From NCBI RefSeq assembly GCF_900108185.1, contig NZ_FNVA01000001.1:744001-808000 (forward strand): DNA of 64,000 bases, written 5' to 3'. Numbering within the stretch: position 1 is the stretch's first letter; every line of letters starts with the position of its first letter. The notes under the pieces were generated by a model. The model was not told where the DNA came from. It worked only from the letters and a program-made list of their open reading frames with translations, and did not search any database. The position numbers and the translations under genes are program-made. This DNA is from Bryocella elongata (lineage in GTDB: Bacteria; Acidobacteriota; Terriglobia; Terriglobales; Acidobacteriaceae). Shown here in pieces: positions 1-64,000 of the stretch.

Positions 1-217
1 TTCCGAAGAAAGACACGCAGTGTCCGTAAACGGGACGGTCGCGCCTATCGTTCTTCGAGAGAAGGTGCGTGAGGCGACGCATGTTGGTCTGGACTTGGTG
101 TGCTGCAGACTCGAACGGGAACGCTCAACATGCGGCTTCCCTGTGCCGATAGGACGCACATGCGTATTCCGGCCGACGTGACGCAACCGTCTCGCCCCAA
201 TCCGCAAGAGGCTCTGA
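1..217. other. Upstream region without a gene
   Basis: No coding frame in this stretch looks like a protein gene. It holds a GCCGATAG element about 70 bases before the first gene, described as its own feature. The region is cut by the window edge, so an upstream gene or its tail may lie just outside. Confidence 0.5.
125..152 (+). promoter_or_regulatory. Candidate sigma-28 promoter of cheY-cheX
   Basis: GCCGATAG at 145-152 matches the FliA -10 consensus GCCGATAA in seven of eight positions. TCAA at 125-128 could serve as the -35, with a 16-base spacer, one base longer than usual. The same GCCGATAG octamer precedes motA and flgM in this window, which supports a shared class-3 signal. The weak -35 is the main doubt. 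Confidence 0.45.
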
Positions 218-586
218 ATGGACATTCTTCTCGTTGACGACAGCAAGACCATGCGCATGATCGTGCAGCGCGCTATCCGCCAGGCAGGTTTTCGTGGCCT
301 GGCGATCGTGGAAGCTGAAAACGGTCGTGATGCCCTCAACAAACTCGCAGCCGAAAAGCCGCGACTGATTCTCTCCGACTGGAATATGCCGGAGATGAAT
401 GGCATCGATTTTCTGATCCAGGTGCGCTCCGCAGTTGGAGCTCTGCCTTTTGGCTTCATAACCTCGGAGAACACTCCAGAGATCCGTGAGCGGGCGATGG
501 CTTCAGGGGCAAACTTTTTGATTACCAAGCCGTTCAGTCCGGAAGACGTTCAGGACGCGCTGTCTCCGATCCTGGAAGGTGCATAA
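218..586 (+). CDS. CheY-like single-domain response regulator
   Basis: This 122-residue protein is a stand-alone receiver domain. It has the acidic pair D7/D8, phospho-acceptor D54 in SDWNMPEMNG, a T82/S83 switch position and K104 in the TKPF loop, so all catalytic residues of a CheY fold are present and no output domain follows. AAGAGG lies seven bases before the ATG. It is two bases upstream of a CheX-like phosphatase gene and ahead of motAB, which fits a chemotaxis CheY acting on the flagellar switch. It could instead serve a different sensory array, because cheA and cheW are not in the window. Confidence 0.85.
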   Translation: MDILLVDDSKTMRMIVQRAIRQAGFRGLAIVEAENGRDALNKLAAEKPRLILSDWNMPEMNGIDFLIQVRSAVGALPFGFITSENTPEIRERAMASGANFLITKPFSPEDVQDALSPILEGA

Positions 587-588
587 CC

Positions 589-1068
589 ATGGCTGATACC
601 GTTGGCTTTCATCTCTCCAAGCTCCTCACCGACCTGGTCGGCCGCAAGGTGACCTTTGCACCGCTGCCCAACGCCGTCGAGCAGCCAATCAAGCAGGTCT
701 TTGGCATCTACCAGCTGCTCCCCTGGGACCTCGCTATTGTCGTTCGGCTGGACCTGTCTTTGCTGGGCTCGCTCGCAGGGCTGCTGGTCGGCCTGCCGGA
801 CAATGCGGTCAAGGACCGCCTCAAGGCCGGAGGCTTCGACGAGCTGCTTCGCGATGCCGCCCACGAGGTACTCAATATCAGCTCGGCGGTCATTACTGCT
901 GAAGGACGCGCCATCTTTCAGAAGATGGTCTTCGATCGCACCCTGGTTGACGGTCCGGCTGGCGAAGTCTTGAAAAAGCCCTTCCACAAGAGCTTCTACA
1001 ACGTAGTCATCGATGGATACCAAGGGGGCAAATTGGCCGTCCTGGGAGCCCAGATTCCAATCTCATAA
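589..1068 (+). CDS. CheX-like CheY-P phosphatase
   Basis: A 159-residue protein that fits the CheC/CheX/FliY phosphatase family. Residues D89, E93 and N96 form the signature D-x3-E-x2-N inside a predicted helix, the pattern whose Glu and Asn act in CheY-P dephosphorylation in known CheX and CheC proteins. Only one such motif is visible, as in CheX. The gene starts two bases after the CheY-like gene, so the pair is probably co-translated and the CheY-like protein is the obvious substrate. Overall similarity to well-studied CheX seems modest; the motif and context carry the call. Confidence 0.65.
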   Translation: MADTVGFHLSKLLTDLVGRKVTFAPLPNAVEQPIKQVFGIYQLLPWDLAIVVRLDLSLLGSLAGLLVGLPDNAVKDRLKAGGFDELLRDAAHEVLNISSAVITAEGRAIFQKMVFDRTLVDGPAGEVLKKPFHKSFYNVVIDGYQGGKLAVLGAQIPIS

Positions 1069-1155
1069 CGCTCATCAAGGGGCAAGTCCCAGGACGTTAC
1101 GACTCGTCCCACGAACGATCGCCCGGAGCATCCGCGCGATTCACCGCCTGTGGCT

Positions 1156-1182
1156 GGAATCATATCGCTACCCGGCCGATAG
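1156..1182 (+). promoter_or_regulatory. Possible sigma-28 promoter of motAB
   Basis: GCCGATAG at 1175-1182 is identical to the -10-like element before the CheY-like gene and flgM. The -35 position with a 15-base spacer reads GGAA, a poor match to TAAA. It lies 74 bases before motA. Read as a weak or activator-assisted class-3 promoter. Confidence 0.35.
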
Positions 1183-1255
1183 ACCACTGACCAGAAGATC
1201 CTTCCATTGCACCTGCTGACGAAGGAATCTTCGCAACACGACCGTAGGGGCTCGA

Positions 1256-2116
1256 ATGTTCTCCATCATCGGGACAATATTGGTGTTCGGCGCCGTGATC
1301 GGTGGGTTCCTGCTGGAGCACGGCAAGTTGCCCGTGCTCATTCAGCCGAACGAACTGATCATCATTGGCGGCGCGGCCATTGGCACGCTGGTTACCGCCA
1401 ACCCCATGCACATCCTCAAGAGTCTCGTAGGGGCCGTTATTGGTGTGCTCAAGGGATCGCCGTACAGCAAGCAGCGATATACCGAGACGCTCAAGATGCT
1501 CTTCGATCTGCTCACCAAGGCCCGCAAAGAAGGCGCCATCGCGATTGAGGCTGATGTGGAAGAGCCGGACAAGAGCCAGACCTTTTCGAAGTATCCTGCG
1601 TTCCTCAAGGACCACCACGTCCGCGACTTCGTCTGCGACACCTTGCGCATGGCCATTACGGGTGGTGTCAGTGCCTTCGACGTCGACCAGATGATGGAGG
1701 TCGACATGGACACGCATCATCATGAAGCGAGTCAGCCGAGCGTGGCGCTCCAGACCGTGGGTGACGCGCTCCCTGGCCTCGGAATTGTGGCCGCGGTGCT
1801 CGGCATTGTGATCACGATGGGAGCTCTCGGTGGGCCTCCGGAAGAGATCGGCAAGAAGGTCGCCGCAGCTCTCGTCGGAACCTTCCTGGGCATCCTGCTC
1901 TGCTACGGTGTGCTCGCGCCGCTGGCCTCGATCATGGGCAAGAACGTCGATGACGAGCATAGCTACTATCACGTGCTGCGGGTGGTGATGCTTGCCTTCA
2001 TCAAGGGCACGTCGCCCATCATGGCTGTTGAAATTGGCCGTCGCGCGATCCCTGGCCACAGCCGGCCCAACTTCAAAGAGGTTGAAGCCGCCTGCCGCAA
2101 CAAGGGTGGAGCATAG
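1256..2116 (+). CDS. motA: Flagellar stator protein MotA
   Basis: This 286-residue inner-membrane protein has the MotA layout: two N-terminal membrane segments (about residues 2-20 and 33-50), a large charged cytoplasmic loop, and two C-terminal membrane segments beginning at ALPGLGIVAAVLG and at AALVGTFLGILLCYG. The conserved proline of the ALPGLG segment is present. Length is close to E. coli MotA. It forms the ion channel with MotB, encoded 34 bases downstream. A second, divergent MotA-like gene occurs at 41047-41868, so the cell may have two stator types. Confidence 0.93.
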   Translation: MFSIIGTILVFGAVIGGFLLEHGKLPVLIQPNELIIIGGAAIGTLVTANPMHILKSLVGAVIGVLKGSPYSKQRYTETLKMLFDLLTKARKEGAIAIEADVEEPDKSQTFSKYPAFLKDHHVRDFVCDTLRMAITGGVSAFDVDQMMEVDMDTHHHEASQPSVALQTVGDALPGLGIVAAVLGIVITMGALGGPPEEIGKKVAAALVGTFLGILLCYGVLAPLASIMGKNVDDEHSYYHVLRVVMLAFIKGTSPIMAVEIGRRAIPGHSRPNFKEVEAACRNKGGA

Positions 2117-2150
2117 CCGAGCGCTTTCGCGCTTCGAGGCGGAATGATTC

Positions 2151-3041
2151 ATGGCTGACGAACAACCCATTATCGTCATCAAGAAGAAGGGCGGCCACGC
2201 CGGCCACCACGGTGGCGCCTGGAAGGTCGCCTATGCCGATTTCGTGACGGCCATGATGGCGTTCTTCATGGTCATGTGGCTGATGAACACGACCAAGCCG
2301 GTACAGGAGGCAATCAGCGGGTACTTCCGCGATCCCAATGGCACGGCCTCGAAAAAGGGCGGCTCGCAGGACGGCAAGGGCTCCTCGGCGCTGGACCCCA
2401 TGAAGAAGGAAGACTTCTCCAAGGTCAAGGAGCAGCTGATGCAGCAGCTGCAGAAGATGGCCAACTTCGACAAACTCAAGAACCAGGTTTCGATCACGCT
2501 GACCGATGAAGGACTGAAGATCGAGATGCGGGAAGACTCCAAGGGAGTCTTCTTCGAGAACGGCGACGCGAAGCCAACTCCCATATTGGGAGATCTGCTA
2601 ACCGTCCTCTCGGAAGAGGTGGGGAAACTTCCCAACCCGGTCTCCATTGAAGGGCATACTGATAGTACTCAGTACGCTAACAAAGGAGGCTACGGTAACT
2701 GGGAGCTCTCGACTGATCGCGCCAACATGGCTCGAAAGATTATGGAAGCTCATGGTCTGCGGCCGAATCAGGTGGTGCAGGTTCGCGGGTTTGCGGATAA
2801 CGATCTGCGCGATGTAGATCATCCTTCTGCACCGGAAAATCGACGCGTAACGGTTCTGATCCAGTACAACCTGGCAAACGGCGACAAGCGTCCAGGAACG
2901 GTTTTCAACGGCACCATTGGGTCAATCCAGGCGCCGCCGCCTCCGGCAGAGGCCGCACCAGCCGAGAGTCCAGGCAGTGAAAAGGGTGCAGCGAAAGGGC
3001 CGGAAAAACCTGAGCCTGCTAAAGCGGCAGCAAAGGAATAA
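2151..3041 (+). CDS. motB: Flagellar stator protein MotB
   Basis: A 296-residue protein with a short cytoplasmic N-terminus, one membrane helix containing the ion-binding aspartate D30 (YADFVTAMMAFFMVMW), a plug/linker region and a C-terminal OmpA-type peptidoglycan-binding domain (EGHTDS at about residue 166, NRRVTVLIQ near 230). The tail after the domain is rich in Pro, Ala, Glu and Lys. It pairs with MotA just upstream. Ion specificity cannot be stated from sequence alone. Confidence 0.93.
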   Translation: MADEQPIIVIKKKGGHAGHHGGAWKVAYADFVTAMMAFFMVMWLMNTTKPVQEAISGYFRDPNGTASKKGGSQDGKGSSALDPMKKEDFSKVKEQLMQQLQKMANFDKLKNQVSITLTDEGLKIEMREDSKGVFFENGDAKPTPILGDLLTVLSEEVGKLPNPVSIEGHTDSTQYANKGGYGNWELSTDRANMARKIMEAHGLRPNQVVQVRGFADNDLRDVDHPSAPENRRVTVLIQYNLANGDKRPGTVFNGTIGSIQAPPPPAEAAPAESPGSEKGAAKGPEKPEPAKAAAKE

Positions 3042-3387
3042 GCTCCTGCTGCTGGAGAATCGCCCGTTTGCGGTGACGCCCGATGGACTTAGTGGCGCCA
3101 ATCGATCTTCGCAGACGTTCGCCCTCGCTACGTGGAATGTCCTTCCACGATGATTTATGGAAACTCCGCAAGGTTGAGGTAGGTTGCGACCCAGGATTCT
3201 GATCCCACACCCGAAAGAATCCGATCAGCACAGCTATGCCGCCGCAAAATTCGAGGTACCTGCGCTCATTGTGAAGCGCAACGGCGTGACGTCTCCTGGG
3301 CGGGTGCCGCTAAGTCGTATATGTCGTGATGAAAAAAACGCCGAAAGGTCGGGATACCGCGAGAGATCGAAGATTCGAGTCGCGGGC
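3042..3387. other. Gap between convergent motB and pilZ
   Basis: I see no convincing gene here; open frames are short and unlike neighbouring proteins. Two inverted repeats are present: CGTGGAA/TTCCACG at 3131-3149 and GGATTCT/AGAATCC at 3194-3222. They could end the motAB transcript, although neither is followed by a T run. Confidence 0.5.
3131..3149 (+). terminator. Hairpin downstream of motB, possible terminator
   Basis: CGTGGAA (3131-3137) and TTCCACG (3143-3149) form a perfect 7-bp stem with a 5-base loop about 90 bases after the motB stop. No T tract follows, so intrinsic termination would be weak. Confidence 0.35.
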
Positions 3388-3711
3388 TCATTCGACCCAG
3401 GAAAGTCCGCCGACCTCGCTGACGAGGCTGCGCAGCGTCTGCTCATCTTCTGGGGCATTCATCCGGAAACTGAAGCCGATATCTTCGCGCTCCAGATTCG
3501 CTACGGTGGCTTCTACCCGGTGCACACGCCCAAAGACATGCATCTCGAGAAAGCCTTCAGCTCCAGTGGCGACTTCGGTATTCATGCGCGCGCGCAACCC
3601 ATCGGGACTAAGATCGGTGCACTCGCCTATGTACCTTAGTCCGCACGAGAAAAAATCAACGCGAAAACGCGTTCGCAGTCGGGGCGAGCGATATTGGTAA
3701 GGACGAACCAT
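3388..3711 (-). CDS. PilZ domain protein, likely c-di-GMP receptor
   Basis: A 107-residue protein consisting almost entirely of a PilZ domain. The c-di-GMP binding signature is complete: R-x3-R at residues 13-17 (RTRFR) and D-x-S-x2-G at 33-38 (DLSPDG). No second domain such as YcgR-N or GGDEF is present. I chose the ATG at 3711 because GAAGAG sits seven bases before it; a TTG at 3726 would add five residues. It is encoded alone on the minus strand between motAB and a regulator pair, so a role as a flagellar brake or regulator is plausible but inferred only from location. Confidence 0.82.
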   Translation of the reverse strand: MVRPYQYRSPRLRTRFRVDFFSCGLRYIGECTDLSPDGLRARMNTEVATGAEGFLEMHVFGRVHRVEATVANLEREDIGFSFRMNAPEDEQTLRSLVSEVGGLSWVE

Positions 3712-3740
3712 TTTCAGTCTCTTCAAACGACGGGGTCAGT

Positions 3741-3754
3741 GTCCCAAGTGGGAC
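3741..3754. promoter_or_regulatory. Short palindrome between pilZ and the OmpR-type regulator gene
   Basis: GTCCCA-AG-TGGGAC is a perfect inverted repeat with a 2-base centre, 30 bases upstream of the pilZ start and about 215 bases upstream of the divergent regulator start. It may be an operator for a dimeric regulator. No other copy was noticed in the window. Confidence 0.35.
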
Positions 3755-3969
3755 AAATACTCCACCAAATAGGTATCGACACATCATGTCACGTTGTTCA
3801 GTTTATAAAAAGGATAAGGAAGTAGGTCTTTCCGATGGAGCACCAAAGATTAGCCGCAGATTTGCCCCCAAGTCAGCGGAGTCGCACACCAGAGTTCGGG
3901 CCCGAGGCAACAGCGGTGAGTATGAGTCGACAAGAAGCAATGGCGATCGTATCGGAGGAGCAGCATCAG

Positions 3970-4668
3970 ATGCGGTTGCTGATTATCGATGACGATCAGG
4001 CGCTCTCGCGCTTCCTGCGACGTGAGCTCAAGATCCAGCAATACACGGCTGACAACGCCTATGATGGCGAGGCTGCGCTCGATCTGCTGCGTCGCGAGTC
4101 CTACGACCTGATGATCCTGGACCTGAATCTTCCGGGCATGGATGGTCTCGATCTGCTGCAGCAGACGCGCGCGATCGACCCCAACCTACCCGTACTCGTT
4201 CTTACCGCCAGGAGCCGCAAGGAAGACCTTGTGCAGGCTCTCGAGCGTGGAGCGGACGATTGCCTGGTGAAGCCGTTCTCTTTTCAGGAGCTGCAGGCTC
4301 GCATTCGGAGCCTGCTTCGGCGCAAGTCGGTTGCAGCTGGCCCAGTCGGCGTGTCCGGTGTCTCCGGCGTCGTACCAAAGCTATCCAACCTTGTGATCCA
4401 TACTGATGAGCGACGTGTGACCCGTGGAGACCGCAAGATCGACTTGACTCCACGCGAGTTCGCACTGCTCGAACACCTGATGAAGAACGCTGGCAAGCCC
4501 GTCTCCCGCATGACGTTGATGCGCGAGGTCTGGAATGCCCCGTTTGATCCATCGACCAACGTGGTTGACGTCTACATGAAGTACCTCCGCGACAAAATCG
4601 ACCGTGACGAGGAGCGTAAGCTCATTCGGACGGTTCGGGGAGTGGGGTATGTCTTTGGGGAAGAGTGA
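3970..4668 (+). CDS. OmpR-family response regulator
   Basis: With this start the protein has 232 residues: a receiver domain beginning LLIIDDDQ, phospho-acceptor Asp in LDLNLPGMDG, Lys in VKPF, then a winged-helix output domain (LTPREFALLEHL, VDVYMKYLRDKID, RTVRGVGYVF). The ATG at 3970 was preferred because GGAGGAG lies nine bases before it and the receiver begins immediately; an in-frame ATG at 3835 would add 45 residues with no domain. The stop overlaps the next gene, which encodes a kinase-like protein, suggesting a two-component pair. Its targets are unknown; the flagellar surroundings suggest motility control. Confidence 0.88.
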   Translation: MRLLIIDDDQALSRFLRRELKIQQYTADNAYDGEAALDLLRRESYDLMILDLNLPGMDGLDLLQQTRAIDPNLPVLVLTARSRKEDLVQALERGADDCLVKPFSFQELQARIRSLLRRKSVAAGPVGVSGVSGVVPKLSNLVIHTDERRVTRGDRKIDLTPREFALLEHLMKNAGKPVSRMTLMREVWNAPFDPSTNVVDVYMKYLRDKIDRDEERKLIRTVRGVGYVFGEE

Positions 4669-5305
4669 GACGTCGGGTATCTCGGCTGCTGGGATCGCGC
4701 TGAACCCGCTGTTCCGTAGCCTGATGAGCGGACTTCACGCAGCCGCCCAGCCGCTGACCGTCCTACGGGTGCGACTGGACGAGGACAGGCTTTCCTCGCT
4801 CGACCCCGAAGATGTCCTCAGGACTGCCATGGAAGCGATTCCCCCTGTGGATCGGCTTTGCTCCCTGGTCAGCGGCATGCAGCAGCTTGTGACCGCGGAA
4901 TACCTTGAGCCGCACCGCACGGAAGTGGATGTCCTCGCTTTGACACGAAGCACCGTGGAAGGTGTCGACCTCTTGTTTGTGGAGAAGGGGATGGACCTCG
5001 TATCTGAGGTCTCCACGCTATCGGCGATGATGCTCGTTGACGGAAAGCGACTCGAAGAGGCGTTGGCGACAACCCTCCTGCTGGTCCAAGGCATCTCATA
5101 CCCCGGTGACCGCATTCGCGTGTGGGCACAGTGCGTTGATAACTTATTCCGGTGCACGATTGGAAATGAGAACCGCACAATCGAGAAGCTGAGCTCCGAT
5201 CATCAGCTCTCGTTTGCCATTGCCGAGTGCGATGTTCGCACGCAGGGTGGCACGCTGAATCTTTCTTTTTCCCCAGTGAATATTGAACTTTCTCTTTCTG
5301 CCTGA
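4649..5305 (+). CDS. Degenerate histidine-kinase-like protein, possible phosphotransfer partner
   Basis: A 218-residue cytoplasmic protein beginning inside the last codons of the response regulator gene (20-base overlap; GGGGAG precedes the ATG). Residues 30-37 read H-AAAQ-PLT, the H-x4-PLT spacing of a HisKA H-box, but the acidic residue normally following the histidine is alanine. The C-terminal half has the rough pattern of a GHKL fold, yet no N-box (NxxxNA), DxGxG or GxGLG glycine motif is visible, so ATP binding looks lost. It may dimerise and pass phosphate as ChpT- or Spo0B-like proteins do, or act as a pseudokinase. No membrane segment or sensor domain is present. Confidence 0.55.
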   Translation: MSLGKSETSGISAAGIALNPLFRSLMSGLHAAAQPLTVLRVRLDEDRLSSLDPEDVLRTAMEAIPPVDRLCSLVSGMQQLVTAEYLEPHRTEVDVLALTRSTVEGVDLLFVEKGMDLVSEVSTLSAMMLVDGKRLEEALATTLLLVQGISYPGDRIRVWAQCVDNLFRCTIGNENRTIEKLSSDHQLSFAIAECDVRTQGGTLNLSFSPVNIELSLSA

Positions 5306-5311
5306 CGAAAG

Positions 5312-5350
5312 GATACATACCTCCGTTCCATTTCCGAACGCGTATGTATC
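5312..5350 (+). promoter_or_regulatory. Nested hairpin in the leader of the HTH-less activator gene
   Basis: GATACATAC (5312-5320) and GTATGTATC (5342-5350) are perfectly complementary. Inside, CGTTC (5324-5328) pairs with GAACG (5336-5340), so an RNA copy folds into a two-part stem with a 7-base loop. It begins six bases after the upstream stop. No T run follows. It could be an attenuator, a processing site or, as DNA, an operator. Confidence 0.5.
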
Positions 5351-5403
5351 TGCACGAGCACTATGTTGTGCGCGGAAGGCTCTGTCAGAGTGAAAGTCAA
5401 ATC

Positions 5404-6585
5404 ATGAGTGCCTTACCGATCTCCGAGCCTGTTAGCGCGCCAGCCGGCGCGATCATCACTTTGCTGGTGAGTCCCAACGGCCGACTTCGCCGAGAGCTTC
5501 GCGAAAAGATCGTACCTCCGCGCTGGATGCTGGTGGAAGCACAGAGCGGTGCCGAGGCCTTTGAGTATCTCCACGACAGCCGCGTCGATCTGCTTCTGCT
5601 CGATCCCATGTTGCCGGATCTTGAGTCGACCGAATTCAGCTCGATGGTCCTGGAGCGCTTTCCCGAGACCCAGGTCCTTACGCTGAACACGCACACAGGG
5701 CAGCTCGTGCTCGGTTCCACCTCACCCACACCGCTGGCCACTGAACTTTCATCGCTTCTGCATCCTCAGCCGTCTGCGCCTGTTCCCAGCTGGCCTGTGC
5801 CGCCGCCTGCTCTACAGTCCGTCATGTCGGCTCGCGGAGGCCCCGATCCCGGTCTGCCGAATGTGATCGGCGGGTCTGACGCCATGCGTCGCGTGAGCGA
5901 ACTGACGCGCATGGTCGCCCAGCGTGACACGACGGTCCTCGTTACCGGTGAGAGTGGTACCGGCAAGGACCTGATCGCCCAGGCGGTCCATCTCCTGAGC
6001 CCGCGCCATCGTCATCCGCTGGTTGTCATCAATTGCGCGGCTATTCCCGAGGCCCTTCTTGAGGCAGAGCTCTTCGGTTACACCAAGGGCTCGTTCACTG
6101 GAGCTGTCCAGTCGCGCATCGGCCGCATCCACGCAGCCCATGGCGGCACTTTGTTTCTCGATGAAATCGGCGACATGCCGCTTTCGCTGCAGAGCAAAAT
6201 CCTGCGCTTCCTTGAACAGGGAGAGGTGCAGCGCATTGGTGGCAACGACAACCTGAAGGTTGATGTGCGTGTCGTAGCAGCAACGAATGCAGCCCTGCCG
6301 CAAATGGTCCAGCAGAAGCTCTTCCGTGAGGATCTCTACTTCCGTCTGGCGATCTTCCCCATCCGTCTGCCGCCCCTGCGGGAGCGATTTGGCGATGTGC
6401 CGCGCCTGGCAGCAACGTTTCTCGCAAGATTTGCTCCTCATGCAACTCTCACCGAGGAAGCTCTTGCCATGTTGCGCACTCATCCATGGCCAGGTAACGT
6501 TCGCGAGTTGAGGAATGTCATGGAGCGCGCCAGCATCCTGCTGGGCAATGAACGCGAACTTCGTGGGGAGCACGTGGTGCTTTAG
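5404..6585 (+). CDS. Sigma-54 activator lacking a DNA-binding domain
   Basis: This 393-residue protein has a receiver-like N-terminal domain followed by a complete AAA+ sigma-54 interaction domain: Walker A GESGTGKD near residue 182, the sigma-54 contact loop as GSFTGA near 229 (usual form GAFTGA), Walker B LFLDEIGD and arginine-finger region FREDLYFRL. It stops right after the AAA+ lid, so the C-terminal Fis-type helix-turn-helix is absent, as in Helicobacter FlgR. The receiver keeps a D67 equivalent but has SPN where the acidic pair should be, so phosphorylation is doubtful. Start at 5404 was preferred to the ATG at 5344, which lies inside a hairpin arm; neither has a good ribosome site. 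Confidence 0.85.
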   Translation: MSALPISEPVSAPAGAIITLLVSPNGRLRRELREKIVPPRWMLVEAQSGAEAFEYLHDSRVDLLLLDPMLPDLESTEFSSMVLERFPETQVLTLNTHTGQLVLGSTSPTPLATELSSLLHPQPSAPVPSWPVPPPALQSVMSARGGPDPGLPNVIGGSDAMRRVSELTRMVAQRDTTVLVTGESGTGKDLIAQAVHLLSPRHRHPLVVINCAAIPEALLEAELFGYTKGSFTGAVQSRIGRIHAAHGGTLFLDEIGDMPLSLQSKILRFLEQGEVQRIGGNDNLKVDVRVVAATNAALPQMVQQKLFREDLYFRLAIFPIRLPPLRERFGDVPRLAATFLARFAPHATLTEEALAMLRTHPWPGNVRELRNVMERASILLGNERELRGEHVVL

Positions 6586-6664
6586 TGTTACGAAGCCCCG
6601 GTTCTAGCCTTGTCTCAAGCGGAAACAGCTTTCATCTACACCTAATTTCAGTGTTGATTGGATT

Positions 6665-6680
6665 TGGCACGGTTCTTGCA
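6665..6680 (+). promoter_or_regulatory. Sigma-54 promoter of the kinase/activator/flgB operon
   Basis: TGGCACG (6665-6671), four bases, TTGCA (6676-6680) match the -24/-12 consensus exactly. The expected transcription start is near 6691. The promoter drives the gene pair that itself encodes a sigma-54 activator, which implies positive feedback, and the genes from flgB to fliJ follow without a break. Confidence 0.88.
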
Positions 6681-6694
6681 TGAGGAATAGGCAG

Positions 6695-8008
6695 ATGCTG
6701 CCTACTTCTCATCTTCGGCCAATCGATCCTCCGCCAGCGGGTATTGTCCTGGGCTCGGTTGATGTCTCGGGAGCTCCTGCGGCCTCGGCGAACTTTCTTG
6801 CCGACGCTTTCAGCGAATTCATCGCGACCAGCTCGCGTCTTGAGCACTCCTATAGGACCCTTCAGACGGAGGTCGTTTCTCTAAGCCATGAGCTCGTCGA
6901 GCGCAACGCACTCCTCGAAACCAGCCTGGATGAGAACCGTCGCATGCGCCAGGCGCTTGAGCAGATGATCCAGGCGATGCCTTGCGGCGTGCTGGTAATC
7001 GATGCGGCGGGTCGTGTGAACTTCGTCAATGGGGAGTGCCGCACGTTGCTGGCGCTGCCTGACACGCTAAATGCTGCGGTCCTCACTGCACGCATCGCGG
7101 AGCTCATTCCCGCCGCCATCTACTGCCACACCACGACGAGCGTCGCTGAGTTCGAGTGCGAGATCAGCCTGATGATCGATGGGCGCGAGCGCTGGATGCA
7201 GGTTCGCCGCCGCGTTCTTAAGGCTGCTGACTCCTGCCTCATCGCACAGTTCATCCTTCTTCTGCGCGACATCAGCGCGATCAAGCTCGCTGAGCAGAGC
7301 CGCGATGCCGGCCGCCAGGCTCTCGCACAGGCTGAGATCAGCACGGTACTCGCTCATGAGATTAGGAATCCATTAGCCAGCCTTGAGCTCTTCGCTGAGC
7401 TCATCGAGCAGGATGAGACTGGGCGCAACAGCTGGATCTCCAATCTTCGCGCTGGCATCCGCTCGCTCTCAGGAACCGTGAACAACGTCCTGGCGTTCTA
7501 CGGACGAGCCGGATGGCGCGAGGTTCCCGTCTCTCTGCCGCAGCTTCTGCAGGAGGCTGCAGACTTCATGCGTCCCCAGGCAGAGCAATCGCGTGTCAAC
7601 ATCCACGTCGCCGTGAAAGCTGATGAAGCCTCCACACAAGGGAACGTCGATGCGCTGCGTCAGGTGCTGCTCAATCTCCTCACCAACGCGATTCGCCACA
7701 CTCCCGAGGGTGGCAGCGTGACCTTGTCGCTGCGTACTGTTGCCGGCGAGCCCAGCGTGGCGAACCCATTTGCCCATCGCGTGGCTGTTCTTGAGTGCGT
7801 TGACACAGGAACTGGCATCGCAGCTGAGCACTTCGGGCAGATCTTCGATCCCGGCTTCAGCGGCAGATGTTCATCGGGTCTTGGGCTCGCGGTGTGCCGC
7901 CAGGTCGCCGAGCGCCACAACGGTTCAATTCGCGCAACCAATATTCCCAACGCTGGTGCCTGCTTCACGTTGGAGCTGCCGCTCATTCCGATGAAGGAGG
8001 CCGCATGA
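6695..8008 (+). CDS. FleS/FlrB-like sensor histidine kinase of the flagellar sigma-54 system
   Basis: A 437-residue soluble kinase: N-terminal coiled segment, a PAS domain (AMPCGVLVIDAAGRVNFVN), HisKA with phospho-acceptor H221 in AHEIRNPLA, and a full ATPase core (N-box LLNLLTNAIRHT, VDTGTGI, SGLGLAVC). No membrane segment is seen, as in FleS and FlrB. Its stop overlaps the start of the downstream activator, its expected partner. The start is uncertain: ATG 6680 overlaps the promoter -12 element, so ATG 6695 was chosen, only about four bases after the predicted transcription start. FlgS is another name used for this class. Confidence 0.87.
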   Translation: MLPTSHLRPIDPPPAGIVLGSVDVSGAPAASANFLADAFSEFIATSSRLEHSYRTLQTEVVSLSHELVERNALLETSLDENRRMRQALEQMIQAMPCGVLVIDAAGRVNFVNGECRTLLALPDTLNAAVLTARIAELIPAAIYCHTTTSVAEFECEISLMIDGRERWMQVRRRVLKAADSCLIAQFILLLRDISAIKLAEQSRDAGRQALAQAEISTVLAHEIRNPLASLELFAELIEQDETGRNSWISNLRAGIRSLSGTVNNVLAFYGRAGWREVPVSLPQLLQEAADFMRPQAEQSRVNIHVAVKADEASTQGNVDALRQVLLNLLTNAIRHTPEGGSVTLSLRTVAGEPSVANPFAHRVAVLECVDTGTGIAAEHFGQIFDPGFSGRCSSGLGLAVCRQVAERHNGSIRATNIPNAGACFTLELPLIPMKEAA

Positions 8009-9393
8009 GCGAAACCACTCCGCACGTGCTGATCGTTGACGACGATCCTGGTATTCGTATGGCGCTCAACGCGAACTTCCTGCGCCAGGGCTGGACTTCC
8101 GAGACGGCTTCGGGGGTTCGCGAGGCCCTTCGCCTGATCGATCGGAAGAGCTATGACCTGGTCATCAGCGACATGCGCATGCCGGACGGCGATGGCATGG
8201 AGGTCCTGGAGACGGTTCGCGCGACGGCTCCGAATACGGCTGTGATTCTTCTTACCGCCCACGGCAGCGTCTCGCAGGCTGTCGAGTCCATGCGCCATGG
8301 TGCCTTCGACTATCTCACCAAGCCGGTCTCCTTCGACCAGCTCCGCTCGATGGCGGACCGCGTCCTCAAGAGCGTGAAGCAGCAGGAGACGCCAGTCGCC
8401 GAGCCCACGGTCGCTGCATCGGTGCCGCAGGCGACACGCAACATCGTGGGTACGTCGCCCGCATTGCTGGCCGCGTTGGAGCGTGCCCGTGCCGCAGCTT
8501 CCACCGGTGCGGATGTTCTGGTCGAGGCGGAGAGTGGCGCCGGCAAGGAACTTCTCGCTCGCTACATTCACGATATGAGCGATCGGGCGAACAAGCCCTT
8601 CGTTGCGGTGAACTGCGCTGCTGTGCCGGATCACCTTATCGAGAGCGAGCTCTTCGGGCACACCAAGGGGGCCTTCACAGGAGCGACGGGAATGCGCACC
8701 GGCAAGTTTGAGCTCGCCAACGGCGGCACGCTGCTGCTGGATGAGATTGGCGAGATGCCGCTGCACCTGCAGCCCAAGCTGCTGCGCGTGCTACAGGAGC
8801 GCGAGTTCGAGCGCCTCGGAGACACGCGCACGCTGCATGTCGACATTCGGATCATCGCGACGACAAACGCAGGACTCGCCGCCATGGTCGAGCGCGGCAG
8901 CTTCCGCCACGACCTGTACTACCGTCTGAACGTGATTCCGTTGTCTCTGCCACCGCTGCGGGAGCGCATGCAGGACCTGCCTGCACTGGCGCAGCACTTC
9001 GCTCTACGCTTCGGCGCAGAGAACCGCTGTGCGACCCCGCAGCTTGCGCCGAGCTTCCTGGCGGCGATCGCTCGCCACTCCTGGCCCGGCAACGTGCGCG
9101 AGTTCGGCAACTTCATGCGGCGGGTGCTTTCCCTGCATCAGGGTGTGGTCATCGACGAAGCTTGCTTCGATCGCGAGTTTCGTCCCGTTCTGAAACAGGA
9201 ATCTACGAATCCACAAGGCCAAATGCCTGTGGCTGGCACACGAATTGCTGATCTGGAGCGTATGCACCTCGAGCGCACCTTGGTTCTAACCGGCGGCAAT
9301 CGCACCCACGCCGCGGAGATGCTCGGCGTCAGCCTGCGCACGGTGCGCAACAAGATCAAGGAATACGGACTTCCGCCTAGGAGCTACGCATGA
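8005..9393 (+). CDS. NtrC-family flagellar activator, FleR/FlrC-like
   Basis: A 462-residue response regulator with intact receiver (D56 in SDMRMPDGDG, TKPV lysine), AAA+ domain with GAFTGA loop and Walker B LLLDEIGE, and a C-terminal Fis-type helix-turn-helix (NRTHAAEMLGVSLRTVRNKI). The Walker A reads AESGAGKE, with the first Gly of GESGTGKE replaced by Ala. It should activate sigma-54 promoters after phosphorylation by the kinase just upstream. Start at 8005 was chosen over the longer frame because GAAGGAGG precedes it and it overlaps the kinase stop as ATGA. Its own stop overlaps flgB. Confidence 0.9.
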   Translation: MSETTPHVLIVDDDPGIRMALNANFLRQGWTSETASGVREALRLIDRKSYDLVISDMRMPDGDGMEVLETVRATAPNTAVILLTAHGSVSQAVESMRHGAFDYLTKPVSFDQLRSMADRVLKSVKQQETPVAEPTVAASVPQATRNIVGTSPALLAALERARAAASTGADVLVEAESGAGKELLARYIHDMSDRANKPFVAVNCAAVPDHLIESELFGHTKGAFTGATGMRTGKFELANGGTLLLDEIGEMPLHLQPKLLRVLQEREFERLGDTRTLHVDIRIIATTNAGLAAMVERGSFRHDLYYRLNVIPLSLPPLRERMQDLPALAQHFALRFGAENRCATPQLAPSFLAAIARHSWPGNVREFGNFMRRVLSLHQGVVIDEACFDREFRPVLKQESTNPQGQMPVAGTRIADLERMHLERTLVLTGGNRTHAAEMLGVSLRTVRNKIKEYGLPPRSYA

Positions 9394-9761
9394 ACAGCAC
9401 CCCTATGCTCTCTCAGCTTGAGACCTACCTGCGGCTCTCTGACCAGAGGCAGCAGACCATTGCTTCCAACATGGCCAACGTCGACACCCCGGGCTACCGC
9501 ACCCAGGACATCGACTTTCAGAGCGAACTGAAGCGCGCCATGTCTGACGACTCGCTTGGCCTCACCACCGCTTCGAGCCACGGTCCTCTGCTTCACGAGG
9601 TGAAGGGTCTGCTGGAGCGCCCTGACGGTAACAACGTCAGCCTGGATCGCGAAAGCCTGGCGCTCTCCGAGACGCAGCTTCAGTACCAGGCGGGGATTCA
9701 ACTCATCAAGCTCCAGTTCCATGAGCTGCTGGGCGCCATCAATGGCGGAGGTAACGGCTAA
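9390..9761 (+). CDS. flgB: Flagellar proximal rod protein FlgB
   Basis: A 123-residue rod protein with the typical start region: a short amphipathic helix and the rod/hook family motif ASNMANVDTPGYRTQDIDF at about residues 26-44. It forms part of the proximal rod that connects to the MS ring and FliE. The ATG overlaps the activator stop (ATGA) and its own stop overlaps flgC, so regulator and first structural genes are co-translated. Length is normal for the family. Confidence 0.93.
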   Translation: MNSTPMLSQLETYLRLSDQRQQTIASNMANVDTPGYRTQDIDFQSELKRAMSDDSLGLTTASSHGPLLHEVKGLLERPDGNNVSLDRESLALSETQLQYQAGIQLIKLQFHELLGAINGGGNG

Positions 9762-10204
9762 TGAAGCTTTTTGATGCCATCGCGGTCAGTGGTTCCGCCC
9801 TCGAAGCCGAGCGGCAGCGGTCTGAGGTTATCGCCTCCAACATGGCGAACGCCGAGACCACGCGCACTTCAGCGGGTGGACCCTTTCATCGCCGCCAGGT
9901 CGTCTTCGCTTCGAGCACGCCACGCACCTTTGGCATGACGCTCGCAAGCCTCAACAACAATGCACCACCGGCAGGCATGGTTCACGTCTCGGATGTCGTG
10001 GACGACCCGGCCGCTCCGATCATGCGGTATGAGCCGGGGCACCCCGACGCGGATCAGGACGGCTACGTTGCGTACCCCAATATCAACCCCGCCATGGAAA
10101 TGGTGGACCTGATGGGTTCGGTTCGCGCTTACCAGCTCAACGCCTCTGCGATCTCCGCTGAAAAGCAGATGATCCAGCAGAGCATCGACATTCTCAAGGC
10201 TTAG
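9761..10204 (+). CDS. flgC: Flagellar proximal rod protein FlgC
   Basis: A 147-residue rod protein with the conserved N-terminal stretch SEVIASNMANAETTRT and a C-terminal segment with NPAMEMVDLMGSVRAYQLN, both hallmarks of FlgC. It assembles with FlgB and FlgF in the rod. It overlaps the flgB stop by one base and is followed by fliE after 11 bases. Confidence 0.94.
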   Translation: MKLFDAIAVSGSALEAERQRSEVIASNMANAETTRTSAGGPFHRRQVVFASSTPRTFGMTLASLNNNAPPAGMVHVSDVVDDPAAPIMRYEPGHPDADQDGYVAYPNINPAMEMVDLMGSVRAYQLNASAISAEKQMIQQSIDILKA

Positions 10205-10215
10205 GAGTTCTTTTC

Positions 10216-10545
10216 ATGGCTGGTTTCATTCCTTCACTCGGATCTCTCGGTTCCCTCGGCTCGCTGGGATCTCTGTCGCAGACCTCAGGCGTCGCTGGTG
10301 GTGCAGACGCCGCCGCGTCCGGCGGCGAGGGCTTCGGTTCGGTTCTCAAGACAGCACTCGAACAGGTCAATCAGTTGAGCGGCAGCGCGGAACAGCAGGT
10401 CGGCACCATGATCAACGGTGGCAGTGCGGATGTCAGCCAGGTGATGGTCGCGGTCGAAAAGGCCGACGTCGCCTTTCAGCTGATGATGCAGGTCCGCAAC
10501 AAGATTGTGAATGCGTACCAGGACATCGAGAAGATGCAGTTTTAG
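10216..10545 (+). CDS. fliE: MS ring-rod junction protein FliE
   Basis: A 109-residue protein. The C-terminal half is FliE-like (VMVAVEKADVAFQLMMQVRNKIVNAYQDI), the part that joins rod to MS ring. The N-terminus carries a small run of Gly-Ser-Leu repeats (about residues 8-20), unusual but low in complexity and probably disordered. AGGAG lies just before the ATG. It sits in the standard flgBC-fliEF order. Confidence 0.92.
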   Translation: MAGFIPSLGSLGSLGSLGSLSQTSGVAGGADAAASGGEGFGSVLKTALEQVNQLSGSAEQQVGTMINGGSADVSQVMVAVEKADVAFQLMMQVRNKIVNAYQDIEKMQF

Positions 10546-10581
10546 CTAACCTTCACCGCTTGAAGAGAGACCAGAATCACG

Positions 10582-12219
10582 ATGGCAGCCGCAGCACAAA
10601 TCGCGAAGCAAACTCCCGCAGGCAAGCAGCCGGAGCTCGTTCAGCGCCTCACGGCGTTCTGGAACGGCCGCACCGGGCAGCAGAAGATCTTCCTCGGCAT
10701 CGGCGTGGCCATTACGGTGGCCGCCGCAGCAATCTTCACCCACATGGTGACGACGCCGGACATGAAGCCTCTGATGTCAGGGCTCGATCCGGCCGACGCG
10801 AAGACCATTACCACCGCGCTCGATGCAAAGAAGATCCCTTACACTCTGGGCGAGGATGGCACGTCCATCAACGTTGCGGCAGAGCAGCTAGCTGAAGCAC
10901 GGCTCGAGGTTGCTTCCCAGGACAAGACGCACAGCGGCCACGTTGGGTATGAGCTGTTCGACAAGACCAACTGGGGAGAGACCGAGTTCGATGAGAAGGT
11001 GAACTATCAGCGCGCGATCGAAGGCGAGCTGGAGCGTACCATTGGCACGATCCGCAATGTGAAGGCCGCGAATGTGCACCTGGTGATGGCGACGGAGTCG
11101 GTCTTCATGGACCGTCAGCGTAACGCCAAGGCCTCGGTGACGCTTCGCCTCAAGGACGACGGCATCAGCCGTGAAGAGGTCAAGGCGATTCAGCGCCTTG
11201 TAGCCGGTGCGGTGGACCAGCTCAAGCCAGGCGACGTTGTTGTCATCGACGCGGACTCTGAACGGACACTTTCTTCCACTGGACCTGACGCTCTCGGTGG
11301 CGATGACGAGCTCGAGCAAGGGCTGAGCAAGCGCCTGATGGCAACACTGGCACCTGTCGTCGGAGCGCAGAATCTGCATGCCTCTGTCAATGTAGAGTAC
11401 GAGACGAACAGCAGCGAAGAGAACGACGACAAGTATGATCCTCAGGGCGCGGTTCCGTTGAGCATGCAGAAGACCGAGGAGACGAGCACCAATGGTGCGG
11501 GTGTCGGCGGCGTCCCGGGTACCTCCAGCAACGTGCCGAGTGCCAAGGCGCCCACGCCTGCCAACGGGGCGACACCCGCAGAGCCGTCGCAGTCCTCCAA
11601 GTCCGAAAGCGCCAGCTATGGCGTCAACCGCGTGACTCGCCACATTCTCGCCCCGGCCGGTGGTATTCGCCGCCTGACGGCCGCGATCGTCGTCGATGAC
11701 GTGGTGCACCGCAAGCAGGATGCGAAGGGCAAGTGGGTCGAGACCCGCACCAAGCGCACTCCTGAAGAGCTCAAGCTGATCGCAGAGCTGGCCCAGGCAT
11801 CCATCGGCTACAGCCAGCCCCGTGGCGATGTTGTCAGTGTTCAGAACCTTTCGTTCGATCGCCCTGAGGTAGTGGAGCCTGCCCCGCTCACCCTCGTACA
11901 GAGGACACAGAAGCAGATTGACGGCAACGCTTCGCTGATTCGCTACGGTGTTCTGTTCGCGATGTTTGGCCTGGTCTACCTGCTGATGATCCGCCCGATT
12001 CAGAAGCGCGCACTGGGTGGCAAGAGCAACGACCTCGGAGATGGATCGCTCGAGAAGGCGCTTCCGTCGCAGCTCCAGGATGCACTTCCGCAGATGAGTG
12101 AAGCTACGATCGCCGAGCGTACGCTCGCCCTGAAGAAGGAGCTCACGGACTTCGTCGAGAAGGACCCTGACTCCGGTGCCACCGCGATCCGCGCGTGGCT
12201 GAAGGAAGGAACGGCATGA
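10582..12219 (+). CDS. fliF: Flagellar MS-ring protein FliF
   Basis: A 545-residue membrane protein with a membrane segment near residues 34-55 (IFLGIGVAITVAAAAIFTHM), a large periplasmic region with two ring-building motifs, and a second membrane segment near 455-475 (GVLFAMFGLVYLLMI). The C-terminal cytoplasmic tail, which binds FliG, ends with charged, FliG-binding-like sequence. A low-complexity Pro/Ser/Ala linker lies around residues 300-340. The stop overlaps the fliG start as ATGA. Confidence 0.95.
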   Translation: MAAAAQIAKQTPAGKQPELVQRLTAFWNGRTGQQKIFLGIGVAITVAAAAIFTHMVTTPDMKPLMSGLDPADAKTITTALDAKKIPYTLGEDGTSINVAAEQLAEARLEVASQDKTHSGHVGYELFDKTNWGETEFDEKVNYQRAIEGELERTIGTIRNVKAANVHLVMATESVFMDRQRNAKASVTLRLKDDGISREEVKAIQRLVAGAVDQLKPGDVVVIDADSERTLSSTGPDALGGDDELEQGLSKRLMATLAPVVGAQNLHASVNVEYETNSSEENDDKYDPQGAVPLSMQKTEETSTNGAGVGGVPGTSSNVPSAKAPTPANGATPAEPSQSSKSESASYGVNRVTRHILAPAGGIRRLTAAIVVDDVVHRKQDAKGKWVETRTKRTPEELKLIAELAQASIGYSQPRGDVVSVQNLSFDRPEVVEPAPLTLVQRTQKQIDGNASLIRYGVLFAMFGLVYLLMIRPIQKRALGGKSNDLGDGSLEKALPSQLQDALPQMSEATIAERTLALKKELTDFVEKDPDSGATAIRAWLKEGTA

Positions 12220-13235
12220 ACGGTCTCGTAGATATCTCCGGTCTCCGCGGTGTGCGCAAGGCTGCCATCCTGCTCTCGGTCCTCGGTGAAGAACCGGCAG
12301 CGGCGATCCTCGCAAGCCTCAACGAAGAAGAGATCCAGCAGGTGGCCGACGAAGTTGCCGGCCTCGGGAGAATCCCCGGCGAGGTGTCTCTCCAGGTCTT
12401 TGAGGAGTACCAGCGCATGACGCAGGCGCAGGACTTCATGCAACAGGGAGGCCGCGATCTCGCTCGGCGTCTTCTCATCAAGGCCATGGGCGAAGAGGAA
12501 GCAGAGACCATGCTCGAAAAGCTGGATCGTGCACGTGAGGTAACACCCCTCGAAGCGCTGCAACGGGCCGATCCACAGAAGCTCGCCAAGTTCCTCGAAG
12601 GCGAGCATCCTCAGGCTGTTGCGTTGATCCTCGGCCAGATTGGTGACAAGCAGGCTTCGGCATTGCTGATGAGCCTCTCGCCGATGGTTCGATCCGAGGC
12701 GATCAAGCGGCTCGCTGCGCTGAAGCGGTTTTCGCCGGAGATGGCGGCCCGCGTATCGACGGCTTTGAGCCACAGACTCAAGACGGTCACCGAGCAGGGA
12801 CGCCGCGCGTACTCCGGATTCCAGAGTGTGGCCGACATCATGAACTGCGTGGACTCCAGCGTGGCGCAGGAGATCCTCGAAAACATCGAAGCTGAGGAGC
12901 CGCAACTTGCGATCAGCATTCGCGACCTCATGTTCACTTTCAACGATCTTCTGCAGGTTGAAGAGGGCCAGATTCGCGAGCTCATGGGCGCGGTCGACAA
13001 GAAGATGCTCGCAGCTGCTCTCAAGGGATGCAGTGAGGATCTGAAGAACCACTTCTTCCGCACCATGTCGTCCCGCGCGGTGGAGATGTTGAAGGAAGAT
13101 ATCGACTCGCTGGGTCCGATGCGCAGCAAGGAAGTTGTGAAGGCGCAGTCGGATATCGTAGCGATCGCACGGCAGCTTGAAGCCGAAGGCAAGATGGTTC
13201 TGAAGGGTGAGGGTAGCGATGAATACGTTGTCTAA
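12216..13235 (+). CDS. fliG: Flagellar motor switch protein FliG
   Basis: A 339-residue switch protein. Recognisable parts are the N-terminal FliF-binding region (GVRKAAILLSVLGEEPAAAIL), the middle EHPQAVALIL motif and the C-terminal torque helix with LMFTFNDLL. Charged residues for stator contact are in the usual place near the end. The ATG at 12216 was preferred over an upstream ATG at 12195 because it overlaps the fliF stop and follows GAAGGA. Confidence 0.96.
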   Translation: MNGLVDISGLRGVRKAAILLSVLGEEPAAAILASLNEEEIQQVADEVAGLGRIPGEVSLQVFEEYQRMTQAQDFMQQGGRDLARRLLIKAMGEEEAETMLEKLDRAREVTPLEALQRADPQKLAKFLEGEHPQAVALILGQIGDKQASALLMSLSPMVRSEAIKRLAALKRFSPEMAARVSTALSHRLKTVTEQGRRAYSGFQSVADIMNCVDSSVAQEILENIEAEEPQLAISIRDLMFTFNDLLQVEEGQIRELMGAVDKKMLAAALKGCSEDLKNHFFRTMSSRAVEMLKEDIDSLGPMRSKEVVKAQSDIVAIARQLEAEGKMVLKGEGSDEYVV

Positions 13236-13902
13236 CGGTCAAGCGGTTTGCCGCTCCATCGCTGTCAGCTCGCTGAGCTATCGCGACGTTTCGGATGCAC
13301 CAGCTCCTCCTCCTGAGCCGGTGAAAAAGAAGGCTGCGCCCGCCACACCCGCAGCGCCTGTAGTCGCCGGCCCCACGCCGGAAGAGATCCAGGCGATGAT
13401 TGAGAGCGCGAGGCGCGCCGCTGCAGCGGAAACCGAGGCTCGGTTGAACATCCAGCACCAGCGCGACATGGAGACGCAACGCAACCGTATCTCGCAAGCT
13501 CTCTCTGCTTTTGAAGTCGAACGCCACGCATACTTCGGCAAGGTGGAGCGCGATGTCGTGGAGCTTGCCGTCTCGATTGCGGCGAAGATTCTTCATCGCG
13601 AATCGCAGGTCGATCCGATGCTCCTTTCGGCGCTGGCACGTATCGCCATCGAGCGCGTCAACAGCGGCTCGGGCGTGTCTGTGCGGGTTCCGTCCAACGA
13701 TGCTCCCTCCTGGAGCGAGCGCTTCAGTACCCCGATCAACGGAAAGAGTGTTGAGGTTGTTGGCGATGATTCGCTGAATCCGGGCGACTGTGTCATCGAG
13801 ACCAGCCTCGGCTCTGCAAACCTCAGCATCGAGAACCAGCTCAAGGAAGTGGAACAGGGCTTCTTCGATCTGCTCAGCCGACGCCCGGACGTCCTTGCAT
13901 GA
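13219..13902 (+). CDS. fliH: Flagellar export regulator FliH
   Basis: A 227-residue protein with a Pro/Ala/Lys-rich N-terminus, a central Ala/Glu/Arg-rich coiled coil (about residues 55-100) and a C-terminal domain with VVELAVSIAAKILHRE and a closing GDCVIETSLGSANLSIENQL, both typical of FliH/V-ATPase E-like proteins. It restrains and positions the FliI ATPase. It overlaps fliG by 17 bases and ends in an ATGA overlap with fliI. A GTG at 13207 would add four residues. Confidence 0.88.
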   Translation: MNTLSNGQAVCRSIAVSSLSYRDVSDAPAPPPEPVKKKAAPATPAAPVVAGPTPEEIQAMIESARRAAAAETEARLNIQHQRDMETQRNRISQALSAFEVERHAYFGKVERDVVELAVSIAAKILHRESQVDPMLLSALARIAIERVNSGSGVSVRVPSNDAPSWSERFSTPINGKSVEVVGDDSLNPGDCVIETSLGSANLSIENQLKEVEQGFFDLLSRRPDVLA

Positions 13903-15215
13903 ACAGCGCCAACGCTCGCCCACTCGCCGCCTACTTCGATCGCCTGGAGCGCCAGTCCACGCTGCAGTGGCGCGGCCGTGTGCTCGAGGTCGTGGGTAAT
14001 CTCATCGAGTCCGAAGGTCCGTTTTGTTCGATCGGTGAGTCCTGCGAGATCTCGAATACGCAGGGCGTGCGCTACTCCGGCGAGGTCGTAGGTTTCCGCG
14101 GCTCGCACACGTTGTGCATGGCGTTAGAGCCACCACAGGGGATTCGCTATGGCGACATCATCGTGGCCAAAGGATCGCATCCGTCGATTCGTGTGGGCAA
14201 GGATCTGCTCGGTCGCGTCATTGATGCGACCGGTGCACCCATCGATGGCAAAGGTCCCTATCGCGGCGACAAGTCTGTTCCCATCGACGGCTCCGCACCT
14301 TTGCCGCTTGAGCGTGTGCCGATACGCGAGCCGCTCGGTTGCGGTATCCGGGCCCTCGATGCGTTTGTCACCTGCGGTCGCGGCCAGAGGCTTGGTATCT
14401 TCGGCGGCTCGGGTGTCGGAAAGAGCACCCTGCTGGGCATGATGCTGCGTGGCACCGCCGCCGACATCACCGTGCTCGCGCTGGTCGGTGAGCGTGGCCG
14501 TGAAGTTGGCGAGTTCCTTGAGGTCATCGGGGAAGAGGGGCTCAAGCGCTGCGTCGTCGTGGTATCGACCTCTGATCAATCGCCCTTGTTGCGCATGCGC
14601 GCCGCGCTTTCTGCCACTGCCATCGCCGAGTACTTCGCGGCTGCCGGCAAGAACGTTCTCATGGTGGTCGACTCACTCACACGCTTCGCCATGGCGCAGC
14701 GCGAGATCGGTCTCTCCGCCGGCGAACCGCCGACGGCGAAGGGCTATACGCCTTCCGTCTTGAACATGCTTGCGAAGCTTGTCGAGCGCGCCGGTTGCTT
14801 TCAAAAGGGCAGCATCACGGCCTTCTACACCGTGTTGATGGAAGGCGACGATCAGCAGGATCCCGTGGTCGACACGGTGCGATCATTGCTCGATGGCCAC
14901 ATCATTCTGGATCGTGGGCTTGCGACGCGCAACCACTATCCCCCCATTGCTGTGCTGGACAGCTTGAGCCGACTGATGCCAAGCGTAGCCACAGCTGCGC
15001 ACCGGCAGAAGGCGGAAGCCTTGCGCAAGCTGCTGGCCTCCTATCACCGCAGCGAAGATCTCATCCGTATCGGCGCGTATCAGAAGGGAAGCGATCCCAC
15101 CCTGGACCGTGCCGTGGAAACTCTGCCGAAGCTGCAGGCCTTCCTGCAGCAACGGCCGGACGAGGTGTACCCATTCCCGAACGTCGTTCAATCTCTCTCC
15201 GAGGTCCCAAGCTGA
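13899..15215 (+). CDS. fliI: Flagellum-specific ATPase FliI
   Basis: A 438-residue ATPase related to F1-beta. Walker A is GGSGVGKS, followed by VGERGREVGEFLE, Walker B LMVVDSLTRFAMAQREI and the export ATPase signature PPTAKGYTPSVL. It energises early protein export together with FliH and FliJ, which are encoded on either side. Length is normal. Confidence 0.97.
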   Translation: MNSANARPLAAYFDRLERQSTLQWRGRVLEVVGNLIESEGPFCSIGESCEISNTQGVRYSGEVVGFRGSHTLCMALEPPQGIRYGDIIVAKGSHPSIRVGKDLLGRVIDATGAPIDGKGPYRGDKSVPIDGSAPLPLERVPIREPLGCGIRALDAFVTCGRGQRLGIFGGSGVGKSTLLGMMLRGTAADITVLALVGERGREVGEFLEVIGEEGLKRCVVVVSTSDQSPLLRMRAALSATAIAEYFAAAGKNVLMVVDSLTRFAMAQREIGLSAGEPPTAKGYTPSVLNMLAKLVERAGCFQKGSITAFYTVLMEGDDQQDPVVDTVRSLLDGHIILDRGLATRNHYPPIAVLDSLSRLMPSVATAAHRQKAEALRKLLASYHRSEDLIRIGAYQKGSDPTLDRAVETLPKLQAFLQQRPDEVYPFPNVVQSLSEVPS

Positions 15216-15216
15216 C

Positions 15217-15660
15217 ATGGCATTCAAATTTCCCCTGGCAACCGTACTGCGTGTGCGCCTGATGCGCGAAGAGCGCGAGGAGCGCCTGCTGCAGCAAATC
15301 CTCTTTCAGATTCAGCAGGTCATGACCAAGATCGCCGGGATTGATGCGGAGCTGGAGCGCGTCAACGGCCATCGCACCGGCCACGTCTTCAAGCCGATGT
15401 CTGCGCATCACCTTCAGGGCACCTACGGTGAGCTTGCGTATCTTCGTCAGAGCCGGGTGGAGAGCGAATCGAATCTCGCCAAGCTGGAGGACCTGAAGGA
15501 CAAACAACTCGCTATCTACGAAGCGGCACGCCGTGATCGCAAGATGCTCACCGAGATGCATGACAAGCAGAAAAACACCTTCCTGTTCGAAGCTGCAAAA
15601 CAGGAGCAGCGCAGTGTGGATGAATACTTCTCATCCCTGCGCAGCCGCAAGGCGATGTAA
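15217..15660 (+). CDS. fliJ: Flagellar export chaperone FliJ
   Basis: A 147-residue, highly charged coiled-coil protein starting MAFKFPLATVLRVR, the typical FliJ opening. It is the rotor-like stalk of the FliI hexamer and contacts FlhA. The ATG at 15217 lies one base after the fliI stop; the frame is open further upstream inside fliI but those codons are out of the family. A strong terminator follows, so this closes the operon. Confidence 0.9.
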   Translation: MAFKFPLATVLRVRLMREEREERLLQQILFQIQQVMTKIAGIDAELERVNGHRTGHVFKPMSAHHLQGTYGELAYLRQSRVESESNLAKLEDLKDKQLAIYEAARRDRKMLTEMHDKQKNTFLFEAAKQEQRSVDEYFSSLRSRKAM

Positions 15661-15698
15661 TCGCCGCTCTAAATTCCACGGATTCGTCTCCGTTTCCA

Positions 15699-15729
15699 GG
15701 CGCCCTCCGATGAGGGCGCCTTTCTTTTT
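15699..15729 (+). terminator. Intrinsic terminator after fliJ
   Basis: GGCGCCCTC (15699-15707) pairs perfectly with GAGGGCGCC (15712-15720) around a CGAT loop and is followed by TTTCTTTTT. It is a textbook rho-independent terminator and separates the flgB-fliJ operon from fliK. Confidence 0.95.
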
Positions 15730-15799
15730 GCGTTGGGCTCAGTCCCCTTTTCCGGGCGCAGGCATGGACTAGGCAAACTCTACCCGGCAAGTGTTTCCA

Positions 15800-15851
15800 G
15801 CGTTGCCGGCTTGCCTAGTGGGAAGCGTTGGCCTGCGTTGCAAAAGCGTTG
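15800..15851 (+). repeat. Four GCGTTG repeats upstream of the fliK promoter
   Basis: GCGTTG occurs at 15800, 15825, 15835 and 15846; the last three are spaced 10 and 11 bases, on one face of the helix. They lie about 73-119 bases before the predicted start of transcription, a usual position for sigma-54 activator sites. Confidence 0.45.
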
Positions 15852-15892
15852 ATTTTGCGGGGGATTTTACGGCGGCGGCGCCATTGGAAGAA

Positions 15893-15908
15893 TGGCATCG
15901 AGCTTGCA
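15893..15908 (+). promoter_or_regulatory. Sigma-54 promoter of fliK-flgD-flgE
   Basis: TGGCATC (15893-15899), four bases, TTGCA (15904-15908) fit the -24/-12 pattern with correct 12-base GG-to-GC spacing. The transcript should start near 15919, only about five bases before the fliK ATG. Confidence 0.85.
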
Positions 15909-15923
15909 CTATAGATCGGCGTG

Positions 15924-17525
15924 ATGAACGTAGCCCATCTCGTGGACACCGCGACGACAGCGACCTCAACGTCGACGTCATCCACGACGTCGGTCCCGGC
16001 CGCTAGCCAGAACACGACGTCTTTCGCTCAGTCCCTCGCCCAGGCAAGCGAGCAGATGAACTCTTCCACGTCGAATGGCATGAGCGGCAGCAAGAACTCA
16101 AGCCAGTCTTCTTCCTCGAAGAAGAGCAGCGACCCGAAGACAGATAACGTGTCCTCCCTCGCAGCCGATGCCGTTACCGCCGCCCAGCTTGCGCTGCCGG
16201 CGCTCGGGTTCACTCCCCTGGCGCTGCCGGTCGCGCCGTTGGCGAAGGATGCCAGCGCTGCGATCCAGGGAATCGGCTCGGCCAGCACGGGCACCGACAC
16301 GGGCGCTGCCGCCAACGCTGGTGCCCCTTCGACGACCGCAGCCTCAACCCCTTCAACCCCTTCGACCCCTGCGGCTTCTGCGAGTCCGACGATGACCGCG
16401 GCGGAGATCGCCTCCCTCCTGAATCAGGTGGCTGGCTCGGCAACGAATGGCGCGGGCGCCCCGGACCAGCAGCTTTTGTCGCAGATCAAGGTCCAGTTGG
16501 ACAAGGCATTGCAGCAGGCTGGCCCTGCGCAGCCTGCTTCGCCCGCCGGGTCTGCGGTCGTGGCCGGTGCCGCTGGATCTGCCACTTCGCCCGTCTTTCC
16601 GGCCATGACAATTCCTGTCACCACGCCCGTATCGTTCCAGGCCGCGGTAACCACCAAGGCTCAGCAGGGAATCGCGACACAAGCTGCCGTGAAGCCGGGC
16701 ATGGTCGCGTCGCAGTCGAGCGACTCGGCGGTCACCGCACATGTCGCGACTTCAGGAAGCGCGAATAACTCTGGCCAGGGCTCGCAGGACGACAGCTCGG
16801 CGAAGCAGGGACACAAGGGCGCCGCGAGCACCGACGCCACGACCGGCAACAGCAACAGCAACGTCTCCGCGGTTGTGACCGCAGGCAACGATACCGCTGG
16901 CTTCCGCGCCGCGATGGCCGCCAACAACGGCGCGATCAGCGTCGCTCCGGCTTCGGCGAATGTGACAACTCAGCAGGCAGTCAGCCCGGAGGCAGCTCTT
17001 CAGACCGCAGCCGCTGGCGTTCACACCACGCAGCACGATGACGGTGTCACGACGGTGAGCGGAGCGGTCTCAGGCTCCACGATGCCGTCCATCCAGTCGG
17101 CCCGGCTCATGCAGTCGGCTTCGCAGTCTGAGATGCGCGTGGGCTTGCAGTCGGCGGAGTTCGGCAACATCACCATTCACACTTCAGCGGCTGGCCAGAC
17201 AGTCTCCACGCAGATCTCGGTCGAGCATCCCGAACTGGCGCGTGAGCTCGCTGCGCGACTTCCGGAGACCCAGACAAAGTTCGGCATCAGCCCGAACGTC
17301 GAGGTTCGCATCAGCAACCATCAGCAGTTTTCGGCAGGAACGGGTTCGAACGGCAGCAGTGCCAGCCAGGACCAGCAGGCATATCGTCAGGCCGCAAGCA
17401 CCACGACAACCGGCACATCGGCCTCCAATAGCGCTACGGATGCGTTCGTAAGCGCTGCCGCCGTGACCAGAATTTCCAACCAGACTTTGGCTTCTACCAG
17501 CAACCGACTCGATATCCGCGCCTAA
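15924..17525 (+). CDS. fliK: Flagellar hook-length control protein FliK
   Basis: A 533-residue protein, mostly Ser/Thr/Ala/Gly/Gln-rich and probably disordered, which is normal for the ruler part of FliK. The C-terminal region (about residues 395-460: GNITIHTSAAG, TQISVEHPELARELAARLP, VEVRISN) resembles the conserved substrate-switch domain that interacts with FlhB. ATG 15924 or the adjacent GTG 15921 may be used; no ribosome binding site is possible because the predicted RNA starts only about five bases earlier. It is followed by flgD and flgE, the hook cap and hook genes. Confidence 0.8.
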   Translation: MNVAHLVDTATTATSTSTSSTTSVPAASQNTTSFAQSLAQASEQMNSSTSNGMSGSKNSSQSSSSKKSSDPKTDNVSSLAADAVTAAQLALPALGFTPLALPVAPLAKDASAAIQGIGSASTGTDTGAAANAGAPSTTAASTPSTPSTPAASASPTMTAAEIASLLNQVAGSATNGAGAPDQQLLSQIKVQLDKALQQAGPAQPASPAGSAVVAGAAGSATSPVFPAMTIPVTTPVSFQAAVTTKAQQGIATQAAVKPGMVASQSSDSAVTAHVATSGSANNSGQGSQDDSSAKQGHKGAASTDATTGNSNSNVSAVVTAGNDTAGFRAAMAANNGAISVAPASANVTTQQAVSPEAALQTAAAGVHTTQHDDGVTTVSGAVSGSTMPSIQSARLMQSASQSEMRVGLQSAEFGNITIHTSAAGQTVSTQISVEHPELARELAARLPETQTKFGISPNVEVRISNHQQFSAGTGSNGSSASQDQQAYRQAASTTTTGTSASNSATDAFVSAAAVTRISNQTLASTSNRLDIRA

Positions 17526-17549
17526 GCAACAAGGCGCACAGGAGGCACC

Positions 17550-18077
17550 ATGGCTGTCAGCATGAATACCAACTCCCTCGCAGGTTCTCCGCTTCCGGCG
17601 GCGACAAGCACAAGTGGAACGTCCGGCAGCTCCACATCCACTTCAGCCAGCTCGGGAACAACAAGCATCGGCTCCACTTTCCTGAACCTGTTGGTGCAGG
17701 AGCTCCAGAATCAGGATCCGACCGCGCCGATGGACTCGACCGCGATGGTCGGCCAGATGATTTCGCTCAACCAGCTCGACCAGCTGACAAGCATCAACCA
17801 GGAGCTCAGCGGCTCCAGCACCTCGACGAGCTCGGCGACCGGCTCGTCGAAGCAAGGTGCGCAGGCTGCGGTGCAGTCCGCCGCCGGCGCCACGGGCACC
17901 TCCACTTCAGCCGCAGGCGCGACCGCGGCTTCCCAATCTCTTCCTTTTGATCCGACCACGATGATGCCCGTCGGATTCTCGAACTCCAATGCGGTGACGA
18001 ACGCGCTCAACACGCCTCTCGTCTCGCCCACAGTCACCGCGGCCCAGACGGCTGCCTCCACGTACGGCCTCTACTAA
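17550..18077 (+). CDS. flgD: Hook cap/assembly protein FlgD
   Basis: A 175-residue short FlgD. The hallmark segment STFLNLLVQELQNQDPTAPMDSTAMVGQM begins near residue 35 and marks the N-terminal FlgD domain that scaffolds hook assembly. The region after about 95 is low-complexity Ser/Thr/Ala and no Tudor/fibronectin-like cap domain is evident, so this is a short form. GGAGG lies eight bases before the ATG. Confidence 0.88.
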   Translation: MAVSMNTNSLAGSPLPAATSTSGTSGSSTSTSASSGTTSIGSTFLNLLVQELQNQDPTAPMDSTAMVGQMISLNQLDQLTSINQELSGSSTSTSSATGSSKQGAQAAVQSAAGATGTSTSAAGATAASQSLPFDPTTMMPVGFSNSNAVTNALNTPLVSPTVTAAQTAASTYGLY

Positions 18078-18088
18078 GGAGATCTCCC

Positions 18089-19351
18089 ATGGCATCGTTC
18101 TCAATTCCTCTGTCGGGCCTCACGGCGGCCCAGAGCCAGCTCACCGCAGTCTCCAATAACCTCGCGAACCTGAATACCGACGGCTATAAGGACCAGACGG
18201 TCAGCTTTTCGGACATCTTTGCCCAGGCCAGCGAGTCCAACGGCGCAGGCGATCCGATCCAGACCGGCTCGGGCGTCAACGTCGCAGCCAACGATTACAA
18301 CTTCACCGAAGGCAGCATCAGCTCCACGGGTGTCTCTTCCAACATGGCGCTCTCCGGTGATGGCTTCTTCGTGACCAAGGATGCTACCGGCCAGCTCGAC
18401 TACACTCGCGCCGGTGACTTCACCACGAACAACGCCGGCTACCTGACGTCGCCCAGCGGCGGTCTCGTCCTCGGATATCCGGCCGTCAATGGCGTGGTCA
18501 ATACGACTGCCGCTCTCCAGCCTTTGAAGGTGACCGACGTGACCAGCCCAGCGGTCGCAACCAGCGACTTCACCGTCAGTGCGAATCTGCAGGCAGGCAC
18601 GGCGTCGGGCACCAGCGTGACGCCCAGCTCACTGACTGTCTATGATTCGCTCGGCCAAACACATGAGCTGTCGATCAGCTACACCTCCGCCGGGAACAAC
18701 ACGTGGAACTATAGCGTGACCGTTCCGTCTTCGGACCTGAGCAGCGGCGGCACAGGCACCACCCAGGTTGCCAGTGGCACGCTGAGCTTCAACTCCAGCG
18801 GCCAGCTCACGCTGCCCAGCGGTGGCAATTCCATCGCGATCAGCATTCCCAGCGGTGGCACCTCCGGACTTGCTGACGGTGCCTCCGCGATGAACCTCAG
18901 CTGGAACCTCGAGGACGCATCGGGTAATCCCACGCTGACGCAGACCGCTGCGGCGAGCGGCACCAGCGCGACGACACAGAACGGCTACTCCAGCGGTTCA
19001 CTTTCTTCCTACCAGGTGGAAGCGGATGGCACGATCCAGGGAACCTTCTCGAGTGGCACCACGCTCGCTCTCGGTCAGGTTGCAGTGGCGTCGTTCGCCA
19101 ATGAGCAGGGTTTGAGCAACGTTGGCAGCAACGCCTTCCAGCCCACCGCCGCTTCGGGTCTTGCAGTGATCGGCGTTGCCGAGAACGGTGGTCGCGGAAG
19201 CATCGTTGGCGGCTCGGTAGAAGGATCCAACGTCGACATCTCCACCGAGTTCGCCAAGCTCATCGTGGCGCAGCAGGCGTACAGCGCGAATGCAAAGTCA
19301 GTGACGACCTTCAACCAGGTCTCGCAGGCCACGATCGCGATGCTGCAATAG
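18089..19351 (+). CDS. flgE: Flagellar hook protein FlgE
   Basis: A 420-residue hook subunit. The N-terminal rod/hook motif VSNNLANLNTDGYKDQTVSF and the C-terminal VEGSNVDISTEFAKLIVAQQAYSANAK are both present, with a Ser/Thr/Gly-rich central surface domain. It forms the universal joint, exported through the type III apparatus. AAGGAGA precedes the ATG. Confidence 0.95.
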   Translation: MASFSIPLSGLTAAQSQLTAVSNNLANLNTDGYKDQTVSFSDIFAQASESNGAGDPIQTGSGVNVAANDYNFTEGSISSTGVSSNMALSGDGFFVTKDATGQLDYTRAGDFTTNNAGYLTSPSGGLVLGYPAVNGVVNTTAALQPLKVTDVTSPAVATSDFTVSANLQAGTASGTSVTPSSLTVYDSLGQTHELSISYTSAGNNTWNYSVTVPSSDLSSGGTGTTQVASGTLSFNSSGQLTLPSGGNSIAISIPSGGTSGLADGASAMNLSWNLEDASGNPTLTQTAAASGTSATTQNGYSSGSLSSYQVEADGTIQGTFSSGTTLALGQVAVASFANEQGLSNVGSNAFQPTAASGLAVIGVAENGGRGSIVGGSVEGSNVDISTEFAKLIVAQQAYSANAKSVTTFNQVSQATIAMLQ

Positions 19352-19397
19352 TTGTAGACCCCGTATCCAGGCGGGGAACGAATGAACAGAGTAGCTC

Positions 19398-19427
19398 CGC
19401 CGAGGTCTTCTCATGAAGGCCTCGGCG
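19398..19427 (+). terminator. Stem-loop after flgE
   Basis: The arm at 19398-19410 pairs with 19415-19427 over 13 bp, with one G-U wobble, around a TCAT loop. No T tract follows, so it may be a weak terminator or a 3-prime stabilising structure of the fliK-flgD-flgE transcript. Confidence 0.6.
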
Positions 19428-19595
19428 TGAGCCACTCCAACCTTAGAACGACTCTCATCTTCGGCTCATTGAGCGGGCCGGGCGCTTCTCATCGAGCGCG
19501 CGGCCACAATCCGAACCTTCGCATTTGCGCGCAAACGCCTTGATTCAAGCGGGTTGCTGGCTATTTGCGAGGGTCTGTCCGCGTTTCGAACAATT

Positions 19596-19611
19596 TGGCA
19601 TCGCGATTGCA
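19596..19611 (+). promoter_or_regulatory. Sigma-54 promoter of the fliN-flhA-fliA-fliM operon
   Basis: TGGCATC (19596-19602), four bases, TTGCA (19607-19611) match the -24/-12 consensus with correct spacing. Expected start of transcription is near 19623. This promoter would place fliA, and so all sigma-28 genes, under sigma-54 control. Confidence 0.83.
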
Positions 19612-19726
19612 GTTAGTGATGTCGCAGATAGAAACCAGAGAGACACACCTAAACTCCTGGCGGCTTCTGCGGTGAAGGTCTACCCAATGGACTTCGCCAT
19701 CTTGGCAACGGAAGGCACACGACAGC

Positions 19727-20044
19727 ATGACCGCCACTGCCCCAACGGAAGCCCCGAATCCCGAGCCGCAAGCCCGGCTGACCGGGCCGCAGCTGGTTGA
19801 GAAGAGCGCTGAGCGCTCGAGCTTCGACCTCATCCCCTGGTTGCCCTGCACCCTCGCACTGGATATCCCCGTGGTGCACTTCACGGTCCGTAATCTCCTG
19901 GAGCTCGCCAAGGGCTCCATCGTCGAAACCCACTATCACCAGAGCAGCGATCTTCCTCTTCGTGCAAACACCCAGCTCGTTGGCTGGACGGAGTTTGAGG
20001 TTGTCGGTGATCGCCTTGCTGTTCGCCTTACGGATCTGTCATGA
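19727..20044 (+). CDS. fliN: FliN-type switch protein, short SpoA domain
   Basis: A 105-residue protein whose last 65 residues are a SpoA/FliN domain (LDIPVVHFTVRNLLELAKGSIVETHY ... VGWTEFEVVGDRLAVRLTDL, shown in two parts). It lacks the N-terminal extension of the second FliN-like protein at 27512. It is the first gene of the export operon, overlapping fliO as ATGA. It may form the C-ring spiral with FliM or a dedicated export-platform dock for FliH. Confidence 0.75.
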   Translation: MTATAPTEAPNPEPQARLTGPQLVEKSAERSSFDLIPWLPCTLALDIPVVHFTVRNLLELAKGSIVETHYHQSSDLPLRANTQLVGWTEFEVVGDRLAVRLTDLS

Positions 20045-20454
20045 ACGAAACTCAGCCTAAGCTTCAGAACAAGCCTCGGAAGAAGACGTCGCGCCGCCGC
20101 CCTGTGGCCCGGCCTCTCGAGATGCCGCAACCCGCGCTGTCCTTCGTTCCCAGGGCCGTTGCGCCCAACGCGGGCGGCATCCTCAGCTCAATCCTCGGCT
20201 GGCTCCGTGCCCGTCGTGCCCAATCACTGCAGACCAGCAAGCTCCGGGTCTCCGAGACGATTCAGCTTGGCGACAAGCGCTTCGTTTCGGTAGTCCATGT
20301 GGATGGACGCCGCTTCCTGATTGGTGGCAGCTCCACCAGCGTGGCGTTGCTCACGCAGCTCGACAGCGCGGAAGCACCGTTTGGAGAAGCACTTCGCAAG
20401 GCGGCAGCACCCCGCAAGCGCAGCACTTCCACGCGCACGAGGAAGGCAGCGTAG
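20041..20454 (+). CDS. fliO: FliO-like export protein without an obvious membrane segment
   Basis: A 137-residue basic protein placed directly before fliP, where fliO is expected. The C-terminal half has the FliO cytoplasmic pattern: LRVSETIQLGDKRFVSVVHV, DGRRFLIGG, SVALLTQL. The N-terminus is Lys/Arg/Pro-rich, and the only mildly hydrophobic stretch (GGILSSILGWL, about residues 44-54) is too short and polar for a normal transmembrane helix. FliO normally has one, so this version is unusual. It overlaps both neighbours. Confidence 0.68.
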   Translation: MNETQPKLQNKPRKKTSRRRPVARPLEMPQPALSFVPRAVAPNAGGILSSILGWLRARRAQSLQTSKLRVSETIQLGDKRFVSVVHVDGRRFLIGGSSTSVALLTQLDSAEAPFGEALRKAAAPRKRSTSTRTRKAA

Positions 20455-21326
20455 TGAAACTCGCGATTCCAATGCGGAGCGTCGTCACGGGCCTTGTTTT
20501 CGTGTCGGCACTTGCGATTGTTCCGGAAGCTCAAGCGGCTCCGCCGCAGTCTTCGGATATGGTCACCCTGCCGCAGTCGCAGGAGACCTCGCTGCCGGTA
20601 GTTCGGCCGCTGCCCCCTTTTACGCCTCTGGCGCCACGTCGTGCACCGCAGGCTGGTGCTCCGGCAGATCCGAACCAGATCACCATCAGTGGGCTTGGTG
20701 CGAACTCTCCGCAGTGGACGATCGTCGTCCTGCTGACATTTCTCACCCTGATCCCGTCGATCCTCATCTGCATGACGCCGTTTGCGCGTCTGCTGGTGGT
20801 CTTCCACTTCCTACGTCAGGCTCTCGGACTTCAGACCACACCGTCCAACCAGACGCTGGTTGGCCTGTCGCTCATCATGACCTTCTTCCTCATGCAGCCG
20901 GTAGGGAAGACCATCTACGAAGACTCGATTGTCCCCATGCAGAGCGGCCAGATCACAGCGATGGTCGCGCTGGATCGCGGCATCGTGCCGCTGCGCCAGT
21001 TCATGACGCATTTCGTTCGCGAGAAGGACGTTGCGCTCTTCCTCGATATCGCCAAGGAGCCGCGCCCGGCCACCCTTAATGATGTTTCGCTCCGGGTCCT
21101 GCTACCCGCTTACGTGCTCTCTGAGCTGAAGAGCGGCTTCCAGATCGGTGCGGTGCTCTTTCTTCCGTTCCTCGTGGTGGACATGATCGTCGCTTCCATC
21201 ACGACTTCGGTCGGCATGATGCAGCTTCCCCCGGTTGTGATCTCGACGCCCCTGAAGCTGCTGCTCTTTCTCATGGTCGATGGCTGGCACCTGCTCATCG
21301 GGTCGCTGATGAGGAGCTTCTACTAA
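20454..21326 (+). CDS. fliP: Flagellar export gate protein FliP
   Basis: A 290-residue membrane protein with a cleavable signal-like N-terminus (VFVSALAIVPEAQA), then the FliP core: LTFLTLIPSILICMTPFARLLVVFHFLRQALG and VLLPAYVLSELKSGFQIG. The start is GTG at 20454, overlapping the fliO stop. It is longer than E. coli FliP because of a Pro-rich segment after the signal peptide. It forms the export gate with FliQ and FliR. Confidence 0.95.
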   Translation: MKLAIPMRSVVTGLVFVSALAIVPEAQAAPPQSSDMVTLPQSQETSLPVVRPLPPFTPLAPRRAPQAGAPADPNQITISGLGANSPQWTIVVLLTFLTLIPSILICMTPFARLLVVFHFLRQALGLQTTPSNQTLVGLSLIMTFFLMQPVGKTIYEDSIVPMQSGQITAMVALDRGIVPLRQFMTHFVREKDVALFLDIAKEPRPATLNDVSLRVLLPAYVLSELKSGFQIGAVLFLPFLVVDMIVASITTSVGMMQLPPVVISTPLKLLLFLMVDGWHLLIGSLMRSFY

Positions 21327-21595
21327 TGGGAGTCGATCCTGTAGTCGCCCTGGGCCGGTCGATGCTCATGCAGGTGGTCCTGCTGACTGCGCCGCTGCTC
21401 CTGGCAGCGGTTGCCATCAGCTTCATCATCAACATCATCCAGGTACTCACCTCGTTGCAGGACCAGACGCTCTCCACGGTACCGCGACTGCTCGCCATTG
21501 GCGGCGCCCTGTTCTTCATGATGCCGTGGATGCTGCGCCACCTTGCACACTACACCGTCACCATGCTGTCCGACTTTCATGGGGTGCTGCAGTGA
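21326..21595 (+). CDS. fliQ: Flagellar export gate protein FliQ
   Basis: An 89-residue protein with two membrane helices. The segment AVAISFIINIIQVLTSLQDQTLSTVPRL contains the family pattern (Q-x3-S-x-Q-[ED]-x-T-[LM]-x-x-x-P) around residues 36-55. Its ATG overlaps the fliP stop and its stop overlaps the fliR GTG. Confidence 0.95.
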   Translation: MGVDPVVALGRSMLMQVVLLTAPLLLAAVAISFIINIIQVLTSLQDQTLSTVPRLLAIGGALFFMMPWMLRHLAHYTVTMLSDFHGVLQ

Positions 21596-22362
21596 TCCAC
21601 CTGACGCTCTCCGACATCTTCATCGTCTTCCTCACCATTACCACCCGCCTGACGGGGCTGATGATGTTCGCTCCCTTCTTTGGCAGCGCCGCCGTTCCTA
21701 TCCGGATCAAGACCGGAATGACGATCCTCTTGACCTTCCTGCTCTATCCGCTTGTTTCGACGCACCTTAAGGCAGTTGACCTGAGCCAGTGGCCGCTGTT
21801 GGTCTTCTCCGAGTTGATGGTCGGCGTGGGTGTCGGCATCGTCTCGAACCTGGTGTTCGATGCGGTCCAGATGGCCGGCCAGATCCTCAGTGTGCAGATC
21901 GGATATTCGCTGGTCAACATCCTCGATCCGCAGACGCAGGTTGAGTCGACGGTCGTTGCGACCTTCCACCAGACCATCGCCATGCTGGTCTTCCTTCGGC
22001 TCGGCATTCCGCTCTACCTGCTTCGCGTGATGGCCCGCAGCTTCGACTACCTTCCGCCCCAGACCAACCACATCAGCGGCGCGTTTGTGCAGACGCTGGT
22101 GCACATGGTGGCTTCGGTATTCCTCCTCGGAGTGCAGCTGGCTGCGCCCGTTCTCGCCGCGACGCTGCTGCTGGACATTGCGATGGGACTGATGGGCAAA
22201 GCCGCTGCACAGCTTCCCCTGATGCTCCTTGGCCCGGCCGTAAAGAGCGTCATCGGTCTCTCGATCCTCGGAGTCTCGCTCAAGTTCTGGCCCGATCTCT
22301 TCTCGCGCCTCTTTCTCAGTTCCATGGCGAGTGCCGAAAACCTGCTTCACCTGGCGAACTAG
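21592..22362 (+). CDS. fliR: Flagellar export gate protein FliR
   Basis: A 256-residue integral membrane protein with about six hydrophobic segments, including RLTGLMMFAPFFGSAAVP and GQILSVQIGYSLVNILDPQTQ, both typical of FliR. GTG at 21592 was chosen because it overlaps the fliQ stop and starts the first helix; the longer open frame upstream lies inside fliQ. Confidence 0.94.
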   Translation: MIHLTLSDIFIVFLTITTRLTGLMMFAPFFGSAAVPIRIKTGMTILLTFLLYPLVSTHLKAVDLSQWPLLVFSELMVGVGVGIVSNLVFDAVQMAGQILSVQIGYSLVNILDPQTQVESTVVATFHQTIAMLVFLRLGIPLYLLRVMARSFDYLPPQTNHISGAFVQTLVHMVASVFLLGVQLAAPVLAATLLLDIAMGLMGKAAAQLPLMLLGPAVKSVIGLSILGVSLKFWPDLFSRLFLSSMASAENLLHLAN

Positions 22363-22371
22363 ACCGAGACC

Positions 22372-23526
22372 ATGGCCGATCCGCAAAAAACAGAACAAGC
22401 AACAGAACACCGCCGCAATAAAGCCCGCGAAGAGGGTTCGGTTGCGCGTTCGCGTGAGCTGCCGAACGTCCTGGCCATGGGCGCGGTGGCGGCGACCCTG
22501 TCCTTCATGATGCCGTCCGCAGTCCCTCACTGGACGCACCTCTACCGTGAGCTTCTGGATGTTGCGATCAATGAGGACCTGCGCCCGACGAGCCCGATCT
22601 TCTTCTGGAGCGCGCTCGAGGTAATGCGCTGGATCGCACCGCTCCTACTCGTCGCGCTGGCGGTATCGGTGGGTGCGGGTTATGCGCAGGGAGGATTTGT
22701 CTTCGCTCCCAATGCTCTCCAGCCCAAGTTTGAGCGCTTCGATCCCTCCAAGAAACTGGGCCAGATGTTCTCCCCGCTGGGCCTCAGCAACGTCGCCAAG
22801 TCGCTCCTCCCGTTCGGGGCGATTGCGTGGATGACGGCCTCGGCCTTCGAGAAGGCGTGGCCCCAGCTGATCACGGCTACGGACATGAGCCTGCGCGGCT
22901 TCGGGGCATTTGTCGGATCCATCATCATGGGCCTGGTGTGGAAGGCCGGTATGGTCCTGCTGGCCTGGTCCGGTGTGGACTATCTGCTCACCTGGCGCAA
23001 GATCGAGGGCGACATGAAGATGAGCAAGCAGGAGGTCAAGGAGGAGTCGAAGGACGTCGACGGCAACCCCCTGATCAAGCGCCGGCTTCGCCAGGTGGCG
23101 CGCATGATGCGCCGCAAGTGGTCGATGAAGGCTGCCGCTACCGCGACCGTGGTCATCACCAACCCGACGCACTACGCCGTTGCGCTGAAGTACACCCCTG
23201 ACATGGACGCGCCCATCATCGTCGCCAAGGGCCTCGACCTGGTGGCGCAGAAGATCAAGGAAGTCGCGCGCGACGCCGGCGTGATGCTCATTGAGAATCG
23301 TCCGCTCGCGCAGGCTCTCTACAAGACCGTCGCGGTTGGCGACACGATTCCCGCAAAGCTTTACCAGGGAGTCGCCGAGATCCTCGTACTCGTTTACAAG
23401 GCGCAGGCTGACGTTCAGCGCGCCGAGGCCGCCCGCCGTTCGCGCGACGCTTCGGGTCGTGCCAAGCCCTCGCAGCCCGCACAAAATCAGCCTACTTCCC
23501 AGCAAAGACAAGGAAACTCCCGATGA
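22372..23526 (+). CDS. flhB: Export substrate-specificity switch protein FlhB
   Basis: A 384-residue protein with the FlhB opening MADPQKTEQATEHRRNKAREEG, four membrane segments and a cytoplasmic domain holding the autocleavage motif NPTH (VVITNPTHYAVALKY, near residue 264). This fits a working switch from rod/hook to filament export, in partnership with FliK. The tail is Gln/Ser/Pro-rich and disordered. The stop overlaps flhA. Confidence 0.96.
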   Translation: MADPQKTEQATEHRRNKAREEGSVARSRELPNVLAMGAVAATLSFMMPSAVPHWTHLYRELLDVAINEDLRPTSPIFFWSALEVMRWIAPLLLVALAVSVGAGYAQGGFVFAPNALQPKFERFDPSKKLGQMFSPLGLSNVAKSLLPFGAIAWMTASAFEKAWPQLITATDMSLRGFGAFVGSIIMGLVWKAGMVLLAWSGVDYLLTWRKIEGDMKMSKQEVKEESKDVDGNPLIKRRLRQVARMMRRKWSMKAAATATVVITNPTHYAVALKYTPDMDAPIIVAKGLDLVAQKIKEVARDAGVMLIENRPLAQALYKTVAVGDTIPAKLYQGVAEILVLVYKAQADVQRAEAARRSRDASGRAKPSQPAQNQPTSQQRQGNSR

Positions 23527-25607
23527 TTGCACGCCTCAATGCACTGATGAGCAAGAGTGGTGACTGGATCGCCCCGATCGCCGCCGTGATGATCGTCTTC
23601 GTGATGCTGGTGCCGATGCCCAGCTTCCTGCTGGACCTGTTTCTCACGGTGAGCATCACGGCGTCGGTGCTGGTGCTGCTCACCGCGATCAACGTGCTGC
23701 GGCCAACGCAGTTCTCGGTGTTTCCCAGCCTCATCCTGATGCTGACGCTGCTGCGTCTTGCGTTGGATCTTGCTGCGACGCGCCGTATCCTGCTGCATGG
23801 CAACGAAGGCACCAGCGCGGCGGGCAAGGTCGTCGAGAGCTTTGGCCAGTTCGTCGTCGGCGGCAACTTCGTTGTTGGCTTCGTGATCTTCATCGCCCTG
23901 GTCGCGATTCAGTTCCTGGTCATCAGTCACGGCGCGGTCCGGACCGCGGAGGTCACCGCCCGCTTCACCCTGGACGCGATGCCCGGCAAGCAGATGGCGA
24001 TCGACGCCGACCTGAACGCAGGCCTCATCAACGAGGCCCAGGCAAAGGCTCGCCGCGAGCGCGTCGCCCAGGAGGCCGAATTCTGCGGTTCCATGGACGG
24101 AGCCGCTCGATTCAGCCAGCGCGACTCGATGGCTACCATCCTCATCCTTGCGATCAACATCATCGCTGGCATCTGCATCGGCGTGTTCCAGCAGGGTGTG
24201 CCGATTGAAGAGGCCCTTAAGACCTACACGATCCTCACCGTCGGTGACGGCCTGGTCTCGATCCTGCCGTCGCTGCTGGTCTCGGTGGCCGGCGGCATCG
24301 TGGTCACTCGCGCGGCGAGCAAACAATCGCTCGGCGTCAACGTCGGCAAACAGCTCTTCAACAACCCCAAGCTGCTCTGGATCGCCGGTGGCGTCCTGAT
24401 CGCGCTGGGCCTGGTCCCGGGGCTTCCAAAGATCTCCTTCTTCGCTCTGGCAGCCGCTCTCATCTATGGCGCCCGCAAGATCAAGGAGACCGAAGAGGTC
24501 GACGAGGATGCAGCTCTTGCGACGCCGAAGCCTGGTTCACCGGCCGCTGCCGGCAAAGCCGGTGGGCCCGCCGTTGATCCCATCGACGCCATCCTCAAGC
24601 TCGACGAGCTCATGCTCGAGGTCGGTACCGGGCTGGTTCCCATGGTTGACGCGGCCAAGGGCGGCCAGTTGCTGAACCGGGTCAAGTCCATGCGCAAGAA
24701 CCTGGCGCAGCAACTTGGGTTCCTGGTGCCGTCGATTCACATCACCGACAACCTTTCGCTGAAGGAGCGCGAGTACGTCGTGTACCTGCGCGGCGTAGAG
24801 ATCGCGCGCTGGGAGCTCCGCAAGGACTCGCTGCTGGCCATCAGCTCGAATCCCAATGCGGCGCCCCTGCCGGGCCAGCCTACGCGCGAGCCAGCCTTCA
24901 ACGTAGCGGCTGTCTGGATCTCACCGCAGACGCAAGGGCAGGCCATTGCAGCCGGTTACACGGTGGTAGATCCCACCTCAGTGCTATCTGCCCACCTCGC
25001 TGAGGTGATCAAGCAGAATGCGCATGAGTTGTTGTCGCGCCATGAGACGAAGCGTCTCATCGATCGCTTAACTGACTCTCATCCAAAGCTCTCAGAAGAG
25101 CTGATTCCTAAGTTGATGAGCCTCGGTGAGGTGCAAAAGGTGCTCCAGCAGCTGCTTCGTGAGCAGGTTTCTGTGCGAGATCTGGGCACGATCCTCGAAA
25201 CATTGGTCGAGGCAGCAGCCTTCAACAAGAATCCCATCGCGCTTGTAGAGGCAGTCCGGCATTCGCTGGGACGTGCGCTTGTTCATCCTTTGCTGGGCAA
25301 AGATGGTGAATTGAAAGTAGTTACGCTCGATGCGGCCATTGAGGAGGAGTGCAATCGTGGTTCGAATCAAACCAGCGCTGCACTTGCTGTCCCACAACAC
25401 GTCGCTTTGGCACGCAGAGTGCTAGATGGATTGACAAAGAGTTTTGGACAGGATGTGAGCACTGCCCCACCCGTGCTGCTTTGCTCATCCCCTGGCCGGT
25501 TTTACCTACGTCGGCTTCTCGAGCCATTTATCCCGCGAGTGGTTGTGCTTTCTCCGGGTGAGATTCCTCCGATGACGCAGGTGCAGTCCGTAGCCAACCT
25601 GCGATAA
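23523..25607 (+). CDS. flhA: Flagellar export gate protein FlhA
   Basis: A 694-residue export protein with eight hydrophobic segments in the first half, including the FHIPEP-family loop TLDAMPGKQMAIDADLNAG, and a cytoplasmic substrate-docking half (HLAEVIKQNAHELLSRHET). Length is typical. The gene overlaps flhB. Unlike many flagellar clusters, flhF and flhG do not follow; the sigma factor gene comes next after 72 bases. Confidence 0.96.
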   Translation: MIARLNALMSKSGDWIAPIAAVMIVFVMLVPMPSFLLDLFLTVSITASVLVLLTAINVLRPTQFSVFPSLILMLTLLRLALDLAATRRILLHGNEGTSAAGKVVESFGQFVVGGNFVVGFVIFIALVAIQFLVISHGAVRTAEVTARFTLDAMPGKQMAIDADLNAGLINEAQAKARRERVAQEAEFCGSMDGAARFSQRDSMATILILAINIIAGICIGVFQQGVPIEEALKTYTILTVGDGLVSILPSLLVSVAGGIVVTRAASKQSLGVNVGKQLFNNPKLLWIAGGVLIALGLVPGLPKISFFALAAALIYGARKIKETEEVDEDAALATPKPGSPAAAGKAGGPAVDPIDAILKLDELMLEVGTGLVPMVDAAKGGQLLNRVKSMRKNLAQQLGFLVPSIHITDNLSLKEREYVVYLRGVEIARWELRKDSLLAISSNPNAAPLPGQPTREPAFNVAAVWISPQTQGQAIAAGYTVVDPTSVLSAHLAEVIKQNAHELLSRHETKRLIDRLTDSHPKLSEELIPKLMSLGEVQKVLQQLLREQVSVRDLGTILETLVEAAAFNKNPIALVEAVRHSLGRALVHPLLGKDGELKVVTLDAAIEEECNRGSNQTSAALAVPQHVALARRVLDGLTKSFGQDVSTAPPVLLCSSPGRFYLRRLLEPFIPRVVVLSPGEIPPMTQVQSVANLR

Positions 25608-25679
25608 GCAGGACGGCAACAAGGGACCCAGAGAAATACGAGAACGCCGATGAGTCGCGAAATGAAGGAGTGCCACAAC

Positions 25680-26579
25680 ATGACCGCAGCCGAGATTGCA
25701 TACCGCTCCACCGCAACCGTAGATGAGTTTGATGAGCGCAATGAGCTCGTCATGAAGGAACTACCACAGGTGTATTACATCGCGGCTCGCATCCGTGAGC
25801 GTCTTCCACAGCACGTGGAGATGGAGGACCTGGTCAACGCCGGTGTGTTGGGTCTCATCGAAGCGACCCGTAACTTCGACTCGGCCAAGAATGCTGGCTT
25901 CAGCACCTTTGCCAAGTTCCGCATCCGGGGAGCGATCCTGGACAGCCTGCGCAAGCTCGACTGGGGCTCGCGTACGCTGCGCCGCAAGGGCCGCGCCATC
26001 TCGGCGTCGATCGCCTCCCTGGCATCGAAGCTCAGCCGGCAGCCGACACACGAAGAGATTGCCGCCGACCTCAACATGGAGCTCTCCGAGCTGCAGAACA
26101 CCATGACCGAGCTCGATGGGCTGTATCTGGTGGGTCAGCAGTCGGACAGCGATGGTGATTCGTCGGTCTCGTACGATCTCATCGAGTCCGCCCCCAGCCG
26201 CGGAGGCGACAATCCCTTCGAGCTCTGCCTCGAAGGCGAGATGAAGGAGCAGCTGGCGAAGGCGATCGGACAGCTTTCAGAGCGCGAGCAGCTGATTCTT
26301 TCGCTCTACTACGAGGGCGAAGCCACGATGAAGGAGATCGCCGAGATCGTCGGCGTGGTCGTCTCCCGCGTTTCGCAGATCCACTCTGGTGCTCTGATGA
26401 AGCTCCGGGCTGCGATGCAGCACCTGAACGAAAAGCCGGAGGCAAAGAAGGAAGTTGAACGTCCGGCTGCAGTTCGTGCGACTGAGAAGTCGATGCCACG
26501 CGCCATCAAGACCCGTCCCGCGATGCCTGCAAGCTGGGCCCGTGCTACTGCCGCCGCTTCCGCCCGGAGGCTCGCGTGA
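25680..26579 (+). CDS. fliA: Flagellar sigma factor sigma-28 (FliA)
   Basis: A 299-residue sigma factor of the FliA/WhiG type. Region 2 shows LPQHVEMEDLVNAGVLGLIEATRNFD and FSTFAKFRIRGAILDSLRKLDW; region 3 has PTHEEIAADLNM; region 4 ends SEREQLILSLYYEGEATMKEIAEIVGVVVSRVSQIHSGALMKLR. An extra basic, Ala/Pro-rich tail of about 55 residues follows region 4. ATG at 25680 was chosen for AAGGAG nine bases upstream, over ATG 25650. It should read the TAAA-N15-GCCGATA sites in this window and be held by FlgM. It overlaps fliM. Confidence 0.93.
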   Translation: MTAAEIAYRSTATVDEFDERNELVMKELPQVYYIAARIRERLPQHVEMEDLVNAGVLGLIEATRNFDSAKNAGFSTFAKFRIRGAILDSLRKLDWGSRTLRRKGRAISASIASLASKLSRQPTHEEIAADLNMELSELQNTMTELDGLYLVGQQSDSDGDSSVSYDLIESAPSRGGDNPFELCLEGEMKEQLAKAIGQLSEREQLILSLYYEGEATMKEIAEIVGVVVSRVSQIHSGALMKLRAAMQHLNEKPEAKKEVERPAAVRATEKSMPRAIKTRPAMPASWARATAAASARRLA

Positions 26580-27505
26580 GTGCAGCTCCCTCCACGTCGA
26601 CTGGAACAGTGCGCCGCCCGACGATCCATCCTTGCAACTTCCGTTATGCCGGCCGTCTGTCGAACGACAACGCCCGCGCCCTGACGACATTGCATGAGAA
26701 GTTCGCCCTGCAGACAGCGAACTCGCTCGAAGTCTACCTTGGCACCTCCATGCAGATCCGCTTCGTTTCTCTGGAGCAGACGATCAGCGGCGACTATGCA
26801 TCCCGCGTACCGGTAGAGAACTACATCCTGCCCTGCGCTCTGGGGGTGCTTGAGAGCAGCTTCCTGATCGACATGGATGCGTCTGTCGTGTTTCCGATCA
26901 TCGATGTTCTCCTCGGCGGCGTTGGCTCCGGTTCGGAGCAGGTGCGCGAGCTCACCGAGATCGACGAAGACATCATGGTGCCGATCGGCGAACTGATGGT
27001 GAAGGAGCTTGAGCGCTCGTGGAAGGCCCTTGGCCTGTCGCTCCGCCCGGGCCGCTGCATCAAGCCTGTTGGCGTCTCCCAGGTGCTGCCTATCGCAGAG
27101 AAGGTCGTCACGCTGCTCTTTGAGATGACGGTCGCTGGAGCTACTGGAAACCTCAAGATTGTGCTGCCGACATCGTTCGTCGGCTACCTGCTGCGCCACC
27201 TGAAGGCCGCGCAGTCCAAGAAGATCTCGGCCTTGCGCCACCTTCCCAACCCGACGCTGCGCGAGCGCCTGCTGGATGGCAGCTTCATGGTCGCCACCGA
27301 CCAGACTCAGATTCGCGTCCTCGTGCGTGATCTCGTTGGTCTTCGCCCCGGCTCCATCCTCCACATGCAGGCCCCCGTGAAGAACACCGGCCGGCTGACG
27401 GTTGAGGACATCGACATCTTCGAGGCCACCGTCGTCCGTAGTGGACGCCGCAAGGCCGCGCAACTCATGGCGCGCTCTCTTGAGCCCATGCCTGACCGGG
27501 AGTAA
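26576..27505 (+). CDS. fliM: Flagellar motor switch protein FliM
   Basis: A 309-residue protein starting with GTG that overlaps the fliA stop. The middle domain (HEKFALQTANSLEVYLG, PCALGVLESSFLIDMD, IIDVLLGG, ITE-like ELTEIDEDIM) and a C-terminal SpoA domain (LRERLLDGSFMVATDQTQIRVLVRDLVGLRPGSIL in parts) identify FliM. The usual N-terminal CheY-P binding segment (LSQxEIDALL) is not visible, so coupling to CheY may be different here. Confidence 0.9.
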   Translation: MSAAPSTSTGTVRRPTIHPCNFRYAGRLSNDNARALTTLHEKFALQTANSLEVYLGTSMQIRFVSLEQTISGDYASRVPVENYILPCALGVLESSFLIDMDASVVFPIIDVLLGGVGSGSEQVRELTEIDEDIMVPIGELMVKELERSWKALGLSLRPGRCIKPVGVSQVLPIAEKVVTLLFEMTVAGATGNLKIVLPTSFVGYLLRHLKAAQSKKISALRHLPNPTLRERLLDGSFMVATDQTQIRVLVRDLVGLRPGSILHMQAPVKNTGRLTVEDIDIFEATVVRSGRRKAAQLMARSLEPMPDRE

Positions 27506-27511
27506 CGAGAC

Positions 27512-28285
27512 ATGGAACCTACCTTTTCCAAGCTTGCCGATGCACCGTTCCTTACGTCCCTGCTGCAGCAGCTCGCAACCCGGCTGGAGTTCCTCGGCGG
27601 AAACCCCTGGACCGTCGAAGAGACCGGAGCTCCGGTCGATGACGCCGATGATCTGACCAGCTTCGAGCTGCGCTTCGAAGGCGCAGTGCAGGGTTCCGTC
27701 GTCCTGCGGGCGGACGCTCATGCGATCACTGCGACGCGGTCCGCTGCCGCCCTTGAAGAAGACGGTGAGCTTTCCGAGCTGGTGGAGCACTGGATCGAGC
27801 CCGCGCTGGCAGCACTCCGCGAGGCAAACCCTGCCACCGAGTGGCAGGCGACCGTTGAGCTGGCCGTCAGCAGCGAGCCCGTGCAGAGCTTTGGCATTGC
27901 GATGCATGCCAATGACGGAACCACGATCAGACTTACCATCGGCATCGATGCGGCTGCAGTTCAGAGCATCGATGCGATCTCGGTCCATCCCCCGCTGGTG
28001 GCGTTTCCTGAGCGCGGCGATGCGAAGGCCATGAACCTCGATCTCGTGCTCGATGTCGAACTCAACGTGGTCCTCCGCTTCGGCCAGCGTCAGCTGACCC
28101 TGCGTGAGGTCCTCGACCTCACCTCGGGTTCAGTGATTGAGCTTGACCGGCAGGTCGAAGAGCCAGTCGAGCTTCTTCTCGAAGGGAAGGTCATCGCCCG
28201 AGGCGAAGCTGTCGTGATCGACGGCAACTATGGTCTCCGTGTCACCGAAGTACCTCAGCCCATCTCGCAACACATGCTGGCCTAA
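27512..28285 (+). CDS. fliY: FliY/FliN-type switch protein with N-terminal domain
   Basis: A 257-residue protein. The last 80 residues are a canonical FliN domain (LVLDVELNVVLRFGQRQLTLREVLDLTSGSVIELDR). The N-terminal 170 residues resemble the CheC-like part of FliY in layout; S-x3-E-x2-I at about residues 88-95 is close to the phosphatase motif but has Ile in place of Asn, so activity is doubtful. It directly follows fliM and likely forms the C ring with it. The name is by architecture; fliN would also be acceptable. Confidence 0.72.
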   Translation: MEPTFSKLADAPFLTSLLQQLATRLEFLGGNPWTVEETGAPVDDADDLTSFELRFEGAVQGSVVLRADAHAITATRSAAALEEDGELSELVEHWIEPALAALREANPATEWQATVELAVSSEPVQSFGIAMHANDGTTIRLTIGIDAAAVQSIDAISVHPPLVAFPERGDAKAMNLDLVLDVELNVVLRFGQRQLTLREVLDLTSGSVIELDRQVEEPVELLLEGKVIARGEAVVIDGNYGLRVTEVPQPISQHMLA

Positions 28286-28322
28286 TCCGCGAACCCCTCG
28301 CGTGTCGAAATTGGAGTTTCAG

Positions 28323-29189
28323 ATGAATCTTGTGGAATCGCTCTCGAAGTCGTCGTGGATCGCGGGTTTCAAAACCGTGCCGTGCAATCGCGACAAGTGC
28401 CGCCGCTGGCTGACGCAGCGTGCGCTCGATACTCGTCACGTTGGAATCACCCTCGAGGGCAAGTGGTACTGCAGCTATCGCTGCGTGGCTTCGGCGGTGG
28501 AGGAACTGATTATCCGGCTCCTGGGCTCTTCGAGCCGCCGAAACGGAAACTCGCCGCGAATGCCCTTAGGCCTGATGCTCGTGAGTCGCGGCTATATCAC
28601 CGAGATGGACCTCAAGCGGGCCAATGAGGAGTTGCGCCGCAAGGGCGGGGAACTCGGCGAGATCCTGGTGCAGATGGGCGTCATCTCCGAGCGCCAGATT
28701 CTTTCCACGCGCGCTTCGCAGTGGGGCTGCCCGCTGTTTACGCCGACGGCTGAGTCTCAGCACGTCTCGGTGAAGCTGCCGCCGACGTTGCTCCGTCGCT
28801 CAGGCATGGTGCCGCTGCATTACTCGGCGACCGGAAAGAAGCTGCTCATGGGCTTCGTCGACTCAATCGAGTACGGTGCTCTCTATGCCATGGAGCAGGT
28901 CCTCGGCTGCAAGACGCATCCCTGCTTCATCACCCGTGCGGAGCTTGATGCTCTTATGGCTCTGCACGAGGAACGTGCGGCGACCCAGGAGATCTGCTTC
29001 GACGACCTTGTCGGCACGACCGAGATGACGCGCGTGCTTTGCAACCAGGGCATCGCCATCAGCGCGGACCAGCTTTCGATCACACGCTCGCGCGGTTATG
29101 TGTGGGGTCGATTCACGGCAGCCAATCGGTCGCTCGACGTTCTCATCCGCGTCGGTGAGTCGGCTCCGGCTCTGCTGGCTATCGCGTAA
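28323..29189 (+). CDS. Cys-motif MshEN-domain protein, possible c-di-GMP receptor
   Basis: A 288-residue protein. Residues C21, C26, C50 and C54 form a CxxxxC...CxxxC pattern that could bind a metal. From about 79 to 185 lies an MshEN (type II secretion ATPase N-terminal) fold with two tandem copies of LGxxLxxxGxIxExxL (PLGLMLVSRGYITEMDL and ELGEILVQMGVISERQI), the pattern that binds c-di-GMP in MshE. The first Arg of each RLG motif is replaced (Pro, Glu). The final 80 residues are not recognised. No ATPase domain follows. Placement after fliM and fliY suggests a rotor- or export-related sensor. ATG 28323 follows GGAG. Confidence 0.6.
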   Translation: MNLVESLSKSSWIAGFKTVPCNRDKCRRWLTQRALDTRHVGITLEGKWYCSYRCVASAVEELIIRLLGSSSRRNGNSPRMPLGLMLVSRGYITEMDLKRANEELRRKGGELGEILVQMGVISERQILSTRASQWGCPLFTPTAESQHVSVKLPPTLLRRSGMVPLHYSATGKKLLMGFVDSIEYGALYAMEQVLGCKTHPCFITRAELDALMALHEERAATQEICFDDLVGTTEMTRVLCNQGIAISADQLSITRSRGYVWGRFTAANRSLDVLIRVGESAPALLAIA

Positions 29190-29301
29190 GCCGCGACGCT
29201 GCTCTCATGCTGCTCTAACCGCTATCTCCGTGAGTGAGAGCGAATCACGAAAACACTGGATATTCAGCACTGGTGCAACCTGCAACGCCTCTCAACTAAA
29301 T

Positions 29302-29317
29302 TGGCACGGCGATTGCA
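29302..29317 (+). promoter_or_regulatory. Sigma-54 promoter of flgF-flgG-flgA-flgHI-flgJ
   Basis: TGGCACG (29302-29308), four bases, TTGCA (29313-29317) is a perfect -24/-12 element. Transcription should begin near 29328, giving flgF a leader of about 13 bases that still contains AGGAAC. Confidence 0.9.
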
Positions 29318-29340
29318 TGTAGCTCCAGCGAGGAACAAAG

Positions 29341-30084
29341 ATGAACAGCGGACTCTATGCAGCGGCTACAGCACTGGTCTCCCGTACGGATGCACTGGAT
29401 GCGGTCGCGAACAACCTGGCGAATCAAAGCACGCCTGGCTTCCGCGCACGGCACAGCACCTTTCGCGCGACGCTCGCCCAGCATGGCAATCCGAATCTCT
29501 CCATGTTGAATGAGGATGCCAACGACTATGGTGTGCTCGGCGGCACGCGCCTCGATACGACGCAGGGTTCGTTGACGAAGACCGGCAACCCGCTGGACAT
29601 CGCGATCGAAGGGCAGGGTTACTTCCAGGTGCAGACCGCACAGGGCACTGTTTACACACGAGCAGGCAACTTTTCAGTTTCGGCGCAGGGGCAGTTGGTG
29701 ACGGCGAACGGGGACCCCGTCCTGGGTGAGGGCGGGGCTCCAATTTCGATCGTCGGTCAGCCGGTTTCGATCAGCTCGGACGGCACGATCTCAGTGAACG
29801 GAGCGACGGCCGGCAAGCTTGGGGTTGTCGACTTTCCTGCCAACGTGGACCTCGAGAGCATGGGGAACAACTATCTCAAGGCGCCCGCGAATACTACGCC
29901 TGCAGCAACGACCGCAACGCTCCGCCAGGGCATGATCGAAGGCTCGAACGTCAACCCCATCTCGGGTGTCGTTGAGCTCATCGATGCACAGCGCTCGGTC
30001 GAAGAGATGCGCCGCATGCTTTCTCTCTTCAGCAACGAAATGGACAAGACGGCCTCGCAGGACCTTCCGCACGTAGGTCAGTAA
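29341..30084 (+). CDS. flgF: Flagellar proximal rod protein FlgF
   Basis: A 247-residue rod protein with the N-terminal motif AVANNLANQSTPGFRARHSTF and the C-terminal EGSNVNPISGVVELIDAQRSVEEMRRM. Its length and the lack of extra domains fit FlgF, with FlgG encoded next. It forms the proximal rod above FlgB and FlgC. Confidence 0.9.
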   Translation: MNSGLYAAATALVSRTDALDAVANNLANQSTPGFRARHSTFRATLAQHGNPNLSMLNEDANDYGVLGGTRLDTTQGSLTKTGNPLDIAIEGQGYFQVQTAQGTVYTRAGNFSVSAQGQLVTANGDPVLGEGGAPISIVGQPVSISSDGTISVNGATAGKLGVVDFPANVDLESMGNNYLKAPANTTPAATTATLRQGMIEGSNVNPISGVVELIDAQRSVEEMRRMLSLFSNEMDKTASQDLPHVGQ

Positions 30085-30120
30085 CTCGGCGAATCAAAGC
30101 AGAACTTCCAAGGAGATCCA

Positions 30121-30912
30121 ATGTTTCGCGCACTCTACACAGCGGCAAGCGGCATGACGGCCCAGCAGCTCAATCTCGATAACATCGCTAACAATCTGTC
30201 GAACGCTTCGACCGCTGGATTCCAGTCGCGTACTGTGCAGTTCTCTGACCTGCTCTACCAGAACGAGGTGATGCCGGGCGCCGCGTCCACGCAGCAGACA
30301 ACCAACGCCACCGGTCTGCAGATCGGTCTCGGAACCCGGCCTGGTGCGACGGAGATTACGCAGACGCAGGGCGCCCTGACGCAGACCGGCAACCAGTTGG
30401 ATCTCGCCATCCAGGGCTCTGGGTTCTTTCAGATCCTGCTTCCTAACGGACAGACGGGTTACACGCGGTCGGGTTCATTCCAACAGGATTCGACAGGCAA
30501 CCTCGTCACGGCGCAGGGGTATCAGCTGCAGCCGACGATCACGATTCCCGCGGGAGCAACCAGCGTGACCATCGGCAGCGATGGAACGGTGAGCGTGACG
30601 CAGTCGGGCCAGAATGCGGCTTCGCAGGTGGGAACGATCCAGACAGCGCTCTTCGTCAACCCCGGTGGACTGAACTCCGTGGGTAACAACATCTATCTTC
30701 CGACCACGGCCTCGGGTGATCCCGTAGTTGGAACGCCCGGCGGCACGGAGGGCCTCGGCGCGCTGCAGCAGGGCATGCTCGAGCAGTCTAACGTCAGCAC
30801 CGTCGATGAGTTCGTACAGATGATCCTCGCGCAGCGCGGCTATGAGTCGAACTCGCGTGTGATCAAGGCTGGCGACGAGATGCTGCAGCAGTTGAACCAG
30901 CTGGCGCAGTAA
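30121..30912 (+). CDS. flgG: Flagellar distal rod protein FlgG
   Basis: A 263-residue protein opening MFRALYTAASGMTAQQLNLDN, the classic FlgG start, with ANNLSNASTAGFQSRTVQFSDLLY and a C-terminus LEQSNVSTVDEFVQMILAQRGYESNSRVIK. It builds the distal rod through the P and L rings. AAGGAGA precedes the ATG. Confidence 0.96.
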   Translation: MFRALYTAASGMTAQQLNLDNIANNLSNASTAGFQSRTVQFSDLLYQNEVMPGAASTQQTTNATGLQIGLGTRPGATEITQTQGALTQTGNQLDLAIQGSGFFQILLPNGQTGYTRSGSFQQDSTGNLVTAQGYQLQPTITIPAGATSVTIGSDGTVSVTQSGQNAASQVGTIQTALFVNPGGLNSVGNNIYLPTTASGDPVVGTPGGTEGLGALQQGMLEQSNVSTVDEFVQMILAQRGYESNSRVIKAGDEMLQQLNQLAQ

Positions 30913-30928
30913 GACTAGGGAGAAGAAG

Positions 30929-31552
30929 ATGACCATGAAGACCACAATGCTTGCGATGCTTGGAGGGCTGACCGTATCAGCCTCTGCGGGGGCGCAGATG
31001 CATCGCACGCATGTCTTCAATCTCTCGGCCGGGCAGGTTACGCACGTCATCGAGGTCCGCCTTGCAGAGCAGGGTGTGGCAATCAACGGCGCGAGGATCG
31101 AGATGCTCAGCCGCGTGGTCTCCTCCTCTGAGCAGCCTGCGCTTCATGTGACTTCGATCCTCTCTCTTGATCACACCCGGCCCTCGCGCAAGGATCTTGC
31201 CGCGGGCATGGTGCCTCGGTTTGCAGTCCGGGTGGCTTGTGACTCCTCCCGTGATTGCCTTCCGTTTTATGCAGTGGTTTCCATGCCGGCTGGTCTGAAG
31301 GTGACAGCGACGCCGGTGCCGAAACCGCAGGTCATCGCTAAGACTCAGCACGTTGAGGCGGCGCTTCCGGTCGTGAAGGCCGGCAGCAACGCCACCATGA
31401 TCATGAACAGCGGCGACGCTCACATCCAGATGACTGTGAAGTGCCTCGAGGACGGTGTCGAAGGGCAGACGATCCGCGTGAGCAACCCGCTGAACCACAA
31501 CACACTCGAGGCCCAGGTTGTCCGTAGCGGCCTGGTGAAGGGATCGTTCTAA
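30929..31552 (+). CDS. flgA: P-ring assembly chaperone FlgA
   Basis: A 207-residue periplasmic protein with a signal peptide (MLAMLGGLTVSASAGAQ) and a C-terminal SAF-like domain (VKAGSNATMIMNSGDAHIQMTVKCLEDG, GQTIRVSNPLNHNTLEAQVV), the FlgA hallmark. It should help FlgI polymerise. It lies between flgG and flgH, overlapping the latter by one base. The N-terminal half is weakly conserved. Confidence 0.82.
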   Translation: MTMKTTMLAMLGGLTVSASAGAQMHRTHVFNLSAGQVTHVIEVRLAEQGVAINGARIEMLSRVVSSSEQPALHVTSILSLDHTRPSRKDLAAGMVPRFAVRVACDSSRDCLPFYAVVSMPAGLKVTATPVPKPQVIAKTQHVEAALPVVKAGSNATMIMNSGDAHIQMTVKCLEDGVEGQTIRVSNPLNHNTLEAQVVRSGLVKGSF

Positions 31553-32262
31553 TGCGCAGCGCCCTCAAAACGATATTGATGCTGGGCTGCGTGGGACTTG
31601 TTTCCATCAACGCCCACGCCTTTGGCAAGGAGAAGAAGCCCAAGCCTACAGCCGAGGACTTGCGTGCACAGTACGTTGCGCGTTTCTCGGGGAAGAACGT
31701 TGCCGTCGCCGATGAGCACACGCTGGGCAGTCTGTGGAGCTCGACTGGCCCGATGACGGACGTCTCGACCGACTACAAAGCAACCAGGTTGAATGACACC
31801 ATCACCATTGTGGTTTCGGTGCAGACGACGGCTGCGCAGTCCGGTTCGGTCAACACCTCGCGCGCGTTTGCGCACAACTCCGCCATCACGGGAATCATGG
31901 GGCAGACGCCCTCTGTACTCAACCCGCTGCTGGCCGCCAACTCGACAACGACGCTCAAGGGCTCCGGTCAGACGGCCTCGAGCACTGCGTTCCAGACGAG
32001 TCTCACCGGCCAGGTCATCGCGGTCCTTCCCAATGGCAACCTCATCGTCGAGGCTCACCGCGAGATCTTCATGAACAACCAGCATGAGGATGTGATGGTT
32101 CGCGGCCTGCTTCGCCCTGGCGATATTGGCCCTCAGAACGCCGTTCCTTCCTCTGCCCTCTCGAACCTCGAGATCGAGATGAAGGGCAAGGGCATCATCT
32201 CCGATGGCACGAAGCCACTCAACCCGATCACGAAGGCAATCTTATGGCTTTTCGGCTTCTAA
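31552..32262 (+). CDS. flgH: Flagellar L-ring protein FlgH
   Basis: A 236-residue exported protein. Family motifs are LNDTITIVVSVQTTA, FQTSLTGQVIAVLPNGNLIVEAHREI and MVRGLLRPGDIGPQNAVPSSALSNLEIEMKGKG. FlgH is normally a lipoprotein; here C13 sits in LMLGC, a poor lipobox, while AHA at residues 21-23 could be a signal peptidase I site, so lipidation is uncertain. The outer-membrane ring implies a diderm cell. Confidence 0.92.
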   Translation: MRSALKTILMLGCVGLVSINAHAFGKEKKPKPTAEDLRAQYVARFSGKNVAVADEHTLGSLWSSTGPMTDVSTDYKATRLNDTITIVVSVQTTAAQSGSVNTSRAFAHNSAITGIMGQTPSVLNPLLAANSTTTLKGSGQTASSTAFQTSLTGQVIAVLPNGNLIVEAHREIFMNNQHEDVMVRGLLRPGDIGPQNAVPSSALSNLEIEMKGKGIISDGTKPLNPITKAILWLFGF

Positions 32263-32282
32263 CCCGGATCGTCCCTGAGACG

Positions 32283-33422
32283 ATGATTCGTTCGGCGCGC
32301 CGACGTTCGAGCTATATATTGGCCATCGCCACCGCGATGTTGCTCGCGATGCTCGCCGCTCGAGTTGCCAACGGACAGCAAGAGCATCGGCTCACGGTGC
32401 GTGACATCACCAGCATCGAAGGCGTTCGTGAGAACCAACTCGTCGGTTACGGCATCGTGACCGGTCTTCGCGGTACGGGCGATTCGCAGCAGACCTTCTT
32501 CACCGTGCAGACACTGGCCAACACCCTGCAGCGCATGGGCGTGCAGATCACGCCTGCGGTCGTCACCGTAAAGAATGTTGCGGCTGTCTTCGTAACTGCC
32601 TCGCTTCCGCCGTTCTCTCGGCCTGGTATGGATCTCGATGTCACCGTCTCCTCAGTCGGAGATGCTAAGAGCCTCAGTGGCGGCGTGCTTCTGCTCACCG
32701 CCCTCCGCGCAGCCGATGGCAAGGTGTATGCCGTGGCGCAGGGATCGCTGGTCCTGGGTGGCTATACGGAAGGGAACTCGAAGAACAGTAAGACGGTCAA
32801 CCACCCGACCACCGGCCGCATCTCGAACGGCGCAACGGTGGAGCGTGATGCGTCGATCGACCTCACCAAGTTGCCCAAGCTCTCGTTCCTGCTGCTGAAC
32901 CCGGACTTTACGACGGCCCGCAATGTCGAGACCTCGATCAATAAGGAGTTCGGCAAGCCTGTGGCGCGCGCAATCGACAGCCGCCGTGTTGAGGTGAACG
33001 TCGCCGACACCGGGGATGGGTCGGTTCCGGATCTGATCTCGCGCGTGCAATCGATGAAGATCGATGTGGAAGAACCTGCCCACGTCGTTGTGAACGAACG
33101 TACCGGAACCATCGTGATGGGCGGAGATGTGCGGCTGCAGCCGGTCTCCGTCATCCATGGTTCGCTGACGATTGACGTCGAGACGACGCCCATCATCTCG
33201 CAGCCGGCGCCCTTCTCGAACGGCACGACCACCGCAACAACCCAAACCAAGCTCAACGTGACCGATACTCCTGCCCAGTCGATTCAGCTCAAGGCCGGCG
33301 CCAGCGTCGAGGAACTGATCAAAGGACTCCACGCAATCGGTGCGACCTCGCACGACATCATCGCGATCCTGCAGGCCATCAAGGCGGCCGGAGGTCTCGA
33401 CGCCAACCTGGAGGTCATCTAA
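32283..33422 (+). CDS. flgI: Flagellar P-ring protein FlgI
   Basis: A 379-residue periplasmic ring protein with a signal peptide (LAIATAMLLAMLAARVANG) followed by RVKDITSIEG-like RDITSIEGVRENQLVGYGIVTGLRGTGD. The C-terminus ends SVEELIKGLHAIGATSHDIIAILQAIKAAGGLDANLEVI in parts, as usual. ATG 32283 was chosen because it gives a standard signal peptide; ATG 32244, inside flgH, would add 13 residues and has a slightly better upstream GAAGGC. The stop overlaps flgJ as TAATG. Confidence 0.93.
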   Translation: MIRSARRRSSYILAIATAMLLAMLAARVANGQQEHRLTVRDITSIEGVRENQLVGYGIVTGLRGTGDSQQTFFTVQTLANTLQRMGVQITPAVVTVKNVAAVFVTASLPPFSRPGMDLDVTVSSVGDAKSLSGGVLLLTALRAADGKVYAVAQGSLVLGGYTEGNSKNSKTVNHPTTGRISNGATVERDASIDLTKLPKLSFLLLNPDFTTARNVETSINKEFGKPVARAIDSRRVEVNVADTGDGSVPDLISRVQSMKIDVEEPAHVVVNERTGTIVMGGDVRLQPVSVIHGSLTIDVETTPIISQPAPFSNGTTTATTQTKLNVTDTPAQSIQLKAGASVEELIKGLHAIGATSHDIIAILQAIKAAGGLDANLEVI

Positions 33423-33838
33423 TGCAAGTCTCAGGGGCCAGCCTCGCCTCAGCCGCAGCTTCCACGCCGCTGAGTAGTTCCGCGGACAACCTCGTCCGGC
33501 AAGCCAACCAGCTTGCCTCGGGGGAGGGAAAAGACAGCAAGGAAAAGATCCACAAGGCGGGCCAGGATTTCGAATCCCTGCTGCTGGGGCAGTGGCTCCA
33601 GCAGGCCGAGGACAGCTTCGGCAAGATGCCCGGAAGCGATGACGATGAAGATGGCGATGCGGGTAGCTCGTCGATGCAAGGCATTGCAATGCAATCACTT
33701 GGGCAGGCCATGGCAGCCCAGGGAGGCATCGGAATCTCACGCATGATCACGAGTTCGCTGGAGCGGCAGGCCGATTCCCACCCGGCCGTGTCGCAAAAAG
33801 AATCAGAGGGAGTCGCACCAACCCCCGCAGGTAACTGA
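33422..33838 (+). CDS. flgJ: Rod-binding protein FlgJ, short form
   Basis: A 138-residue protein with the rod-capping domain (HKAGQDFESLLLGQWLQQAEDSFGK and a GIGISRMI segment near residue 105). The C-terminal muramidase domain found in enteric FlgJ is missing, as in many bacteria where a separate enzyme opens the peptidoglycan. An acidic Asp/Glu insertion is present around residues 73-82. It ends the flgF operon. Confidence 0.85.
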   Translation: MQVSGASLASAAASTPLSSSADNLVRQANQLASGEGKDSKEKIHKAGQDFESLLLGQWLQQAEDSFGKMPGSDDDEDGDAGSSSMQGIAMQSLGQAMAAQGGIGISRMITSSLERQADSHPAVSQKESEGVAPTPAGN

Positions 33839-33873
33839 AACCAGCTAGTTACCAAGAAGTGCCGGGAGATTAC

Positions 33874-33900
33874 TGAACGGCTCCTAATCTGTGCCGATAG
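33874..33900 (+). promoter_or_regulatory. Sigma-28 promoter of flgM
   Basis: TGAA (33874-33877), 15 bases, GCCGATAG (33893-33900) fit the FliA consensus TAAA-N15-GCCGATAA. The transcript should start around 33907. The -10 element lies in the loop of the inverted repeat described next. Confidence 0.72.
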
Positions 33901-33921
33901 AACGTACCGTCAGATTAGGAG
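33881..33921. repeat. Perfect 11-bp inverted repeat over the flgM promoter and ribosome site
   Basis: CTCCTAATCTG (33881-33891) is the exact reverse complement of CAGATTAGGAG (33911-33921). The 19-base loop contains the sigma-28 -10 element and the predicted transcription start. The right arm contains the flgM Shine-Dalgarno TAGGAGG (33916-33922). RNA read through from upstream could fold and mask that site; RNA starting at the local promoter lacks the left arm. Confidence 0.85.
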
Positions 33922-33929
33922 GACAAAAA

Positions 33930-34211
33930 ATGAAGGTTGACCTCACGAACGGAGTCTCTAACCAGAACCCCGTTGAACTCAACAGCCGACCAGCCACCAC
34001 GTCCAGCTCCGCCGCGGCGCCGGCTGAAACCCAGGATCGTACGACGCTGAGCACCTCGAGCTCTGCAGTTTCCACTCTGGTGAGCCAGGCAATGGCTTCG
34101 CCCGAGGTACGGCAGGACAAGGTAAGCGCTTTGAAGCAGCAGATCGCTTCGGGTAACTACAACATCAACCCCTCGAAGATTGCCTCCGGCATCCTCAGCG
34201 AGGGCATGTAA
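33930..34211 (+). CDS. flgM: Anti-sigma-28 factor FlgM
   Basis: A 93-residue protein. The C-terminal half holds the FlgM signature DKVSALKQQIASGNYNINPSKIA; the N-terminal half is Ser/Thr/Ala-rich and likely unfolded, as needed for export. It binds FliA until the hook is finished. The ATG at 33930 follows TAGGAGG with seven bases between; the open frame continues upstream to 33891 but that part overlaps the promoter. Confidence 0.93.
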   Translation: MKVDLTNGVSNQNPVELNSRPATTSSSAAAPAETQDRTTLSTSSSAVSTLVSQAMASPEVRQDKVSALKQQIASGNYNINPSKIASGILSEGM

Positions 34212-34212
34212 A

Positions 34213-34244
34213 CCTCCACCGACGCAGCGACGGGCCGGTGGAGG
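34213..34244 (+). terminator. Stem-loop between flgM and flgN
   Basis: CCTCCACCG (34213-34221) pairs perfectly with CGGTGGAGG (34236-34244) around a 14-base loop, starting one base after the flgM stop. No T run follows. The right arm runs into the GGAGGAG ribosome site of flgN, so it may modulate translation rather than end transcription. Confidence 0.5.
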
Positions 34245-34259
34245 AGGAGACTCTGATCC

Positions 34260-34742
34260 ATGACAGGCCCAGGTACGGAGACGCCACGCGCCTTCGATTC
34301 CGCCCCGCAGGGCGTTGAACCGTCTGCTGCTCACTTCCTCGCCTGTGTGCAGGCGTTGACCACCGAGATACGCATCGCTCTCGATGCGATCGCTGCCAAT
34401 GACCTGCTTACTCTCACGGACAGCATCTGCCGCCAGGAAGACCTCTGCTTCCAACTGGATCGGATGCCGCGTCCCGATGATGCTCTCGCGATGAGCGGAA
34501 GCACGGCCCGGGCCTGGGCCAAACTCTGGGACGATGTCGAGTCCCAGATTGAAACAGCGGTCGAAGACCTCCGCCAGGTCAGCGCAGGATACGCTCTTGT
34601 TTTACAGACTTCCAGCCGATCTATCAGCCTGCTGACGTCGCTCTGCCGTGGTTTCGCGGGAGACGTAGCGCATGCATCCCCCGATCGTTCACCCAACCAC
34701 GCTGGCAGCCTAACCCGGCGCACGTGGTCCTGCGAGGCCTAA
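34260..34742 (+). CDS. flgN: FlgN-like chaperone for FlgK and FlgL
   Basis: A 160-residue mostly helical protein between flgM and flgK, the standard flgN position. The pattern SAAHFLACVQALTTEIRIALDAIAANDLLTLTD and YALVLQTSSRSISLLTSLCRGF fits the FlgN coiled-coil fold. It should deliver the hook-filament junction proteins to the export gate. Similarity is weak, so the call leans on context. Confidence 0.7.
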   Translation: MTGPGTETPRAFDSAPQGVEPSAAHFLACVQALTTEIRIALDAIAANDLLTLTDSICRQEDLCFQLDRMPRPDDALAMSGSTARAWAKLWDDVESQIETAVEDLRQVSAGYALVLQTSSRSISLLTSLCRGFAGDVAHASPDRSPNHAGSLTRRTWSCEA

Positions 34743-34745
34743 TTC

Positions 34746-36119
34746 ATGTCGCTCACAAGCTCTCTGAACGTAGCCACCGGTTCGCTGATGGCGGCCGATG
34801 GCGCTCTTCAGATCGTTAACAACAATATTGCTAACGCCAACACGCCCGGCTACACGCGCCAGACCGCGCAGATGGAAGAGGGCCCGACTTCAGTCGTCGA
34901 CGGCCAGACACTGGGCGGCGGGGTCAACTTTGACGGCTACCAGAGCGTGAGAGACGAGCTGCTGCAGTCCCAGGTGGAGCAGCAGACGCAGGCACAATCC
35001 AGCGCGGACGCGCAATCGACCAGCCTGACGCAGATCGAGCAAGTCTTCACCACCTCGACCAGCGACATCGGCACGGAGATGTCAGGGTTGTTCTCCAGCA
35101 TTTCGAGCCTGTCTACAGCTCCGACGAACTCCTCGGACCGGCAGGCGGTGCTGTCAGCTGCGCAAAACCTGGCGACATCGTTCAACACCGCTTCGCAACA
35201 GTTGACCTCGATCCAGGGCGGCCTCAACACGCAGGTCACGCAGGACGTAAGCCAGATCAACCAGCTGACCCAGCAGATCGCTGCATTGAATCCGCAGATC
35301 GAGGCCGAGAACAACCATGGACAGGATGCGGGCACGCTGCAGGACCAGCAGGATCAGCTTGTGCTGCAGCTGTCCAAGCTCGCCAATGTCAGCTCTACCA
35401 AGTCCTCGAATGGAACCACATTGACGATCGGGAATGCCGTCGTCGTGTCGGGTGCGAAGAGCTACGCTCTGAGCGCCTCGACCGGGACCGGCGGTAACGC
35501 TGTCATCAAGGACTCCAATGGCACGGATGTGACTTCGACGATCACCGGGGGCGACCTCGGCGGCACATTGACGATGCAGCAGGCGACCATCCCCGCAGTT
35601 CTCGGTCAGCTTGACTCTTTGGCGAACGAGGTGGGACAGGCCTTCAACGCAGCGCAGGCCGAGGGCACCGATCAAAACGGCAATACCGGGACGGCGATGT
35701 TCAGTCTGCCATCGACGGTTTCGGGTTCAGCCGCGGGCATCAGTCTCGCGCTCACCAGCACTACCCAAATTGCGGCCAGCTCTACCGGAGCAAGCGGAAG
35801 CAACGGCAACCTCGCCAACTTCACGGCCATCCAGACGAACGCGCTCGCTTCGGGATCGACGCCTGGCAATACCTATGCCAACCTGGTTTACCAGGTTGGG
35901 CAGCTGTCGGCGAATGCGACAACAGCATCAAGCGCGGCGCAGTCCAGTCTGCTTTCGCTCAACACCCAGCTCAGCTCGGTAAGCGGTGTCTCCATCGACC
36001 AGGAGACGACCTCCCTCATGCAGTACCAACAGCAGTATGAAGCTGCAGCAAGGGTGGTATCGACGATACAGTCCTTGTTTCAGGTCACGATCTCGATGGG
36101 AACTGCCTCGGCGGCGTAA
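34746..36119 (+). CDS. flgK: Hook-filament junction protein FlgK
   Basis: A 457-residue protein with the N-terminal motif VNNNIANANTPGYTRQTAQM and a C-terminus containing SVSGVSIDQETTSLMQYQQQYEAAARVVSTIQ, both diagnostic for FlgK (HAP1). Coiled coil regions flank a Ser/Thr/Gly-rich core. It starts four bases after the FlgN gene and is followed by flgL. Confidence 0.95.
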   Translation: MSLTSSLNVATGSLMAADGALQIVNNNIANANTPGYTRQTAQMEEGPTSVVDGQTLGGGVNFDGYQSVRDELLQSQVEQQTQAQSSADAQSTSLTQIEQVFTTSTSDIGTEMSGLFSSISSLSTAPTNSSDRQAVLSAAQNLATSFNTASQQLTSIQGGLNTQVTQDVSQINQLTQQIAALNPQIEAENNHGQDAGTLQDQQDQLVLQLSKLANVSSTKSSNGTTLTIGNAVVVSGAKSYALSASTGTGGNAVIKDSNGTDVTSTITGGDLGGTLTMQQATIPAVLGQLDSLANEVGQAFNAAQAEGTDQNGNTGTAMFSLPSTVSGSAAGISLALTSTTQIAASSTGASGSNGNLANFTAIQTNALASGSTPGNTYANLVYQVGQLSANATTASSAAQSSLLSLNTQLSSVSGVSIDQETTSLMQYQQQYEAAARVVSTIQSLFQVTISMGTASAA

Positions 36120-36190
36120 GCGTAGACCCGGCGACGCGTGGGGGCCCTGGCTGGGGCTTATCGCCGACACGAAGGAAGAAGGAGAAGACG

Positions 36191-37396
36191 ATGCGAGTGA
36201 CGAGCATGATTCCGCAGGTGCAGTACGACATCCAGCAGAGCGCAAGCTCGTTGGCGACAGCTGAGCAGCAGGTCTCGACCGGCCTGCGCGTGCAACAGCT
36301 GTCGGATGATCCCTCTGCCTCTGCGAACATGGTCCGCTCCCTCATGGAGTCGGCCAACGTCGATCAGTACACGAAGAACGTGTCCTCCCTGCAGAGCAGC
36401 ATGCAGACCGCGAGCTCGGCGCTGAGCCAGGTCGTCACGGCGATGAACAGTGCCATCAGCTCTGGCACAGCCGGTGCGAGCGATTCGTTGGCCGCCAGTA
36501 ACCGCGACTCGATCGCCTCGCAGGTGGAGGGTCTGTTGCAGACGGTGGTTTCGTCGGCCAACACCTCGTATCAGGGCTCATACCTCTTCGGTGGTTCGGC
36601 AAGCTCCACTCCGCCATTCGTCCCGGCTTCGCTGTCGTATAGCTCCGCGAACGGTACCGCTTCCACTCCGTTAACGACGAGCACAGCTCTCACCGCGGGT
36701 TCTGAGACGACCATCAGCGATGCATCGACAGGTGAGAGTTTCACCTACACCGCGAAGAGCGGCGACACGATCGCGACGTTGCAACAGGCCGTCGCGGGTG
36801 CAGTGTCCGCAGGCACGCTATCAGCAGGTACGACGGCGACCATCAATGCAAATGGCCAGCTTTCAATTGGCCAGGGAAGCTCCGGATCCGGAGTCGCGGT
36901 GTCCACCAACGACTCCGCGCTTGGTTCGATGAGCGCAGACTCCGGTACCCAGGTCGCGGACTCCTACGCCTATGTGGGGAACTCCGATGTGAACCACGTC
37001 AGCGTTGGAAGTTCGCTTTCAGTCGCCTCGAATGTCCCGGGGAGCACACTGTTCGGCAATGGAAGCAACACGATTGCCTCACTCACAAATCTGATCAAGG
37101 CGTTGAAGGGTGGCGACACGACCGCCATCTCCACCGCGACCCAGGCTGTATCTTCGGCGCTGACCAGCTTCGATACACTTCGCGTCCCGCTGGATGAAGG
37201 CGTGAGCGAGCTAAGTTCGCAGGAGACCTATCTGAGCAGCGAGACCATCACGCTTACGACCCAGCAGACTGCGCTCACCGGAATCAGCACAGCCGAAGCG
37301 GCAACGAATCTGGCACAGGCAGAGCTGGATAATAACGCGGTTCTGGCCGCGGCAGCCAAGGCTCTACCGCAGACTCTCCTGCAGTATCTGCAGTAG
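36191..37396 (+). CDS. flgL: Hook-filament junction protein FlgL
   Basis: A 401-residue flagellin-like protein opening MRVTSMIPQVQYDIQQSASSL with QQVSTGLRVQQLSDDPSAS, and a coiled C-terminus. Between about residues 168 and 253 it carries a module closely similar to one in the flagellin of this window, sharing AVSAGTLSAGTTAT and NDS-LG-M. It is the second junction protein (HAP3). AAGGAG precedes the ATG. Confidence 0.93.
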   Translation: MRVTSMIPQVQYDIQQSASSLATAEQQVSTGLRVQQLSDDPSASANMVRSLMESANVDQYTKNVSSLQSSMQTASSALSQVVTAMNSAISSGTAGASDSLAASNRDSIASQVEGLLQTVVSSANTSYQGSYLFGGSASSTPPFVPASLSYSSANGTASTPLTTSTALTAGSETTISDASTGESFTYTAKSGDTIATLQQAVAGAVSAGTLSAGTTATINANGQLSIGQGSSGSGVAVSTNDSALGSMSADSGTQVADSYAYVGNSDVNHVSVGSSLSVASNVPGSTLFGNGSNTIASLTNLIKALKGGDTTAISTATQAVSSALTSFDTLRVPLDEGVSELSSQETYLSSETITLTTQQTALTGISTAEAATNLAQAELDNNAVLAAAAKALPQTLLQYLQ

Positions 37397-37421
37397 GACA
37401 CGGCTCACATCGGTAAATCAT

Positions 37422-37470
37422 GGGGCGGCGGATGACTGCGAGTTTTGCAGCTTCCGCCGCTCCCACTTTT
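37422..37470 (+). terminator. Terminator after flgL
   Basis: GGGGCGGCGGA (37422-37432) pairs with TCCGCCGCTCCC (37453-37464), with one bulged base; inside, CTGC (37436-37439) pairs with GCAG (37447-37450). ACTTTT follows. It should insulate flagellin from flgM-flgL readthrough. Confidence 0.75.
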
Positions 37471-37517
37471 GGGGTATGACCCTCCAAAACAAATCATTGG
37501 CATATGAAGACTTGCTG

Positions 37518-37544
37518 TAAACACTGTCGCGCAGCAGCCGATAT
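37518..37544 (+). promoter_or_regulatory. Sigma-28 promoter of flagellin
   Basis: TAAA (37518-37521), exactly 15 bases, GCCGATAT (37537-37544) is an almost perfect FliA promoter. It gives the flagellin mRNA a leader of about 97 bases. Confidence 0.92.
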
Positions 37545-37647
37545 GTTCCCTGTCCAAGACGGCCTTCTCCCTCAGACTGGGGCGCAATCAGCGACCTCCA
37601 CATATAAGAGTGAGGCGCCGGCTGGAACTACAAGGAGACGATTCCCA

Positions 37648-38793
37648 ATGGCACTCACAGTCCTGAACAACATCGCGTCGTTGACCGCGGAGAACGCGCT
37701 CTCGAACACGCAGATGAACCTCCAGAAGACGCTCACCCAGCTGTCGACTGGTCTCAAGATCAACTCTGGTTCGGACGATCCGGCCGGCCTCTCCATCGCC
37801 AATGGCCTCCAGGCCAACATTGCTGCCCTCACCCAGTCGCAGCAGAACGCGTCCAACGGAATTGGCATGCTGCAGACCGCCGACGGCGCTCTGTCGCAGG
37901 TCACCACGCTGCTGAACCGCGCTACCACCCTGGCGACGGAAGCTTCTACCAGCAACGTAACCAGCACCCAGGCCACCGCTCTGAACACGGAGTTCGCGTC
38001 GATCCTGTCCGAAGTCAACCAGATCGGCAACTCGACGAACTTCAACGGTCAGAACGTGTTCAGCTCGAACACCCCCACCAGCTTCACCTCGACCCAGGCC
38101 TCGCTGGCGACGTCAACGCAGCTGACCAGCGGCTCGGTTACGACCATCACTGACTCCGCCACTGGCGGTACGTTCGTGTTCAAGGCCGGCGCAAGCAGCA
38201 CCGTGCAGGACCTTCAGAATGCGGTGACCGCTGCTGTCTCGGCTGGCACCCTGTCGGCTGGCACCACGGCTACCCTGACGGGCGCTGGCGCACTGAAGAT
38301 CGGCCCGAACACCGGCACGACCGGTATTTCGGTCTCGTCCAACGACTCGGTTCTCGGCCCGATGGAAGCGGCTGCAGGCACGAGCAACACCAACACCGTG
38401 TACATCGGCGACGGCACCACGACTGGCGCTGCGAACACCACCATCACCACGACCATCAACTCGCTCTCGGCCACCTCGCTCGGCCTCAACAGCGACAACC
38501 TCAGCAGCACGGCAGCTGCGCAGACCGCGCTGGCTGACGTGACGGCTGCCATCAACACGGTTGCAGCTCAGCGTGGCACCATCGGCGCTTCGGTCAACCG
38601 CCTCACGGCCGCTTCCTCGGTTATGAGCAGCCAGGTGCAGAACCTGACCTCCGCCGAGAACTCGGTTCAGAACGCAGACGTAGGCAAGACCGTTGCGAAC
38701 ATGACCCAGTACAACATTCTGCAGTCCACCGGTATGGCTGCTCTGCAGCAGTCCAACCAGGCACAGCAGGCTGTCCTGAAGCTGGTCCAGTAA
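37648..38793 (+). CDS. fliC: Flagellin
   Basis: A 381-residue flagellin. The N-terminal D0/D1 part starts MALTVLNNIASLTAENALS with LSTGLKINSGSDDPAGLSIA, and the C-terminus ends with VANMTQYNILQSTGMAALQQSNQ. A central domain (about residues 160-245) has a counterpart in FlgL. ATG 37648 was selected since AAGGAGA lies nine bases before it; the frame upstream to 37504 overlaps the promoter and is not coding. Only one flagellin is seen in the window. Confidence 0.97.
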   Translation: MALTVLNNIASLTAENALSNTQMNLQKTLTQLSTGLKINSGSDDPAGLSIANGLQANIAALTQSQQNASNGIGMLQTADGALSQVTTLLNRATTLATEASTSNVTSTQATALNTEFASILSEVNQIGNSTNFNGQNVFSSNTPTSFTSTQASLATSTQLTSGSVTTITDSATGGTFVFKAGASSTVQDLQNAVTAAVSAGTLSAGTTATLTGAGALKIGPNTGTTGISVSSNDSVLGPMEAAAGTSNTNTVYIGDGTTTGAANTTITTTINSLSATSLGLNSDNLSSTAAAQTALADVTAAINTVAAQRGTIGASVNRLTAASSVMSSQVQNLTSAENSVQNADVGKTVANMTQYNILQSTGMAALQQSNQAQQAVLKLVQ

Positions 38794-38810
38794 ACCTAAC
38801 CGGGGCCCTC

Positions 38811-38842
38811 GGGAGGTGATGCCGTCCAACGCATCATCTCCC
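38811..38842 (+). terminator. Stem-loop after flagellin
   Basis: GGGAGGTGATGC (38811-38822) pairs with GCATCATCTCCC (38831-38842) over 12 bp with one G-U pair, loop 8 bases. There is no T tract. It may end or stabilise the abundant flagellin mRNA while allowing some readthrough into fliD. Confidence 0.6.
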
Positions 38843-38902
38843 GGCCTCGCTTAAGTCCGCTATTCCCGGCGTGCGCACGCTGCGAACAGAAAAGGTTCAC
38901 GC

Positions 38903-40585
38903 ATGAGCTCCTCCTCGGTCACCGCCGCGACGACCACAAACAACTCAACCTACGACTACAGCTCACTGCTGCAGGCGGCGACTGGCGCATCGTCCGCGGG
39001 TATCGATGTAACGGCTGCTGTGGCCGCCGCGGTTGCTGCGGCGCGCGGGCCGGAGACAGCCTGGAAGAGCGAGCAGACCACACTCACGAATCAAACCAGC
39101 GAACTCACTGCGATGCAGACGGCGACCACCGCCATTCAGACGGACATGGAATCGCTGAATACATTGACAGGGCCCCTGGCCACACGCGATGTGACCTCTT
39201 CAAACTCAAACGTCGTAACCGCAACGGCGGCCTCCGGCACCGTAGCTGGAACGCACACCGTCGTCGTGAACAACGTCGCAACGACTGGCGCCTGGTACTC
39301 GGATCTTTCGGCCAGTTCCTCGAGCACTCTGCCTTCGACGTCCTTCACAATCACGATGGCGAGCGGATCTTCCGCCACCATCAGCACCGCCACCAGCGGG
39401 GACAACACACTTGCAGGTCTGGCGGCCGCGATCAACACCGCCACGGACAGCAGCGGAAAATCGCTTGGCGTCACTGCCAGCGTGATCAGTGACTCGACGG
39501 GATCGCGTCTGGCGATCGTCAGCAATAGCTCGGGTTCGGCGGACGACTTCAGTATCAGCTCGACCAACTTCAGCGGAACCAGCTGGACGACACCTGATCT
39601 CCCCACGGGTGAGACACTCGGCGCCAACACGCTGACGGTAACCGTGGGCGGTACAGCCACTAACTTTACGACCACCGCTGGCGAGACCTACGCACAGCTC
39701 GCAACGGCGATCAACAACGCCGGCATCGGCGTGACCGCTACCGCCGGTAGTGACTCGAATGGCTCCAACCTTACCCTGGCAAGCAGCGATGGAACGACGA
39801 CGTTCAGCGTGAATCAGCCGACCTTTGGATTCACCCAGGCCGAAGCCGGGGCGAACGCGAGCGTGGTGGTTGATGGCGTTCCGATCACCAGTGCATCGAA
39901 TACCGTGACGGGCGCGATCAGCGGTGTAACGCTCGATCTGATTGGAGCCTCTACCGGAGGTACCACGACCCTCACGGTGGCATCGGATTCGACTGCAGTC
40001 GCCACCGCGGTCAACCAGTTTGTCACCGACTACAACACGGCCGTTGGCCTGGTGAACAAGCAGTTCGAGTTTTCCTCGACCACGGGCACCGAAGGCGACC
40101 TTGCGTCGGACCCGACCGTCATTGGTTTGCAGAGTGCGCTCCAGTCGGCGCTCAACTACACGTACACCCCTTCCAGCGGGACGACGACGGTTTCAAGCTT
40201 GTCGGATCTGGGGATCACCCAGGGGACGGATGGCACACTCAGCGTGGATTCCACCACGCTGGATGCGGCCCTCGTGAACACTCCGGGCGACGTCCAGAGC
40301 TTCTTCCAGGGGGCTTCGCTGAATGGCTTTGCGGCGAATATGAATAACTCCCTGAGTCTCTATCTCAATCCGGGTGACGGCGCCTTCACCCTGGAGCTCT
40401 CGAGCATCACGACACAGCAAAGTGATTTGACCTCCGAGATCAGCAACTTCGAGACGAATTACATCACCCCGCTGCAGACGCAGCTGACAACCGACCTCGG
40501 CACGGCGGAAGCCGCACTCGAGGAACTGCCAACACAAATGGCCCAGATCAACGCAATGCTCGGCCTCACAGGAAAGAGCTCATGA
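38903..40585 (+). CDS. fliD: Filament cap protein FliD
   Basis: A 560-residue cap protein. It has the FliD N-terminal domain with long coiled coil (ETAWKSEQTTLTNQTSELTAMQTA) followed by NSNVVTATAASGTVAGTHTVVV, a flagellin-hook-like repeat region, and a C-terminal coil (TTQQSDLTSEISNFETNYI). No sigma-28 promoter of good quality was found before it. It overlaps fliS as ATGA. Confidence 0.93.
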   Translation: MSSSSVTAATTTNNSTYDYSSLLQAATGASSAGIDVTAAVAAAVAAARGPETAWKSEQTTLTNQTSELTAMQTATTAIQTDMESLNTLTGPLATRDVTSSNSNVVTATAASGTVAGTHTVVVNNVATTGAWYSDLSASSSSTLPSTSFTITMASGSSATISTATSGDNTLAGLAAAINTATDSSGKSLGVTASVISDSTGSRLAIVSNSSGSADDFSISSTNFSGTSWTTPDLPTGETLGANTLTVTVGGTATNFTTTAGETYAQLATAINNAGIGVTATAGSDSNGSNLTLASSDGTTTFSVNQPTFGFTQAEAGANASVVVDGVPITSASNTVTGAISGVTLDLIGASTGGTTTLTVASDSTAVATAVNQFVTDYNTAVGLVNKQFEFSSTTGTEGDLASDPTVIGLQSALQSALNYTYTPSSGTTTVSSLSDLGITQGTDGTLSVDSTTLDAALVNTPGDVQSFFQGASLNGFAANMNNSLSLYLNPGDGAFTLELSSITTQQSDLTSEISNFETNYITPLQTQLTTDLGTAEAALEELPTQMAQINAMLGLTGKSS

Positions 40586-41025
40586 ACTTTTCGAATCCTG
40601 CCAATTCCTATCGTCAGTCTGCGATCGCCGGCGCCACGCCAATCGGCCTCGTCATCGCGTTATATGACAAGCTTGCGTCTGATCTCCGGCTCGCTGTCGA
40701 AGCGATGCGCCAGGAAGACATCGAGGCGCGCTGCATCGCTCTCAACCATGCAACGCTGGTCCTCGGCCAGCTGCAGGATTGGGTCAACCTCGAGAGCGGG
40801 GATCCACTGGCCATGAGCCTGGCGAACTTCTACCAGATCATTCGCGCCCGCATGCTCGAAGCATCACTCAAGAAGTCAGCTTCGCTCCTGGAGGCGCAGA
40901 TCGAACTCGTACTGCAGGTTCGCGGCGCATGGCAGCAGCGCGATGCAGCTTCGGTGGAGGCCGCGCATGGATATCTCATCGCTTCGGAGAGCACTCAACC
41001 GCAGTCGCAGTCTCACCACGCATAA
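40582..41025 (+). CDS. fliS: Flagellin export chaperone FliS
   Basis: A 147-residue helical protein. The opening NPANSYRQSAIAGATPIGLVIALYDKLASDLRLAVEAM in parts is a clear FliS pattern (YxxxxxxTxxPxxLIxxLYD). It caps the flagellin C-terminus and delivers it to FlhA. It overlaps fliD. Confidence 0.93.
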   Translation: MNFSNPANSYRQSAIAGATPIGLVIALYDKLASDLRLAVEAMRQEDIEARCIALNHATLVLGQLQDWVNLESGDPLAMSLANFYQIIRARMLEASLKKSASLLEAQIELVLQVRGAWQQRDAASVEAAHGYLIASESTQPQSQSHHA

Positions 41026-41046
41026 GCACTAGCGATGGAGCGACGC

Positions 41047-41868
41047 ATGGACAAATCGGAGCGCGTGCCGCAGGAGAAGTCTTCCGTGCGTCAGGGAAGC
41101 GCTGTCGTCGGCCTCATCGTCGGAGTCTTCGGCGTCGGCGCTGGACTTGTTCTCGACGGGGGCAATCTCCGCCAGATCCTGCAGCCGACTGCGGCACTGA
41201 TCGTCTTCGGCGGGACGCTGGGCGCCGTGCTGGTACAGTTTCCGTTCAGCGTTGTCGGCCGCGCGCTGACGATGCTCCGCCAGGTCTTCCTCGGCGGAGA
41301 GGACAAGGCAGCACAACTCATCGACGAGCTTGGACGCTACGCCATGCAGGCTCGTAAGCATGGCCTGCTTTCACTCGATTCGGCTCTGACAGCGATACCG
41401 GACACCTTCCTTCGCTACTGCCTTACGCAGGCGATCGACGGAGCGCGCTCTGAGGATCTGCGTCACTCGATCGAAGGTCTCATGCAGGCAGAGATGGATC
41501 GCGATTACGCGTTGCCCATGGTGTTCGAGTCCGCCGGAGGATTTGCTCCGACGATTGGCATTCTGGGCGCGGTGATCGGATTGATCCAGGTCATGCAGCA
41601 TCTCTCCAACATCGAAGAGGTAGGGAAGGGCATCGCCGCCGCGTTCGTCGCGACACTCTACGGCGTGGGTTCAGCCAACCTCTTCTTTCTACCGTGCGCA
41701 GGAAGGATGAGAGCACTCGTCGATCGCCGTCAGGCGATGCGTGAGCTCGCGCTTGAGGGCGTGATCGCGATCCTGGAGAAGAACACGCCTCGAGCCGTAG
41801 AAAAGCGCCTTGCCTGCTTCCTCCCCGAGCCGCCGGCTGAGTCCATTTCACAGACGGTGTTGCAGTGA
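41047..41868 (+). CDS. Second MotA-family stator protein
   Basis: A 273-residue MotA/PomA-type protein with membrane segments near residues 18-36, 45-65, 165-185 and 197-215 (GGFAPTIGILGAVIGLIQVM and GKGIAAAFVATLYGVGSANLFFLP). The conserved Pro of the third segment is present. It differs clearly from the MotA at 1256, and with the next gene resembles the MotC/MotD pairs of Pseudomonas. GGAG lies six bases before ATG 41047; ATG 41035 is an alternative. It follows fliS closely. Confidence 0.85.
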   Translation: MDKSERVPQEKSSVRQGSAVVGLIVGVFGVGAGLVLDGGNLRQILQPTAALIVFGGTLGAVLVQFPFSVVGRALTMLRQVFLGGEDKAAQLIDELGRYAMQARKHGLLSLDSALTAIPDTFLRYCLTQAIDGARSEDLRHSIEGLMQAEMDRDYALPMVFESAGGFAPTIGILGAVIGLIQVMQHLSNIEEVGKGIAAAFVATLYGVGSANLFFLPCAGRMRALVDRRQAMRELALEGVIAILEKNTPRAVEKRLACFLPEPPAESISQTVLQ

Positions 41869-42647
41869 GAGAGCGCGTCCAGCGCCGCCAACGCCACCAC
41901 ACCAGTCCCAGTCATGACCGGTGGCTCATCTCGTATGCCGACTTTGTAACGCTTCTGTTCGCTCTGTTCATCGTGCTCTTTGCCTCTGCGTATAAGGATC
42001 AGCAAGCGGTCGCCAAAGTTTCGGCCGCCGTAAAGGCTGGCTTCAAGCAGATGCAGATGAACCCGCTGGCCACAGATGGACATCAGCCAACGGTCCCGCC
42101 TCCGGGCCCGTCTCCGGCTACGCTTCCGCGTCCGGGTGACCCTCAGATCGATCGCAGTGCGGGAATTGACATTCCTGAGCTGCAGAAGAAGCTTGGGGAA
42201 GCACTCGGGCAGGAGATCGCCCAGAAAGAAGTCGTGCTCCGCATGACTCCCGAAGGCTTCGTGATCAGCCTGCATGAGCTGGGCTTCTTCGCGAGCGGGC
42301 AGGCCGAGCTGTTGCCCGGGGCGCAGGAGAAGATCCGACGCCTTGCGGGCGTCCTGACGCAGTATGGCCTGAACATGCGCATTGAGGGGCATACCGACAA
42401 TGTGCCCATGCACTCGGCGCGCTTCGACTCGAACTGGGAGTTGTCGACAGCTCGAGCGACCGCTGTCGCTCGAATGCTTCTCGATAGTGGCGATTTCGAT
42501 CCCGAACGCCTGGCGATCGCTGGTTATGGCGAGTATCACCCGGCGGCGTCGAACGACACCCTGGAAGGCCGTCAGCAGAATCGCAGGGTCGACATCGTAC
42601 TGGTGACCGTTCCAGTGAATGCGCCGTCGCCGCTGAGCCGCCACTAG
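41865..42647 (+). CDS. Second MotB-family stator protein, MotD-like
   Basis: A 260-residue protein starting with GTG that overlaps the upstream stop. It has a basic N-terminus, a membrane helix with the ion-binding Asp (SYADFVTLLFALFIVLFASA, D near residue 26), and an OmpA domain (IEGHTDNVPMHSARFDSNWELSTARA in parts; QNRRVDIVLV). With the preceding gene it forms a complete second stator. It is also compatible with a proton- or sodium-driven type; sequence alone does not settle it. Confidence 0.87.
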   Translation: MRERVQRRQRHHTSPSHDRWLISYADFVTLLFALFIVLFASAYKDQQAVAKVSAAVKAGFKQMQMNPLATDGHQPTVPPPGPSPATLPRPGDPQIDRSAGIDIPELQKKLGEALGQEIAQKEVVLRMTPEGFVISLHELGFFASGQAELLPGAQEKIRRLAGVLTQYGLNMRIEGHTDNVPMHSARFDSNWELSTARATAVARMLLDSGDFDPERLAIAGYGEYHPAASNDTLEGRQQNRRVDIVLVTVPVNAPSPLSRH

Positions 42648-42663
42648 CGTAATCCGCGCGAGC

Positions 42664-42686
42664 GAGGGAATCGAGGTCGATCCCTC
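42664..42686 (+). terminator. Stem-loop after the second stator genes
   Basis: GAGGGAATCGA (42664-42674) pairs with TCGATCCCTC (42677-42686), with one bulged A. GCGAGC and GTTCGC on the outer flanks could extend it. No T run follows. Possible terminator of the flagellin-cap-stator region. Confidence 0.5.
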
Positions 42687-42880
42687 ATTGTTCGCGTAAA
42701 CTTCCCGATTCGACACACAGTCATTACGAAAGTACATCGCACGATGCACCCAGACCGAGGGGTGGCCGATGATTTAAAGGCAACAGCGAGAAGCGTTTGT
42801 CAGGAACGATGTTGCGCGTAAATGCGGCTTGATAGCGAATGCCCCAACACGCGAGTTCTTGGACGTAACAGGTCGGGTGG

Positions 42881-44950
42881 ATGATTCAGGCTCTCTCAGT
42901 TCTGGCAGTCTCGCTCCTCACGCATTTCAGCCCCTCCATGGTGGGATTGAGTGCTGTGGTTGCGGGAGCGGTTGTGCTGTGGGTGGGCCGTCAGCTGCTT
43001 CGCCAGGAGCGCGAGATTGATGAGGCTGGACGCCGCTCCGATGTCATCTTTGAGCAGCTGAGCGAAGGCGTTGTCCTCATCGATCACGTTCGCAACTTGG
43101 CAACGATGAATAAAGCTGCCGCCCGCATTCTGGGAGTATCCGGGCCAGCCGTGGCCCACAGCGAACTCCGTCGTGGATACGAGGTCCTCTCTTCGGAGGG
43201 CAGGCCGTTGCCTGAGTCGGAGTGGCCCAGCAGCCTTGCCGCGAAAGGGCGATATGTCCGTTCCCTTGAGCTGCAGCTGATTCGAAAGTCGCATGGCGAC
43301 GTTCGTTATGTTGAGGTCAGCAGTTCCCCGATCCATAACCACAAGGGCGTCTCGACCTCGACCCTGCTGACATACCGCGATATCACCGAGGCGCGACGTG
43401 CCGCACTGGCGCGTGAGCGTCTCGCGTCGATCGTTGATTCGTCGGACGACGCGATTATTGGCAAAGATGTGGACGGCATCGTCACCAGCTGGAATCGCGG
43501 AGCGGAGAAGGTCTTTGGCTACAGCGCTGAGGAGATGCTTGGCCGGTCGATACGCATCCTCATCCCGGAAGGGCTTGTCTCCGAAGAAGACGACATTCTG
43601 AGCCGCATCCGCAGTGGTGAGACCGTGGAGCATATGGAGACGGAGCGACGCCGCAAGGACGGCTCCCTCATCCAGGTCTCAGCGACGATCTCCCCGATTC
43701 GCGATTCCTTCGGGAACATCATCGGAGCTTCCAAGATTGCGCGTGACATCACGGAGCGTCGTCGTCTGGAGCGCCAGTTGCGGCAGAGCCGGAAGCTTGA
43801 GGCGCTTGGCCAGCTGACGGGCGGCGTAGCCCATGACTTCAATAACCTCCTCGGCATCATTCTCGGTAACCTTGAGCTGCTGGGAGAGATGCTCGAGGGA
43901 AATGAAGCGGCCCTCGGACGTGTGCGGAGTGTAGAGCGTGCCGCTGGCCGAGGAGCTTCGCTTGCCCGCAGGATGCTCGCCTTCTCAAGCCGCGAGGAGC
44001 TGTCTCCCGCCCGCGCGACGCTGAGTGACCTGGTAAACAGCACCCTTGAACTGGCGACCCGAGCTTTAGGGCCTGAGATTGACATCATCCCAAGCCTGGA
44101 CGAAACGACCCCTCCGGTCTTCGTCGACTCGGCGGCGCTCCAGAACGCACTCCTGAATCTGCTGGTCAATGCGCGGGATGCGATGCCCAAGGGTGGTTCG
44201 ATCACAATCACCACCCATGTAGCCCACCTGGACGATGCTTATCCTCCAGTCGTAGCCGGTGAGTTGAAGGCCGGCTCCTACGCTTGCCTGTCTGTTTCTG
44301 ACACGGGCCACGGCATGTCCGCCGAGGTGCTGGAGCACGTGTTCGAGCCTTTCTTTACAACGAAGAGCCGCGACAAGGGCACCGGTCTTGGGCTTGCGAT
44401 GGTGTACGGATTTGCTCGTCAGTCGGGTGGGACGGTTCGAATCTATAGCGAACCCGGTTATGGCACGACCGTGTCTCTGTACCTTCCCCTGTCCGATGAC
44501 GACGCGCAGGCATATCCGCAGCTCGAAGATTCCAGCGACGATATCGTCATTGGTAATGGTGTCGCCCTGGTTGTGGACGACGAGAGCGACCTTCTGGAGG
44601 TCGCTGTCTCCTACCTTCGCGCGTTGGGCTACAGCGCAGTTGGCGTCTCCGGACCAGCCCAGGCGCTTGAGATGCTTACCCGGCAAAAGGTTGACCTCGT
44701 CATCACCGACATCATCATGCCCGGAGGCATGAATGGGGTGGAGCTCATTGAAAAGCTCCGCCAGATGCAATGCGACATTCGTGTGGTGTACTGTTCGGGA
44801 TTTCCAGCCGATGCTTTAGCGGAGCGCCGCATGCTTCACCTGGACGGGCCTCTTCTCCACAAGCCCTACCAGCGCCGTGAATTCATTGCGGCAATTCGCA
44901 AGGTGCGCGCTCAATCACCGTCGGCTGAAATGCGGGCCCCGCTGCTATGA
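42881..44950 (+). CDS. Hybrid sensor kinase, PAS-PAS-HisKA-HATPase-REC
   Basis: A 689-residue protein. One N-terminal membrane segment (about residues 19-40) is followed by two PAS domains (SDVIFEQLSEGVVLIDHV; SSDDAIIGKDVDGIVTSWNRGAEKVFGYSAEE in parts), a kinase core with GGVAHDFNNLLG, LLVNARDAM, VSDTGHGM and GTGLGLAMV, and a C-terminal receiver with Asp in ITDIIMPGGMNG. It overlaps the REC-EAL gene as ATGA, so the two likely signal together. The input signal is unknown. Confidence 0.88.
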   Translation: MIQALSVLAVSLLTHFSPSMVGLSAVVAGAVVLWVGRQLLRQEREIDEAGRRSDVIFEQLSEGVVLIDHVRNLATMNKAAARILGVSGPAVAHSELRRGYEVLSSEGRPLPESEWPSSLAAKGRYVRSLELQLIRKSHGDVRYVEVSSSPIHNHKGVSTSTLLTYRDITEARRAALARERLASIVDSSDDAIIGKDVDGIVTSWNRGAEKVFGYSAEEMLGRSIRILIPEGLVSEEDDILSRIRSGETVEHMETERRRKDGSLIQVSATISPIRDSFGNIIGASKIARDITERRRLERQLRQSRKLEALGQLTGGVAHDFNNLLGIILGNLELLGEMLEGNEAALGRVRSVERAAGRGASLARRMLAFSSREELSPARATLSDLVNSTLELATRALGPEIDIIPSLDETTPPVFVDSAALQNALLNLLVNARDAMPKGGSITITTHVAHLDDAYPPVVAGELKAGSYACLSVSDTGHGMSAEVLEHVFEPFFTTKSRDKGTGLGLAMVYGFARQSGGTVRIYSEPGYGTTVSLYLPLSDDDAQAYPQLEDSSDDIVIGNGVALVVDDESDLLEVAVSYLRALGYSAVGVSGPAQALEMLTRQKVDLVITDIIMPGGMNGVELIEKLRQMQCDIRVVYCSGFPADALAERRMLHLDGPLLHKPYQRREFIAAIRKVRAQSPSAEMRAPLL

Positions 44951-46182
44951 ACGCTATTGCCATGCCCTCACCGGCTGAAATTCCGCTGGCGCCTCGCGTG
45001 CTCATCATCGATGATGACTGCGACCTGGGCAGGTTCGTGGCCGACGTCGTCGAGCAAATGGGCCTGCGTACCACGCTCACTTCGAGCGCTGCAGAGTTCC
45101 TTCATGCTCTTTCTCCTGACGTTGGCCTGATCATTCTCGATCTCGTCCTGCCAAAGGTGGACGGCGTCGAGTTGCTGCGGCTCCTCAATCGCCAGGGTTG
45201 CACGGCAAGCCTCATCGTCATGAGCGGTTTAGGCGTCCGGATTATGGAGAGCGCCGAAGAGCTGGCGATGGCTCTCGGGCTGAAGATCGTCGGACACATT
45301 GCGAAGCCCTTCCGCCGGTCCGATCTCGAAGCGATGATCTCGCGCTATGAAGCTTCGGTTGCTTCGGAGCGCACCTTTAAGACTGAGGGTGGCCCGTGCT
45401 CTGAGCCAGAGGACTGCCTTGACCAGGAGTTCGAGCGGGCGCTCATTCAGCACGAGTTCATCCCTCATTTCCAACCCCAGATCGATCTGGCCACGGGTGT
45501 CATGGTCGGGATCGAAGCTCTGGTCCGCTGGCAACATCCCCGCCTTGGCGTGCTTCCTCCGGCCCGCTTCCTGGACCGAATGGAAAGCGCCGGTCTGATG
45601 GAACGACTGAATTGGGAGGTCGTCGCCCAAAGTCTTGCAGCGCTTCAGCGAATGGCGCAGATCTCCGACGTGACACCTACGCTTTCGATCAATGTCACCG
45701 CCTCCTCTTTGCGGGACCTTAGCTTTCCCGACACGCTGGCGATTCTGCTGGAACGCTATCGGATCAGTACGGATCGCATCATCCTTGAGATCACCGAAGG
45801 TGGCCTGATTGAGGAGCTGTCCAGCACACTCGACGTCCTCACGCGTCTCCGCATGAAGGGCATAGGGCTGTCCGTGGATGACTTTGGCACCGGTTACGCC
45901 ATGATGCAGCAGCTTCGCCACATCCCGGCGAACGAGCTGAAGATCGATCGCTCCTTCGTGTCCCGACTGCCGCAGAGTTCAGCCGATCGAGTTCTTGTCC
46001 AGACGACGATCGAGATGGGACACGCGCTTGGTATGCGCGTCGTCGCTGAAGGGGTCGAAACCGAAGACCAGCTGGCGGCCCTTCGCCTCGACGGCTGCGA
46101 CTTTGCCCAGGGATATCTCTTCAGTCGTCCCCTTCCGGAGCATGAACTGGTTGGCTGGATGACGCAATACGTCGCTGCCTGA
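44947..46182 (+). CDS. REC-EAL c-di-GMP phosphodiesterase
   Basis: A 411-residue protein: receiver domain (RVLIIDDDCD, Asp in ILDLVLPKVDG, Lys in AKPF) and an EAL domain from about residue 165. The catalytic set looks complete: EAL (GIEALVRW), Asn in SINVTASS, Glu in ILEITEG, DDFG, Lys in ELKIDRSF and Glu in VVAEGVET. It should degrade c-di-GMP on phosphorylation, probably by the overlapping hybrid kinase. No GGDEF domain is present. It ends the motility block. Confidence 0.88.
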   Translation: MNAIAMPSPAEIPLAPRVLIIDDDCDLGRFVADVVEQMGLRTTLTSSAAEFLHALSPDVGLIILDLVLPKVDGVELLRLLNRQGCTASLIVMSGLGVRIMESAEELAMALGLKIVGHIAKPFRRSDLEAMISRYEASVASERTFKTEGGPCSEPEDCLDQEFERALIQHEFIPHFQPQIDLATGVMVGIEALVRWQHPRLGVLPPARFLDRMESAGLMERLNWEVVAQSLAALQRMAQISDVTPTLSINVTASSLRDLSFPDTLAILLERYRISTDRIILEITEGGLIEELSSTLDVLTRLRMKGIGLSVDDFGTGYAMMQQLRHIPANELKIDRSFVSRLPQSSADRVLVQTTIEMGHALGMRVVAEGVETEDQLAALRLDGCDFAQGYLFSRPLPEHELVGWMTQYVAA

Positions 46183-46222
46183 ACACCGCGATTGCTGGTG
46201 GATGGCGTTTGCGAGAGTCTGG

Positions 46223-47032
46223 CTAGTCCACCGCAGTGTGATGGCCCCACTCGAACCTTCGGCCAAGGATGCCCTTCACGATCAGGTGATCGGTCGCGCT
46301 GGTTCCTCCCATGCCTACGCCGATGTTGATCTCCCATGCTGGCGATACATTGAGGTCCGTGACCACAAACAGCTGCTGCTGCTGATCGTGCAGGCCATCG
46401 ATGCGCCTCAGGTCACCGTAATCCGCGTAATACTCAAAGCCCGCGTTGATCTTCTTGGTGAAGTCATAGCCGACCTTTGCGCCCGGAGCGAATGCCAGCC
46501 CCTGCTTCACATCGGGCCCGTGCCACGTTCTCTCCAGCGCAGGATTGACTGCAAAGTACCAACGCCCCAATGTCTTGTCGACGATCGGGCGAATCTCCCA
46601 GGTCCAGGTGTCAGGCGAATAGACCGCGCGCTGATAGCCCACCTCGGTCGACAGGCTAACCCCTACCGGCCAATGCCAGCTGTCAGGAGCTCGCACGCGC
46701 GGACGGATATGATCGCCGACCCATTGCACACCGTGGCCGTCCTGTTCGCTGGTAAAGATGTAGAAGCCGACCTCAGACCACTTCGTGACGCCTTCGGTCA
46801 GCTCGATGGTCTCGTGCTCCTGATGATTGGTCGGGTAAACGCCATCGATCAACTGCTTCTGGCCGTCCACGGTGTAGTTGGAATGCAGTTCGACCATCAA
46901 TGTCTTCGGCGCAACGGTGTCGGCGCCATAGACCTGGATCTCATAGTTGCCCTGCGCGCTGGCAAGCACCGGAAGAGCCAGTGCCACCATCGCGATCAGG
47001 AGATTTCTAGATGCCGATACCAACGCCCTCAC
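46223..47032 (-). CDS. Exported outer-membrane-type protein of unknown function
   Basis: A 269-residue protein with a signal peptide (NLLIAMVALALPVLASAQ) and many short amphipathic strands rich in aromatic residues ending in GRRFEWGHH, which suggests a small beta-barrel. I do not recognise the family. It starts with GTG 19 bases after the multicopper oxidase gene on the same strand, so the two probably share a transcript; an outer-membrane partner in metal handling, as CopB is to CopA, is possible but only by analogy. Confidence 0.6.
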   Translation of the reverse strand: MRALVSASRNLLIAMVALALPVLASAQGNYEIQVYGADTVAPKTLMVELHSNYTVDGQKQLIDGVYPTNHQEHETIELTEGVTKWSEVGFYIFTSEQDGHGVQWVGDHIRPRVRAPDSWHWPVGVSLSTEVGYQRAVYSPDTWTWEIRPIVDKTLGRWYFAVNPALERTWHGPDVKQGLAFAPGAKVGYDFTKKINAGFEYYADYGDLRRIDGLHDQQQQLFVVTDLNVSPAWEINIGVGMGGTSATDHLIVKGILGRRFEWGHHTAVD

Positions 47033-47050
47033 GTCTCGATCGTCCCCTTC

Positions 47051-48448
47051 TTATGAATATCGAAACACCATCATGAAGCCACGGTCCATGTGGTCCTGCT
47101 GGTGGCAGTGAAACAACGTTCGCCCTGGATGCTGCGCCAGGAACTCAACTTCAGCGACACTATGCGCCGGAACCAGCACGGTATCTTTGACGATGCCTCT
47201 CAGCCCGGATGCTCCATCGATCGACTTCACCTCGAAGACGTGCCGATGCAGGTGCAATGGGTGATCGTCATGGCTCTGGTTATCGAGGATCAGGCGATAG
47301 CGCTTGTCTTTCTGGAGCACGGGCTCTTCAGTCTCGGGATAGCTCTTTCCATTGATCGTCCATCGCTCCGGCGCGCCGTGACCTTCAAACTTCGAGGAGA
47401 AGATGAGCCTGATGGGCAATGCCGGCTCCGACGGCTCGGAAGCATCTACCGTGAGGGACTCATCGCTGCCAGCAAATTGTCGGTAGCTCCAGGTCAGTTC
47501 TTCCGGCTGAATCCATTTCGGCTTGCCGTTGGCGCCTTCGTACTCCAGGACGATTCCCATGCCGGCCGCCTGCACATGTTTGCGCACCTCGCCGAGCACC
47601 CAGACGCCGGTAGTGTCCATCGCTACGATGGCACTGATACGTTCTGCTGGCGCCAGCCTCAACATGGGCACGGTCTTCTGTTGGCCCGTAGGAAGGGTAT
47701 TGCCGTCGAGCGCGACGACGTGGAAGCTATGTCCAGCGAGCGCGATCCAATGAACCTCCGTCGGGCTCGAGTTGAGAACGTGCAGCATCACGCGCTCGCC
47801 GTGCTTCACCCGCACCGGCTCACCGAAGCCCAGCGCCTTGCCGTTGATCGTCGAAACGTCATAGCTCGGCATCATTGAGCCGTCGTCGCTGGCCAGCATC
47901 TGGCCTCCCCAATCGTGCAGCGCCAGGAATACCTCACGATCGAACGCAGTCGATTGCGCTCCACGCGGGCCATCGATCATAAGGAAACCGTGCAGGCCGC
48001 TGAACTGACCAGCGGTAAGGTCGTTTCCCGCAAAGGTATGGGTGTGATACCAGCGAAATCCCGCAGGATCCGGCCGGAAGGTGTACTGTCTCGACTCTCC
48101 GGGAGCAAGCATCGGCGTTCCTTCTTCCATGGCGCCATCGATCTCCGATGGCAGGAAGAGCCCATGCCAGTGCACGACTTCCTCGCGGGAAGATCGGTTC
48201 CGAACCTCGACGGTCGTTGCCTGCCCGGCACGCATGCGGAGCAGCGGTCCCGGGACCTGGCCGTTGTAAGCGAGAGTCTTGTACCGGTGTTTCGGAGTGG
48301 GTTCGGCGGTAAAGGGTGCAATCTCCAGGGTTAGATCTGCAGTTGCACCCAGCAGTGGAAGGGGAGCAAGCCCTGCAATCGCGGCACCGGCAAGCCCCGA
48401 TCGAACAAGACTCCGTCGCGTCAACTCCCTCCGTCCTGTATTCGCCAT
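47051..48448 (-). CDS. Multicopper oxidase, Tat-exported
   Basis: A 465-residue periplasmic oxidase. The N-terminus has a twin-arginine signal (RRSLVRSGLAGAAIAGLAPL). Copper ligands are visible in VHWHGLFLP, WYHTHTFAGN, HPLHLHRHVFEV and HCHQQDHMDRGFMM, the last including the type-1 Cys, His and Met. It resembles CopA/CueO-type enzymes that oxidise Cu(I), but organic substrates are possible. ATG 48448 was chosen because it starts the Tat signal; upstream in-frame codons give no sensible extension. Confidence 0.85.
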   Translation of the reverse strand: MANTGRRELTRRSLVRSGLAGAAIAGLAPLPLLGATADLTLEIAPFTAEPTPKHRYKTLAYNGQVPGPLLRMRAGQATTVEVRNRSSREEVVHWHGLFLPSEIDGAMEEGTPMLAPGESRQYTFRPDPAGFRWYHTHTFAGNDLTAGQFSGLHGFLMIDGPRGAQSTAFDREVFLALHDWGGQMLASDDGSMMPSYDVSTINGKALGFGEPVRVKHGERVMLHVLNSSPTEVHWIALAGHSFHVVALDGNTLPTGQQKTVPMLRLAPAERISAIVAMDTTGVWVLGEVRKHVQAAGMGIVLEYEGANGKPKWIQPEELTWSYRQFAGSDESLTVDASEPSEPALPIRLIFSSKFEGHGAPERWTINGKSYPETEEPVLQKDKRYRLILDNQSHDDHPLHLHRHVFEVKSIDGASGLRGIVKDTVLVPAHSVAEVEFLAQHPGRTLFHCHQQDHMDRGFMMVFRYS

Positions 48449-48512
48449 AGGTTGAGTATCACCGATCTGCGTGCCCGCTCGGGCGACGGCAACCATAGCG
48501 TCAACGCAGGAT

Positions 48513-48556
48513 GGCGGGCCCCCTTCCAGCGTCGCACCGCTGAAGGAGAACCCGCC
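48513..48556 (-). terminator. Stem-loop after kdpC
   Basis: GGCGGG (48513-48518) pairs with CCCGCC (48551-48556); inside, CCTTC and AGCG (48522-48531) pair with CGCTGAAGG (48538-48546). It lies 27 bases past the kdpC stop. No U tract is evident on the transcript strand, so it is a probable but weak terminator. Confidence 0.55.
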
Positions 48557-48582
48557 ATGAACTTCCGTTCATCTGCTTCCGT

Positions 48583-49149
48583 TTAGTGACTTGCCTTATC
48601 CAGCGCGAGGTTAAGTTCGAGCACATTCACGCGTGGTTCACCCAGGAGACCCATCTGGCGTTGGGTGACGTGCGCTTCCACAAGGGTACGCACGGCGTCA
48701 GCCGAAAGCTTCCGTGCTTTAGCCACACGTTCCACCTGAAACATGGCAGCCGCAGGTGTGATGTCAGGGTCCAGCCCGCTGCCCGATGTCGTCACGAGAT
48801 CGATCGGAGCCCCGGCACCCTCTGCCGCGACAGCTTGGTCCACCCGCGTGAGCAATGCCTTGTTTGTTGGCCCAAGGTTCGATCCACCTGATGAACCGGC
48901 ATCATAACCAGCACCTGCTGCCGAAGGCCTGCCGTGAAAGTAGCTGTCTCCGACGAACGCCTGTCCTATCAGGTGCGATCCAATCACAGATCCCTGCGCG
49001 TCATACACCAGCGACCCGTTCGCCTGCTTCGGGAATGCCACGGACGCGATGGCTGTCGTCACCAGCGGATACACAAGCCCGAACAGCACGCCCGTCACCA
49101 GCGTGAACAGTACGGAGGTCACAATTAACTTTTTCATTTCGTTCTTCAT
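48583..49149 (-). CDS. kdpC: Potassium-transporting ATPase subunit KdpC
   Basis: A 188-residue protein with one N-terminal membrane helix (VLFTLVTGVLFGLVYPLVTT) and KdpC motifs SYFHGRPSAAG, GSNLGPTNKALL and SGSGLDPDITPAAA. It stabilises the KdpFABC complex. GGAGG lies eight bases before the ATG. Last gene of the kdp transcript. Confidence 0.96.
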   Translation of the reverse strand: MKNEMKKLIVTSVLFTLVTGVLFGLVYPLVTTAIASVAFPKQANGSLVYDAQGSVIGSHLIGQAFVGDSYFHGRPSAAGAGYDAGSSGGSNLGPTNKALLTRVDQAVAAEGAGAPIDLVTTSGSGLDPDITPAAAMFQVERVAKARKLSADAVRTLVEAHVTQRQMGLLGEPRVNVLELNLALDKASH

Positions 49150-49163
49150 CTCAGCCTCCTTGC

Positions 49164-51212
49164 CTATGCGAGATGCACGAGCGTGATCACAATGTCGATG
49201 AGCTTGATGCCGACGAACGGCACGATGATGCCGCCGAGGCCGTACACGAGCAGATTCTTCTTGAGCAGCGTCGCAGCAGGGAGCGCCTTATAAGCAACGC
49301 CGCGCAGAGCCAGCGGAATCAACGCGACGATCACAAGCGCGTTGAAGATCACGGCGGAGAGAATCGCGGACTCGGGCGAATGCAGATGCATGATGTTCAA
49401 CGCATTCAGCACAGGGAAGACACCCGCAAACATCGCCGGGATAATGGCGAAGTACTTTGCCACATCGTTGGAGATGGAGAAGGTCGTCAACGCTCCGCGT
49501 GTCATCAGCAGCTGCTTGCCGATAGCCACAATCTCGATGAGCTTGGTGGGGTTGGAATCGAGGTCGACCATGTTTCCTGCTTCTTTCGCAGCCTGGGTGC
49601 CCGAGTTCATCGCAACGCCTACATCGGCCTGCGCGAGCGCGGGCGCGTCGTTGGTGCCGTCCCCGGTCATCGCAACCAGCTTGCCCTGCGCTTGTTCGCG
49701 CCGGATCAGATCCATCTTGTCCTTTGGCTTGGCCTCAGCGAGAAAATCATCCACGCCGGCTTCGCGTGCAATGGCTGCAGCCGTCAGAGGGTTGTCGCCG
49801 GTGATCATGATGGTGCGAATGCCCATCGCGCGTAGCTGCTCAAAGCGTTCGCGCATGCCGCCCTTGACGATGTCCTTGAGATGGATGACCCCAAGCGCAC
49901 GATTGTTTTCGGCAACAACAAGCGGTGTGCCGCCAGAGCGAGCCACTTCCTCTACCGATTCGCGGACCTCCTTCGGCATGGGGTTGCCGAGCTTCTCCAG
50001 GTAGTTGGCGATCGCATCGACGGCGCCCTTGCGAATGATGCGGCCATCGATGTCGATGCCGCTCATGCGCGTCATGGCGCTGAAAGGAATGAACTGCGCA
50101 TTCAGCGACGCGAGCTCGCGCCCTCGCAGATCGTATTTCTCCTTTGCGAGGACCACGATGGAGCGACCCTCCGGCGTCTCGTCCGGAAGAGACGAGAGTT
50201 GTGCGGCGTCCGCAAGCTGCGCACTCGACACTCCCGGGGCAGGGAGAAATGCCGAGGCTTGACGATTTCCGATCGTGATGGTTCCCGTCTTATCGAGCAG
50301 CAGGGTGTCGACGTCACCGGCCGCTTCCACGGCCCGGCCGGAAGTCGCCAGTACATTGTGCTGTACCAGGCGATCCATGCCTGCGATTCCGATAGCCGAC
50401 AGCAGCGCACCGATCGTCGTAGGAATGAGGCAGACGAGCAGCGAGATCAGGACAAAGATCGTCTGTGGCGCACCGGAGTAGATCGCGAACGGTTGCAGGG
50501 TCACGACGGCGAGAAGGAAGATAATCGTCAATCCCGACAGCAGGATATTGAGCGCGATCTCGTTCGGTGTCTTCTGCCGCTCTGCGCCTTCCACCAGTGC
50601 GATCATGCGATCGAGGAAGGTCTCGCCGGGGTTCGATGTGATGCGCACGACGATCACATCGGAGAGCACGCGTGTACCGCCCGTAACTGCGGATCGGTCA
50701 CCGCCTGCTTCACGAATCACCGGCGCTGATTCGCCTGTGATCGCGGACTCATCGACGGATGCGACCCCTTCAATGACTTCGCCATCGCCGGGGATCATCT
50801 CCCCGGCGACGACGCGCACGATGTCACCGACTCGCAGTTTGGAGCTCGGCACCTGCTCGGTGACATCATCTTTCACGATGCGAACTGCCATCGTCTCGGA
50901 CTTGGCTTTGCGCAACGCATCGGCCTGGGCCTTGCCTCGGCCCTCGGCCATGGCCTCCGCGAAGTTTGCAAAGAGGACTGTGAACCAGAGCCACAATGTG
51001 ATCTGCAGGTCGAAGCCGAAGTGGCCGATCTTGCGGACCCCATCGACGACGAGCAGGATCGTGGTCAACACACTCCCGATCTCGACGACGAACATCACGG
51101 GGTTGCGCATCATCACAATGGGGCTGAGCTTGCGGACCGCATCGAAGCTGGCGCGACGAAGGATCTCGCCGTCGAAGAGGCTACGCGTTTTTCTGTTTGA
51201 ACTTGTATTCAT
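49164..51212 (-). CDS. kdpB: Potassium-transporting P-type ATPase subunit KdpB
   Basis: A 682-residue P-type ATPase. TGES is at [11 protein letters not shown], the phosphorylated Asp in [13 protein letters not shown], the nucleotide site near FSAMTRMSG, and the hinge [18 protein letters not shown]. Membrane segments are as expected for KdpB. It hydrolyses ATP to power potassium uptake through KdpA. Confidence 0.97.
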
Positions 51213-51227
51213 GGCGTTCGCTCTCCT

Positions 51228-52991
51228 TTAGAAGCTCCTGCCGGCGTGCATCAGCAGGTGTTCGAGAATGGGTCCCAGAGACAGGACGGGGAAGAAGGTC
51301 AGCAGGCTCACGATAAGAATCACGCCCACCAGCAACGTCGCAAACATCGGCGTCGTTACCGGGAACGTGCCAGCCGTGGCGGGAACGCTCTTCTTCGCTG
51401 CAAGATTGCCCGCAACGGCGAGCATCGGGATCAGCATGAGGAAGCGGCCGCAGAACATGGCGAGCCCCAGCGTGGTGTTGAACCAATGCGTATTCGCGTT
51501 GAGACCCATAAAGGCGGAGCCGTTGTTCGCGGTCGCCGAGGTGTAGGCGTAGAGGATCTCCGAGAGCCCATGCGGCCCCTGGTTGGTCAGGCTCGAGAGG
51601 CCGAGCTTTGGAGAGAGCACGGCAATCGCTGTGAAGCCGAGAATCAACAACGGGAAGATCAACAGATAAAGCATCGACATTTGAATGTCGTACGCTTCGA
51701 TCTTCTTGCCGAGGTACTCCGGCGTTCGACCGACCATGAGGCCTGCGATGAACACTGCCATGATGACAAAGATCAGCATGCCGTACAGACCGGCGCCCAC
51801 GCCGCCGAAGACCACCTCGCCCAGCATCATGTTCAGCAGCGGCATCATGCCGCCGATCGGCGAGAACGAATCGTGCATGCCGTTTACGGCGCCGCAGCTA
51901 GCGTCTGTGGTGATCGTGGCGAAGAGCGCGGTGTTCGCAATCCCGAAGCGAACCTCCTTGCCCTCCATGTTGCCGCCACTCTGTGTTGCACTGACGTGTT
52001 GGTCCGCGCCGCGCAGCAGGGGATTAGGCTGTGCCTCTGCCCAATAGGTTGCAGCCACACCTGCAAACCACAGAACAGACATGGCGCCAAAGACTGCCCA
52101 TCCATGTCGCGGCGACTTGGTCATCTCTCCGAGCACGACAGTGAGGCCGGCAGGAATGAGGAAGATCGCCAGCATCTGCAGCAGGTTGGTCAGAGGCGTT
52201 GGATTCTCAAACGGATGCGCGCTGTTGGCGTTGAAGAACCCGCCACCATTGGTGCCGAGCATCTTGATCGCCTCCTGCGAAGCGACAGGCCCCTGCGCGA
52301 TCGTCTGAGTGGTCACCGTCGAGACTTTGCCATCGGCTCCGGTCACGCTCTGCGGTTGAACGAGCTTTGCAGAGTCGTATGGCTTCAGGTTCTGCACCAC
52401 CCCCTGCGAGACCAGCGCAAGCGCAAACAGGAGCGAGAGCGGTGCGAGGACCCACAGCAGTGCACGCGTGATGTCGACCCAGAAGTTACCAAGGGTCTTC
52501 ATCTCGCGACGTGCAATGCCGCGAATGAACGCAACCGCCAGAGCGATTCCGACAGCAGCCGACCAGAAGTTATGTGTAGCAAGCCCGAGCATCTGTGTTA
52601 GATAGCTCATCGTCGTCTCGGGTGTGTACGACTGCCAGTTTGTGTTCGTGGTGAAGCTGATCGCGGTGTTCCACGCAAGGTCTGGTGCGACGGCTGCCAG
52701 GTGCTGTGGATTCCATGGCAGGTGACCCTGGAGGCGCTCGATCGCGTACGTGAGGAAGAGCGTTGCGGCGCTGAACATCAGCATCGCGACGAGGTAAATG
52801 CTCCAGTGCATCTCCTCTTCCGGGTTGATGCCCGTGACGCGATACAGCAGGCGCTCGACGGGCAGGAGCAACGGGTCGAGGAAGGTCTTGCGGCGCTCAA
52901 AGACTGCGGTCATGAAGAGACCGATCGGTCGAGTGAGCACCAGGAGAAGAGCGAAGAAGAGCGCAATCTGCGCCCAGCCATTGAGCGTCAT
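51228..52991 (-). CDS. kdpA: Potassium-transporting ATPase subunit KdpA
   Basis: A 587-residue channel-like subunit with about ten membrane segments and selectivity-filter loops such as SFTTNTNWQSY, LGTNGGGFFNANSAHPFENP and TTDASCGAVNGMHDSFSP. Its ATG shares one base with the kdpF stop. Normal length. Confidence 0.97.
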   Translation of the reverse strand: MTLNGWAQIALFFALLLVLTRPIGLFMTAVFERRKTFLDPLLLPVERLLYRVTGINPEEEMHWSIYLVAMLMFSAATLFLTYAIERLQGHLPWNPQHLAAVAPDLAWNTAISFTTNTNWQSYTPETTMSYLTQMLGLATHNFWSAAVGIALAVAFIRGIARREMKTLGNFWVDITRALLWVLAPLSLLFALALVSQGVVQNLKPYDSAKLVQPQSVTGADGKVSTVTTQTIAQGPVASQEAIKMLGTNGGGFFNANSAHPFENPTPLTNLLQMLAIFLIPAGLTVVLGEMTKSPRHGWAVFGAMSVLWFAGVAATYWAEAQPNPLLRGADQHVSATQSGGNMEGKEVRFGIANTALFATITTDASCGAVNGMHDSFSPIGGMMPLLNMMLGEVVFGGVGAGLYGMLIFVIMAVFIAGLMVGRTPEYLGKKIEAYDIQMSMLYLLIFPLLILGFTAIAVLSPKLGLSSLTNQGPHGLSEILYAYTSATANNGSAFMGLNANTHWFNTTLGLAMFCGRFLMLIPMLAVAGNLAAKKSVPATAGTFPVTTPMFATLLVGVILIVSLLTFFPVLSLGPILEHLLMHAGRSF

Positions 52992-53077
52992 CAGAATTTC
53001 TCCGGGCGCAACAGCGCGTACACGAGATAGACCATGACGGCTGCCGATATCAGCAACAGGATGATGTTTTCAAGCAC
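52991..53077 (-). CDS. kdpF: Potassium-transporting ATPase subunit KdpF
   Basis: A 28-residue single-helix protein read from GTG 53077: it contains ENIILLLISAAVMVYLVYAL and ends LLRPEKF, the KdpF hallmark. AAGGCAAGG precedes the start. Its stop overlaps kdpA (TGATG) and its start overlaps the stop of the 34-residue gene upstream. Confidence 0.88.
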   Translation of the reverse strand: MLENIILLLISAAVMVYLVYALLRPEKF

Positions 53078-53174
53078 GGTTTGCCTTGCCTTTCAGCCGG
53101 GCACACGCTTCGATGTAGCCGTGACCGGTTCCGAACAAAATAAGAGTGAGGATGATAAAGATCGCATCGGACAT
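53070..53174 (-). CDS. 34-residue membrane protein ahead of kdpF
   Basis: A small gene with a strong GGAGG ribosome site seven bases before its ATG at 53174. The protein starts MSDAIFIILTLILFGTGHGY and ends in a short basic tail (LKGKANRA). One helix is predicted, followed by an amphipathic IEACARLKGK segment. It overlaps kdpF by eight bases, indicating translational coupling. Small membrane genes in this spot occur before kdpF in other genomes, to my recollection; the function is unknown. Confidence 0.68.
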   Translation of the reverse strand: MSDAIFIILTLILFGTGHGYIEACARLKGKANRA

Positions 53175-53206
53175 GAACTGCCTCCGTGGTATTGCCGTTC
53201 GCTGGC

Positions 53207-54667
53207 CTAGAAGTGGTAGGTGATGTCGCCTGCTACAACAAACTGTGTGTTCTTGGTGCCGAGGTCATAGGCCTTTAGCTGATAGGAATGCTCAAGTCGA
53301 ATCTCCGGCCGAAACAGGATGGTGCTTCCGATCCAGTGGCCGTAGCTGATCAGGTGCTCGGAGTACATGGTGGTGAAGCCCGTGCGCTGGCCCTTGATGT
53401 CGTCGACAAACTCGTTGCGTATCGACAGGTAGTTATGTGTGTCGATCTTGTCCTCGACATAATTGACCACGGCGGTCTCAGGAGCGAAGCAGCGTTGTTC
53501 GCCGTAGGAGCAGAACGCACCGTTCGCGCCAGTCTCCGGTGCAATCGGATGGGAGACATTCCCGCCGATATTTGGCACATCGCGCTCGTACATGTACCAG
53601 GTCTCGGTATCCATGTGCCAATGCGCGTTGATGACGTGATACCACGTCTCGTAGTAGGACTGGAGGTTGTTGTATGCGTACTTCCCGTTATTGAAGGAGT
53701 TGGCGCATGTGTAAAGCGCGTCGTTGCCCTTATGCCAGGTGTAGTCCACGCATGCTGTTCCGGTGGGCTGTGCATCCTTTGTCCAGGGTGCGACGTCGTT
53801 GCCACCGGAGAATCCCGTCTGCAGCAGCCAGTGGTCGGAGAGCTTGATGCTCGCTACGATGCCGGTCTGAGTGTAAGGATCGACCGAATAGAGCAAGGAA
53901 TGCGAGTACGTGTAGTTGTTGGGGGCCAGCTGAGCTTCGATGTCCGGCAAGGAGATGTATCGCCCCATGCGAATGTTCATGCCTTTGGCAACATGCGGAA
54001 CGTAGATGTCCACGTAGGCCATCACGGGGTCATACCCATACTCGTGATTGCGCGCAAGCAGTTGCTGCGAGAAGATGCCCTTTGCCGTCGTGTAGCGGTA
54101 GTCCTGACCATAGAGTTGGGCAAATCGGAAGCCCCAGTCGACATGGTCTGTCTGCACCGTGTCAGGCAGGCGTTCTACATAGAGGACCTGCTGGTCCGGT
54201 GTAACCCGATTCGGGTTGTAGTAATAGGAGGCTGGACTATTGGCGCCATCCCCCTTGTTTGAAGTGCTGACGTTGAAGCCGCCGTTCAGCCAGCCATAGA
54301 TCTTCACCCGGCTGCGATTGCCATTGATGGCCTGCATGAGAGGGTAGGTCTGGGTGTCAGCTGCTCCGATGACAGGCGTTCCCCCAACAGAGAAGTCGGG
54401 GCTGGGGAAAGGCGTGGAATCCAGAGGCGCGGGAAAGCCGCGGCGTGGAGTTGCGGGGGCGTTAGGATCAGGCACGGCACGCCAGTCGCTGAGGTACGCG
54501 TCCGCCAGGCGCTTGAAAAATCCACCCTGTTGCACGGTACTGCTCTGGGACGCGACATTGGCAACTGGCGCCGTAGACGTTTCGACGTTGCTGCTTGTTT
54601 GCTGGGCCCACGTTACTGCGCTCCAAAGTACGAGCGCGGTGGTGCTGATTGCATGACTTTTTGACAC
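53207..54667 (-). CDS. Outer-membrane beta-barrel porin of the kdp locus
   Basis: A 486-residue exported protein with a signal peptide ending in AVTWA-QQ and many alternating aromatic strands typical of BBP2/OmpL-like porins (KIYGWLNGGFNVSTSNKG, GFRFAQLYGQDYRYTTAKG, GRYISLPDIEAQLAPNNY). The C-terminus ends DITYHF, an outer-membrane insertion-type end. The GTG start follows GGAGG by only four bases. It lies between kdpE and kdpFABC on the same strand, suggesting a dedicated outer-membrane path for potassium or a linked osmotic role. Confidence 0.75.
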   Translation of the reverse strand: MSKSHAISTTALVLWSAVTWAQQTSSNVETSTAPVANVASQSSTVQQGGFFKRLADAYLSDWRAVPDPNAPATPRRGFPAPLDSTPFPSPDFSVGGTPVIGAADTQTYPLMQAINGNRSRVKIYGWLNGGFNVSTSNKGDGANSPASYYYNPNRVTPDQQVLYVERLPDTVQTDHVDWGFRFAQLYGQDYRYTTAKGIFSQQLLARNHEYGYDPVMAYVDIYVPHVAKGMNIRMGRYISLPDIEAQLAPNNYTYSHSLLYSVDPYTQTGIVASIKLSDHWLLQTGFSGGNDVAPWTKDAQPTGTACVDYTWHKGNDALYTCANSFNNGKYAYNNLQSYYETWYHVINAHWHMDTETWYMYERDVPNIGGNVSHPIAPETGANGAFCSYGEQRCFAPETAVVNYVEDKIDTHNYLSIRNEFVDDIKGQRTGFTTMYSEHLISYGHWIGSTILFRPEIRLEHSYQLKAYDLGTKNTQFVVAGDITYHF

Positions 54668-54712
54668 ACTTCCTCCAACTCCTTCATTACAAAGTCAGAG
54701 GGAGTAGGAAGT
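54668..54712 (-). promoter_or_regulatory. Hairpin between kdpE and the porin gene
   Basis: In the minus-strand RNA the segments at 54712-54701 and 54682-54668 are complementary (7 bp plus 5 bp with a 3-base bulge). The second arm includes the GGAGG ribosome site of the porin gene (54676-54672). It may end kdpDE transcription or mask porin translation in readthrough RNA. Confidence 0.5.
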
Positions 54713-54726
54713 CCGTATGGAGGGCG

Positions 54727-55425
54727 TTAAGAAGTCGTAAAGGCGGTCAGAGGATCGGGTTCAAGGCGGTAGCCAACCCATGGTTCGCTGCGGATGTAGC
54801 TCGGAGCCTCTCCGAGATCGATCTTCTTGCGCAGCTGTGCCACGAGCACCCGCAGATACTCCGGCTGGCCTTCTCCAGAGTGACCCCAGATCGTCCTCAA
54901 CAACGTCCGATGGGTCATCACGCGGCCTGCATTGCGAAGCAACAGGAGCAGCAAGTCGAACTCCTTGGGCGTGAGATGGATCTCTTCACCACGGACAAGC
55001 ACGCGATGCGCCTCGACATCGATGGAGAAGTCCCCATCGCTGATCGACATGGCAGGCTGCTCCTGGGAACTGCGGCGGCGGAGCTGCACACGCACGCGAG
55101 CAAGCAGCTCCGGCATGCTGAACGGTTTCGTGACGTAGTCGTCCGCACCGTTGTCCAGCGCAAGAACCTTCGAGGCATCCTGCTCGCGCACGCTGAGCAC
55201 GATGATGGGTAACTCGCTGAACTTGCGCACCTGCTGCGTGAGCTCCACACCATCCATCTCCGGCATCGAGAGGTCCGTGATGATGAGATCTGCCGAGAAG
55301 GTCTTCAACTTCTGCAACGCCTCAACGCCGTTCTCCGCGACGGCAACCTCATAGCCATAACTCTCGAGCGAGGTCCGCAGCACGCGGGCGATCTGGCGTT
55401 CATCGTCGACCACAAGAATCTTCAT
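54727..55425 (-). CDS. kdpE: Response regulator KdpE
   Basis: A 232-residue OmpR-family regulator: receiver with MKILVVDDE, Asp in LIITDLSMPEMDG and Lys in TKPF; winged helix with LTPKEFDLLLLLLRNAG and RSEPWVGYRL. Context with kdp genes defines it as KdpE. Start 55425 was chosen because it begins the receiver and follows the kdpD-N stop by one base; upstream in-frame codons lie within kdpD-N. Confidence 0.93.
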   Translation of the reverse strand: MKILVVDDERQIARVLRTSLESYGYEVAVAENGVEALQKLKTFSADLIITDLSMPEMDGVELTQQVRKFSELPIIVLSVREQDASKVLALDNGADDYVTKPFSMPELLARVRVQLRRRSSQEQPAMSISDGDFSIDVEAHRVLVRGEEIHLTPKEFDLLLLLLRNAGRVMTHRTLLRTIWGHSGEGQPEYLRVLVAQLRKKIDLGEAPSYIRSEPWVGYRLEPDPLTAFTTS

Positions 55426-55426
55426 C

Positions 55427-56578
55427 TCAGCGTTGCTCCTGCGTAATGATGTGCAGGTCCGCGTGGGGTGCATCCCGCATGAAACGGCTTATCGCCACGA
55501 AATACAGGTACTTTTTCAGGCCGGTGAGAGCGGATCTTCCAAAGAGCACCTGCGTGATGCGGTTCTGTGCCGCGAACTGCGCCGTAGCCGCAGCGACGTT
55601 GGTCCCCTTGAGGTGAACGATATTGGCCCCAAGATTGCGCGCGAACTCGAAGTTCTCCTCCAGCGCCCTCGCGGTGTCCGGTTCAGCGTCGATGTCCGTA
55701 TCCATGTGAAGCACGAAGAATTCCGCGCCAATGGCGTCTGCAAGGCGAGCACCGCGCGCGACGAGGTCTCTGGATCCGGGGCTTGCGCTCACGCACACGG
55801 CCACCTTCTCCGAGACCATCCAATGGCCGCCGAGCTGCTTGCGCTTGACGTAGGTATCGAGCGTGCGATCGACGGCACGGGTCACGCGTTGCAGCGCCAT
55901 CTCGCGCAACGCGATCAGGTTTCCCCGGCGGAAGAAGTTCTGCAGCGAACGTTCAACCCTCTCCATGGGGTAGATGTCACCGCGGCGCATGCGCTCTGCG
56001 AGGGCCTCGGGCGTCACATCGTTGATCACAACCTCATCCGCCCGGTCGAGTACCCAGTCCGGGACGGTCTCACGCACGATGACGCCGGTAAGGGATTGCA
56101 CCCGTGGCGTAAGACTCTCGATGTGTTGCACATTCAACGTCGTGAGAACGTCGATGCCGGCTTCCAGCAGGGCAAAGACATCCTCGTAGCGCTTGTGATG
56201 GCGGCTGCCTTCCACGTTCGTGTGTGCAAGCTCATCCACAAGCGCCACCGTGGGTTGCCGCTGCAGGACAGCTTCGAGATCCATCTCTTCGAAGATGGTG
56301 CCTTTGTAGTCGATGCGCTTGCGCGGAAGCTGTTCGAGCTTCTCTGCCTCGGCGGAAGTCCCGGCGCGTCCGTGGGTTTCCACCATGGCGATGACGACGT
56401 CCTCGCCGCGGCTCTTGCGGCGGATGCCTTCGCTCAACATGCTGAAGGTCTTGCCCACGCCGGGGGCGTATCCGAGGAAGACCTTGAACCGCCCTCGCGG
56501 TTTTCCCGAAGCTTCCGCGGCCTCGGCGGACTCCAACCAGTCTTCTGGGCGTTTACGCGCAATACCTTGGGTGCTCAT
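55427..56578 (-). CDS. kdpD: KdpD N-terminal half (sensor and Usp domains only)
   Basis: A 383-residue protein equal to the N-terminal cytoplasmic part of KdpD: Walker A GYAPGVGKT at residues 36-44, motifs DELAHTNVEGSRHHKRYEDV and TLNVQHIESL, then a UspA-like domain (VAVCVSASPGSRDLVARGARLA; VLFGRSAL). It ends there, with no membrane segments and no kinase. The kinase half is encoded divergently at 56597. The KdpD N-domain modulates response to potassium and nucleotide in other bacteria. ATG 56578 was chosen; only 18 bases separate it from the kinase start. Confidence 0.88.
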   Translation of the reverse strand: MSTQGIARKRPEDWLESAEAAEASGKPRGRFKVFLGYAPGVGKTFSMLSEGIRRKSRGEDVVIAMVETHGRAGTSAEAEKLEQLPRKRIDYKGTIFEEMDLEAVLQRQPTVALVDELAHTNVEGSRHHKRYEDVFALLEAGIDVLTTLNVQHIESLTPRVQSLTGVIVRETVPDWVLDRADEVVINDVTPEALAERMRRGDIYPMERVERSLQNFFRRGNLIALREMALQRVTRAVDRTLDTYVKRKQLGGHWMVSEKVAVCVSASPGSRDLVARGARLADAIGAEFFVLHMDTDIDAEPDTARALEENFEFARNLGANIVHLKGTNVAAATAQFAAQNRITQVLFGRSALTGLKKYLYFVAISRFMRDAPHADLHIITQEQR

Positions 56579-56583
56579 CGCAG

Positions 56584-56589
56584 TACAAT
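56584..56589 (+). promoter_or_regulatory. Candidate -10 element of the KdpD kinase gene
   Basis: TACAAT lies seven bases before the GTG start of the kinase half, the spacing seen for leaderless genes (TANNNT near -10, start codon at +1). No ribosome binding site is present. A clear -35 was not found. Confidence 0.45.
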
Positions 56590-56596
56590 CCAGCTC

Positions 56597-58051
56597 GTGA
56601 ACTCGAAACGATTCATTACGGCGGCTCGGTGGCTCGGAATTTTGTCTGGCCTGGCGATCATCACAGCGTTCTTTCGGACGGTGATCCACGCCAATCCCAC
56701 TACCGTGGCTTTGAGCTTCCTTCTGCTCATTCTGTTTATCGCAGCCAATTGGGGGCTCCGCTACGCGATTGTTTCGTCGCTCATCGCGACTGCCTGCTAC
56801 AACTTCTTTTTCCTGCCACCGGTCGACACGTTTACCGTATCAGACCCGCAGAACATCCTTGCACTTGCCGTCTTTCTCATTACGTCGGTCTTTGCGAGCC
56901 GCTCCTCGAACCGCATCCGCATGGAGTCGGACGATGCCCGCAAACGTCAGGCTGAGCTTGAAGTGCTCTACCGGCTCGGTCGCGGTCTTCTCCAGACCGA
57001 CGAGATCATACCGCTGACGAACGCCATCCCAGCGGCGATCGAAGCTGCCAGCGGAGCTCACTCCGTCGTCTTCTACCTACTGGACAACGACAGTGTCTAT
57101 CGTTCCGGGCCCGACTGGCCTGCGGCGCTTTCCACCAGCCAGTTGCAGGAGCTTTCGAACTCTCCGGCGGTAACCTTCAGTCCGGCCTCAGACGAGTCGG
57201 TGATCCCGCTGCGTACCGGGGTGAGGCCTCGCGGAGTGGTGATTCTTCGCGGCGTAAGGCTCTCGACGCAGACCCTTGAAGCCTTGGGCGGTCTTGTATC
57301 GATCTCGCTGGACCGCGCCCGCGCTGTGTCTGAGCTGACGCGTGCCGAGGCTTCGCGCGAGAGCGAGCGACTGCGTGGCTGGATGATGGATTCGATCACC
57401 CACGAGTTGCGCACCCCTTTGACTTCCATCAAGGCCTCCGTCACGACATTGCTGACGGCACAGCTTCCACCGGCAAGCTCGCGCGAGTTGCTCACGATCA
57501 TCGACGAGGAGGCAGACCGGCTGAATCGCCTTGTGGCTGAAGCGGTGGACATGGCGCAGCTCGACAGCCAAGAGGTGCGGATGAATCTCACCCCGCAAGG
57601 CCTGGGAGAGATGATGCAGAAGGCGATCGGTGAGAACGAGACGTTGCTCGAAAACCATCCCATCGAAGTTCGGCTTCCGACAACGCTGCCCCGCGTCATG
57701 GCCGACCCCATCTGGATGGAGAAGGTGCTCGATAACCTGATCGAGAACGCGGCCAAGTATTCGAACCCGGATACTCCGATCTTCATCAGCGCCGAGATCT
57801 CTGGCGGTTTCGTTGCTTGCAGTGTCGCCGATCGCGGATTTGGCATCGATCCGATGGAACAGTCCCTCATCTTCGACAAGTTCTACCGCTCGCCGAATCG
57901 CCGGCCTGTGAGCTCCGGGACCGGTATGGGGCTGGCTATTTGCCGCGCGATCGTAGAGGCGCACGGCGGACAGATCTGGGTGACCAGCCAGCCGGGGCAG
58001 GGATCGGTCTTCACCTTTACCCTCGCGGTCGCCCAGAGGCAGCGTGGGTGA
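56597..58051 (+). CDS. KdpD C-terminal half, sensor histidine kinase
   Basis: A 484-residue protein matching the second half of KdpD: a DUF4118-type membrane region (residues about 10-105 with FFFLPPVDTFTVSDPQNILA), a GAF-like domain, HisKA (DSITHELRTPLTSIKASV) and ATPase motifs NLIENAAKYS, DRGFGID and GTGMGLAICR. Start is GTG 56597, deduced from where the membrane domain begins; the open frame continues upstream through the antisense of kdpD-N but has no relation to KdpD there. Likely phosphorylates KdpE. Confidence 0.87.
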   Translation: MNSKRFITAARWLGILSGLAIITAFFRTVIHANPTTVALSFLLLILFIAANWGLRYAIVSSLIATACYNFFFLPPVDTFTVSDPQNILALAVFLITSVFASRSSNRIRMESDDARKRQAELEVLYRLGRGLLQTDEIIPLTNAIPAAIEAASGAHSVVFYLLDNDSVYRSGPDWPAALSTSQLQELSNSPAVTFSPASDESVIPLRTGVRPRGVVILRGVRLSTQTLEALGGLVSISLDRARAVSELTRAEASRESERLRGWMMDSITHELRTPLTSIKASVTTLLTAQLPPASSRELLTIIDEEADRLNRLVAEAVDMAQLDSQEVRMNLTPQGLGEMMQKAIGENETLLENHPIEVRLPTTLPRVMADPIWMEKVLDNLIENAAKYSNPDTPIFISAEISGGFVACSVADRGFGIDPMEQSLIFDKFYRSPNRRPVSSGTGMGLAICRAIVEAHGGQIWVTSQPGQGSVFTFTLAVAQRQRG

Positions 58052-58082
58052 GGGCCATCACTGCAACGCGCCGGCATCACGA

Positions 58083-58088
58083 TAAAGT
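58083..58088 (+). promoter_or_regulatory. Candidate -10 element of the NiCoT gene
   Basis: TAAAGT ends six bases before the ATG at 58095 and no ribosome binding site is seen, which would fit a leaderless transcript. Weak evidence on its own. Confidence 0.35.
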
Positions 58089-58094
58089 AGCTCT

Positions 58095-59159
58095 ATGGCT
58101 TTGAGCGGCATGCGCATGCTGATGGGACGGATGCGAGGCACACGTGCGCGCGTCGTCGCGATCTACATCGGCCTCATTGCCTTCAATCTCGGGGCCTGGA
58201 TCTGGGCTGCGATCGCCTTTCATCCGCATCCGGTCCTGCTGGGGACGGCGTTTCTCGCCTATAGCCTCGGGCTTCGCCACGCCGTTGACGCAGATCACAT
58301 CGCCGCCATCGACAACGTCACCCGCAAGCTGATGCAGGAGGGCCGCAAGCCGGTCACAGTGGGCCTGCTGTTTTCGCTGGGCCATTCGACGATTGTCATC
58401 GTCGGTTCGGTCGCCATCGCAGCCTCAGCCCGGGCGTTGCAGCAGCGCATCGAGGGATTTCACTCCATCGGAAGCCTCATCGGCACGCTCGTCTCCACCC
58501 TGTTTCTCTTTGCAATCGGGCTGGTCAACATCGTCGTACTCCGGTCGATCTACCAGACCTTTGCCCGCGTGCGCCGCGGAGAGCCCTATGTCGACGAGGA
58601 CTTCGATCTGCTGCTCAACAGCCGAGGGTTGCTGGCGAAGCTCTTCCGTCCCATGTTTGCGTTGATCCGCGAGAGCTGGCACATGTATCCGCTCGGCCTG
58701 CTCTTCGGCCTCGGATTCGACACCGCGACCGAGGTCGGGGTACTTGGCATCTCGGCCACGGGGGCGTCGCACGGATTGTCCCTGTGGTCGATCCTCATCT
58801 TCCCGGTGCTCTTTGCCGCCGGCATGAGCATGGTCGACACCACTGACAACATCCTCATGCTCGGGGCTTACGGTTGGGCGTTCGTGAAGCCTATCCGGAA
58901 GCTGTACTACAACCTCACCATCACCTCGGTTTCGGTCGTCGTGGCTCTCGCCGTGGGCGGGATCGAGGCGCTCGGACTCGTCGCCGACAGAACCCATCCC
59001 AGCGGAAGCTTCTGGCTGCTCGTGGGTCGCCTCAACGAGAACTTCGGCTTGCTGGGGTATGCCATCATCGGCATCTTCGTGCTGAGTTGGGCGTTCTCGC
59101 TCGCCTTCTACAAGTGGCGGGGATTTGATGAGCTAGAGGCTTCCGTCAGCGGCGATTGA
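58095..59159 (+). CDS. NiCoT-family nickel/cobalt transporter
   Basis: A 354-residue inner-membrane protein with about eight hydrophobic segments. The metal-binding signature RHAVDADHIAAIDN (HX4DH) in the second segment, LFSLGHSTIVI and LGFDTATEVGVL are the NiCoT/HoxN/NixA motifs. It imports Ni2+ or Co2+. No urease, hydrogenase or cobalamin genes are nearby to tell which. Start 58095 gives the expected N-terminus; ATG 58110 is an alternative. Confidence 0.92.
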   Translation: MALSGMRMLMGRMRGTRARVVAIYIGLIAFNLGAWIWAAIAFHPHPVLLGTAFLAYSLGLRHAVDADHIAAIDNVTRKLMQEGRKPVTVGLLFSLGHSTIVIVGSVAIAASARALQQRIEGFHSIGSLIGTLVSTLFLFAIGLVNIVVLRSIYQTFARVRRGEPYVDEDFDLLLNSRGLLAKLFRPMFALIRESWHMYPLGLLFGLGFDTATEVGVLGISATGASHGLSLWSILIFPVLFAAGMSMVDTTDNILMLGAYGWAFVKPIRKLYYNLTITSVSVVVALAVGGIEALGLVADRTHPSGSFWLLVGRLNENFGLLGYAIIGIFVLSWAFSLAFYKWRGFDELEASVSGD

Positions 59160-59197
59160 TCCACCCATGTTCGCCATACCTTCGCTATGCTGTTCGA

Positions 59198-60034
59198 GTG
59201 GACGATCGCCAACATTCGCTTCTCACGGCCGGGAAGCTGCGACGCGAGTTGAGCGCGCGCAACCTTCTGCGCGCCAGCCAGGGACACCTCCACGAGCAGA
59301 CGGCAGGTTCCACGCCGAGCATCCTCTATGCGCCGGAGGACGACGGCACGCATGGAAACTTTCTCTCCGCATCCTATCGACGGATCCTGGCTCGTCCGGC
59401 CTGGGCGGCGCGCCTCGAAAAGGCCTACACGTCGAGCCGACTCGTGCCTCGTTCCCATGACCGGCGCCGGGCTGAACTGGATTGCGCGGTAAGCTCGGAC
59501 GCCCTGCTGATGAATATCTTCTGCTATCCCGGAATGACAAGGCGCGCAGGCATTTGCGCTCTCCTCGGCGTTGCACCAGGGCTTCGGCCGGAGTTTGGTG
59601 TGCGCGGCATGCTCCCCATGGCTCGCGGCGAGGTCGATCGGACGGAGATCGACATGCGCCTCGGAGATCTGCTGGTCGAAGCAAAGCTCACGGAGGGAGG
59701 TTTTGGTACGGCATCGAGGGAACGCTTGCTGCGCTACGAAGGCGCATCGACTCACCTCGAACTCGAGGATCTGCCGCGAGGGAACGCGGGTTTTGCCGGC
59801 TGGCAGCTCATCCGCGGTGTGTTGGCCGCTGCGCATCAGGAAGCCCGGTTCGTCGTTCTTTGCGATGACCGGCGGCCCGACCTGCGGGACGCATGGTTCC
59901 GCATCCTGGTCGCTGTCCGATCCAGTGAACTCCGCAGCAGGCTTGGACTGGTCACATGGCAGGAGGTTGCTGCTGCCGCGCCGAAGAGTGTCGCAGGTTT
60001 CCTTGCATCGAAATACGGTATCCTCGGGCGGTAG
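59198..60034 (+). CDS. Putative PD-(D/E)XK nuclease-like protein
   Basis: A 278-residue protein. Around residues 150-165 it has EIDMRLGDLLVEAKLTE, with Asp, a hydrophobic strand and E-x-K spaced as in PD-(D/E)XK nucleases. The rest is not assigned; it may belong to a group annotated as putative restriction endonuclease, but no methylase is nearby. GTG 59198 was chosen; a TTG at 59156 overlaps the previous stop. TATGCT ends six bases before the GTG and no ribosome site is present. Confidence 0.5.
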   Translation: MDDRQHSLLTAGKLRRELSARNLLRASQGHLHEQTAGSTPSILYAPEDDGTHGNFLSASYRRILARPAWAARLEKAYTSSRLVPRSHDRRRAELDCAVSSDALLMNIFCYPGMTRRAGICALLGVAPGLRPEFGVRGMLPMARGEVDRTEIDMRLGDLLVEAKLTEGGFGTASRERLLRYEGASTHLELEDLPRGNAGFAGWQLIRGVLAAAHQEARFVVLCDDRRPDLRDAWFRILVAVRSSELRSRLGLVTWQEVAAAAPKSVAGFLASKYGILGR

Positions 60035-60111
60035 CTGCGGAAAGCGGGAGCGCCGGGCGCTTGCTGGCCGGGCTGGCGGCCGTTCGTTGAGCCGTCCGGG
60101 GGAACACGTTG

Positions 60112-60870
60112 GTGTCTGCAGTCGTCCTGGAAGCCGTTGCGATGACCGATGTCGGGCTCGTGCGCCGTCTGAATCAGGACACCTACGGCTCCGATGCCGC
60201 GCTCGGACTCTTCGTCGTGTGTGACGGGATGGGCGGTCCGGCGGGGGGCGAGGTGGCAAGCGCCATCGCCGCAGAGACCTTCGTCAAGATCTTTCACCAG
60301 GAACTGGACGCCGCACCCGGGCACGTTCCCACGTCGACTGGGCTTGCGCTGGAGCGCGCCGCCGCCGCTGCTAACCGGGCGGTCTGCGCCCGGGCGGCGT
60401 ACGATACCCGTTATCGGGGCATGGGCACGACCCTTGTCGCGGCGCGGATCAGCGGCAATGACCTCACCGTCCTCAACGTTGGGGACAGCCGCGCTTATCT
60501 TCTTCGCCATGGTCACCTGCGCCAGATCTCCTCCGATCATTCGTATCTCAAGGAGCAGGTCGAGCTCGGATTGATCACCGAGCAACAGGCGAAAGACTCG
60601 CCCCTTCAGTCGGTCATCACTCGCGCTATTGGAGCGGAGCCGGATGTACACCCTGACCTGTTTCGAGAGGTGCTGGAGCCTGGCGACGTAATCCTGCTCA
60701 ACTCCGACGGCCTCACCCGCCACGTCTCAGACGGAGTCATTGGTTCCACACTTCTCAAAGCCCCGAGTGCGGCTTCAGCCTGCGAGCAGCTCATTGCGCT
60801 CGCGCGCGACGGCGGTGGTTCGGACAACATCACATGCTTCGTCATCCGGGTGATCGAGGCCGCAGCGTAG
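60112..60870 (+). CDS. PP2C-type serine/threonine phosphatase
   Basis: A 252-residue soluble phosphatase with all PP2C motifs: GLVRRLNQDTY, VVCDGMGGPAGGE, GMGTTLVAARI, LNVGDSRAYLLR, SSDHSYLKEQVELG, LNSDGLTRHV and DNITCFV. The metal-binding Asp residues are present. No partner kinase gene lies in the window. GTG 60112 follows GGGGGA by eight bases; TTG 60109 is also possible. Confidence 0.92.
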   Translation: MSAVVLEAVAMTDVGLVRRLNQDTYGSDAALGLFVVCDGMGGPAGGEVASAIAAETFVKIFHQELDAAPGHVPTSTGLALERAAAAANRAVCARAAYDTRYRGMGTTLVAARISGNDLTVLNVGDSRAYLLRHGHLRQISSDHSYLKEQVELGLITEQQAKDSPLQSVITRAIGAEPDVHPDLFREVLEPGDVILLNSDGLTRHVSDGVIGSTLLKAPSAASACEQLIALARDGGGSDNITCFVIRVIEAAA

Positions 60871-60945
60871 CAGGACGCGGGACGTGACTGGGCTGCTCCA
60901 CGGAGTCTGCATGCCGATCGTCACTGCACACAGGGAGATCCACCG

Positions 60946-61734
60946 ATGGTTGTTATCGACAACGAATACGTAGACCTGGACACCCCATCTGGCCCCATGC
61001 GGACCCACATCGTGCGCCCGGCGGCTGAGGGCCATTACCCCGGTATCGTGCTGTACAGCGAGATCTTCCAGGTCACCAAGCCCATTCACCGCACAGCCGT
61101 GCAGCTTGCCGGGCACGGCTATATCGTCGCTATTCCGGAGATCTACCACGAGTTCGAACCGCTCGGCACCGTCTTCGAATACGATCAGGCGGGCTCCGAT
61201 CGCGGCAACACCCTGAAGACCACCAAGACCGTGCAGGCCTACGACGACGATGCTCGCGCAGCTCTCGCGCACCTTGCCTCAAGGCCCGACTGCACCGGCC
61301 GCCTGGGCGTCATGGGCATCTGCATCGGTGGCCACCTTGCCTTCCGCGCAGCGATGAACCCTGAGGTCAGTGGCACGGTTTGCTTCTACGCCACCGACAT
61401 TCACAAGGGCGGTCTCGGCGCCGGCATGAACGACAACTCGATGGCGCGCGCTGCGGAGATCAAAGGCGAGCTCCTCATGGTCTGGGGACGGCAGGACCCG
61501 CACATTCCGACCGAGGGCCGCATGAAAGTGCTCGAGCGGCTCAACGAGGTGGGCGCAAGGCTGAACTGGCATGAGGTCAACGGAGCGCACGCCTTCCTTC
61601 GCGACGAAGGCGTCCGCTACGACCCGGAGCATGCTCGCTCTATGTTTGGTCTGGCGCTCGAACTCTTCCATCGCACCATTGCTGTTGGTGGGGGAGCTGC
61701 TTCTCTCAAGCTGGACACGAATACGAAGCACTAA
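60946..61734 (+). CDS. Dienelactone hydrolase family protein
   Basis: A 262-residue alpha/beta hydrolase. The nucleophile Cys is in GICIGGHLAF, Asp in WGRQDPHIP and His in NGAHAFLRDEG, the Cys-Asp-His triad of dienelactone hydrolases. GGGAGA precedes the ATG. The substrate in this organism is unknown; chlorocatechol genes are not present. Confidence 0.88.
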   Translation: MVVIDNEYVDLDTPSGPMRTHIVRPAAEGHYPGIVLYSEIFQVTKPIHRTAVQLAGHGYIVAIPEIYHEFEPLGTVFEYDQAGSDRGNTLKTTKTVQAYDDDARAALAHLASRPDCTGRLGVMGICIGGHLAFRAAMNPEVSGTVCFYATDIHKGGLGAGMNDNSMARAAEIKGELLMVWGRQDPHIPTEGRMKVLERLNEVGARLNWHEVNGAHAFLRDEGVRYDPEHARSMFGLALELFHRTIAVGGGAASLKLDTNTKH

Positions 61735-61759
61735 TCGTCTGCGAATCCGGTCGTAGAAG

Positions 61760-61787
61760 CTCCCTCCTCGTGAGGGAGTTTTCTTTT
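61760..61787 (+). terminator. Intrinsic terminator after the hydrolase gene
   Basis: CTCCCTC (61760-61766) pairs with GAGGGAG (61772-61778) around a 5-base loop and is followed by TTTTCTTTT. Confidence 0.92.
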
Positions 61788-61871
61788 GCGTGAAGTCGTA
61801 TCAGTTCGATCGATGGCACGCCGCATCGTTCGGATTCAGCATGTGGCGTCAGCGAATCTTTAGCTGTTTTC

Positions 61872-61900
61872 TTGACAGGTAAACTGATAAGTTTTACTGT
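61872..61900 (+). promoter_or_regulatory. Sigma-70 promoter of the marR-MFS operon
   Basis: TTGACA (61872-61877), exactly 17 bases, TACTGT (61895-61900). Transcription would begin near 61907, upstream of the GGAGAGGG ribosome site. The inverted repeat described next covers both promoter boxes. Confidence 0.85.
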
Positions 61901-61901
61901 C
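61874..61901. promoter_or_regulatory. MarR-type operator over the promoter
   Basis: GACAGGTAAACT (61874-61885) and AGTTTTACTGTC (61890-61901) form an inverted repeat matching in 10 of 12 positions around GATA. Its size and place between and over the -35 and -10 boxes are typical for a MarR dimer that represses its own operon. Confidence 0.78.
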
Positions 61902-61919
61902 TAGATGGAGAGGGCATCG

Positions 61920-62351
61920 ATGGCTGCAACGGAACAACAGATCGACGAACTCATCCGGGCGATGGGCCTGATCGTGCGCCGCGTCCGCGCATCCGGGCAA
62001 AGGGAACAACTTTCGCTGACGGAAGCGATGGTGCTTGGGCGTCTGGTTCGTGAGGGGCCGCAGACTTCCGCCGAGCTGGCTCGTGCCGAGGGGATGAAGC
62101 CGCAGTCCATGGGGGCGACGGTTGCCGCGCTCGAGGAGGCCGGTCTGGTCGCCCGCACACCGCACCCCACCGATGGCCGGCAGATGCTCGTGACTGTTTC
62201 AGAAAGAGGATTTGAAGTCCGTGCCAGGGCAAGGGATGCGAAGCGGCTCTGGTTGGCAAACGCAGTGGCCCAGCTGGACGATCAGGAGCGCGAGACACTC
62301 CTGGCAGTGACGGGCATCCTTCGCCGCCTCGCAGAGAGGCAGGAGCCATGA
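61920..62351 (+). CDS. MarR-family transcriptional repressor
   Basis: A 143-residue regulator with the MarR winged helix: LSLTEAMVLGRLVREGPQTSAELARAEGMKPQSMGATVAALEEAGLVARTPHPTDGRQMLVTV in parts, including the wing with D-G-R. ATG 61920 was chosen because GGAGAGGG precedes it and it lies after the predicted transcription start; ATG 61905 would be in front of it. The stop overlaps the MFS gene, the likely target. Confidence 0.92.
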   Translation: MAATEQQIDELIRAMGLIVRRVRASGQREQLSLTEAMVLGRLVREGPQTSAELARAEGMKPQSMGATVAALEEAGLVARTPHPTDGRQMLVTVSERGFEVRARARDAKRLWLANAVAQLDDQERETLLAVTGILRRLAERQEP

Positions 62352-63691
62352 GCGCGACGGAACAAGAGAGACAGCCAATGCAGGTGGCGCGAGAGCGGGA
62401 GCCCGGTCGGTTCGACCATGCGTGGCGAGCGCTGCGGCACCGCAACTTCCGTCTTTACTTCTTCGGGCAGGGCATCTCGGTGATGGGGTCGTGGATGACC
62501 CGGGTCGCGATCACCTGGCTGGTCTATCGTCTGACAAAGTCCGCCCTCATGCTCGGTGTGGTGGCATTCCTGGGGCAGATCGTGGCCTCGGTCCTCGGTC
62601 CAGTCGCTGGTGTTTGGGTCGAGCGTTGGCCGCGCCGCACGATGCTGGTGTGGACGCAGGCTGCTGCGGCGGCGCAATCGCTGGCTCTCGCCGGACTCAC
62701 CCTGAGCGGCCGCATCAACCTCACCGAAATCATCATCCTCGCTATTCTGCAGGGGCTCATCAACGCCTTCGATATGCCCGGCCGCCAGTCCTTCCTGGTG
62801 CAGATGGTCGAGGATCGCAACGACCTTGGAAACGCCATTGCGATCAACTCCACCGTGGTGAATGGCGCGCGGCTGATCGGCCCGGCGCTCGCGGGATTTG
62901 TCATCGCGTGGGCTGGCGAGGGCTGGTGCTTTCTTATCGACGGCGTGAGCTACTTCGCGGTCATCGCCTCGTTGATCGCAATGCGTCTGCCTTCACATAA
63001 CCCGGTGACTCGGCGCGGTGGCATGCAGGAGCAGCTGCAGGAGGGGTGGGACTACGTTACCGGCGTCCGCCCAGTGCGGACGACCCTGCTGGTCTTCGCG
63101 CTGGTCAGCTTGATGGGCTATCCCGTCATGGTTTTGCTGCCGGTCTTCGCCGCTGAGGTGCTGCACGGCAATGCCACCACGCTGGGCTGGCTCTCCGGCG
63201 CGTCCGGCGCGGGCGCGTTGCTCTCAGCGCTGTCGCTGACGGTACGTAAGAACGCAGCCGGGCTGCTGCAGATGGTGCTCATCGCAACCGTGCTGCTCGG
63301 CGGTGGCCTGGTGGGCTTTGGGCTCTCGCACGTGTTGTGGCTTTCCATGTTGCTGATGGTGATCGGCGGCTTCGGCCTGATGCAGGTCGCGAGCGCATGC
63401 AACACCATCCTCCAGGCGCTGGTGACCGAAGACAAGCGTGCCCGGGTGATGAGCTACTACACAACGGCGTTCTTCGGTGCGGCCCCGATCGGAAGCCTGC
63501 TGGCCGGCGCGCTGGCCCATCGCATCGGTGCGCCGATCACGGTGATGATCACCGGCGGCTTCTGCCTGCTGGGCGCCGTCTGGTTCTCGATGGAGCTCCG
63601 CCACATCGGCGGCGCATTGCACTCAAACAGCAGCGAAGCGAGCCTGATCGGGGCCGAGGAAGAAGCTGCAAGAGAAGGGGAAGCAAGATGA
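62348..63691 (+). CDS. MFS exporter, EntS/MFS-3 type
   Basis: A 447-residue transporter with about eleven to twelve membrane segments. RHRNFRLYFFGQGISVMGSWMTRVAITWLVYRLT in parts is the usual opening of EntS-like exporters, with ALQRIT-like loop WVERWPRRTML after the second helix. Export of a drug or siderophore, derepressed through the MarR protein, is inferred from the operon. Confidence 0.9.
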   Translation: MSATEQERQPMQVAREREPGRFDHAWRALRHRNFRLYFFGQGISVMGSWMTRVAITWLVYRLTKSALMLGVVAFLGQIVASVLGPVAGVWVERWPRRTMLVWTQAAAAAQSLALAGLTLSGRINLTEIIILAILQGLINAFDMPGRQSFLVQMVEDRNDLGNAIAINSTVVNGARLIGPALAGFVIAWAGEGWCFLIDGVSYFAVIASLIAMRLPSHNPVTRRGGMQEQLQEGWDYVTGVRPVRTTLLVFALVSLMGYPVMVLLPVFAAEVLHGNATTLGWLSGASGAGALLSALSLTVRKNAAGLLQMVLIATVLLGGGLVGFGLSHVLWLSMLLMVIGGFGLMQVASACNTILQALVTEDKRARVMSYYTTAFFGAAPIGSLLAGALAHRIGAPITVMITGGFCLLGAVWFSMELRHIGGALHSNSSEASLIGAEEEAAREGEAR

Positions 63692-63996
63692 CAATCGGCA
63701 GTGCTGTTGCGGCGTTCTTTGCAGGAATGTTCCTCGCAAACTTCGTTCCTCACTTCGTTAAAGGGATATGTGGCGATAGGTTCCCGACGCCGTTCGCGAA
63801 GCCTCCGGGCAAGGGGCTTTCCTCTGCCACGGTGAACGTGGCATGGAGCCTGGTAAACCTCATCGCTGCATTCTTTCTCTTCCGCATAGGCCGCGTCGGC
63901 AGCGGGGAACTCGCCCCGGTTGGAATCTGCTTCGCGGGAGCTGCGCTGTTGAGCCTTCAGATGTCTTCGCACTTTCAGCATAAAGACAAGGAGTAA
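63688..63996 (+). CDS. Small inner-membrane protein after the MFS gene
   Basis: A 102-residue protein with about three hydrophobic stretches (IGSAVAAFFAGMFLANFVP, VNVAWSLVNLIAAFFLF, VGICFAGAALLSLQM). It overlaps the MFS stop as ATGA and so belongs to the MarR operon. I do not recognise the family. GAAGGGG lies before the ATG. The longer open frame upstream is an antisense-free but unrelated reading of the MFS gene in another frame. Confidence 0.7.
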   Translation: MTIGSAVAAFFAGMFLANFVPHFVKGICGDRFPTPFAKPPGKGLSSATVNVAWSLVNLIAAFFLFRIGRVGSGELAPVGICFAGAALLSLQMSSHFQHKDKE

Positions 63997-64000
63997 CGAA

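Follow-up and report, generated by a model that had tools for sequence, protein, structure and literature searches.

A perfect inverted repeat around the sigma-28 promoter of flgM in Bryocella elongata as a candidate promoter-dependent mask of the ribosome-binding site

Results

The flgM locus and its upstream operon

The window (the whole 64-kb stretch of Bryocella elongata DNA analyzed here) carries, on its forward strand, a gene for a 93-aa anti-sigma-28 factor, flgM (33930–34211, ATG at 33930; Pfam PF04316 FlgM, E 2.8e-16). It follows a series of closely spaced forward-strand open reading frames, flgF, flgG, flgA, flgH, flgI, and flgJ (29341–33838). Pfam matches identify FlgA, FlgH, and FlgI in this operon; flgF and flgG were named by look or position, as were flgJ and flgN, which had no Pfam match. 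The cognate sigma factor gene, fliA, lies further upstream (25650–26579, forward strand), with a TIGR02479 score of 225 bits, above the cut-off, and with sigma-70 regions 2, 3, and 4.

A first-pass annotation of this DNA had assumed a sigma-54 promoter before the flgF operon, and we found an exact match to TGGCAC-N5-TTGC (TGGCACGGCGATTGC, 29302–29316, forward strand) ahead of the ATG at 29341 that opens the flgF-like operon. No terminator-like site was found on the forward strand within 29000–38000, hence none between the flgF operon and flgM, and we presume the operon to be a source of readthrough RNA into flgM. Toward its left end, the window encodes a histidine kinase and two sigma-54 activators, and it contains two more exact sigma-54 sites: one at 6665–6679, just 5′ of the histidine kinase reading frame that begins at 6680, and one at 9234–9248, near the end of a sigma-54 activator reading frame (7867–9393).

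We searched 28 genomes of the genus and found FlgI in 14; in 13 of these, counting the window's, a flgJ-like gene is followed by flgM. The arrangement resembles that of Campylobacter jejuni, flgI-flgJ-flgM with a FliA promoter before flgM: the gene order is present in the window and in 12 other genomes of the genus (flgJ by position), and a sigma-28 −10 motif precedes most flgM loci of the family (see below). Two side observations concern flgM gene content. In G064 (locus L079, 2582–3366 of the reverse complement), flgI and a flgJ-like gene are followed directly by a flgN-like gene (by position), and flgM is absent from its usual place. Seven genomes (G174, G207, G209, G213, G214, G217, and G218) have two PF04316 matches each and may contain a second FlgM-like gene.

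A predicted sigma-28 promoter before flgM

Immediately upstream of flgM on the forward strand are a sigma-28 −35-like element, TGAA (33874–33877), and, 15 nt from it, the −10 element GCCGATA (33893–33899). We take the transcription start to lie at about 33907, placing it by the usual geometry of sigma-28 promoters. This promoter type is widespread in the family: GCCGAT occurs 15–60 nt 5′ of flgM in 133 of 156 family loci (1.3 with shuffled sequence), a figure that leans upward because the start-codon choice at 115 of the 156 loci favored candidates close to a GCCGA. Among the 41 loci chosen without that preference, 34 have the −10 match, and T[ACG]AA is found in the −35 zone of 109 of the 133 GCCGAT-bearing loci.

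Other recurrent sequence features were noted around this promoter. At L016, L023, and, with one G-U, L030 (genus g29), CTGCC-N9-GGCAG overlaps the −10 box of flgM itself, and an AATTGCA-like element recurs just 3′ of the −10 box before flgM in genera g7, g46, g50, and g64 (by eye).

Position and rarity of the inverted repeat

The left arm of an inverted repeat, CTCCTAATCTG (33881–33891, forward strand), fills the spacer of the sigma-28 promoter, and the right arm, CAGATTAGGAG (33911–33921, forward strand), spans AGGAG, five of the six bases of the flgM Shine-Dalgarno (SD) sequence AGGAGG (33917–33922). The arms had been described as perfectly complementary, and all 11 of 11 nt indeed pair (100%) at the coordinates first given, across a 19-nt loop that contains the −10 element. 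Also upheld was the proposed nesting, in which the left arm lies 5′ of the predicted sigma-28 start and the right arm covers the SD. Read 5′ to 3′, the elements follow the order expected for masking of the phage T4 gene e type: 5′ arm, GCCGATA at 33893, predicted start between the arms, and SD arm; the left arm is predicted to be missing from sigma-28 RNA. The left arm starts 42 nt past the flgJ stop, where the repeat would form a stable intercistronic hairpin, so ribosomes translating flgJ should not melt it.

Perfect 11-bp repeats with loops of 3–40 nt number two in the 64-kb window, where 50 first-order Markov sequences predict 0.7 (the other lies at 50820–50830 and 50857–50867). Such a repeat is by itself only mildly unusual; its location at flgM is what counts. 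Shuffling the 17 nt before GCCGATA made them match the leader perfectly over 11 bp in 24 of 400,000 trials. Across the window's genome (5.67 Mb, 98.88% complete), the arm 11-mer is confined to these two arms, and its closest further copies in the window have two mismatches. An Rfam search of 33700–34100 returned one match, sub-threshold for its family and outside the repeat.

Predicted folding of long and short transcripts

Occlusion of the SD in long but not short RNA, as the first-pass annotation had proposed, was supported in silico. The predicted cost of opening the flgM SD was 2.2–3.2 kcal/mol for RNA beginning at 33907 and 8.3–9.5 kcal/mol for RNA beginning at 33839, 33860, or 33878. With flgJ sequence included (RNA from 33700 or 33780), the cost fell to 4.2–6.9 kcal/mol as that sequence competed with the hairpin, a competition that ribosomes on flgJ might block. 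Folded whole, 33870–33960 was no more stable than its shuffles (z −0.38), and 33860–33960 gave z −1.71. In a test of SD occlusion by each locus's own upstream segment against 200 shuffles, both the window's genome (G000) and a second member of the genus, G218, reached p 0.005, the smallest value possible.

A compensated repeat in G218 and its patchy distribution in the genus

G218 (locus L034) has a perfect repeat of its own, TCCTGATGGC/GCCATCAGGA, with 10 pairs, no mismatch, and no G-U. It lies in the register of the window's repeat: its left arm ends 1 nt before GCCGATA, its right arm ends in AGGA, and its loop is one base shorter. Six of the 10 pairs are identical to those in the window, while at the other four both partners differ and still pair (G-C to C-G, U-A to G-C, C-G to G-C, and A-U to G-C). 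The G218 repeat folds as predicted (z −2.44), and shuffling the G218 spacer produced a 10-bp match in 48 of 400,000 trials (1.2e-4 per locus, or ~0.02 over the 155 other loci).

Alignment of the flgJ-flgM gap in relatives had been suggested as a source of compensatory changes, and the outcome was divided: in G218 all four changed pairs are compensated, whereas the other 11 of the 13 flgM loci in the genus show no uninterrupted stem in the same register. Among these is G174, the sister of G218 in a FlgI tree (support 100/100), which retains just CCTAA/TTGGG, five pairs (by eye), and whose SD is not better hidden in long RNA (−1.2 kcal/mol). G217 and G219, whose FlgI proteins (68% and 65% identity) are closer to the window's than that of G218 (55%), fold differently, and G213 scored 7.5 of 10 in a same-register test, with a longest run of 4. 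This absence counts in part against the proposed timing device, for which loss of the repeat in close relatives without compensation had been named as a refutation; these genus members are distant, however, and so do not provide the close-relative comparison. No relative closer than these was found; a search of named genomes returned two distant relatives only, and an order-level search mostly returned the same family again. Across the genus, the SD-occlusion shuffle test gave p ≤ 0.05 at 5 of 13 loci (G000, G218, G219, G220, and G216) versus 0.65 expected.

In G220 (L040), 9 bp including a G-U could form between the −35 region (CTAAAGTCT) and the leader sequence AGACTTTGG, a promoter-nested arrangement in a different register. 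Separately, in both hairpin genomes the left arm is overlapped by an additional in-frame start codon upstream of the flgM start (GTG at 33891 in the window, ATG in G218). We considered an N-terminally extended FlgM starting there and rejected it, as no SD was seen before these codons and the two extensions were dissimilar (by eye).

Family-wide comparisons

Searching 398 genomes of the family with the pattern TCCT-N5-9-GCCGATA-N8-20-AGGAG returned 62 matches, one site entering the count twice. The arms paired inward beyond the pattern by 0 steps in 41 matches, 1 step in 13, 2 steps in 6, and 6 steps in 2; both six-step extensions are the flgM sites of the window's genome and G218, and no other exceeded 2.

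Tests for a general tendency of flgM spacers to pair with the leader gave mixed results. Duplex energies between left and right segments, compared over 34 of 41 loci (7 dropped for want of a −10 match), showed no significant excess (permutation p 0.13), while SD opening with swapped left segments, at 107 of 116 loci, gave mean differences of 1.30 versus 0.91 kcal/mol (p 0.0048). A 100-shuffle SD-occlusion test yielded p ≤ 0.05 at 11 of 107 loci, with no significant departure from uniformity (KS p 0.32). Raising the shuffles to 200 and enlarging the set of loci gave p ≤ 0.05 at 16 of 144 versus 7.2 expected (12 of the 156 loci were dropped: G071, G100a, G013, G143, G115, G132, G064, G166, G282a, G002, G036, and G032). 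A control at flgN starts, with randomly drawn start points, gave p ≤ 0.05 at 3 of 31 versus 1.6 expected, too few to separate from flgM; among the 26 genomes common to both sets, the window's among those tested, flgM reached p ≤ 0.05 in 5. Since the excess at flgM does not clearly surpass that in the flgN control, we claim no general family-wide effect at flgM.

A register-specific test covered 145 of the 156 loci; the window's genome was not counted, being scored in another register. Three loci (G218, G035, and G117) scored at least 8.5 versus 0.11 expected from swaps, or two once G218, which helped to set the register, is set aside. Five scored at least 7 (1.74 expected) and 10 scored at least 6 (8.1 expected). 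The pairings in G035 and G117, which belong to other genera, may be due to chance. Four other loci examined from the genus of G117 (G066, two of G141, and G159) do not have its pairing, with two G189 loci of that genus outside the examined set, and G035 is the sole genome of its genus in the comparison.

Discussion

Our analysis points to a hairpin whose formation would depend on which promoter a flgM transcript came from. RNA reading through from the sigma-54 flgF-flgJ operon would have both arms, and in this long RNA the arms would fold into the 11-bp hairpin and mask the flgM SD. RNA from the sigma-28 promoter would instead start inside the loop, lack the 5′ arm, and leave the ribosome site open. 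Translation of flgM would then be weak from readthrough RNA and strong from sigma-28 RNA, so that most FlgM would presumably appear once FliA is active, acting as a feedback brake.

The most economical mechanism for such an arrangement would be that of phage T4 gene e (lysozyme). In T4, long early RNAs of gene e, and also of soc, 49, and I-TevI, form a helix over the SD or start, while late promoters lie just 5′ of the ribosome site and produce late RNAs that lack the 5′ strand and are well translated (PMC3014915). In T4 the structure has been demonstrated and a 100-fold effect reported; its occurrence is also patchy, with five listed relatives that have gene e but no apparent structure (PMC3014915). 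The flgM repeat resembles gene e, as described in the excerpts of that source used here, in the predicted transcription start between the arms, the SD in the 3′ arm, and the patchy occurrence among relatives. It differs in that structure and effect are predicted only, the regulated gene is cellular and encodes an anti-sigma factor, and the short RNA would start from a sigma-28 promoter. We estimate a probability of roughly 60% that the repeat acts, in the manner of T4 gene e, as a lineage-restricted, isoform-specific mask of the SD built around the sigma-28 promoter. The compensated repeat of G218 is the strongest argument for this reading.

The strongest competitor, which we nonetheless consider unlikely, is a chance or neutral repeat, in which a freely varying spacer matched the SD region by luck, as happened again in G218. 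Several results are compatible with it: such repeats are expected 0.7 times per 64 kb, 11 of the 13 genus loci have no uninterrupted stem, and across the family the flgM loci do not clearly stand out from the flgN control. Luck would, however, have to produce two perfect repeats in the same register within one genus, when none of the other pattern matches extends beyond two steps and the shuffled-spacer rate for G218 is so low.

Template switching at a near-palindrome yields compensated changes as well as perfect repeats. One arm may thus have been copied from the other, giving perfection without selection, and the arms are indeed more perfect (no mismatch and no G-U over 11 pairs in the window's genome and 10 in G218) than occlusion alone would need. 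We regard this mutational origin as improbable, since the switch must have happened twice at the same place with promoter and SD intact each time, and the other pattern matches show none. About equally improbable is a role in RNA processing or stability, with the readthrough hairpin serving as a cleavage site or as a 3′-end protector of the flgF-flgJ message and SD occlusion as a side effect; a stable intercistronic hairpin so close to the flgJ stop would suit such a role, but the role does not account for the placement seen in both genomes, with the SD under the right arm and the left arm in the promoter spacer. The first-pass suggestion of a DNA operator, bound on both arms by a dimeric or looping repressor around the −10 box, is in our view about as improbable. 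It draws on the perfect dyad that frames this element, but it was weakened because the 11-mer has no other copy in the genome, with the next closest in the window at two mismatches, and because G218 retains the symmetry while differing at 4 of 10 positions and by 1 nt in arm spacing, unlike a site read by a protein. The compensated changes, together with the lack of further arm copies, speak for pairing at the RNA level rather than for a DNA site recognized by a protein.

Promoter-dependent masking of the SD would add to known controls of flgM. In C. jejuni, flgM shares a transcript with the RpoN-dependent flgI and flgJ and has a FliA promoter of its own as well, and the timing under two flgM promoters is described as not yet clear (PMC11187230). 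Post-transcriptional control at the flgM ribosome site is shared with that system, though here it is predicted; in C. jejuni the site is blocked by a trans-acting small RNA, CJnc230/FlmE, and the excerpts of PMC11187230 used here describe no promoter-nested hairpin. In E. coli and Salmonella, flgM likewise has early and FliA promoters (PMC4183435, PMC5809477) and translation is a control point: OmrA and OmrB repress E. coli flgM (PMC7549644), and FlgN promotes FlgM translation according to a review (PMC8036289). As these sources present them, the enteric systems differ in that the upstream gene is flgA under FlhDC and control is exerted by small RNAs. Among the excerpts of the flgM literature that we surveyed, no such promoter-nested hairpin was found, and a literature search for the general mechanism returned no paper.

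In Salmonella, FliA is kept in check by FlgM until completion of the hook-basal body (PMC5809477). If the proposed switch works, early FlgM would be scarce, and FlgM would act as feedback after FliA activation, unlike the preloaded lock of Salmonella. A broader reading, which we find doubtful and offer only tentatively, is that sigma-28 spacers before flgM repeatedly evolve anti-SD arms (in the window's genome and G218, perhaps also in G035 and G117), silencing flgM RNA from the upstream operon and making FlgM a post-FliA brake instead of a preloaded checkpoint lock. If masking by promoter choice is true, the choice of promoter would itself set the translation of an anti-sigma factor, needing no extra regulator. 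A device for timing phage lysis would then enter a bacterial assembly checkpoint, suggesting a purpose for the two promoters of flgM.
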